NCBI GenBank assembly: GCA_015492495.1
Contig: WGEY01000095.1
Location: 1 to 38,760, forward strand
Reading direction: 5' to 3'
Length of the DNA: 38,760 nt
Source: Deltaproteobacteria bacterium
Lineage (GTDB): Bacteria; Desulfobacterota; GWC2-55-46; DRQE01
This document shows, one piece after another, positions 1-38,760 of this stretch (within the stretch, counting starts at the first letter, position 1; the number at the start of each line of letters is the position of its first letter). A model generated the notes under the pieces. That model was not told where the DNA came from. It searched no databases and saw only the letters and a list, made by a program, of their open reading frames with translations. Made by a program: the position numbers and the translations under genes.

Positions 1-89
1 CGGGCGCCTTTCGGGCAGAGGTTTTCAGTCTGTGGCCTCACCAGCGCCGAAAAAAACGCCCCGAACCCCATACAGCAAGGTGTCCCCAA

Positions 90-119
90 TTTCTATATCG
101 GGATTTGGGGATATAGAAA
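90..119. repeat. 10-bp perfect inverted repeat upstream of usp
   Basis: The arms TTTCTATATC (90-99) and GATATAGAAA (110-119) are exact reverse complements separated by 10 bases, so the arm centres are 20 bp (about two helical turns) apart. The repeat ends 4 bp before the -35 box of the predicted usp promoter and is not followed by a T-run, so it looks more like a protein-binding site than a terminator. The regulator is unknown. The rest of 1-265 shows no convincing gene. Confidence 0.5.
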
Positions 120-123
120 GATA

Positions 124-152
124 TTGCAAGCCCTTATGTCTTGTAATAAGAT
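124..152 (+). promoter_or_regulatory. Predicted sigma-70 promoter for usp-tatBC
   Basis: TTGCAA (124-129) and TAAGAT (147-152) are separated by 17 bases and lie upstream of the universal stress protein. Transcription would start near 159, leaving a leader of about 107 bases. The -35 box abuts the inverted repeat at 90-119, as expected for a regulated promoter. Confidence 0.4.
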
Positions 153-265
153 ATAAACTTATTTCATGCCGTCGCATGAAGACGCGCAGCCTGTGCCGTA
201 TCGACACACGGGCAGAGCCGTACTTCTGCATAAAACGTTACTTTGAAGGGGAGGTTGCTACGGAT

Positions 266-724
266 ATGAATGGTGCCAGGAATATCGAAAGGATACTCTT
301 GCCCACGGATTTTTCAGAGGCATCCGAACATGCGTTGAGCTACGCGCTCTCTCTTGCCGAGCGTTACGGGGCCAAGCTCTACGTCCTGCACGTCGTCGAT
401 ACAAGGGATGAGGCCGTGGGCTTTTACGTCCCGCATCTATCCTTTGAAAGGCTCGACGACGCCATGAAAGAGAGCGCTGAGGCGATGCTTGAGAGGTTCT
501 GCTCGAGGCTCATCAAGGGGGTTGAAGACTACGAGAAGACGGTGCTGGTGGGGGAGCCTTACGAGGAGATAGTTAGGTTCGCCCGTGAAAACAAGATCGA
601 TGTTATCGTGATGGGAACCTTCGGAAGCGGCCGCGTGGACAAGCTGTTTTTCGGAAGCACCACCGAGCGCGTGATGAGACGGGCGGGCTGCCCGGTCTTC
701 ATCATCCCGCCTGCCGCCGAGTAG
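266..724 (+). CDS. Universal stress protein (UspA family, ATP-binding type)
   Basis: A 152-residue single-domain Usp, the usual family length. The N-terminus ERILLPTDFSEASEHAL is the typical first strand and helix. The C-terminal part carries GTFG, nine residues, then GS (in VMGTFGSGRVDKLFFGSTTE), which fits the G-2x-G-9x-G(S/T) ATP-binding motif, so the protein probably binds ATP. Usp proteins are cytoplasmic dimers involved in stress survival. The reading frame stays open back to 32, but the ATG at 266 is preferred: AAGGGGAGG lies about 12 bases upstream, and translation before it has no Usp similarity and would run through the promoter. The tat genes follow closely and may be co-transcribed. 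Confidence 0.92.
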   Translation: MNGARNIERILLPTDFSEASEHALSYALSLAERYGAKLYVLHVVDTRDEAVGFYVPHLSFERLDDAMKESAEAMLERFCSRLIKGVEDYEKTVLVGEPYEEIVRFARENKIDVIVMGTFGSGRVDKLFFGSTTERVMRRAGCPVFIIPPAAE

Positions 725-742
725 CCGCCCCGGTGACGGAAG

Positions 743-1000
743 ATGTTTGGTATTGGCTTTGCCGAGATAGTGCTTGTAGTGGTCCTCGCCCTTCTTGTGC
801 TGGGGCCGGAGAAGTTGCCGCAGTTGGGCAAGGCGCTGGCAAAGGTGTTCAAGGAGTTCAACAAGGTCAAACGCGAGTTCAGGGAGGCGCTTTCAGAGGC
901 GGAAGCCGAGGGGAAGGACGTTGAACAGGGCCCATCCGAAGACGCGGCTGGTGAAAAGATGGCAAACGAGCGGCACGAGGCAAACAGGGGAAGACATTAA
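743..1000 (+). CDS. tatB: Twin-arginine translocase subunit TatA/TatB family
   Basis: An 85-residue protein with one N-terminal membrane helix (residues 5-20), a short hinge LGPEKLPQ, an amphipathic helix (LGKALAKVFKEFNKVKREF) and an acidic tail. This is the TatA/B architecture. The start MFGIGFAEIVLV, with Glu at position 8, resembles TatB (FDIGFSELLLV in E. coli) more than TatA, but TatA and TatB cannot be firmly separated by eye. TatA/B proteins work with TatC to export folded, often cofactor-containing proteins. tatC follows after 6 bases, so the two are certainly one unit. No second tatA-like gene lies here, so either this protein serves both roles or another copy is elsewhere. Confidence 0.88.
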   Translation: MFGIGFAEIVLVVVLALLVLGPEKLPQLGKALAKVFKEFNKVKREFREALSEAEAEGKDVEQGPSEDAAGEKMANERHEANRGRH

Positions 1001-1006
1001 AGGTGA

Positions 1007-1735
1007 ATGGACGAAGACATCAAATACATGACCCTCACCGGGCACCTCAGGGAACTAAGGCAGCGGCTCATAAGGTCGCTCATAGCGGTATTCCTGGCAT
1101 TCCTTGTTACATACTACTACTCTGAGGAAATCTACGCCTTCCTTGCAAGACCCATTATTCCGGTTCTCCCGCCCGAACAGAAGTTCATGGCCTTCACTGG
1201 GGTCGTGGAGCCTTTCTTCACATACCTGAAGGTGGCCTTTGTAAGCGCACTGATCCTGGCAAGCCCGGTGGTGCTCTACCAGGCCTGGGCCTTCATAACG
1301 CCGGGCCTTTACGAGAACGAGAAGCGCTGGTTCCTGCCCCTGGTCTGTGTATCCATCGTTCTGTTCGTCTCCGGGGTCTCGTTCGCGTACGGCGTGGTCT
1401 TTCCGCTCGGCTTCAAGTACCTTCTGAGCTTCTCGGGGGCCGAGCTTAGGCCGTTCCTCTCGATGGGCCTCTACTTCTCCCTTGCCTCCAAGCTCCTCAT
1501 AGCCTTCGGCGTTGCCTTCCAGCTGCCGCTCCTTCTCATGGTCCTTTCCATGCTCGGCGTGGTGGATGCGCGCACACTCGCCGGCTACTGGCGGTATGCG
1601 TTGCTTCTGTCGGTAGTGGCCGGAGCGGTCCTTACCCCGCCGGACATATTCAGCCAGGTGCTCATGGGGGCGCCGCTCATGGCGCTGTACTGGATCGGGG
1701 TCGCCCTTGCGTGGATATTCGGCAGGAAGAGGTGA
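1007..1735 (+). CDS. tatC: Sec-independent protein translocase TatC
   Basis: A 242-residue polytopic protein with six predicted membrane segments, the family's usual length. The cytoplasmic N-terminus MTLTGHLRELRQRLIRS matches the TatC signature (HL.ELR.R), which forms the twin-arginine signal-peptide binding site. FVEPFFTYLK-like residues (VVEPFFTYLKVAF) and YQAWAFITPGLYENEK follow and are also family hallmarks. It is the receptor core of the Tat translocon in the inner membrane and pairs with the TatB-like gene six bases upstream. The stop is 9 bases from the end of the convergent NYN gene, with no obvious terminator hairpin between them. Confidence 0.96.
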   Translation: MDEDIKYMTLTGHLRELRQRLIRSLIAVFLAFLVTYYYSEEIYAFLARPIIPVLPPEQKFMAFTGVVEPFFTYLKVAFVSALILASPVVLYQAWAFITPGLYENEKRWFLPLVCVSIVLFVSGVSFAYGVVFPLGFKYLLSFSGAELRPFLSMGLYFSLASKLLIAFGVAFQLPLLLMVLSMLGVVDARTLAGYWRYALLLSVVAGAVLTPPDIFSQVLMGAPLMALYWIGVALAWIFGRKR

Positions 1736-1744
1736 CGGCCGGTC

Positions 1745-2572
1745 TTACTGTGAGGGGTAGATCCTGACGATGTTCGCCGCCTGGAGCCCCTTGTCTCCCT
1801 TGACGATGTCGAACTCGAAGATGTGTTCCCTGTTGGGGAGTTGACCGCGGTCTATGGAGGGGTCGAAGCTGGTTTCGTGGACAAACGCTGTATTGTACGG
1901 GGATTCGCTCTTGCGCGTATCCGTTATCCACAGCCCCGGCCCTATGCGTTCGAGAAAACGCATGAAGCCGTAGTTCTTGGTGTGGTAGTAGGTGTAGCAT
2001 ACCCCGCGCACCCTCGATCCGACCTCGCCCCACCTTTTGCCGTCGTTTCCATCGATCGGAAGAAGGTTGGGTATGAGGTAGCCCGACATGAAGAGGTCTA
2101 CCTCCCTCTTGAGCAGGGAGGATACGTTCTGGAAGGCGACCGCCTCCACCCTGCAGCCCTTGTTCTGGAGCGCCCTTACGACCTGTACGAAGTCGCCGTC
2201 TCCGGTGGCAAGCAGCACCCTGTCGAGGTTCTCTGACTGAAGCAGCGCGTCGACCGCCATGTCGAGGTCTGCGTTGGCCTTTCCGTAACGGTAGCCCGCC
2301 TCGTCGACGAACCAGGTGACGGTCTTCTCTATCACCTTGAAGCCGTAGTCCCTGAGCGTCGAGTAGAAGTTGAGCGTACGCTCCTTGTAGTCATTGTCGG
2401 TCCTGGCCCGGTCCTCGTCATAGGCGACGTATGCGTTTAGCCTTATGGGGTCGCCGTAGTCGCGGCATGCGAAGTCCCTCAGTATGTCGAATCTCATGCC
2501 GTAGCCGCCGTTGCGGGTTATATTCGCCACATCCACGTACAGCCCTACCTTCTGGGATTTGTCTTTTGCCAT
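1745..2572 (-). CDS. NYN-domain ribonuclease fused to a cold-shock-like OB domain
   Basis: A 275-residue protein. Residues 8-170 form a NYN/LabA-like (DUF88) PIN-fold nuclease: VGLYVDVANI (D14), NADLDMAVDAL (D102, D104, D108) and LLATGDGDFVQ (D125, D127) supply the acidic metal-binding residues of the family. Residues 186-273 look like a cold-shock domain: YGFMRF (201-206) in the RNP1 position, AFVHETSF (229-236) in the RNP2 position, and FEFDIVKGDKGLQAANIV as the usual CSD ending. The combination predicts a metal-dependent RNase with its own RNA-binding module. The target is unknown. GGGAG lies 9 bases before the ATG. Nuclease identity is strong; the CSD assignment rests on motif order and spacing. 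Confidence 0.85.
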   Translation of the reverse strand: MAKDKSQKVGLYVDVANITRNGGYGMRFDILRDFACRDYGDPIRLNAYVAYDEDRARTDNDYKERTLNFYSTLRDYGFKVIEKTVTWFVDEAGYRYGKANADLDMAVDALLQSENLDRVLLATGDGDFVQVVRALQNKGCRVEAVAFQNVSSLLKREVDLFMSGYLIPNLLPIDGNDGKRWGEVGSRVRGVCYTYYHTKNYGFMRFLERIGPGLWITDTRKSESPYNTAFVHETSFDPSIDRGQLPNREHIFEFDIVKGDKGLQAANIVRIYPSQ

Positions 2573-2792
2573 AACGGAAATCTCCCGCCTCTGTGACTCT
2601 ACACGGCCTGCCCGTGGGAGGAGAGGCTATGGTTGAGCGTTTAAGGAATATCCGCTCCGTATCAGTTCTTACTCCGCCGCAGCCCGCCCTGCCGGAAGTG
2701 TCCGGGCCTTTCCAGGTACGGGGCTTTGGTTAATGCCACCGGATATACGCCCGCGCACAAGGCATCCGTCAAGAGGTATAGCACGTTTCAGG

Positions 2793-5294
<2,502 letters not shown>

Positions 5295-5456
5295 TTAACA
5301 TAAAAGTGAGGGGATTGCCACAAAAAAAATAGGTCTAAGTTGCTGATTTTTAAGATCATTTCGTTCGGCATGGTCTCCTTTTCCCGGACGGTCGGTCGTA
5401 GCGGGTCCCATGGGGTGGATGCATGGGCTGAAGGGGGCTTGCGGTGTCAAAAATCC

Positions 5457-5485
5457 TTGTCTTTTTCAACGGCTTATTGTAAGAT
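5457..5485 (+). promoter_or_regulatory. Predicted sigma-70 promoter, near-leaderless, for the YkuK-family gene
   Basis: TTGTCT (5457-5462), a 17-base spacer, then TAAGAT (5480-5485). Initiation about 7 bases downstream of the -10 box would fall near 5492, only some 5 bases before the ATG at 5497, which has no Shine-Dalgarno sequence. Confidence 0.5.
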
Positions 5486-5496
5486 TTACCAAACCT

Positions 5497-5997
5497 ATGG
5501 TTTCCCGGAAGACAGAGCCAGCGCAGAAGGATTTTTACAGTCCTACGTTCGGAGAGCTTACCGCCGAGGAGATGTTCGACAAGGTGGTCGAATATATGGA
5601 GGATGGGGGTGGAAGCAGGTACAATCTGATCATAGGGTCTGATTCCTTTCTGGGTAAGGAGACGCTCTTCGTGACCGCTGTGGTGGTGCACAGGGTGGGA
5701 CACGGCGGACGCTACTTCTACCGCAAGAGACGGTTCAAAAAGATGGACAGCATGCGGCAGCGGATATTCTATGAGGCTACCATGAGCATAGAGCTCGCCT
5801 CGTTCTTGAGAACGAAGCTGTCCGAGAATGGATACAAGGACCTGCCGGTCGAAATACACCTCGATGTGGGGGCAAGCGGGGACACCAGGGACATTATAAA
5901 AGAGGTTGTCGGGATGGTCACGGGTTCCGGCTATGCCGCCGTGACCAAACCGGATTCATACGGGGCTACCAAGGTTGCGGACAGGCACTCGAGGTAG
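5497..5997 (+). CDS. YkuK-family RNase H-like protein (DUF458)
   Basis: A 166-residue cytoplasmic protein. FYSPTFGELTAEEMFDKVVEY at the N-terminus and the C-terminal block VEIHLDVGASGDTRDII followed by EVVGMVTGSGYAAVTKPDSYGATKVAD are hallmarks of the DUF458/YkuK family, which has a predicted RNase H-like fold. IIGSDSF (early) and HLDVG contain candidate metal-binding acidic residues. Function has not been established for the family. The frame is open from 5410, but the ATG at 5497 is chosen because family similarity begins right after it and a good promoter ends just upstream. An intrinsic terminator overlaps the last codons. Confidence 0.8.
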   Translation: MVSRKTEPAQKDFYSPTFGELTAEEMFDKVVEYMEDGGGSRYNLIIGSDSFLGKETLFVTAVVVHRVGHGGRYFYRKRRFKKMDSMRQRIFYEATMSIELASFLRTKLSENGYKDLPVEIHLDVGASGDTRDIIKEVVGMVTGSGYAAVTKPDSYGATKVADRHSR

Positions 5998-6007
5998 CCC
6001 TTTTTTT
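5963..6007 (+). terminator. Intrinsic terminator overlapping the end of the YkuK gene
   Basis: GGGCTACC (5963-5970) pairs perfectly with GGTAGCCC (5993-6000) across a 22-base loop, followed by seven T at 6001-6007. The left arm is coding sequence and the right arm contains the TAG stop codon (5995-5997). Confidence 0.7.
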
Positions 6008-6023
6008 GCAGGCGGATGGCCCT

Positions 6024-6049
6024 GGCGTATGTACGCCGTCCACGGACGG
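6024..6049. repeat. Two overlapping short palindromes
   Basis: GGCGTA-tg-TACGCC (6024-6037) and CCGTCC-ac-GGACGG (6036-6049) share two bases and lie about 90 bases before the DUF3047 start. They may be an operator or a folded RNA element. No function can be assigned. Confidence 0.4.
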
Positions 6050-6135
6050 GGTATGAGGGCGACGTGGTACGCGGAGCGTTTCATCTCGTGGCTTGAAGCC
6101 GTTACAGCGGCCCGCTAATTAGGGAGGGCATCGGT

Positions 6136-6963
6136 GTGAACGGAAATGTCGCTGCCACCCCGAACCGGACGGCAGGACGGGGAAGGCGCATCCTGCTTCC
6201 CTTCCCAGGAGGAGTCTGCGCAATCGTTGTTTTCATTTTGTTTTTTTCGATCGGCTCGGCCCGTGCCGCAGGCAGCAGGTTGGTCGTCGACGACTTCTCC
6301 GGTCCGGTTAAAGAAGACGGAATCCCTTACGGCTGGAAGACGCTCGAGTTCCCGAAGATACCGAGGCATACCAGGTATACGGTCGAGAGCGGGCCCGGTA
6401 ACCGCTTCTTGAAGGCCGAGAGCAGTGCATCGGCTTCGGCCCTCTACAAAGAGATAGATGTGGACCTGAGGGTGCATCCTGTATTAATATGGAGGGGGAG
6501 GGTCAGTGGAACTATAGAAGGCGGTGATGCCGGAAAGAGAGAGACCGATGATTACGCCGCAAGGGTGTACGTGGTATTTGAATACGATCCAAGAGACGCC
6601 GGGGTCGTTGAGCGCATAAAGTACCGGATCATTCAGGTGTTGTACGGAACGGCCCCTTCGAGGGCGATAAACTACATCTGGGCGAACAGGCTTGAAAAAG
6701 GGGGACATCTTCCCAACGCATATACCGCAAAGGCGATGATGGTCGCGGTGGAGAGTGGACCGGGGTTGAAGGGCAGGTGGATCTGGGAAGCCCGTAATGT
6801 CTACGAGGATTACAGGATGTTGTTCAAGGGCGAGCCACCCAAGGTGGTGGGGGTCGCCGTTATGACGGATACCGACAACACCGGGGCGAGCGCCGTTGCA
6901 TACTACGACGACATAGCCTTTACGAAACCAAAGGTGAACGGCGTATACGGTCAAAGACCTTAG
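6136..6963 (+). CDS. Exported DUF3047 protein
   Basis: A 275-residue protein with a basic N-terminus and a hydrophobic segment (about residues 25-42, VCAIVVFILFFSIGSARA), read as a signal peptide cleaved after SARAAG, placing it in the periplasm. The mature part matches the DUF3047 pattern: VVDDFSG near the start, GIPYGWKTLEF, LYKEIDVDLRVHPVLIWRGRV, then RVYVVFEYDP, INYIWAN, and the end VGVAVMTDTDNTGASAVAYYDDIAF. The fold is probably a beta-sandwich. The family has no established function. Start is GTG at 6136 with AGGGAGGG about 8 bases upstream. It stands alone between a terminator and the signalling pair; the next gene is 100 bases on. Confidence 0.85.
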   Translation: MNGNVAATPNRTAGRGRRILLPFPGGVCAIVVFILFFSIGSARAAGSRLVVDDFSGPVKEDGIPYGWKTLEFPKIPRHTRYTVESGPGNRFLKAESSASASALYKEIDVDLRVHPVLIWRGRVSGTIEGGDAGKRETDDYAARVYVVFEYDPRDAGVVERIKYRIIQVLYGTAPSRAINYIWANRLEKGGHLPNAYTAKAMMVAVESGPGLKGRWIWEARNVYEDYRMLFKGEPPKVVGVAVMTDTDNTGASAVAYYDDIAFTKPKVNGVYGQRP

Positions 6964-7063
6964 GATTTGAAGGTTCCCAGGCTGCGCAGGCGGGCGGCTG
7001 AGGGGGGACTTCGATCCGTTAATTTCGGCCATCCGTACCGAGGGAGAGAATCTGGAGCTTCAT

Positions 7064-8680
7064 ATGGCAAAGATGGTAAAGCAAAAGACCCCCGAGAGGA
7101 TGATAAGGATGAAGGTGAGGGCGGATGCGTCGGCCCTTACCCCCAAGGAGATAGAGATCCTCCGGTGGGTGCAGGAGGGGAAGACGAACGAGGAGATAGG
7201 CAGGCTCCTCGGCAAGTCGCAGTGGACGGCCAAGAACCACCTCAAGAACATAATGAGGAAGCTGAACGTTAAGAGCCGTACCAAGGCTGTAAATCATGCA
7301 GTGGGCATAGGGCTCCTGCCTCCGCTTGCGCCTTACCTGCCCGAAGACAGCGGGCCGAAGATGACGGTTGGTATCGTCGGGTGCGGAAAGGGCGGGACGG
7401 CCGTTCTCGAGCTCTTCAAGGAGAACCCTTCGCTCAGCGTCGAGTGGGTGGCGGACAGGGATCCGTCCGCAAAGGGGTTGCTTCTTGCCAGGGAGCTGAA
7501 CATACCGACGGCAACCGATTTCAATGTCTTTCTCGACAAGAAGGTCGACGTCGTGATAAACCTCACCGGCTCCACAGAGGTCGCCGAGGTGCTCAGGAAA
7601 AAGATATCCTCCGACACCGAGCTCATGGGCGGTGTGTCGGCCAAGATCATGTGGCAGCTCTTCGAGGAGAGAAGAAAACGCGTTGAGGAGCGTGAAAGAA
7701 TCCTCAAGGAGCACGAGGCCCTCTATCACCTCGGCCTCGTCGTGGAGAGCATAGACAGTATAAAGGACGCGGGGTATGCGATAGTGGACTATGCGACCAA
7801 GCTGACCAATACGCCAGCCGGCTCGCTGGCCCTCTATGACGAGCAGAAAGACGACATGGTGCTCGTGGCGGCCAAGGGCTTCGGTACGGGGCTGAAGAAG
7901 ATAGTGCGCTGGGATATAAGGGAAGGCGGTCTTACCCACACCATACTCAACCACGAGGGACCGCTGTTTATCCAGGATATAAGGGAGTTTCCCAAGCCCA
8001 ACCCTGTGCTCCTCAAAGAGGGTGTAAGAACCCTCCTTGCCGCACCGCTTACGGTCGAGGGCAGGATAGTGGGGGTCCTGTATGTGAACGACTTCAAGAA
8101 GAGGAGGTTCCGTGCAGAGGACATCTCCCTTTTTTCACTCCTTACGATCTATGCCGGGCTTACCATAGAGAGGGTGAAGACTCTCGAGGAAACACGGCTT
8201 CTGAGCATAACCGACGGCCTCACCGGGTTGCACAACCAGCGCTACCTCATGGAGCAGATGCAGAAGGAGATCCAGAGGGCGGCACGGCACAAACATCCGC
8301 TTTCCATAATCATGTTCGACATAGACCGCTTCAAGGAATACAACGACACATACGGCCACCTCGAGGGCAACAAGGTGTTGAAGAACATAGCCAAGATACT
8401 TAAGAAGAACTCGAGGATCACCGACACGAACGGGCGGTTCGGAGGCGAGGAGTTCTGTATCATAATGCCCCAGATCAAGAAGGAGGGCGCCCTCACATTC
8501 GGCCGCAGGGTGCTCAACGAGATCGCCAAGTACCCCATGCCGAACAGAAAGGTTACCATAAGCGGCGGAATAGCGACCTACCCGGCGGACGGCAAGACCC
8601 ACATAGAGCTCCTGCGCAAGGCGGACGAATGCCTGTACAAGGCGAAGAGGAAGGGCAGGAACCGTATCCTGTGCAGGTAG
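7064..8680 (+). CDS. Diguanylate cyclase with LuxR-type HTH, Rossmann NAD-binding-like and GAF domains
   Basis: 538 residues, no membrane segment. Residues 26-85 are a LuxR/GerE HTH (LTPKEIEILRWVQEGKTNEE then IGRLLGKSQWTAKNHLKNIM). Residues 101-195 look like a Rossmann domain: GIVGCGKGG gives GxGxxG (G106, G108, G111), and VEWVADRD has the acidic residue after strand 2 typical of NAD(H) rather than NADP(H) binding. A short helical linker leads to a GAF domain (about 222-372). Residues 375-538 are GGDEF: ITDGLTGLHNQRYL, FDIDRFKEYNDTYGH (D419), and RFGGEEF (458-464), an intact active-site motif with RITD (451-454) in the inhibitory I-site position. It should make c-di-GMP and be feedback-inhibited. 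GGAG sits 7 bases before the ATG. The next gene is a degenerate paralog without the HTH. I do not recognise this architecture as a named family. Confidence 0.88.
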   Translation: MAKMVKQKTPERMIRMKVRADASALTPKEIEILRWVQEGKTNEEIGRLLGKSQWTAKNHLKNIMRKLNVKSRTKAVNHAVGIGLLPPLAPYLPEDSGPKMTVGIVGCGKGGTAVLELFKENPSLSVEWVADRDPSAKGLLLARELNIPTATDFNVFLDKKVDVVINLTGSTEVAEVLRKKISSDTELMGGVSAKIMWQLFEERRKRVEERERILKEHEALYHLGLVVESIDSIKDAGYAIVDYATKLTNTPAGSLALYDEQKDDMVLVAAKGFGTGLKKIVRWDIREGGLTHTILNHEGPLFIQDIREFPKPNPVLLKEGVRTLLAAPLTVEGRIVGVLYVNDFKKRRFRAEDISLFSLLTIYAGLTIERVKTLEETRLLSITDGLTGLHNQRYLMEQMQKEIQRAARHKHPLSIIMFDIDRFKEYNDTYGHLEGNKVLKNIAKILKKNSRITDTNGRFGGEEFCIIMPQIKKEGALTFGRRVLNEIAKYPMPNRKVTISGGIATYPADGKTHIELLRKADECLYKAKRKGRNRILCR

Positions 8681-8765
8681 AGCTCCGCCGTCCCGTGACC
8701 GGACATCTGTTTTTTTTACAGGCTTCATCGTTGAGGTACTGCAACCGTCTTTTCGGGGATCCTTC

Positions 8766-8882
8766 ATGCCTATTGAGACAACAGCTGTACAGGGAAAAAG
8801 TCAAACCGACGACTGGATAGACGCCCTCTTTGAAGATCCACAGCGGGTGCATTCCCCTGCGGCTTGCCGCCGCAAGCTTTGA
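8766..8882 (+). CDS. Possible 38-residue small protein between the GGDEF paralogs
   Basis: An ATG at 8766 opens 38 codons in the 290-base spacer between the two GGDEF genes. The peptide contains GKSQTDDWIDALFEDP, which loosely resembles the SQxEIDALL motif at the N-terminus of FliM/FliY-type proteins that binds phosphorylated CheY. The upstream sequence (CGGGGATCCTTC) is a poor ribosome site and there is no other coding evidence. It may be a real small protein, a decayed gene piece, or chance. The spacer also has a GCTTGC-cgcc-GCAAGC hairpin at 8862-8877 that overlaps its end. Confidence 0.2.
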   Translation: MPIETTAVQGKSQTDDWIDALFEDPQRVHSPAACRRKL

Positions 8883-8971
8883 TATAGCATCCGTGATTGT
8901 GCGGTATGCGGGACCAACCTGGAGATAGGAGGGGCCCCTGGAGTGTCGGGGTGGGCCGTGTGAAGCCTCGT

Positions 8972-13385
<4,414 letters not shown>

Positions 13386-13389
<4 letters not shown>

Positions 13390-13973
13390 CGGCCGGGAGA
13401 GATCAGTCCCATGGCCCTCAGTTCATCTTCGAGCTCGTCCATCGGAAGCCCAACCACGTTTGTATACGAGCCCTCTACCCTTTCCACAAATCTTGAGGCA
13501 GCCCCTTGAATCGCGTACGCGCCGGCCTTGTCGAGCGACTCTCCGGTTGCAATGTACTCATCGAGTTCACGCTCTCCGATCGCCTTCATCGTCACCCTGC
13601 TTTCGACCACCTTCAGTACACGCTCTCCGGTTGCGGCATCAAGGATGCAGAATGCGGTAAGCACAGCGTGCGTCCTGCCGCTCAACCGCCTGAGCATCCT
13701 ACCTGCCTCGCCGGCATCGGACGGTTTGCCCAGTATATCGCCGTCAAGGACGACCACCGTGTCCGCGCTTATCACCGTAGCGTCACCTGTCCGGGCGGCC
13801 ACCGTACGGGCCTTTTCGAGGGCGAGCCGCTTTACGTGTTCCGGCGCCGATTCCCCGGGTCTTATGCTCTCGTCCACATCTGCAGCTACGACATCGAAGT
13901 CACGGAAGAGTTTTAAGAGAAGTCCCTTGCGCCTGGGGGATGCGGATGCGAGGATTATCCTATCGGGTTTCAT
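13386..13973 (-). CDS. maf: Maf-family nucleoside triphosphate pyrophosphatase
   Basis: 195 residues, normal for Maf. It begins ILASASPRRKGLLLKL (phosphate-binding SxSPRR), has the catalytic block VISADTVVVLDGDILGKPSD, and ends with GAYAIQGAASRFVERVEGSY and NVVGLPMDEL. Maf proteins hydrolyse non-canonical or modified nucleotides such as dTTP/UTP or m7GTP to monophosphates to clean the pool; the subgroup is not certain. The reading frame is open to 14063, but that extension translates the hairpin element at 13987-14110 and has no Maf similarity, so the ATG at 13973 is used. No ribosome site is obvious. The stop codon is interlocked with that of the ZIP gene. Confidence 0.92.
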
Positions 13974-13986
13974 CAAATCGGCCAGG

Positions 13987-14110
13987 AAACCCCGAGCTTT
14001 TAAGCTCGGGGAGGAATGGCCGCCCGGAGCGAAGCCAGCTTTAGCTGGCGTAGCGGAGGCCATATCGCCTTAATAGTTTTCAGGATACCCTGGGCTTTAG
14101 CCCAGGGTGG
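13987..14110. mobile_element. Three-hairpin IS200/IS605-type relic (PATE/MITE-like)
   Basis: Three near-perfect palindromes sit in about 120 bases: arms CCCCGAGCTT/AAGCTCGGGG (13990-14011), GCCAGCT/AGCTGGC (14034-14049) within a larger ATGGCC/GGCCAT pair, and ACCCTGGGCT/AGCCCAGGGT (14087-14108). All share a GCTTTAGC-like core. Subterminal hairpins of this kind are typical of IS200/IS605 elements and of their transposase-less derivatives. No tnpA or tnpB is present. It lies between maf and the rhodanese gene and ends 2 bases before the rhodanese stop, so it probably also acts as that gene's terminator. Confidence 0.5.
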
Positions 14111-14629
14111 TCATTTACGCATACATGGGTGTTCCTTGTAGACGAGATCCTCGTCGAGGCTGTAGGTATAGGGAAGTCCGTTCACCTTCCAGCCGTTTAC
14201 GGTCCTGTGGCCGTTCGGGTCCTTTTCGCCTTCAAAGCTGTCGGTCATGTAATATACATTGCTGAAGCCGGCTTCCATGAGCAGTCGTGCCGCTTGAAGG
14301 GCCCTCGGGCCGCTCCTGCACATGGTTATGATCGTATCGTCCTTTTTGTACCGCTCTTTCACCTTGCGCACGAAGTCCCTGTTCACCTCCCAGGTCGGAT
14401 AGAACTTGATTGGAATGTTGGGCACGCCGTTGGGCAGGTCGGGATGTCCCACGAATTCATACTCCGCCGTGGTCCTCACATCGACTATGAATGTGCCGTC
14501 GGGGTTTGCCACAACCATCCTGTAGGCCTCGAGCGAGGTCACACCCTTCGGCTCTTCAGCTGCCATGCCATCCGTGCAGGTGATCAGGATGAGCAGGAAT
14601 ACAAAGAGATAAGCTGCAAAGTGCTTCAT
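14111..14629 (-). CDS. Exported rhodanese-domain sulfurtransferase
   Basis: 172 residues. The N-terminus MKHFAAYLFVFLLILITCTDGMAAEE is a signal peptide, so the protein is periplasmic. The rhodanese domain has TFIVDVRTTAEYEFVGHP (substrate-site Asp/Arg) and the catalytic loop MCRSGPRAL with C104. The stretch EKDPNGHRTVNGWKVNGLPY at the end is typical of small periplasmic rhodaneses. It would move sulfane sulfur or act as a thiol/redox protein. AAGGAGG lies 7 bases before the ATG, and the start overlaps the stop of the upstream DUF3365 gene by 4 bases (ATGA), so the two are translationally coupled. Confidence 0.88.
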   Translation of the reverse strand: MKHFAAYLFVFLLILITCTDGMAAEEPKGVTSLEAYRMVVANPDGTFIVDVRTTAEYEFVGHPDLPNGVPNIPIKFYPTWEVNRDFVRKVKERYKKDDTIITMCRSGPRALQAARLLMEAGFSNVYYMTDSFEGEKDPNGHRTVNGWKVNGLPYTYSLDEDLVYKEHPCMRK

Positions 14630-15264
14630 ATCCTTTCCTCCTTGCGGCCGGCTTGATCCGGATTCCTTACCGGGATCTTTACGCTCACGGCCCCTCTTAC
14701 GTCCCCTACCTTAAATCCAGTTGCACGGTCCCCGGGATACCTTTCGGCGAGGAACCTCTCCACATCGTCCGGGATCTCGTCCTTTGAGCCGTGGCAGTTA
14801 AGGCAGAACTTCTTGGTTATTAGCGGTTTCATGTACCGGAGATATCTTCCACCGTCCTCCTCGACTATCTCGTAGTCCTCGAAGTCATCCGGGAGCATCC
14901 CCTTTTTTCTGAGCTTGTTGAACCTCTTGAGTCTCTTCTCCTCGTAGCGGTCCGGCCTGTTCATGGGATTCCGGTACTTGAGGCTCACCCTCCTGATGTA
15001 GTAGCCTGTTGATTCGTTGTATGAGCGTGCGATCTCTTGCGCTGCGACCGAGCATCCACGAACGGCCTTGATCAGCCCACCCTGTTCAAGGTGTGACTTC
15101 ATGGCCGCCTTGGTTTCGCCCAAAAGAGCCTTTGTTACGCGCCTGCTCTCGGCCAGCGCCTCCTCGGCGGTAAGCATGCGGGGCTGTTCGTACGAGGTGC
15201 CGACGATAAAGACGGTCGTCAAGACGGACGCAACGATGGTAGAGTAGAAGATCCTTTTCAACAT
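14626..15264 (-). CDS. Monohaem DUF3365 (Tll0287-like) periplasmic protein
   Basis: 212 residues with an N-terminal membrane anchor or signal (residues 4-22). Family features are RGCSVAAQEIARSYNESTGY, then IRRVSLKYRNPMNRPDRYEE, YLRYMKPLI, and one haem-binding site CLNCH (154-158) followed by GSKDE. The C-terminus GDVRGAVSVKIPV is also conserved. DUF3365/Tll0287-like domains are haem c-binding, PAS-like folds proposed to sense redox or gases, often found alone or at the front of sensor kinases. The ATG at 15264 has GAGGGG 6 bases upstream; the ATG at 15270 would be too close to it. It overlaps the rhodanese start by 4 bases. Confidence 0.88.
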   Translation of the reverse strand: MLKRIFYSTIVASVLTTVFIVGTSYEQPRMLTAEEALAESRRVTKALLGETKAAMKSHLEQGGLIKAVRGCSVAAQEIARSYNESTGYYIRRVSLKYRNPMNRPDRYEEKRLKRFNKLRKKGMLPDDFEDYEIVEEDGGRYLRYMKPLITKKFCLNCHGSKDEIPDDVERFLAERYPGDRATGFKVGDVRGAVSVKIPVRNPDQAGRKEERI

Positions 15265-15325
15265 ATCCATCCCCTCAGGTCCGTTGCCTGTTTGATCGTC
15301 GGCGACACCTTAAGAGCCCATAGGA

Positions 15326-15925
15326 TCAAGGCCCGAACCTTTCCTCTTTCCACGGATCCCCGTGGTTATGGTAACCGCGTGATTCCCAGAAACCCCTTAC
15401 ATCCTCTTCGAGGAACTCCACTCCGCAGACCCACTTTGCGCTCTTCCAGAAGTACAGCCCCGGCACCACGAGCCTTGCCGGATAGCCGTGCTCGAGATCA
15501 AGCAGTTCCCCGTTGTGCTTGATTGCGAAGAGGACGTCTTCACGGAAGAACTCCTCAACAGGGATGTTCGTAGTGAATCCACCGCTGGCATGTACCAGTA
15601 CATGGCGTGCGGCTGGATCGATACGGACGAGCTCCTTCAAGAGGGATGTGCTCACCCCCTCCCAGAGGTTGTCGAGCATCGACCACCCTGTAACGCAGTG
15701 TACGTCCGAAAGGACCTCGACCCTCGGAAGCGCCATGAACTCGTCGAAACCGATCGCCGTCTCCTCTGCGACGAGCCCGCTTATGGTGAAGGTCCATCTT
15801 GATGTGTCCGTATCCTGGACATCGCCGTGGTGCAGCACTGGCCATGACCCCGTAACCACCTGGCCGGGCGGGATCCTGTCGGGCCTTGAGATGTCCGGAC
15901 TTTTGATGAGCCTCTTTTCCGCCAT
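15326..15925 (-). CDS. Sulfite-oxidase-like molybdopterin-dependent oxidoreductase (YuiH type)
   Basis: 199 residues, a single molybdopterin-binding domain of the sulfite oxidase fold with no haem or dimerisation domain. The molybdenum ligand is C77 in SDVHCVTGWSMLDNLWEGV. Other conserved blocks are GQVVTGSWPVLHHG, WTFTISGLV, HASGGFTTNIPVEEF, and HGYPARLVVPGLYFWKSAKW. There is no Tat or Sec signal, so it is predicted cytoplasmic, unlike MsrP. The substrate is unknown. A GGAG is only 1 base from the ATG, and a promoter with TTGACA lies close upstream. It belongs by position to the minus-strand redox group, but 55 bases and a separate ribosome site part it from the DUF3365 gene. Confidence 0.88.
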   Translation of the reverse strand: MAEKRLIKSPDISRPDRIPPGQVVTGSWPVLHHGDVQDTDTSRWTFTISGLVAEETAIGFDEFMALPRVEVLSDVHCVTGWSMLDNLWEGVSTSLLKELVRIDPAARHVLVHASGGFTTNIPVEEFFREDVLFAIKHNGELLDLEHGYPARLVVPGLYFWKSAKWVCGVEFLEEDVRGFWESRGYHNHGDPWKEERFGP

Positions 15926-15934
15926 TCTCCAAAT

Positions 15935-15962
15935 ACACTACCATACACTCGACGGTTGTCAA
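15935..15962 (-). promoter_or_regulatory. Predicted promoter for the sulfite-oxidase-like gene
   Basis: Minus-strand TTGACA (15962-15957), 16-base spacer, then TAGTGT (15940-15935). The -10 box is poor. It ends 9 bases before the ATG at 15925, so any transcript would be nearly leaderless. Confidence 0.35.
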
Positions 15963-16023
15963 GACATTGAAGCTTGGCTGCGTGGCGGAAACCCAGCCTG
16001 TTTCGTTATCCCGTCCCCATGGT

Positions 16024-16443
16024 TTACCCGAGGCTGTCGATCATGTTGTAGAGTTCGTTGTCTTCCTTGGCGATCCTCTGTGAAAGGGCGTTCGCTATGG
16101 CCTTGGTTTCACTGATGAACCCCGAGGGGTTCTTCTGGATATGGGCGGAGGTCGGCCAGTTCCGCACATACTTTGAAAACGCCTCCTGGATGCCTCCCAT
16201 TTCGTCTATGAACCTCTTTGCGGTCGTGCGTACACGTTCGTCCTCATGGTTCAGGAGGCTCGGGTAAAGGTTCTTGTCCTCCATTGCCAGATGAACGGTC
16301 AGCTTACCGGCGAGCTTGGACAGCAGGCTGCGAACGCAGTTTGCATCATTCGCCAGCTCGCTTTCCTTCAAATGAGACGACATCTCGGTGGCGATCTGTA
16401 AAAGTTCCTTGTGCTGGGTTCTGAAGTTCGCTGTTTTGCTCAC
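16024..16443 (-). CDS. Hemerythrin-like HHE-domain protein
   Basis: 139 residues, predicted four-helix bundle. RTQHKELLQIA (H11), VHLAMEDKNLYPSL (H51, E55) and the final QRIAKEDNELYNMID fit the HHE pattern for a di-iron site, although not every canonical ligand position is obvious. Such proteins bind oxygen, nitric oxide or iron, or take part in repair of iron-sulfur centres. Start is GTG at 16443 with AAGGAGG 8 bases upstream. It is 98 bases from the sulfite-oxidase-like gene on the same strand and may be transcribed separately. A role in oxygen or NO sensing is inference. Confidence 0.82.
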   Translation of the reverse strand: MSKTANFRTQHKELLQIATEMSSHLKESELANDANCVRSLLSKLAGKLTVHLAMEDKNLYPSLLNHEDERVRTTAKRFIDEMGGIQEAFSKYVRNWPTSAHIQKNPSGFISETKAIANALSQRIAKEDNELYNMIDSLG

Positions 16444-16757
16444 GTATCGATCCTCCTTTTTTTATGTATGCCTCTTCATGGTGAAAATACATCGAGCGAC
16501 TGTCTGCGTATTACGCCCGGACAGGCATTCCCTCGGAAGCCCCGAGCACACGGCGAAAAACAAAGCGAGCGGGACACTAAGCAACAGAAGTTTTTTTATT
16601 ATTTTTCGACAGTTAATGAGAATAACTTTATCTCTTTTTTTGGAAAATCCGGGGCGTTGATGAAGTGATGGTGCCGGAGGTGTATCAGGGGCAGTGAATG
16701 GAATGACGATGGAAACAAGGCGCGGTAGTGCAGGATACAGGAGGGCGCTGACCGTGA
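16444..16757. other. Intergenic spacer between hemerythrin and the aminotransferase
   Basis: About 350 bases to the next start codon hold no convincing gene. The section near 16590-16645 is AT-rich (T-runs at 16591-16597 and 16634-16641) in an otherwise GC-rich window and could contain promoters. An 8-bp inverted repeat, CAGGAGGG (16738-16745) and CCCTCCTG (16768-16775), brackets the -35 box of the downstream promoter and might be an operator. Confidence 0.4.
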
Positions 16758-16786
16758 TTGCATAATCCCCTCCTGGATGTTATCAT
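16758..16786 (+). promoter_or_regulatory. Predicted leaderless promoter of the class V aminotransferase
   Basis: TTGCAT (16758-16763), 17-base spacer, TATCAT (16781-16786). Exactly 7 bases separate the -10 box from the ATG at 16794, so transcription would start at the start codon. No ribosome site is present. Confidence 0.45.
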
Positions 16787-16793
16787 ACCCCTT

Positions 16794-17921
16794 ATGATTT
16801 ATCTCGACAATGCCGCAACATCATACCCGAAGCCCGAGTGCGTACACACGAGGGTCGACGAGGTCCTGAGAAAGATAGGCGGCAACCCCGGAAGGGGCAG
16901 CCACCGTATGGCACTCGAGGCGGGCCGTGTCATCTTTTCGACGCGCGAGGCGCTGGCAAGGCTTCTGAACGTACCGGACGCCTCGCGCCTGGTCTTTACC
17001 AAGAACGCCACCGAGGCCGTGAACATTGCGCTCAAGGGGTTGTTGAGGCGCGGAGACCATGTCGTCACTACATCGTTTGAGCACAACTCCGTGGCAAAGA
17101 CCTTGAGGAGGCTTGAGCGGGAGGGGGTCAGTGTCACGAGGGTCAGGGGAAGGAGGCCCGATCTTGTGGAGGCCTGCGAGATAGAAGAGGCCCTTACCGA
17201 CAGTACAAGGCTTGTTGCGGTGGTGCACGCCTCGAATGTCTTCGGTACGATCCAGCCGGTGGCCGAGATAGCAGAAGTCCTCAGGAAGCGTGGAGTGCTG
17301 CTCATGGTGGACGGGGCCCAGACCGTGGGTGCGCTCGAGGTAGACCTCGGGAGCCTGGGCGCGGACGTATTCGTCGGCACGGGCCACAAGGCGCTCTTCG
17401 GCCCTCAGGGCACGGGTTTCCTTTACCTCGCAGAGGGGGTCGAACCCGAGCCGCTTGTGGACGGCGGCACCGGTGAGCTTGACGATCTGCTCGAGATACC
17501 GGACAGGCTCGAGGCCGGCACCATGAACACGCCCGGCATAGGGGGGCTGGGAGCAGGGGTCGGGTTCGTACTGGACGAGGGTGTCGCCAGGATAAGGGAG
17601 CACGAGGTTCGTCTCGTGCGCAGGATCATGGACGGGCTTGCGGGTATAGGGGGGATATCCATCCTCGGCACGCCCGAACCGGACGAGAGGGCCTCGCTCG
17701 TTACCTTCAACATAGATGGCATCGCGCCGGAGGAGGTCGGCACCAGGCTGGACAGGGACTTCGCCGTCATGGTGAGGAGCGGAGCGCACTGCGCGCCGTC
17801 CGCGCACAGGATGGCCGGTACGTATCCAAAGGGTGCGGTGAGGGTGAGCCCAGGATACTTCAATACAGAGGATGACATAGAGGCGTTTTTGCAAGCAGTG
17901 GCCTCTATCGCTGCAGGTTGA
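16794..17921 (+). CDS. Class V aminotransferase, cysteine desulfurase family
   Basis: 375 residues. A PLP enzyme expected to take sulfur from cysteine as a persulfide for Fe-S clusters or thio-cofactors. It begins MIYLDNAATSYPKPECV, typical of the group. The PLP site is visible as MVDGAQTVGAL and GTGHKALFGPQGTGFLYL, where K of GHK forms the Schiff base. The likely catalytic Cys is in RSGAHCAPSAHRMAGT near the C-terminus. This resembles the desulfurase-like family represented by E. faecalis EF2568 more than housekeeping IscS. No scaffold or SUF gene is adjacent, so its acceptor is unknown. The frame opens at a TTG (16758), but that lies in the -35 box. The stop is 2 bases from tsaD. Confidence 0.88.
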   Translation: MIYLDNAATSYPKPECVHTRVDEVLRKIGGNPGRGSHRMALEAGRVIFSTREALARLLNVPDASRLVFTKNATEAVNIALKGLLRRGDHVVTTSFEHNSVAKTLRRLEREGVSVTRVRGRRPDLVEACEIEEALTDSTRLVAVVHASNVFGTIQPVAEIAEVLRKRGVLLMVDGAQTVGALEVDLGSLGADVFVGTGHKALFGPQGTGFLYLAEGVEPEPLVDGGTGELDDLLEIPDRLEAGTMNTPGIGGLGAGVGFVLDEGVARIREHEVRLVRRIMDGLAGIGGISILGTPEPDERASLVTFNIDGIAPEEVGTRLDRDFAVMVRSGAHCAPSAHRMAGTYPKGAVRVSPGYFNTEDDIEAFLQAVASIAAG

Positions 17922-17923
17922 CC

Positions 17924-18943
17924 ATGCTTGTCCTCGGAATAGAATCATCGTGTGACGATACAGGCGCCGCCGTCGTGAGGGACGGACGCGAGGTCCTTTC
18001 GACCGTCGTGGCATCCCAGGATACGCTTCACGCCGAGTACGGGGGCGTGGTGCCGGAGCTCGCATCCCGGAGGCACATCGAGACGATAATCCCGGTCGTC
18101 GAAGAGGCGTTGAAGAGGGCCGAAAGGGGCATCGATGATATCGACGCCATAGGGGTGACGCAGGGCCCGGGGCTTGTAGGCTCGATCCTCGTGGGCCTTT
18201 CCTTTGCAAAGGCCGTGGCCTACGTGAAGGACAAGCCCTTTGTCGGGGTAAACCACATCGAGGCCCATCCCCTGGCCGTTTTCCTTGACGAGGGGGGCGA
18301 AGAAAAGGAGGTCCCTGCATTTCCGTTCGTTGCGCTGGTCGTCTCCGGCGGGCATACCTCGCTCTTGCTGGTCGAAGACTACACCGACTTCACCGTTCTG
18401 GGACGCACGCGCGATGACGCCGCTGGAGAGGCCTTTGACAAGGTGGCGAAGCTCCTCGGGCTCGGCTATCCAGGCGGGGTGGCCATCGACAGGCTGTCGA
18501 AGGAGGGGGATCCGGGCTACGTGGAGTTCACCAGGCCGCTCATCGCCAAGGGAAGCCTCGAGTTCAGCTTCAGCGGGCTCAAGACCGCGGTCCTGAACAA
18601 GGTAAAGGGGTTCGGCGGGGGTGAGATGCCGCCGGAGGTCGTAAGGAACATCGCCGCCAGCTTCCAGGAGGCCGTGGTGGACGTGCTTGTAGAGAAGGCC
18701 GCATGGGCGCTGGAGGCCACATCCACGCGCGATCTCGTGGTGGCTGGAGGGGTCGCCTGCAATTCGCGGCTCAGAAAGAAGCTTAAGGATATGGCTGAAA
18801 TGGAAGGAGCAAGGCTCTTTGTTCCACCGCCGCGCTTTTGCAGCGACAACGGGGCGATGGTGGCTGCCTGCGCATACCACCTCCTTAAAAGGGGCGAGAG
18901 GGGCGGTCTAGACATGAACGCCCAGCCCTCGTGGAAGGAGTGA
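17924..18943 (+). CDS. tsaD: tRNA N6-adenosine threonylcarbamoyltransferase
   Basis: 339 residues, the normal length. With TsaB, TsaC and TsaE it adds threonylcarbamoyl to A37 of ANN-decoding tRNAs. It begins LVLGIESSCDDTGAAVV and contains YGGVVPELASRRHIE, the metal-binding NHIEAH motif, VSGGHTSLLLVEDY, GEAFDKVAKLLGLGYPGG and VVAGGVACNSRLR, all family hallmarks of the ASKHA fold. The ATG at 17924 follows a short GCAGG. It starts two bases after the aminotransferase stop, so the genes are co-transcribed, and rsmA follows after 41 bases. Confidence 0.97.
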   Translation: MLVLGIESSCDDTGAAVVRDGREVLSTVVASQDTLHAEYGGVVPELASRRHIETIIPVVEEALKRAERGIDDIDAIGVTQGPGLVGSILVGLSFAKAVAYVKDKPFVGVNHIEAHPLAVFLDEGGEEKEVPAFPFVALVVSGGHTSLLLVEDYTDFTVLGRTRDDAAGEAFDKVAKLLGLGYPGGVAIDRLSKEGDPGYVEFTRPLIAKGSLEFSFSGLKTAVLNKVKGFGGGEMPPEVVRNIAASFQEAVVDVLVEKAAWALEATSTRDLVVAGGVACNSRLRKKLKDMAEMEGARLFVPPPRFCSDNGAMVAACAYHLLKRGERGGLDMNAQPSWKE

Positions 18944-18984
18944 GAAGAGCCCGGCAGCCGATTACGCGTGGAAGTACGGCCCGT

Positions 18985-19815
18985 ATGGAAGAGTCGATGT
19001 ACAGAACCTATCCGAAGAAACGTTACGGGCAGCACTTTCTCGTCGACGGGAACGTCATACGGAAGATCGTATCCATAGCCCGTGTCGGCAAAGACGAGGA
19101 TGTCATCGAGGTGGGGCCCGGACTCGGGGCGCTGACGGCGGCGTTGCTGGATGCCGGGGCTCACGTGGTGGCGGTCGAGGTGGACAGGCTCCTCTGTGAG
19201 AGGCTTGAAGAGAGGTTCCAGGGGGTTGAGAACCTTGAGCTCATCTGTGAGGACGCCCTCAAGGTCTCGTTCGTAGAACTTAAGAGGAAGCGCAACGGTA
19301 GTAGGTTCAAGGTCGTATCGAACCTGCCCTACAACATATCCGGACCTATACTGGTGAAGTTCCTCGAGGAACGCGAGGCGTTCACGGAGCTTTTCCTGAT
19401 GCTGCAGAAAGAGGTGGCCTTGAGGCTCGTGGCAGATCCCGGCACCAAGGATTACGGTGTCCTTTCAGTGCTTGCGCGGGCGTATGCGGATTCGAGGTGC
19501 GAGTTTAACGTATCTCCAGGTTGTTTCAGGCCGAAACCCAGGGTGGATTCGACCGTAGTAAGCCTCAGGGTGCTCGATCGTCCCAGGGTTCCGCCGGATC
19601 TGGAGCGTTACTTCAAGAGGGTCTTAAGGTGCGCCTTCGGCCGGAGGAGAAAGACGCTCCTCAATGCGCTCAGGGCCCTCGGTGCGGACGCAACCGCTGT
19701 TGAGAGGGCGCTTGCGAGGGCCGGCATAGACCCCAAAAGGCGTGGAGAAACACTCGGGGTCGAGGAGTACATAGACCTTACACGGTCCCTTCTGGAGTCG
19801 GGTGCCTTCAGGTAG
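18985..19815 (+). CDS. rsmA: 16S rRNA dimethyladenosine transferase
   Basis: 276 residues. It dimethylates A1518 and A1519 in helix 45 of 16S rRNA, a late step in 30S assembly. KKRYGQHFLVDGNVIRKI is the classical N-terminus; VIEVGPGLGALTAALL is the SAM-binding loop, VAVEVD holds the acidic residue that binds ribose, and NLPYNISGPILVKFL carries the NLPY catalytic motif. FRPKPRVDSTVVSL and FGRRRKTLLNAL complete the KsgA/RsmA pattern. A GTG at 18931 would extend into tsaD; the ATG at 18985 with GGAAG upstream is preferred, and the ATG at 18997 is possible. Confidence 0.96.
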   Translation: MEESMYRTYPKKRYGQHFLVDGNVIRKIVSIARVGKDEDVIEVGPGLGALTAALLDAGAHVVAVEVDRLLCERLEERFQGVENLELICEDALKVSFVELKRKRNGSRFKVVSNLPYNISGPILVKFLEEREAFTELFLMLQKEVALRLVADPGTKDYGVLSVLARAYADSRCEFNVSPGCFRPKPRVDSTVVSLRVLDRPRVPPDLERYFKRVLRCAFGRRRKTLLNALRALGADATAVERALARAGIDPKRRGETLGVEEYIDLTRSLLESGAFR

Positions 19816-19867
19816 AGGGCCGTCAGTTCGCTGTACATTTTCATGTGACAGGATAAAGCACTTGTTC

Positions 19868-19895
19868 TTGACTTTTTATCCCGTCATGAGATAAT
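19868..19895 (+). promoter_or_regulatory. Predicted near-leaderless promoter of the deoxynucleoside kinase
   Basis: TTGACT (19868-19873), 16-base spacer, GATAAT (19890-19895), followed by 12 bases to the ATG at 19908. Transcription would begin about 5 bases before the start codon. The intervening TTTTTTGTCACC has no ribosome site. Confidence 0.55.
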
Positions 19896-19907
19896 TTTTT
19901 TGTCACC

Positions 19908-20552
19908 ATGCAGAAGGCACGATATATCGCTGTAGAAGGTCCCATAGGGGTCGGCAAGACCAGCCTCACCGAATTCCTGGCAGAGGAGATGAGCGGCAGA
20001 ACGCTCCTGGAAGAGGTCGACACAAACCCGTTCCTCTCCAATTTTTACAGTGATATAAAGAAGTATGCGTTCCAGACCCAGCTTTTTTTCCTTCTGAGCC
20101 GCTACCAGCAGCAGCTGGAGCTCAACCAGTGCGACCTCTTCAACACGAACGTCATATCCGACTACCTCTTTGCCAAGGACAGGATCTTCGCCTATCTGAA
20201 CCTCGATGAGAACGAGCTGGGGCTGTATGAGCAGGTCTACAGGCTCCTTGACGCCAGGATACCGAAGCCGGACCTTGTCATTTATCTGCAGGCCTCAAGC
20301 GAGGTCCTGCTTGAAAGGATAAGGAAGAGGAACAAGGACTATGAACGGAATATAAGCGAGGAGTATCTGAACAGGCTCGTCGACGCATACAACAAGTACT
20401 TCTTCTATTACAGCGATACACCGCTTCTGGTCGTGAACACGACCGAGATAGATTTCGTAAACAACCCCTCGGACTTGTCCAACCTGGTAAGGGAGATAAA
20501 GTCCATTAAGGGGGGCACGCAGCACTACATACCGCTTGGATCCGGGCGTTAG
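19908..20552 (+). CDS. Deoxynucleoside kinase (dAK/dGK family)
   Basis: 214 residues. It phosphorylates deoxyribonucleosides for nucleotide salvage. The P-loop is VEGPIGVGKTSL. EEVDTNPFLSNFYSD holds the substrate-site acidic residue, QLFFLLSRYQQQ and VISDYLFAKDRIFA (the DRS-like motif) follow, and YLQASSEVLLERIRKRNKDYE contains the arginine-rich lid. This layout is that of bacterial deoxyadenosine/deoxyguanosine kinases; nucleoside preference cannot be read directly. It is separated from panB by a structured 167-base spacer, and similar dNK-pan neighbourhoods are common in related bacteria, although the link to pantothenate synthesis is not mechanistic as far as I know. Confidence 0.92.
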   Translation: MQKARYIAVEGPIGVGKTSLTEFLAEEMSGRTLLEEVDTNPFLSNFYSDIKKYAFQTQLFFLLSRYQQQLELNQCDLFNTNVISDYLFAKDRIFAYLNLDENELGLYEQVYRLLDARIPKPDLVIYLQASSEVLLERIRKRNKDYERNISEEYLNRLVDAYNKYFFYYSDTPLLVVNTTEIDFVNNPSDLSNLVREIKSIKGGTQHYIPLGSGR

Positions 20553-20570
20553 TCGAGGACCGGGACGGGT

Positions 20571-20644
20571 TGCCGGATGAAACCGGCAGGATTTTGCTGG
20601 AAGCACTACGGGTGCGGTCATATAGTGCCCGAGTAGTGCCCGAG
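20571..20644 (+). promoter_or_regulatory. Structured dNK-panB spacer with tandem repeat (candidate leader RNA)
   Basis: A hairpin TGCCGG-atgaaa-CCGGCA (20571-20588) is followed by GCACTACGGG (20603-20612), which can pair with CCCG..TAGTGC in a copy of an exact 11-base tandem repeat TAGTGCCCGAG (20623-20633 and 20634-20644). Because the repeat is doubled, GCACTA has two alternative partners. A reported RNA motif named pan occurs upstream of panB operons in several phyla including deltaproteobacteria; whether this is a member needs a covariance search. Confidence 0.4.
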
Positions 20645-20658
20645 GCTTCCTGTTCGAG

Positions 20659-20690
20659 ACCTTCCGTCCCTTTGCGCGGGAGGTTTTTTT
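20659..20690 (+). terminator. Intrinsic terminator or attenuator upstream of panB
   Basis: ACCTTCC (20659-20665) pairs with GGGAGGT (20678-20684), one T-G wobble, across a 12-base loop, followed by a run of seven T (20684-20690). It stands 30 bases before the panB ATG, so it ends the dNK transcript or attenuates panB. Confidence 0.55.
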
Positions 20691-20719
20691 ATGCTTTCTT
20701 CTGAAGAAAAAAAGAGGGA

Positions 20720-21526
20720 ATGAAGATGGAGAAGATGACTGTCCCAGGCATAATGGGGATGAAGGAGAAGGGGATAAGGATAGCGGCCCTTACTGCCTAC
20801 ACCTACTCCATGGCGCGCATACTGGACAGCGCCGGGATACCGCTTGTCCTTGTGGGGGATTCGGTCGGCATGGTGGAGGCAGGTTACACAACGACGTTGC
20901 CTGTGACGATGGACGAGATGGTCTACCATACACGGGCCGTCTCCAGGGGGTGCAGGAACGCCCTGGTGGTGGCGGACATGCCGTTCATGTCGTATCAGGT
21001 GAGTGTTGAGAGGGCCGTTGAGAACGCCGGCAGGCTCGTCAAGGAAGGCGGGGCAGGCGCGGTCAAGGTGGAGGGGGGTGTGAGGACGGCGGCCGCGATA
21101 AGGGCCATTACCGGCATAGACATACCGGTGATGGGGCATATAGGGCTCACCCCCCAATCCGTGCACAGGATGGGTGGCTACAGGATCCAGGGGCGCGGCA
21201 GGGATGACGCCCGAAGGCTCCTCGATGACGCGAAGGCCGTGGAGGATGCCGGTGCCTTCTCCGTCGTGCTCGAGGGCATGCCGGCGGAGCTCGCGAGAGA
21301 GATAACCGCGGCCCTTTCCATCCCGACGATAGGCATAGGGGCCGGGCCCTGTTGCGACGGACAGGTGCTCGTCCTGAATGACATGCTGGGACTCGACTGC
21401 GACGGTAGACCGCCGAAGTTTGTTAAGAGATACGCAGCCCTCGCAGAGGTCATAAAAGGCGCGGTTGCGGAGTACAAGGAAGAGGTCATGGACGGGGCGT
21501 TCCCCTCGAGTGAACACTGCTACTGA
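20720..21526 (+). CDS. panB: 3-methyl-2-oxobutanoate hydroxymethyltransferase
   Basis: 268 residues. First committed step of pantothenate synthesis: hydroxymethyl transfer from methylene-THF to ketoisovalerate to give ketopantoate. Conserved blocks are TAYTYSMARILDSAGIPL, VGDSVGMVEAGYTTTLPVTM, VADMPFMSYQ, AVKVEGG, VMGHIGLTPQSVHRMGGYR, FSVVLEGMP, and TIGIGAGPCCDGQVLVLNDM. Metal ligands (Asp of GDS, Asp of ADMPF, Glu of VEGG) are all present. Two in-frame ATGs, 20720 and 20726, both follow GAGGGA. panC begins 21 bases after the stop and will be co-transcribed. Confidence 0.97.
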   Translation: MKMEKMTVPGIMGMKEKGIRIAALTAYTYSMARILDSAGIPLVLVGDSVGMVEAGYTTTLPVTMDEMVYHTRAVSRGCRNALVVADMPFMSYQVSVERAVENAGRLVKEGGAGAVKVEGGVRTAAAIRAITGIDIPVMGHIGLTPQSVHRMGGYRIQGRGRDDARRLLDDAKAVEDAGAFSVVLEGMPAELAREITAALSIPTIGIGAGPCCDGQVLVLNDMLGLDCDGRPPKFVKRYAALAEVIKGAVAEYKEEVMDGAFPSSEHCY

Positions 21527-21547
21527 TCGGCGGGCGGGTGTGAACCG

Positions 21548-22414
21548 ATGAAGGTAATCGAGAGGATCGCGGATATGAAGGCTTTATCGAGGCTTGCGGC
21601 TGGACGCGGCAAGAAGGTTGTGCTGGTGCCGACGATGGGCGCGCTGCACGAGGGGCACCTGATGCTTCTAAGAAAGGGTCGGGAGCTCGGGGATGTGCTC
21701 GTCGTCAGTATCTTCGTGAACCCGGCCCAGTTCGGTCCTGGTGAGGATTACTCGAGGTACCCGAGGGATATAGAAAGAGACCTCGCCTTGGCCCGGAAGG
21801 AAGGGGTGGATGTGGTCTTCAGTCCCAGGGCAGAAGAGATGTACCCCGGTGGTTACCAGACCTTCGTTGATGTGGAGGAGCTTTCACGCCGCCTTTGCGG
21901 GCTTTCAAGGACCGGTCACTTCAGGGGGGTTGCAACCGTTGTCGTAAAGCTCTTCAACATCGTCCTGCCGCGCGTGGCGGTCTTCGGGCTCAAGGACTAC
22001 CAGCAGCAGCTCGTCATAAAGAGGCTGGTAAGGGACCTGAACATGGATGCGGAGATTGTCACGGTGGAGACCGTAAGGGAAGGGGACGGGCTGGCCATGA
22101 GCTCGAGGAACAGGTACCTCGGGGAAGCGGAGCGGAAGGCCGCGGCCTGCATACCCAGATCCATGGTTGCGGCCGGCGAGCTTTTTGCAGCCGGAGAGAG
22201 GGACGTGGAGAAGTTGATCGGCAGGATGAGGGGGATCATCGATGAAGAGCCGTTGGCCGCGGTGGATTACCTAAAGATCTGCGATCCGGTAACCCTCGAC
22301 GAACTCGGCGAGGCGGATGAAGGCTCGCTGGTCGTCCTGGCCGTCAAAATAGGCGGCACAAGGCTCATTGACAATTGTATATTGGGCCGGAATTGTGTTA
22401 AAATTCGAAATTAA
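21548..22414 (+). CDS. panC: Pantothenate synthetase
   Basis: 288 residues. It condenses pantoate with beta-alanine using ATP. The HIGH-like nucleotide motif appears in VPTMGALHEGHLMLL; VSIFVNPAQFGPGEDYSRYP, GHFRGVATVVVKLFNIV, VFGLKDYQQQLVIKRLVRDL and GLAMSSRNRYL are the family's substrate-binding blocks. It completes pantothenate synthesis from the PanB branch (ketopantoate reductase not seen here) and from beta-alanine made by PanD, the next gene. A terminator-like hairpin lies between panC and panD, so panD expression may be set separately. Confidence 0.97.
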   Translation: MKVIERIADMKALSRLAAGRGKKVVLVPTMGALHEGHLMLLRKGRELGDVLVVSIFVNPAQFGPGEDYSRYPRDIERDLALARKEGVDVVFSPRAEEMYPGGYQTFVDVEELSRRLCGLSRTGHFRGVATVVVKLFNIVLPRVAVFGLKDYQQQLVIKRLVRDLNMDAEIVTVETVREGDGLAMSSRNRYLGEAERKAAACIPRSMVAAGELFAAGERDVEKLIGRMRGIIDEEPLAAVDYLKICDPVTLDELGEADEGSLVVLAVKIGGTRLIDNCILGRNCVKIRN

Positions 22415-22418
22415 ACAG

Positions 22419-22449
22419 CTTGCCTCGGGCAAGTGTTTTTGGGTTTTTT
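22419..22449 (+). terminator. Intrinsic terminator/attenuator between panC and panD
   Basis: CTTGCC (22419-22424), loop TCG, GGCAAG (22428-22433), followed by T-runs at 22436-22440 and 22444-22449. It begins 5 bases after the panC stop and ends 39 bases before panD. A weak promoter candidate (TTGTAT 22375, TAAAAT 22399, 18-base spacer) inside the end of panC would make it an attenuator of panD. Confidence 0.65.
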
Positions 22450-22487
22450 ATCCGCGAAAAAGCATCGTTTAAGGAGGAAGTGTGGAC

Positions 22488-22865
22488 ATGCAGCGCATCA
22501 TGCTCAAGAGCAAGATACACAAGGCGCGGGTTACTGATGCGGATCTCGATTATGAAGGCAGCGTGGCGATAGATGAATCCCTGCTCGAGACCGCCGGGAT
22601 CCTACCTTACGAGAAGGTCGAGATATACAACATAACCAACGGCAACCGTTTTCAGACCTACGCAATCGTCGCTCCGAGGGGAAGCGGCGAGATATGTATA
22701 AACGGGGCCGCAGCCCATCTGGCAACCAAAGGCGATACGGTCATAATCGCAAGTTACGCCCAGATGGCCGAAGACGAGGCGAGAAGCCACAATCCGGTAC
22801 TGGTCTATGTAGATGAGAACAATTCGATCAAGGACGTAAAGCAGTCCGTTGCCGGCGGGGTATGA
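22488..22865 (+). CDS. panD: Aspartate 1-decarboxylase
   Basis: 125 residues, the usual proenzyme length. It makes beta-alanine from aspartate with a pyruvoyl cofactor. The self-cleavage site G24-S25 is visible in [19 protein letters not shown], and [57 protein letters not shown], and YVDENNSI are conserved. ATG 22488 is used (AAGGAGG 10 bases upstream); GTG 22482 would be too near. Its stop overlaps the start of the DUF502 gene by 4 bases (ATGA), so that gene is translationally coupled. Confidence 0.97.
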
Positions 22866-23476
22866 AAAAGAGTATAAAGAGATACTTCGTAACGGGGCTC
22901 GTCATAGTCATTCCGCTCTACATCTCATTCTATGTGTTCATGACCATAGTGAACTTCATAGATTCCATCGTATACCTGCTCCCTGTCCCGCTGAGACCGG
23001 ATACGTATCTTCCGTTCCACATACCGGGAATAGGCCTGGTGATCACCGCTGTCGGCATATTCCTGGTCGGTGTGGTGGCGACGAACTTCCTGGGCAAAAA
23101 ACTCGTAGATCTGGGCGAGAAGATCCTTGACTGGATACCGCTCCTCAGAACGATCTACAGGGCGACGAAACAGTTCATGCAGACGTTTTTCAGGAAAGAC
23201 AGCGCGGGGTTCAGCAGGGTCGTACTGCTCGAGTATCCGAGAAAGGGCATCTATTCGCTTGCATTCGTAACAAGCAGGACCAAGGGAGAGATGCAGGAGA
23301 TGACCGGCGAGGATACCATAAACGTGTTCATCCCGACCACACCGAATCCGACCTCCGGCTTCTACCTTGCGGTCCCTGAAAAAGACGTCCGCCCCTTGAA
23401 CATGAGCGTGGAGGATGCCTTCAAGGTCATCATGTCAGGCGGTGTCATAGTGCCCGGTTCTGACGGGGACATGTGA
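22862..23476 (+). CDS. DUF502 family membrane protein
   Basis: 204 residues with two membrane segments (about 8-32 and 54-76), then a soluble C-terminal domain. Conserved DUF502 blocks are [76 protein letters not shown], and [23 protein letters not shown] ending in the hydrophobic patch [14 protein letters not shown]. The family is widespread in bacteria and plants; no molecular function is settled. ATGA overlap with panD predicts coupled translation, an unusual partnership for a pantothenate gene. Confidence 0.9.
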
Positions 23477-23589
23477 TGATACGCTCTTCTTCTTTTTCTT
23501 TCCGTTGTCGTACGGTTTTGCGAATATGTGTGTTTCCGGCTTTGTCAGGTGGACCTCTTAAAAAGTTTTATGAGAGAAAGGAGCCTTAA

Positions 23590-25599
23590 GTGGAAAAGAA
23601 CATCGATGAACTCTGCATCAACACATTACGCTTTCTCGCCGTTGATGCCGTTGAAAAGGCCAAGTCGGGGCATCCAGGCATGCCCATGGGTGATGCGGCC
23701 ATGGCCTACGTGTTGTGGACGAGGTTTCTGAGGCACAATCCGCGGAACCCGCAATGGCCGGGCCGTGACCGTTTCGTGCTCTCGGCCGGTCACGGCTCCA
23801 TGCTCCTTTACGCCCTCCTTCACCTTACCGGATACGACCTTTCCCTTGAGGACCTCAAGAACTTCAGGCAGTGGGGAAGCCATACCCCGGGGCATCCCGA
23901 GTATGACCCGAAAAGGGGTGTGGAGACAACCACCGGTCCGCTCGGCCAGGGCTTTGCAAACGGGGTGGGGATGGCGATTGCGCAAAGATACCTCGCCGAC
24001 CGTTACAACAGGCCGGGCTACAACCTCTTCGACTACCGTGTCTATGCAATAACGAGCGACGGCGACATGATGGAGGGCATATCGAATGAGGCGGCAAGCA
24101 TCGCCGGTCACCTCGGGCTCGGCAATATCATATATCTCTACTCGGACAACCGGATAACCATCGAAGGTTCGACGGATCTCAGCTTTACCGAGGATGTGGC
24201 CGAGAGGTTCGAGGCGTTGGGATGGCACGTACAGAAGGTAGGAGGCAACGACCTCGACGGGGTGGCTGACGCCATACAGGACGCCATAAACGAGACCGAG
24301 CGCCCCTCTCTTATAGTGGCGCGCACCTTCATAGGTTTCGGAAGCCCCAACAAGCAGGATACACCCGATATACACGGCGCACCGCTTGGCGCAGAAGAGG
24401 TGAGGGAGACAAAGAAGAAGCTCGGCTGGCCGCTTGAGCCAGCCTTCTACATACCGGAGGAGGCGCTCAAGAGGTTCAGGTGCGCCGTCGAAGACGGGCG
24501 TGTGCTCGAGGACGAATGGAACGAGGTGTACGAGAAGTACTCCGAGGAGTATCCGAAGCTCGCCGCTGAGCTGAAGGATCTTCTGGAGGGCAGGATCGAC
24601 GAGGGGTGGGCTGAAGACCTACCCTCGTTCAGGCCCGAGGACGGGCCCATGGCAACAAGGAGCGCTTCCGGAAAGGTCCTGAACGCCGTCGCCCCGAAGC
24701 TGCCGTTCCTCGTAGGCGGCTCTGCGGACCTTGCGCCGTCGAACAACACCTATCTCAAGGGTATGGGTGACTTCCTGCGCTCTGGTGTGGGCAGAAACCT
24801 GCACTTCGGGGTCCGCGAACATGCGATGGGAGGGATAATGAACGGCATGGCGCTCGGCGGTATGATCGTACCCTTCGGCGGTACATTTCTTGTCTTCTCC
24901 GACTACATGCGTCCCGCCATAAGGCTTGCCGCCCTCTCCGGGCTGCACGTGGTTTACGTATTCACGCACGACTCCATAGGCCTCGGCGAGGACGGCCCCA
25001 CGCACCAGCCCATAGAACACTTGGCATCCCTTAGGGCCATACCGAACCTCTTGGTGATAAGGCCTGCGGATGCGGCCGAGACGGTCGAGGCGTGGAAGGC
25101 GGCCCTGAGATGCAGGAAGGGCCCGGTGGCGCTGGTACTCACCCGTCAGAAGCTTCCGGTAATAGACAGAAGGAGGTACGGATCCTCGGACGCGAGCCGG
25201 CTCGAGCGGGGGGCGTACGTTATCGCCGATCCACCCGGGGAAACACCGCGGCTGATAATAATTGCAACCGGTTCTGAGGTGGCGCTTGCCCTGGATGCCT
25301 ATGAAGGGCTCATTGAAAAGGGCATACCCACGCGGGTCGTGAGCATGCCCAGCTGGGAGTTGTTCGATGCACAGGACAAGGAGTACCGTGACTCCGTACT
25401 TTTGCCTGGTGTCAGGGCAAGGCTTGCGGTGGAGGCGGCTTGCCCGATGGGCTGGCACAGGTACGTCGGGGACGGAGGGGACGTAATAGGCATCAACACC
25501 TTTGGGGCGTCGGCGCCTTGCAACGTACTATTCGAGAAGTACGGATTTACGGTCGGGAACATTGTCTCCAGGGCAATGGGGCTCATCAAGACCGTTTAG
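23590..25599 (+). CDS. tkt: Transketolase
   Basis: 669 residues, full length. A TPP enzyme moving two-carbon units between sugar phosphates in the non-oxidative pentose phosphate pathway. It begins [20 protein letters not shown] then [16 protein letters not shown]. The TPP-binding motif is [20 protein letters not shown] through [65 protein letters not shown] and [20 protein letters not shown] belong to the pyrimidine and C-terminal domains. Start is GTG at 23590 with AAGGAG 7 bases before it; the frame's ATGs are much later. It opens the sugar cluster. Confidence 0.97.
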
Positions 25600-25613
25600 T
25601 TTCGTGTCGTTTC

Positions 25614-25642
25614 TTGACAGGGGGCAGAAAGCGGTTTACTAT
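25614..25642 (+). promoter_or_regulatory. Predicted near-leaderless pgi promoter
   Basis: TTGACA (25614-25619), 17-base spacer, TACTAT (25637-25642). Only 9 bases separate the -10 box from the ATG at 25652, and no ribosome site is visible. Confidence 0.55.
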
Positions 25643-25651
25643 TTATGAATC

Positions 25652-27394
25652 ATGCCCGATGTCATGAAAATAGACCTCTCGCTCGGACCGTTCCAGGCAC
25701 AGGTGCTTTCCCGCATCGAGAAGCTGGCAGAAGAAGGCTTCTCCGCAAGGCTCTGGAGAAAGGACCCCACCTTATGGAAGGACTCTTCTAAAGATATGAT
25801 CCAGGGGGCGCTCGGGTGGCTCGATGTGCCCCTTGCGATGAAGCGCGAGGCCGGAGAGATCGGCCGTTTCGCCACATCGGTGAAAGAGGCGGGCTTCAAC
25901 CATGCCGTACTCCTCGGGATGGGTGGATCAAGCCTGGCCCCAATGGTCTTTTCGAATACGTTCGGCAGCATGCCAGGCTACCCAGAGCTCCTGGTCCTGG
26001 ACTCTACAGACCCCGAGGCCGTAAAGCGTGTGGAGCGGATGACGGACCCGCTCAAAACCCTTTTCATAGTTGCGAGCAAATCCGGAACCACCATAGAGCC
26101 GCTCAGCTTCTTCGACTACTTCCATGACATCGTATCCAGACACAAGGCGCAATCTCCCGGCGATAACTTTATCGCCATAACCGATCCCGGAACGGGCCTT
26201 GAGGATCTGTCCAAGAGGCTCGGATTCCGCCGCGTCTTCTTGAACCCGCCGGACATAGGCGGGAGGTACTCGGCGCTTTCGTACTTCGGTATCGTCCCGG
26301 CTTCCATGACGGGCATATACTTGGAGAAGCTGTTCGAGTGTGTCGACGAGGCGGTCCGGGCATGCGGGCCGGATGTCGATGGAGCCGAAAATCCTGGGGT
26401 TTTGCTCGGTGCCTGTCTGGGCGTTCTTGCACAGGCCGGCAGGGACAAGGTCACCTTAGTGGTGTCAGAAGGGATCGAGGTCCTCGGCTTGTGGATAGAG
26501 CAGCTCCTCGCCGAGAGTACGGGCAAGGAGGGCAAGGGGCTCGTGCCGGTCACGGGCGAACCCTTGGGTGCCCCCGTCGACTACGGGCCTGACAGGGTCT
26601 TTGTCCGTATAGGGCTCAGGGGGGACGATGAGGGCCTACCCGAACTGGATGCGCTCAAGGACGCCGGCCACCCGGTCTTGTCCATGGAGCTCGACGACAA
26701 ATACCGTCTCGGTGGGGAGTTTTTCAGATGGGAGGTTGCGACCGCGGTTGCAGGCTCCATACTCGGGATAAACCCGTTCGACCAGCCGGATGTGGAGGAT
26801 GCGAAAAGGAGGACGCGGGCCTATCTGGAGATGATGCAGGCCGGGGAGGCGCCACGGGCCCTTGAGGCCTCGGTCGAAGCCTCCAAGTTCACGCTTTCGT
26901 TTGCAGGTCCTCTGCGGGATGCGGCCGCGGGTGCCGCCGCCCCGGAGGAGGCGTTGCGGAGGTTTACAGCCTTCTTGGAGCAGGGCTCCTATCTTGCGGT
27001 GTTGCCGTATATAGACCCCTGGGATGAGGAGTTCTCCGGGGCCGTTACCTCCATGCGCAGGTTCGTAAAAGAGAGGTTCAAGGTTGCGACACAGTTCGGC
27101 TACGGCCCCAGGTACCTTCACTCAACAGGCCAGCTTCACAAGGGCGGGCCGCCGAACGGCGTCTTTCTTATCATAATACCAAGCAGGGACACGGGGTACG
27201 ACGGGGTGGAGATCCCGGGCAAGGGCTATACATTCCGGGACCTCGAGCTGGCCCAGGCTGTGGGTGACATGGAGGCCCTTGCCGCAAGGCAAAGGCCGGT
27301 GGCCGTGCTGGGCCTGCGCGGCACCTGTTCCGAGGAGCTTGTAGAGTCTTTCAAGGACTTTGAATCACTCCTTGAAACAGCCGTGGCAGGTTGA
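25652..27394 (+). CDS. pgi: Glucose-6-phosphate isomerase of the Tal-Pgi fusion type
   Basis: 580 residues. It interconverts glucose-6-P and fructose-6-P. SIS-domain motifs are LLGMGGSSLAPMVF, LDSTDPEAV, VASKSGTTIEPLSFF and GGRYSALSYFGIVPA. The C-terminal block FGYGPRYLHSTGQLHKGGPPN with GVFLIII and the overall length are characteristic of the phosphoglucose isomerase half of the bifunctional transaldolase/Pgi proteins, not of E. coli-type Pgi. Here it is free-standing: no transaldolase is fused or adjacent. The ATG at 25652 fits a leaderless start; ATG 25664 is an alternative. The gene lies between transketolase and gnd. Confidence 0.88.
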   Translation: MPDVMKIDLSLGPFQAQVLSRIEKLAEEGFSARLWRKDPTLWKDSSKDMIQGALGWLDVPLAMKREAGEIGRFATSVKEAGFNHAVLLGMGGSSLAPMVFSNTFGSMPGYPELLVLDSTDPEAVKRVERMTDPLKTLFIVASKSGTTIEPLSFFDYFHDIVSRHKAQSPGDNFIAITDPGTGLEDLSKRLGFRRVFLNPPDIGGRYSALSYFGIVPASMTGIYLEKLFECVDEAVRACGPDVDGAENPGVLLGACLGVLAQAGRDKVTLVVSEGIEVLGLWIEQLLAESTGKEGKGLVPVTGEPLGAPVDYGPDRVFVRIGLRGDDEGLPELDALKDAGHPVLSMELDDKYRLGGEFFRWEVATAVAGSILGINPFDQPDVEDAKRRTRAYLEMMQAGEAPRALEASVEASKFTLSFAGPLRDAAAGAAAPEEALRRFTAFLEQGSYLAVLPYIDPWDEEFSGAVTSMRRFVKERFKVATQFGYGPRYLHSTGQLHKGGPPNGVFLIIIPSRDTGYDGVEIPGKGYTFRDLELAQAVGDMEALAARQRPVAVLGLRGTCSEELVESFKDFESLLETAVAG

Positions 27395-27539
27395 CCTTCC
27401 ACGGCCGGCGGACAGCGCCTTTCAGCACGGTGGAATCCTTTTGTTTTTCTTCAGCGGACCTTTGAACATGCATCGCGAGCACATTACCCGCAGCGGGCCG
27501 CGCGGGGGTTAGCGAGCGAAATGAAAAAGGAGACTCTTT

Positions 27540-28463
27540 ATGCACGTCGGTATGATCGGGCTCGGCCGTATGGGCATGAACATGACAAGGAGGCTTCTTG
27601 CCGGGGGACACGATGTCACGGTCTACAACAGGACCCCTGACAAGGTCCGGTCGGCGGAGAAGGAGGGGGCCCGTGGGGCGTATTCCTTGGAGGATCTTGC
27701 CGGGCTTCTTACACCACCGAGGATCGTGTGGATAATGGTCCCTGCCGGGGCCCCGGTGGATGAGGTCATCGGGGGTATCAGGGACCATCTCGAAATAGGC
27801 GACATTATAGTAGACGGCGGAAACTCCTTTTACAAGGACGACATTAGGCGCAGCGCCGCACTCAAGGGCAGTGGGATAGATTACGTGGATGTCGGCACAA
27901 GCGGCGGCATCTGGGGGCTGAAGGAGGGGTATTGCCTCATGGTGGGCGGGGAGAAAAGGGTCTTTAACCATCTTGAGCCTGTATTCGAAACACTCGCCCC
28001 GCCGGAGGGCTACCTCTACTGCGGTCCGAGTGGAGCGGGACACTTCCTTAAGATGGTCCATAACGGTATAGAATATGCGCTCATGGAGGCCTATGCTGAG
28101 GGTTTCGAGCTCATAGACGCCTCACCCTACGGTGTGGAGCTGGACTATTCCAGGGTGGCGCACCTCTGGAACAGGGGCAGTGTGGTAAGGTCATGGCTGC
28201 TTGAGCTGCTTGAAGAGGCCTTCAGGAAGGACGAGACCCTTGAGTCCATAGAGGGTTATGTCGAGGATTCGGGCGAGGGCAGATGGACCGTGCAGGAGGC
28301 CGTGGCACTCGGGGTGAGTCTGCCGGCGATAAGCACCGCGCTCTTCAGAAGGTTCCGTTCCCGCCAGGATGCGTCATTTGCCGAGAAGATACTTGCTGCG
28401 TTGAGGAGGGAGTTCGGTGGGCATGCGGTGAGGACGAGCGCAAAGGAAGCTATTGAGAAATAA
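27540..28463 (+). CDS. gnd: 6-phosphogluconate dehydrogenase, decarboxylating, short form
   Basis: 307 residues, the short bacterial form rather than the 470-residue E. coli type. It oxidises 6-phosphogluconate to ribulose-5-P and CO2. GMIGLGRMGMNMTRRLLAGG is the Rossmann loop, VYNRTPDKV follows with Asn-Arg where NAD(P) preference is read, VDGGNSFYKDD and DVGTSGGIWGLKEGYCLMVGG form the substrate region, and GPSGAGHFLKMVHNGIEYALM has the catalytic Lys and Asn. Enzymes of this length usually use NAD+, but the Arg after strand 2 leaves NADP+ possible. AAGGAG is 7 bases before the ATG. The 145-base gap before it holds T-rich sequence after a possible weak hairpin (27397-27435). Confidence 0.93.
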   Translation: MHVGMIGLGRMGMNMTRRLLAGGHDVTVYNRTPDKVRSAEKEGARGAYSLEDLAGLLTPPRIVWIMVPAGAPVDEVIGGIRDHLEIGDIIVDGGNSFYKDDIRRSAALKGSGIDYVDVGTSGGIWGLKEGYCLMVGGEKRVFNHLEPVFETLAPPEGYLYCGPSGAGHFLKMVHNGIEYALMEAYAEGFELIDASPYGVELDYSRVAHLWNRGSVVRSWLLELLEEAFRKDETLESIEGYVEDSGEGRWTVQEAVALGVSLPAISTALFRRFRSRQDASFAEKILAALRREFGGHAVRTSAKEAIEK

Positions 28464-28506
28464 TGAAGGCAACCCATGCCTTGTCAATGTACAAAGGAGG
28501 TTCGGA

Positions 28507-29559
28507 TTGGCCCAGAGTTCCCGTAAAGAGGTGATAAAGGTTGTCCTTGCAGGGGACATAGGAGGAACAAAGACGGATCTTGCGCTGTTCAGGATAGAGG
28601 ACCCCGGCGGGACGCCCCTCAGAGAGTCGAGGTTCGCAAACGTCGACTACAAGGGCCCTGAAGATGTGATAGAGAGCTTCCTTCAGGATGCACGGCGAGG
28701 GGAGGTTGCATTCGATATCCTTGCCGCAGTCTTCGGGGTCGCTGCCCCGGTGGAGGAGAAGACCTGCAGGTTGACGAACATCGACTGGCTCGTTGACGGC
28801 AGGGAGATCATGAGGATAGTGGGGACGTCGAGGGTGGAGTTGATAAACGACCTTGTAGCAACGGGCTGGGGGTTGCCGCTACTTTCTGCAGGGGACTTGT
28901 GTACCATCAACAAGGGGGCTCGCAGGCAGGGCAATGCCGCGCTTATCGCGGCGGGTACCGGTCTCGGAGAGGCGGTCCTTTTCTGGGACGGGGTCTCGTA
29001 CAGGGCCTCTGCATCAGAAGGAGGGCATACGGACTTCGCCCCGCGCAACCCGGTGGAGATGGGCTTGCTCTCGTTCCTGATGGACAGCTTCGGACACGTA
29101 AGCTACGAGAGGATAGTATCGGGGCCGGGGCTCGTAAATATCTACGGTTTTCTTGCGAGACCGGAAGGGGTCCCTGAACGCATACGAAAACGCTTCAAGG
29201 AGGAAGACCCTGCATCGGTCATAGCCGACGAGGCACAGAAGGCCGACGGGGATGCGACGTGCAGGGAGGCGCTCGATATCTTCGTATCCGTCCTGGGGGC
29301 GGAGGCAGGAAACCTCGCATTGAAGACACTTGCCGTGGGCGGGATATACGTTGGAGGCGGCATTCCCCCCAAGATCATGAAGATCATTGGGGATGGACTC
29401 TTCATGGAGGCCTTCGTGGACAAGGGCAGGTTCAGGGACTTTCTCTCCAGCATACCGGTTCATGTGATAATGAACCCCAAGACGGCGCTCATAGGTGCCG
29501 CTAACTACGGATCTTCCCTCATTGAACACAGGGAGCTGAGTCTCGCGGTATCCGGTTAA
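28507..29559 (+). CDS. glk: Glucokinase
   Basis: 350 residues. It makes glucose-6-P using ATP. The N-terminal phosphate loop is VLAGDIGGTKTDLALF; then FGVAAPVEEKTCRLTNIDW (sugar-binding), ELINDLVATGWGLP, AAGTGLGEAVLFWDG, SEGGHTDFAPRNPVEMGLL, VSGPGLVNIYGFL and VGGGIPPKI are the glucokinase (glk) family blocks. The frame is open upstream, but AAGGAGG at 28494-28500 sits 6 bases before the TTG at 28507, which makes TTG the likely start. It is 43 bases after gnd and belongs to the sugar operon. Confidence 0.93.
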   Translation: MAQSSRKEVIKVVLAGDIGGTKTDLALFRIEDPGGTPLRESRFANVDYKGPEDVIESFLQDARRGEVAFDILAAVFGVAAPVEEKTCRLTNIDWLVDGREIMRIVGTSRVELINDLVATGWGLPLLSAGDLCTINKGARRQGNAALIAAGTGLGEAVLFWDGVSYRASASEGGHTDFAPRNPVEMGLLSFLMDSFGHVSYERIVSGPGLVNIYGFLARPEGVPERIRKRFKEEDPASVIADEAQKADGDATCREALDIFVSVLGAEAGNLALKTLAVGGIYVGGGIPPKIMKIIGDGLFMEAFVDKGRFRDFLSSIPVHVIMNPKTALIGAANYGSSLIEHRELSLAVSG

Positions 29560-29627
29560 TATCCTTTCCCTTTCGGGCGGATGCCGGATCCGTTCCACGT
29601 GGTCCTTTGCCGCTTCCACTAAAGTCC

Positions 29628-30362
29628 ATGACACTCTATGTCTTAAGGGATATCGATGAGTTGAGCCGGAAGGCTGCGGCCATGGTGTCAGGGGGCGCAT
29701 CGAAGAAAGAGGCGCCAAGCCCCTTCACCCTGGTTCTGTCGGGCGGCAGCACGCCGGTAACCCTATACCGTATGCTCGCCGCACCACCATACCGTGACGA
29801 CATGCCGTGGCACAGGGTGCACCTTTTCTTCGGCGACGAGAGGTGCGTAGGCCCCGAAGACAGCGCGAGCAACTACCGGATGGTAAAAGAGACGCTACTC
29901 TCACATATTAGCATACCCCCTGAGAACGTACACAGGATAAGGGGGGAGCTCGAGCCAGCGGAGGCGGCGCTTGAGTACGAACGGGAGTTGAGGCGCTTTT
30001 TCGGGGAGGTGGATCTCCCAGTCTTCGACATGGTGCTCCTGGGGCTCGGGAGGGACTGCCACACGCTGTCCATGTTTCCGGGGTCGGCTGCACTCGATGA
30101 GGAGGATAGGCTTGTCAAGGAAAACTACATAGAAGCCCTGGGAAGCTGGAGGGTGACCATGACCTTCCCGCTTGTAAACAATGCGTCGAATATCGTATTC
30201 CTGGTTGCGGGCCGCGACAAGGCCGGGGCCTTGAAGGAGGTTATCGAGGGGGACTACGCACCCGATGCCGTTCCGGCCCAGAGGGTGAGGCCCGGAATGG
30301 GGGAGGTTGTGTGGCTCGTTGATGACGGCGCAGCTGCGCTTCTCGGGAACAAAAGAGGATGA
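29628..30362 (+). CDS. pgl: 6-phosphogluconolactonase
   Basis: 244 residues. It hydrolyses 6-phosphogluconolactone in the oxidative pentose phosphate pathway. FTLVLSGGSTPVTLYRMLA, WHRVHLFFGDERCVGPEDSAS, NYRMVKETLLSHI, and DMVLLGLGRDCHTLSMFPGS match the DevB/Pgl pattern; the loop after GLG usually reads DGHTASLFPG, and here has CHTLSMFPG, so the His is kept. VTMTFPLVNNASNIVFLVAG is also typical. The ATG at 29628 is used; no ribosome site is clear and TTG 29607 is an alternative. zwf, the expected partner that makes the lactone, is not in the window. The stop abuts the terminator of the convergent cytochrome genes. Confidence 0.93.
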   Translation: MTLYVLRDIDELSRKAAAMVSGGASKKEAPSPFTLVLSGGSTPVTLYRMLAAPPYRDDMPWHRVHLFFGDERCVGPEDSASNYRMVKETLLSHISIPPENVHRIRGELEPAEAALEYERELRRFFGEVDLPVFDMVLLGLGRDCHTLSMFPGSAALDEEDRLVKENYIEALGSWRVTMTFPLVNNASNIVFLVAGRDKAGALKEVIEGDYAPDAVPAQRVRPGMGEVVWLVDDGAAALLGNKRG

Positions 30363-30385
30363 AAAAAGGCGCCTATTCAGGCGCC
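30362..30385 (-). terminator. Intrinsic terminator of the triheme cytochrome operon
   Basis: On the minus strand GGCGCC, loop TGAATA, GGCGCC, then six T (30367-30362). The TAG stop of the last cytochrome lies in the loop. The T-run overlaps the last base of pgl. Confidence 0.7.
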
Positions 30386-30711
30386 CTTACGTTGGTATGG
30401 CACTTCGTGCAATGATACAGGGGAAAGGCCTTTATGGAGTTGTGACATGAACCGCAGTACTTGCCTTCCATGTTCTTCTTCATGGATATGTCGTTTGCAC
30501 CGCGTTTTTTCTTGAATATCCTGGGGTGGCAGTCCTGGCACTTGAGCTTTTTCTCATGCAGGGTGTGGGGAAAAATCACTGGCCCCACACCTGCCTTCTT
30601 CATGCTGTGGATCTTGCTCTGAAGCTTCATATCACCCAGGCCGGCGGCTTGAAGCCCGCCGACCTGGATCAATACGAAAAGGAGCGTCAGCGATATCAGT
30701 GTTCTTATCAT
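30373..30711 (-). CDS. Triheme c7-type cytochrome
   Basis: 112 residues: a signal peptide (1-22, cleaved near LQAAG) and three CXXCH sites at 58-62 (CQDCH), 86-90 (CGSCH) and 101-105 (CTKCH). VIFPHTLHEKKLKCQDCH provides two distal His (H49, H52), and the motif GANDISM (71-77) between haems 1 and 2 is shared with both neighbours. It resembles the c(7)-type triheme domain family. It should carry electrons in the periplasm. It lies 6 bases downstream of the lipoprotein cytochrome, so one transcript. Confidence 0.9.
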   Translation of the reverse strand: MIRTLISLTLLFVLIQVGGLQAAGLGDMKLQSKIHSMKKAGVGPVIFPHTLHEKKLKCQDCHPRIFKKKRGANDISMKKNMEGKYCGSCHNSIKAFPLYHCTKCHTNVRAPE

Positions 30712-30717
30712 CGCTGG

Positions 30718-31491
30718 CTACTTCTTGGATGTCTTTTTCGGCACGGTGTGGCACCTCTGGCAGTCGGTGAGCGGGAAGGCTACCTTGCCGTGGCACCTTC
30801 CGCACCACTTGCCCTGGGTGATGCCGACCATTGACATGTTGTTTGCTCCCCTTGCCGGTATGAATATAGGGCCACCCTTGGTCGCGTGGCAGACCTCGCA
30901 CTTGAGCCAGTAGGTGTGTATCCAGTGCGGATACTTGACGTCGTTGACGTAGTCGCCCTTGGCCTCTATGATCACGTCAAGGTCCATGGGAGGCATCTCC
31001 ACCTCGTTGGGGTCGAGGGAGCCCTTGGGCTTGATTAGGTTCTTCTTGACTATCTCTGCCCAGTCTATGAGGCCGAACTTGTCCTTTGGAAGCCCCTCTG
31101 CCTCGAGGGCGGCAGGGTGCCATCCGCGTCCCATCTGGTATGCCTTGCTCGGCGGTCTGGACGGATCCCCCACACCGGCGAGTTCACCGGAGGTTCCCAG
31201 GTACAGAATGCTCGTCGGATCGGTGGGGTCAACTATCTTTGTCACCTTTTGCTTCTTGGGCTTTATGGGGGCGGGTTTGGCCGCCGGCTCGGGCGCCGGT
31301 GCAGGTTCAGGTGCAGGTGCCTCGGCAGCGGCCGGCTTTTCCGCAGGAGCCGCTGCGACCTCCTCGGCAGGAGGTGCCTCTGCCGGTTGCTCGCTCACCT
31401 GGCTTGGAGGCACACAGCCTCCGACCAGAAGAGCAACGGATATAAGGAACAGAAGACTCAGATATATCTTATGGCTTAATGTCGCTCTCAT
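30718..31491 (-). CDS. Triheme cytochrome lipoprotein
   Basis: 257 residues. A lipobox VGGC (Cys at 26) follows a hydrophobic signal, so it is membrane-anchored. Residues 30-85 form an Ala/Pro/Glu-rich linker (EAPAPEPAPAPEPAAKPAP). A unique central region (85-185) follows, then a C-terminal c7-like domain with CEVCH (198-202), CGRCH (230-234) and CQRCH (244-248), PHWIH before the first haem and GANNMSM between haems 1 and 2. The linker would let the haem domain reach partners from its anchor; whether the anchor is inner or outer membrane is unclear. The ATG at 31491 has AGGAGG 7 bases upstream; a TTG at 31509 is unlikely. Confidence 0.88.
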   Translation of the reverse strand: MRATLSHKIYLSLLFLISVALLVGGCVPPSQVSEQPAEAPPAEEVAAAPAEKPAAAEAPAPEPAPAPEPAAKPAPIKPKKQKVTKIVDPTDPTSILYLGTSGELAGVGDPSRPPSKAYQMGRGWHPAALEAEGLPKDKFGLIDWAEIVKKNLIKPKGSLDPNEVEMPPMDLDVIIEAKGDYVNDVKYPHWIHTYWLKCEVCHATKGGPIFIPARGANNMSMVGITQGKWCGRCHGKVAFPLTDCQRCHTVPKKTSKK

Positions 31492-31517
31492 CGAAAATCC
31501 TCCTTTCAAAAAGCGGA

Positions 31518-31859
31518 CTATTCGCCTTCATACGAATGGCATCTGTCGCAATAAAGCGGCTCCCAGGCTATCATGCCGTTGTGGCACTTGCCGCAGAACT
31601 CGCCGTTCATTATCTTCGTCATATTTATGTCGTTCGCACCTGCCCTTAATACAAAAATATCCTCGTGGCAGACCTTGCACTTGAATCTAATTCTATGGAA
31701 CCAGTGCGGGAACACTACAGGTTTAACCCCGGCCTTTTTCATACTTTCTATCTTGTTGTCAAGGACTATGTCGCCGTACTCGGCGAAGCTCGGGCCCACA
31801 AGGATCATGCTCCAGGTGATACAGGCCAGGAGGAGCGTCAAAAATCCTCTCTTGTTCAT
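31518..31859 (-). CDS. Triheme c7-type cytochrome
   Basis: 113 residues: signal peptide (1-26, cleavage near SFAEYG) and CXXCH at 61-65 (CKVCH), 89-93 (CGKCH) and 104-108 (CDRCH). PHWFHRIRFKCKVCH gives H52 and H55; GANDINM (74-80) is the shared inter-haem motif. Apart from the CXXCH histidines only two His are present, so with three haems at least one sixth ligand must be something else, perhaps M80. It is the first gene of the three-cytochrome operon. AAGGAGG lies about 7 bases before the ATG. Confidence 0.9.
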   Translation of the reverse strand: MNKRGFLTLLLACITWSMILVGPSFAEYGDIVLDNKIESMKKAGVKPVVFPHWFHRIRFKCKVCHEDIFVLRAGANDINMTKIMNGEFCGKCHNGMIAWEPLYCDRCHSYEGE

Positions 31860-31905
31860 TTACTTGCCTCCTTAAGTTTTGTGGTGATTTCCCTTATCTG
31901 CTGGC

Positions 31906-31941
31906 TTGGTTGTGGTCTGTATTTTGGTTGTGGTCTGTATT
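31906..31941. repeat. Perfect 18-bp tandem repeat at the cytochrome promoter
   Basis: TTGGTTGTGGTCTGTATT occurs twice with no gap (31906-31923 and 31924-31941). The second copy overlaps the last three bases of the cytochrome -10 box; the pair spans about -10 to +27 of the predicted transcript. 18 bp is less than two helical turns, so proteins bound to both copies would sit on different faces. Confidence 0.75.
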
Positions 31942-31969
31942 ATAGACGAATACATGGGCGGGTTGTCAA
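31939..31969 (-). promoter_or_regulatory. Cytochrome operon promoter with 19-bp spacer
   Basis: Minus-strand TTGACA (31969-31964) and TATAAT (31944-31939), both perfect hexamers, with a 19-base spacer. Start is expected near 31932, giving a leader of about 73 bases. The overlong spacer suggests need for an activator, and the downstream tandem repeat suggests a regulator site. Confidence 0.6.
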
Positions 31970-32002
31970 GTCAAAAATGGCCTCTTCTTTCCTTATAATA
32001 AA

Positions 32003-32031
32003 TTGAAAACAAAGGACTTGTGTGGTATAAG
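32003..32031 (+). promoter_or_regulatory. Predicted aspS promoter
   Basis: TTGAAA (32003-32008), 17-base spacer, TATAAG (32026-32031). Start near 32038 gives a 70-base leader. It diverges from the cytochrome promoter. Confidence 0.55.
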
Positions 32032-32107
32032 AGTTCGATTGCGGCCCATGTAGAGATGTTGTTGTTTGCTGAGGGTCTTAAGACAGCGTTGAAAGGGAGG
32101 GGGTTTC

Positions 32108-33889
32108 TTGGAAAGACTTGATGATTGGCGGCGAAGCTGCATGTGCGGTGAGGTCTCAGGCGACCTCATGGACAAAGAAGTGACGTTGATGGGATGGGTC
32201 CAGAGGAGAAGGGACCACGGCGGGCTTATCTTCGTTGACCTGAGGGACCGTGAGGGGATAGTGCAGCTCGTCTTCAACCCGGAGGAGCAGGCGGAGGTGC
32301 ACAAGAGGGCGCATGCCATCAGGAACGAGTATGTAGTTGCGGTCAAAGGCGTTGTGTCTAAGAGGCCGGAAGGGACCGAGAACCCTGCGCTCAAGACCGG
32401 TGGGGTCGAGGTAAGGGTGAGGGAGCTTAAGATACTCAGCGAGGCGGCGGTGCCGCCGTTCATAATCGAGGACGATACGGACGCCGGGGAGGACATAAGG
32501 CTCAGGCACAGGTATCTCGATCTCAGGAGGCCGGTGCTGCAGAAAAACCTCGTCCTGCGCCACAGGGTCTGTCTGAGCGCAAGGAACTACCTCTCTCAGA
32601 ACGGCTTCATAGAGATGGAGACCCCTGTGCTTACAAAGAGCACCCCGGAGGGTGCGAGGGACTTTCTGGTGCCGTCGAGGCTCAACCCCGGCCACTTTTA
32701 CGCGCTGCCCCAGTCGCCCCAGCTCTTCAAGCAGATACTCATGGTATCCGGCTTTGATCGTTATTTTCAGATAACCAGATGCTTCAGGGACGAGGACCTG
32801 CGCGCGGACCGTCAGCCGGAGTTCACGCAGATAGATGTTGAAATGAGCTTCGTTGACAGGGAAGATGTCATCGCCTGCATGGAGGGGCTGATCGCGCGTA
32901 TGTTCAAGGATGCGCTGGGCGTGGAGCTTGAGGTCCCCTTTGAGAGGCTCACCCACGACGAGGCGGTCGGAAGATACGGGCTCGACGCCCCTGATACAAG
33001 GTTCGGCCTGGAGCTTGTGGACGTAACGGATATCGTAAGGGGGGCGGGCTTCAAGGTCTTTGCCGCCGTGGCGGAGAAGGGCGGTGTCGTAAAGGCCGTC
33101 AATGCAAAGGGATGCGCCGGTTTCACCAGAAAGGAGCTCGATGAGCTCACCGAACTCGCGGCCCTGTACGGGGGCAAGGGACTCGCGTGGGTGAAGATCG
33201 TGGACGGTGGCTGGCAGTCGCCGATTGCGAAGTTCTTCACCGACGACGAGAAGAGGGCGATAGAGGCCGCGGTCAGGGCCGAAAAAGGAGACCTTGTCTT
33301 CTTCTCCGCCGACAGGAGGGAGGTGGCGAACCCTGTGCTCGGCAGGATAAGAAACGAGCTCGGCAGGCGGCTCAACCTTATCCCTAAGGAAGGGTTCAGC
33401 TTCGTGTGGGTCACGGACTTTCCGATGTTCGAGTACGACGAGGCCGAAAAACGCTACTACGCGGTGCACCACCCGTTCACCTCGCCAATGGACGAGGATA
33501 TAGGGAAGCTCGACAGCGCCCCGCTCGAGGTAAGGGCCAAGGCTTACGACATCGTGCTCAACGGTGAGGAGATAGGCGGCGGCTCCATAAGGATACACGA
33601 CCAGGGGGTTCAGACGAAGATATTCGAGCTTCTCGGCATGGGCAGTGGGGAGGCCCGGGAGAAGTTCGGTTTTCTCCTCGACGCCCTCTCCTTCGGCACC
33701 CCGCCGCACGGCGGTATCGCCTTCGGGCTGGACCGGATACTGGCCATAATGACCGGAAGCGAATCGATAAGGGACGTAATAGCCTTCCCAAAGACCCAGA
33801 AGGCGGTGTGCATGATGAGCGGGGCCCCTTCAGAGGTGGACAGAAAACAGCTCGACGAGCTGTGCTTGAGGGTTGCCGGAAAGGGTTGA
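32108..33889 (+). CDS. aspS: Aspartate-tRNA ligase
   Basis: 593 residues, bacterial type. An N-terminal OB anticodon-binding domain ([20 protein letters not shown]) is followed by the class II catalytic core: motif 2 in [20 protein letters not shown] with [10 protein letters not shown], and motif 3 in [16 protein letters not shown]. The GAD insertion domain lies between (about residues 285-420). Whether it charges only tRNA-Asp or also tRNA-Asn cannot be settled here. Start is TTG at 32108 with GGGAGGGGG 4 bases upstream; no other start fits the ribosome site. Convergent with lptG over a 67-base gap. Confidence 0.97.
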
Positions 33890-33956
33890 TCCATACTCCG
33901 CTGCGCGCCGTTACGGGAGGGAACCCGCCGGAGGTGCGGCGGCCTCATTGCTGGCC

Positions 33957-35033
33957 CTACTGCCTTACGTAACCGAACATGAGCGCCCCTATGGCCACGA
34001 AGAGTATGTCCGGAAAGAACGCGGCAAGGACCGGCGGGATGATCGCGCTCTGGCCGAGGGATCTGGTTATGCCGAAGACTATCCAGTAGGCGAACCCTAT
34101 GGCCACACTGAGCCCTACACCGGCGGCTATCCCGGACTGCCTTCCGGTCCTCAGCGCAAAGGGTATCCCTATGAGGACCATGACGAAGTTCACCATGGGG
34201 AAGGACAGCTTCGAGTAGAGTTCAACCCTGTATCGTGTCGTGTCGTAACCGTCTTTTTCAAGCCCCCTTATGTAGGAGCCGAGCTCCGTGAAGGTCATCT
34301 TCTCGTAGCTGCTCTCGAAGCTCAAGAGCTCCTCAGGGCCCTTCAACCCCTTGAAGACGAATTCGTCGAACACCCCCTCGTCTATGGTCCGTCCTTCGGA
34401 AAACCGCCACATGCGTACGTCCTCGCCCCTCCAGTGGCCGTCCTTCCAGCTCGCCTCCCTGGCCATTATGCGTTCCCTGAGAGAGAAGGGCTTGCCGAAG
34501 CTGTATATGTTTACGCCGTACAGCCTCTTTTCGTTTATGTTTATGTTCCTGATGTTGTAGAAGGAGTTGGACGACCTGAACCAGAACCCTCCGCTCCCGA
34601 AGTGTACCTTGTCCGGCCCTTTGATCCACCTGCTCTCTATGGAATCCACCGCGCTGTTTGCAAGCGGTATGACGGATTCGTTGAGGAACATCGCCGCCCC
34701 GCTCAGCACCACTCCGCACACCAGGAGCGGAGAGAGCGCCCTCAGGAGCCCTATTCCGCCCGCCTTTATCGCCGTTATCTCTCCCTGCCTGTTCAGTATG
34801 CCAAGCGAGATCAGTACGGCCAGCAGCACCGCCATCGGTGAGGTCTGGAAGAGCACCGAAGGCACCTTGAGCAGGAAGAACCTAAGGCTCTCGGAGATTG
34901 GTACGCCCTTTTCCACGAGGTCGTCCGCATTCTCGACCATGTCCACGATCAGGAATAGTACGATGAGGGATGCCAGTGTTACAATCAGTACTTTCCCGAA
35001 CTCGACGAGTATGTGCCTCTGGAGAATCTTCAC
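33957..35033 (-). CDS. lptG: LPS export ABC transporter permease LptG
   Basis: 358 residues, YjgP/YjgQ family. Three membrane helices at the N-terminus (KVLIVTLASLIVLFLIVDMV; SPMAVLLAVLISLGIL; ALSPLLVCGVVLSGAAMFL), a large periplasmic jellyroll-like domain, then three helices at the C-terminus. RQGEITAIKAGGIGLLRAL is the cytoplasmic coupling segment. With LptF and LptB it extracts LPS from the inner membrane. A GTG at 35069 opens the frame, but GTG 35033 overlaps the lptF stop in GTGA and fits family starts, so it is preferred. Confidence 0.93.
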   Translation of the reverse strand: MKILQRHILVEFGKVLIVTLASLIVLFLIVDMVENADDLVEKGVPISESLRFFLLKVPSVLFQTSPMAVLLAVLISLGILNRQGEITAIKAGGIGLLRALSPLLVCGVVLSGAAMFLNESVIPLANSAVDSIESRWIKGPDKVHFGSGGFWFRSSNSFYNIRNININEKRLYGVNIYSFGKPFSLRERIMAREASWKDGHWRGEDVRMWRFSEGRTIDEGVFDEFVFKGLKGPEELLSFESSYEKMTFTELGSYIRGLEKDGYDTTRYRVELYSKLSFPMVNFVMVLIGIPFALRTGRQSGIAAGVGLSVAIGFAYWIVFGITRSLGQSAIIPPVLAAFFPDILFVAIGALMFGYVRQ

Positions 35034-36217
35034 TTCCTCGACCTCGCAAGGATACCTATCCTCGCGCACACAGCGCTGAGAGTCCTTTCGATGGCGGCGG
35101 CCACGGCCATATCCTTTTCCCTCGCGGCCCTTGAGAGTATGTAGAGCCCCAAGGCGGCCAGGATGATGTCAGAGCCCCACGCCGCGACAACGGGGTTGAG
35201 AACCCCGTTGTCCCCCATCGTCTCGATCGACTTTGAAAGGATGTAGTAGATGAGGAGCACTCCGATGGCGAGCCCGAACCCCGTGCTCCTTGCGGCCCTG
35301 ACCTTCTGCATGCCGAGCGGGACGCCGATGAGGGCGAAGACAAAGACCACCGCGGGCAAGGCGAACCTCTTGTGAAGGTCTATTCTCAGCGAGTCGGCGG
35401 GTCCGCCGGTCCTCTCGAACTCCTTTACCCTTTCTATCAGTTCCCTGACATAGAGTTCCCTCTGCCCCTTGCTCCTGCTCTTTTTCCCTGCGAAGCCCTT
35501 TCTCAGTCCAAGTTCAAGGTTGTAGCCGGAGAAGTTCACCATATGGTAGGTCTCTTCCGAGGGGCTTTTCCTGTGGATGGTCCCGTCTTCGAGCTTGAGT
35601 ACGACGGAGAGGTCTTCGGGGCTTGAGACGAAGACACCCCTTTTCGCAACAACTATCTCACTCTGTCCGTCCTCGGTCTGTTTGGAGATGAACACACCCT
35701 CGAGCTCCCCTCCCTGAGGCGGGATGTGATCGACATATACGATCACGTCCTGGAACTGGTCGTAGAAGGTCTTTTCATCTATACCGGCCGTGGCCCTGGT
35801 GGTTGCCACCTCGAAGAGGAGCCGTTTGAAGTTTTGATTACCCCACGGGTAGAGGTAGAGGTTTGTTAAGAGGGTTACGACATAGACGATCGTGGCCAGA
35901 AGGAAGACCGGTTTTATGACGGCCGCGAGGCTTATGCCCGATGACTTCAATGCTATGACTTCGTTGTCTGAGCTCAGCCGCGTGCATGCTATGAGGACGG
36001 CCACGAGAAAGGACGCAGGAAGCGTGTATATGAGAAACGACGGGAGCATCGAGGCAACGAAAAGGAAGATGTACTTTATGCCGACCCCCTGGGTCAGAAA
36101 GAGTTCCACGAGCTTTAGGACCTTTCCGAGCAGTATCGTCACGGAGAGCACAACCGCGGTCAGTAGGAACGGACCCGTCATTTCCTTGAATATATAGGTG
36201 GTTATGAGCCTGGGCAT
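35030..36217 (-). CDS. lptF: LPS export ABC transporter permease LptF
   Basis: 395 residues, same fold as LptG: N-terminal helices (FLLTAVVLSVTILLGKVLKL; YIFLFVASMLPSFLIYTLPA), the coupling block SSDNEVIALKSSGISLAAVIKP, periplasmic domain, and three C-terminal helices (PAVVFVFALIGVPLGMQKV and onwards). It starts MPRLITTYIFKEMTGPFLLT. The frame extends to 36382 but the earlier part is not similar to LptF; ATGs at 36229 and 36226 are alternatives. A promoter -10 box ends 7 bases before 36217, suggesting a leaderless start. lptG overlaps its stop by 4 bases. Confidence 0.92.
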   Translation of the reverse strand: MPRLITTYIFKEMTGPFLLTAVVLSVTILLGKVLKLVELFLTQGVGIKYIFLFVASMLPSFLIYTLPASFLVAVLIACTRLSSDNEVIALKSSGISLAAVIKPVFLLATIVYVVTLLTNLYLYPWGNQNFKRLLFEVATTRATAGIDEKTFYDQFQDVIVYVDHIPPQGGELEGVFISKQTEDGQSEIVVAKRGVFVSSPEDLSVVLKLEDGTIHRKSPSEETYHMVNFSGYNLELGLRKGFAGKKSRSKGQRELYVRELIERVKEFERTGGPADSLRIDLHKRFALPAVVFVFALIGVPLGMQKVRAARSTGFGLAIGVLLIYYILSKSIETMGDNGVLNPVVAAWGSDIILAALGLYILSRAAREKDMAVAAAIERTLSAVCARIGILARSRK

Positions 36218-36224
36218 GCATATC

Positions 36225-36254
36225 ATCATACTACATAATGTCGCCGCTCGGCAA
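36225..36254 (-). promoter_or_regulatory. Predicted leaderless lptFG promoter
   Basis: Minus-strand TTGCCG (36254-36249), 18-base spacer, TATGAT (36230-36225), then exactly 7 bases to the ATG at 36217. No ribosome site. Confidence 0.4.
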
Positions 36255-36634
36255 CCGGTTTGAGGCATCCGTTCCAAGGCACATCTGCTGCCCGTGCCGG
36301 GGTATGGACACATAACGCTTGCGCCGACAAGGTGCCGTGCCCTTTTGTCCTCATGAAAACCGATGAGCCGGGGGGCCGGCAACGACGGTACACAGCCACT
36401 CGGCCGTTTCTCCTTGCCAATGCCCTTGATTGCTGCTAAGTTCTTATTTATAATGGATGAGTTCTTGTCAGTGCCGCGATCGGAGCTTCCCTTGACGGGC
36501 TGCAGGAAATCTTCAACTGTAAGTAACTTCTGTTATATTCGCTTGCTGATCCCACACTATGCTATGCTGCGGGGAATGCCCGCCCGCCGGGACGATGGAG
36601 AGGCGCCCGCCGTGTTTTTTCATACTGATCCGTC
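36255..36634. other. Intergenic region between lptF and deoB
   Basis: The lptF-deoB gap holds no convincing gene. Visible elements are the promoter at 36426-36454, a short hairpin GCGGG-gaatg-CCCGC at 36569-36583, and a weak -10-like CATACT (36621) 8 bases before the deoB ATG. A 61-codon frame from 36453 ends in ATGA overlap with deoB but has no coding signal that I trust. Confidence 0.4.
36426..36454 (+). promoter_or_regulatory. Predicted sigma-70 promoter upstream of deoB
   Basis: TTGATT (36426-36431), 17-base spacer, TATAAT (36449-36454), a perfect -10. A transcript would have about 174 untranslated bases before deoB, room for a regulatory leader, but I recognise no riboswitch in it. Confidence 0.5.
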
Positions 36635-37810
36635 ATGAAGAACCGTAAGAGAGCTGTAGTCATTGTGATCGACAGCCTCGGGATAGGAGCGCTTCCTGAC
36701 GCATCCCTATACGGCGACGAGGGGAGCCACACCCTCGACAACACGTCAAGGGCCGTGGGAGGGTTGAGGCTTGAGAACCTTGCATCAATGGGCCTGGGCC
36801 TTATAGAGGGCGTGGAGACCGTAGGAGGTGTCAAAGGACCGGTTGCCTCTTACGGGAGGATGAAGGAGGCCTCCGCGGGCAAGGACACCACCACAGGCCA
36901 CTGGGAGATGGCCGGCGTGGTCGTAAGGAGGCCCTTTGCCACGTACCCGGAAGGTTTTCCTCCCGAGATCATGGACAGGTTCGTAAAGAGAACCGGCTAC
37001 GGTTTTCTGTGGGCAAAGCCGGCCTCGGGTACCGAGATAATCCAGAGGCTAGGTGCCGAACATATAGAGACCGGCAAGCCCATAGTATATACCTCCGCCG
37101 ACAGCGTCTTTCAGATAGCCGCACACGAGGATGTAATACCTGTAGAGGAGCTGTACAGGATATGCAGGATTGCGAGGGGGTTCCTGGACGACTACAACAT
37201 ATGCAGGGTCATAGCGAGGCCCTTTACCGGAAGGCCCGGTTCCTTCAAGAGGACCGCGAGGAGGAAGGATTTTTCCATGGAACCACCGGGTGAAACGCTC
37301 CTTGACAGGCTCAAGAGCCGGGGGCTGTCTGTAGTCGGGGTGGGGAAGATAGGCGATATCTACGCACACAGGGGACTTACGGAGGAGATACATGCCTCCG
37401 GCAACATGGAGGTCCTGGACGGGGTCGAAGAGGCCTTGGCCGGCGTAAAGAGCGGGCTTATCCTTGCAAACCTCGTCGACTTCGACATGCTCTACGGACA
37501 CCGTAATGATGCAAGGGGCTATGCAAGGGCGCTCGAAGAGGCCGATTCGAGGATCGCGGAGGTTAAAAAAAACCTCGAAGACGACGACATACTTGTTGTA
37601 ACAGCGGATCACGGCTGTGACCCCACGACCCCGTCCACCGATCATTCAAGGGAGTACGTACCCCTTCTCGTCTGCGGAAGAAGGGTCAACAGTGGGGTGG
37701 ACCTCGGCACGAGGGAGAGCTTTTCCGATCTGGGACAGACCATCTGCGGGTTCTTCGGTGCCGGAAGGCTCGGAGATGGCAGATCGTTTCTCGATCTGTT
37801 GTTGCAGTGA
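36635..37810 (+). CDS. deoB: Phosphopentomutase
   Basis: 391 residues. It interconverts ribose-1-P (or deoxyribose-1-P) and the 5-phosphate, linking nucleoside breakdown with sugar metabolism. Alkaline phosphatase superfamily motifs: VIVIDSLGIGALPDASLYGD (metal Asp), GKDTTTGHWEMAG (catalytic Thr), VYTSADSVFQIAAHE, VIARPFTG, NLVDFDMLYGHRND and VTADHGCDPTTPSTDHSREY with metal ligands. Together with the deoxynucleoside kinase it points to nucleoside salvage. No obvious ribosome site precedes the ATG. Confidence 0.96.
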   Translation: MKNRKRAVVIVIDSLGIGALPDASLYGDEGSHTLDNTSRAVGGLRLENLASMGLGLIEGVETVGGVKGPVASYGRMKEASAGKDTTTGHWEMAGVVVRRPFATYPEGFPPEIMDRFVKRTGYGFLWAKPASGTEIIQRLGAEHIETGKPIVYTSADSVFQIAAHEDVIPVEELYRICRIARGFLDDYNICRVIARPFTGRPGSFKRTARRKDFSMEPPGETLLDRLKSRGLSVVGVGKIGDIYAHRGLTEEIHASGNMEVLDGVEEALAGVKSGLILANLVDFDMLYGHRNDARGYARALEEADSRIAEVKKNLEDDDILVVTADHGCDPTTPSTDHSREYVPLLVCGRRVNSGVDLGTRESFSDLGQTICGFFGAGRLGDGRSFLDLLLQ

Positions 37811-37918
37811 AGGTGAGCGGCCGGTGAACGTTCCGGTCACGCTCCTTGCAGTTTAGGGTTCCCGAGCACGATGCGGGGCTTCGGATCGAGGCATCGCGGT
37901 CACCTTGGAGGCAGGACC

Positions 37919-38760
37919 ATGGCTGACGCAAGAGACACCGATAGGGCTGTAAAGGGCAGGCTCAGGCTCGCGGTCGTGTTGACCGCTGTCATATTCATTG
38001 CCGAGCTCGCAGGCGGATACCTTACCAACTCACTGGCACTTATATCGGATGCGATGCACGTCCTCATGGACGTGGTTGCGCTTTCCCTGAGCCTGTTCGC
38101 CATCTACATATCGGCCCTTCCACCCACCGAGACCAGGACCTATGGGCTGCACAGGGTGGAGGTCTTCGTATCCTTCATAAACGGTGCAAGCCTTGTCGTG
38201 ATCTCGCTCTTTATCTTCTACAAGTCCTACATGAGGTTCCTGGACCCGCCGGAGGTGGAAAGTACCGGCATGCTCGTGGTCGCGGTGGTCGGGCTGGTAG
38301 TGAACGTTGTAGTGGCGCTGTGGCTTCACGGCTTCGCCAGAACGGACCTGAACGTAAAGAGCGCTTTTCTGCACGTCATAGGGGATGCCGCGGCAAGCGT
38401 CGGGGTCATCGCGGCCGCCGTGGTGATGTCGTTTACGGGTTTCAATGCCATAGACCCGCTAATCAGCGCCGGGATCGGCCTGATAATACTCTGGGGCTCC
38501 ACGCGGGTTGTGCTTGAGGCCTCCCACATACTACTTGAAGGCGTGCCCAGAGGGATAGAGTTGAACGAGGTGGTCGAGGATATAAGGTCGGTCGAAGGGG
38601 TGATCGGCGTGCACAGCCTCAATATCTGGAGCATCTGCCACAACATCCATGCCTTGAGCGCCCATGTGGAGATAGACGGCCGGTACGTCGACAGGCAGGG
38701 TGTGATCCTCAGGGATATCAACGAAAGACTTGCCGAAAGGTACCATATCTTCTATACTAC
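37919..38760 (+). CDS. CDF-family divalent cation efflux transporter (partial, runs off the window)
   Basis: At least 280 codons, open to the window edge, so the C-terminus is missing. Membrane helices begin VVLTAVIFIAELAGGYLTNS, and two metal-site motifs match CzcD/ZnT proteins: LALISDAMHVLMDVVALSL (H and D pattern in helix 2) and SAFLHVIGDAAASVGVI in helix 5. The N-terminal His-rich loops of some ZnTs are absent. The last 70 residues form the start of the cytoplasmic ferredoxin-like domain (VEGVIGVHSLNIWSI then HALSAHVEI). It exports zinc, cobalt or related ions. GGAGG is 7 bases before the ATG. Confidence 0.93.
   Translation, partial: MADARDTDRAVKGRLRLAVVLTAVIFIAELAGGYLTNSLALISDAMHVLMDVVALSLSLFAIYISALPPTETRTYGLHRVEVFVSFINGASLVVISLFIFYKSYMRFLDPPEVESTGMLVVAVVGLVVNVVVALWLHGFARTDLNVKSAFLHVIGDAAASVGVIAAAVVMSFTGFNAIDPLISAGIGLIILWGSTRVVLEASHILLEGVPRGIELNEVVEDIRSVEGVIGVHSLNIWSICHNIHALSAHVEIDGRYVDRQGVILRDINERLAERYHIFYT

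Follow-up and report, generated by a model that had tools for sequence, protein, structure and literature searches.

What might a diguanylate cyclase do with half of a dehydrogenase? An open reading frame on the forward strand (7064–8680) of the window, by which we mean the whole 38,760-nucleotide stretch of deltaproteobacterial DNA analysed here, encodes a protein of 538 residues. An initial annotation had read part of it as the cofactor-binding half of a dehydrogenase, and had proposed that this segment serves as a sensory domain coupling the NAD redox state to c-di-GMP. We asked whether the segment is a Rossmann fold, whether it is under selection, where else it occurs and which ligand it may bind.

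Results

Architecture of the cyclase

Pfam domain matches give the order HTH-Rossmann-GAF-GGDEF, and the same order is found in related proteins. The N-terminal helix-turn-helix (HTH) is of the LuxR (GerE) type and occupies residues 24–79 (7133–7300; PF00196, E 4.4e-17, 61.9 bits against a cut-off of 23.5). The Rossmann module follows, about 93 residues long with best boundaries at residues 100–192 (7361–7639), and leads into a GAF domain (residues 236–370, 7769–8173; GAF_2, E 6.9e-15) and a GGDEF domain (residues 382–534, 8207–8665; PF00990, E 1.2e-46). The latter is a full domain in which both the active site, GGEEF (460–464), and the RxxD I-site, RITD (451–454), are intact, as expected for a diguanylate cyclase.

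Within the module we located the glycine-rich loop GIVGCGKGG (residues 103–111, 7370–7396), the segment VEWVADRDPSAKG (126–138) with Asp131 closing strand 2 (7454–7456), and VDVVINLTGS (161–170), whose last six residues, INLTGS (165–170, 7556–7573), mark the end of strand 4. The signature GGVSAKIMW (189–197) opens a continuous putative signalling helix, and together they span residues 189–229 (7628–7750). The motif positions of the initial annotation are correct on this reading frame, and NCBIfam has no full-length model for the 538-residue protein, in agreement with the remark that no named family with this domain order was known. A DUF3047 protein is encoded upstream of the cyclase (6136–6960); of the loci compared, the window and L075 alone have it.

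A Rossmann fold without its enzyme half

The isolated module scores above the curated Pfam cut-offs for DapB_N (E 2.1e-6, 28.3 bits against 25.6) and NAD_binding_3 (24.2 bits against 24), and 30 of 32 relatives match GFO_IDH_MocA at E <= 0.1. In the full-length reading frame these three families all appear between the HTH and the GAF domain below threshold, and full-length module proteins in general reach the cut-offs sometimes and barely. NCBIfam profile matches also support a Rossmann assignment. A profile built from 32 modules and searched against the PDB returned acetaldehyde dehydrogenases first (E 1.2e-7 to 4e-6), followed by Gfo/Idh/MocA proteins, GenD2, DapB and Rex (E 0.005).

The AlphaFold2 model of the module (mean pLDDT 89.8) shows alternating strands and helices, with strands at 2–6, 26–31, 64–67 and 87–90 of the module and helices between them. 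Foldseek placed acetaldehyde dehydrogenases and the GenD2 NAD complex at the top of its matches (probability 1.00, TMq about 0.6), and the GIVGCGKGG loop, the model and the fold search agree with a beta-alpha-beta unit carrying GxGxxG. The full-length model retains the module and shows a single helix, residues 190–229, leading into the GAF domain; its pTM of 0.40 leaves the inter-domain geometry uncertain and the arrangement of the domains unreliable. A chance or mis-called Rossmann fold is thus ruled out by the Pfam scores, the AlphaFold2 model and Foldseek.

By Pfam, the catalytic or substrate half of a dehydrogenase is absent from the reading frame, and what follows the module instead is a helix, GAF, GGDEF or kinase. 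Because the catalytic half is missing, a genuine dehydrogenase fused to a cyclase is also ruled out. The closest enzyme by both profile and fold is the NAD domain of acylating acetaldehyde dehydrogenases of the DmpF/BphJ type, which shares a DPxAxGLxxA segment after strand 2. The module differs from it by the lack of a catalytic half or second domain and by the GGxSAkxMW signature and coiled coil that follow strand 5. Likewise, DapB_N, NAD_binding_3 and GFO_IDH_MocA belong to the same Rossmann superfamily and match weakly or at the borderline, but the proteins in those families are enzymes that carry a substrate domain at the C-terminus, unlike the module proteins. These results confirm that the segment is a Rossmann fold without its enzyme half; both the fold and the missing partner domain had been read correctly from the sequence, and the structure prediction and fold search suggested at that stage returned no other fold.

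Conservation, selection and a tandem paralog

A tandem paralog without the HTH lies on the same strand at 8972–10438 (start codon uncertain, 8897–8972) and consists of a Rossmann module, a GAF domain and a degenerate GGDEF domain. Its module and helix (9089–9442) are 50% identical to the first module over 118 residues (E 7e-35). Compared domain by domain, the Rossmann part is the best kept between the two proteins (49%, against 42% for GAF and 41% for GGDEF). Within the family, orthologs show 51–71% identity in the Rossmann core, less than in the GAF domain (63–81%) and slightly less than in the GGDEF domain (61–76%). In a same-genus pair, dN/dS is 0.07 for the Rossmann region and 0.03 for GGDEF; between the window and its nearest ortholog the values are 0.14 and 0.15. 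The module is therefore clearly under purifying selection. The earlier view of a strongly conserved, selected segment holds for the paralog comparison and for the low dN/dS, with the qualification that in the orthologs the GAF domain is better preserved. The HTH region is much less conserved in some relatives (L020, L022 and L023).

The paralog GGDEF domain (9932–10363; Pfam E 4.6e-25) reads RIGDNRF at its lost active site, and so does not have the GG[DE]EF signature of a diguanylate cyclase, while its RxxD I-site is kept as RTTD. Among the loci compared, just two have such a paralog, those of the window and of genome G008, whose second gene (L015) has the same pattern, RQTD...MHDGEF. A dead cyclase site with a kept I-site suggests that both proteins are c-di-GMP receptors or cyclase partners. 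No riboswitch or other known RNA was matched by Rfam between the cyclase and the paralog.

The module is present in all nine genomes searched of the window's family and in 27 of 48 of its order, and the full domain order is retained in several families of that order and, beyond it, in a single further family of the phylum. The cyclase gene shares a conserved block with gyrB, ligA and a gene for an RNase H-like protein. A narrow pattern scan of genome contigs retrieved seven close relatives only; the named ones are uncultured deltaproteobacteria and one proteobacterium, all of them metagenome assemblies.

A promiscuous input domain

A profile search across the phylum found a copy of the module at E <= 1e-12 in 59 of 198 sampled genomes. 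We rely on this figure; a wider search gave 116 of 395 genomes, with an alignment that held one true Gfo/Idh/MocA enzyme (L151). Combining the 59-genome search with earlier ones, we classified 111 proteins: 64 histidine kinases (six of them with GGDEF), 22 diguanylate cyclases (12 with a recognisable HTH), two GGDEF-HD-GYP proteins, three sigma-54 activators, ten stand-alone modules, three truncated proteins and seven others. Inspected by eye, these seven comprise two kinase-like proteins with a weak ATPase domain, one with an MCP-like segment, one with PAS-like domains only, two with GAF-like repeats, and a true Gfo/Idh/MocA enzyme, a false positive. Pfam tallies over 87 proteins point the same way (HATPase_c 56, HisKA 48, GGDEF 19, Sigma54_activat 3).

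Outside the phylum, the clostridial species Acetoanaerobium noterae (Bacillota) has a protein in which the module is joined to an MCP signalling domain (Pfam; L165, 4001–4780). This member scores 87 bits, against at most 20 bits for three other Rossmann-type, dehydrogenase-like proteins of the window's own genome, a clear separation of the family from enzymes. In the window's phylum, a module with an MCP-type segment was seen by eye at L093 (1081–1764); both fusions are possibly soluble chemotaxis-type proteins. Viral contigs held no relative of the module, and plasmid records yielded only the 2.6-Mb Acetoanaerobium replicon and ordinary acetaldehyde dehydrogenases, so viral or plasmid carriage was rejected.

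Stand-alone module proteins of about 130–160 residues occur in most genomes of the window's family (L003, 1474–1872, 133 residues, on contig C43 of the window's genome; L016–L019, L058, L080 and L082), and those read end in a conserved GY. Five PAS histidine kinases (L134, L135, L137, L138 and L142) have tandem double modules at the N-terminus, the first copy shorter than the second in each.

The module, at or near the front of many signalling proteins, is thus a promiscuous and unnamed input-domain family; neither Pfam nor NCBIfam has a model dedicated to it. Its position in this diguanylate cyclase is that of an input module, as proposed, but it is not special to this cyclase: most copies are in histidine kinases. 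The search for fusions to other outputs, proposed with the initial annotation, was productive across kinases, GGDEF-HD-GYP proteins, sigma-54 activators, MCP-type proteins and stand-alone forms.

Of 19 module loci that we sampled, mostly kinases, at least 9 have an NtrC-type sigma-54 response regulator gene directly downstream, and with these adjoining regulators the module kinases look like working two-component systems. Rossmann-histidine kinases adjoin an NtrC-type regulator at L167, L170–L172, L178 and L180. Several of these loci also carry a peptidase of family M54 (archaemetzincin type), a GcvH-domain protein or both, possibly as a conserved operon.

The pocket and its candidate ligands

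Column counts across 114 informative modules show that several of the best conserved positions fall in the expected nucleotide site. G106 is kept in all 114 and G108 in 108, and residue 131 is acidic in 113 (D in 95, E in 18), as the initial annotation had noted for this protein. Other conserved columns are A136 (106), A142 (108), T168 (104), G138 (101), G169 (95) and W197 (84). From what is known of such families, a preserved nucleotide site is expected to show a glycine loop, an acidic residue and a strand-4 turn like these. An acidic residue after strand 2 is the usual mark of NAD(H) and argues against NADP; with D/E131 and the kept glycines, the pattern fits NAD(H) rather than NADP(H). We consider it probable that the module serves to sense cellular NAD(H) or a related nucleotide.

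The third glycine of GxGxxG is less uniform (position 111: G in 57 of the 114 modules, C in 51), and a cysteine there is unusual for NAD. The module also ends after strand 5, which leaves the nicotinamide side open unless a partner domain closes it. This cysteine and the short nicotinamide half leave room for another nucleotide or for a ligand-free role.

The first of these readings is that the pocket holds another adenine nucleotide or metabolite (CoA or acyl-CoA, ADP-ribose, AMP or NADP) and reports carbon or energy state instead of NADH/NAD+. The best sequence relatives, acylating acetaldehyde dehydrogenases, have a Rossmann site that also takes CoA; Pfam CoA_binding is matched by 3 of 94 members at E <= 0.001 and by 11 of 32 at E <= 0.1, and the AlphaFold2 model has a short nicotinamide half. 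On the other hand, the nearly invariant acidic residue speaks against NADP, and more members match DapB_N, NAD_binding_3 and GFO_IDH_MocA than CoA_binding. We regard this reading as rather unlikely.

About as unlikely, in our judgement, is a ligand-free scaffold, a pseudoenzyme module for dimerisation or partner docking, with sensing left to the GAF or PAS domains; in the window protein, that part might fall chiefly to the GAF domain. The variable glycine loops of some members (GGGxxC, GANKEG), the shortened first copy in each double-module kinase and the existence of stand-alone modules that could serve as partners are consistent with a scaffold. However, the top conserved columns map to the pocket (glycine loop, acidic residue and T-G of strand 4) and not to a surface patch, and one protein with the order module-GGDEF (L033) has no other recognised sensory domain.

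That a cysteine in or adjoining the glycine loop is the sensor (of thiol redox, NO or a metal), with the fold merely its holder, is very improbable: a loop cysteine is found in 66 of 114 modules, as GCGxGG in the window group and GGGxxC in many kinases, but at two different positions, and it is absent from the remaining modules, the stand-alone and HisKA_3 kinase groups included. In the window these positions are Cys107 (7382–7384) and that of the third glycine (7394–7396).

Discussion

Computation establishes the fold, the lost enzyme half, the conserved pocket, the selection and the fusion to many signalling outputs; for the mechanism, we lean modestly towards NAD(H) sensing, in which the NAD-binding half of a dehydrogenase has been reused as a cytoplasmic input whose binding of NAD(H) shifts a helix and changes cyclase output. 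The module probably derives from an enzyme of the acetaldehyde dehydrogenase, DapB, homoserine dehydrogenase or Gfo-Idh-MocA type, its NAD-binding half freed from the catalytic half. Judging from what is known of such families, NAD(H) would most likely be bound in the kept pocket that the glycine-rich loop makes with the acidic strand-2 residue. Binding or exchange of NAD+ and NADH would shift the C-terminal helix, which emerges from strand 5 at GGxSAkxMW; helix 190–229, acting as a coiled coil into the GAF and GGDEF domains, may then alter cyclase dimerisation and c-di-GMP output. We hypothesise that the NADH/NAD+ ratio is coupled to the cyclase in this way. The N-terminal HTH probably tethers the cyclase to DNA or adds a transcription-factor role, and the paralog, by family resemblance, may bind c-di-GMP.

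To our knowledge, direct NAD(H) sensing in bacteria is mainly known from Rex-type repressors. Rex senses the balance of NAD+ and NADH (PMC8836258). Like Rex, the window protein places a non-enzymatic Rossmann domain behind an HTH; the two also share the glycine loop and a regulatory role, and profile searches link them weakly (5zz5 at E 0.005; up to 3 of 94 modules are matched by NCBIfam Rex models). The window protein differs in that the reading frame has no match to the Rex winged helix, only to GerE and generic HTH/sigma-region-4 families in Pfam. The HTH here is of the LuxR type and is missing from most modules, the outputs are a cyclase, kinase, sigma-54 or MCP domain, and the Rossmann domain continues into the putative signalling helix instead of the Rex C-terminus. 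The module also resembles the PAS and GAF inputs of c-di-GMP and two-component proteins, as a small cytoplasmic unit joined by a helix to interchangeable outputs, and differs from them in fold. We see it as a variation on the Rex-like idea of Rossmann sensing, carried by a domain family that is promiscuous and has no name.

According to a 2022 review of the sensory domains of c-di-GMP proteins, many sensor domains are still unrecognised; neither "Rossmann" nor "dinucleotide-binding" appears in its main text (PMC8846402). We found no description of the module in openly accessible papers; subscription journals may hold one.

More tentatively, across one deltaproteobacterial phylum and in at least one species of the clostridia, this large, unnamed dehydrogenase-derived family might let histidine kinases, cyclases, sigma-54 activators and chemotaxis-type proteins sense the NAD(H) pool directly, much as PAS domains respond to different cues. 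If so, many two-component systems, cyclases and chemotaxis-type proteins would have immediate access to pyridine nucleotides or a related nucleotide, and an input would be assigned to kinases so far annotated by their PAS and kinase domains alone. With a Pfam-type model for the family, signalling proteins would be annotated differently in about 30% of the genomes sampled in the phylum.
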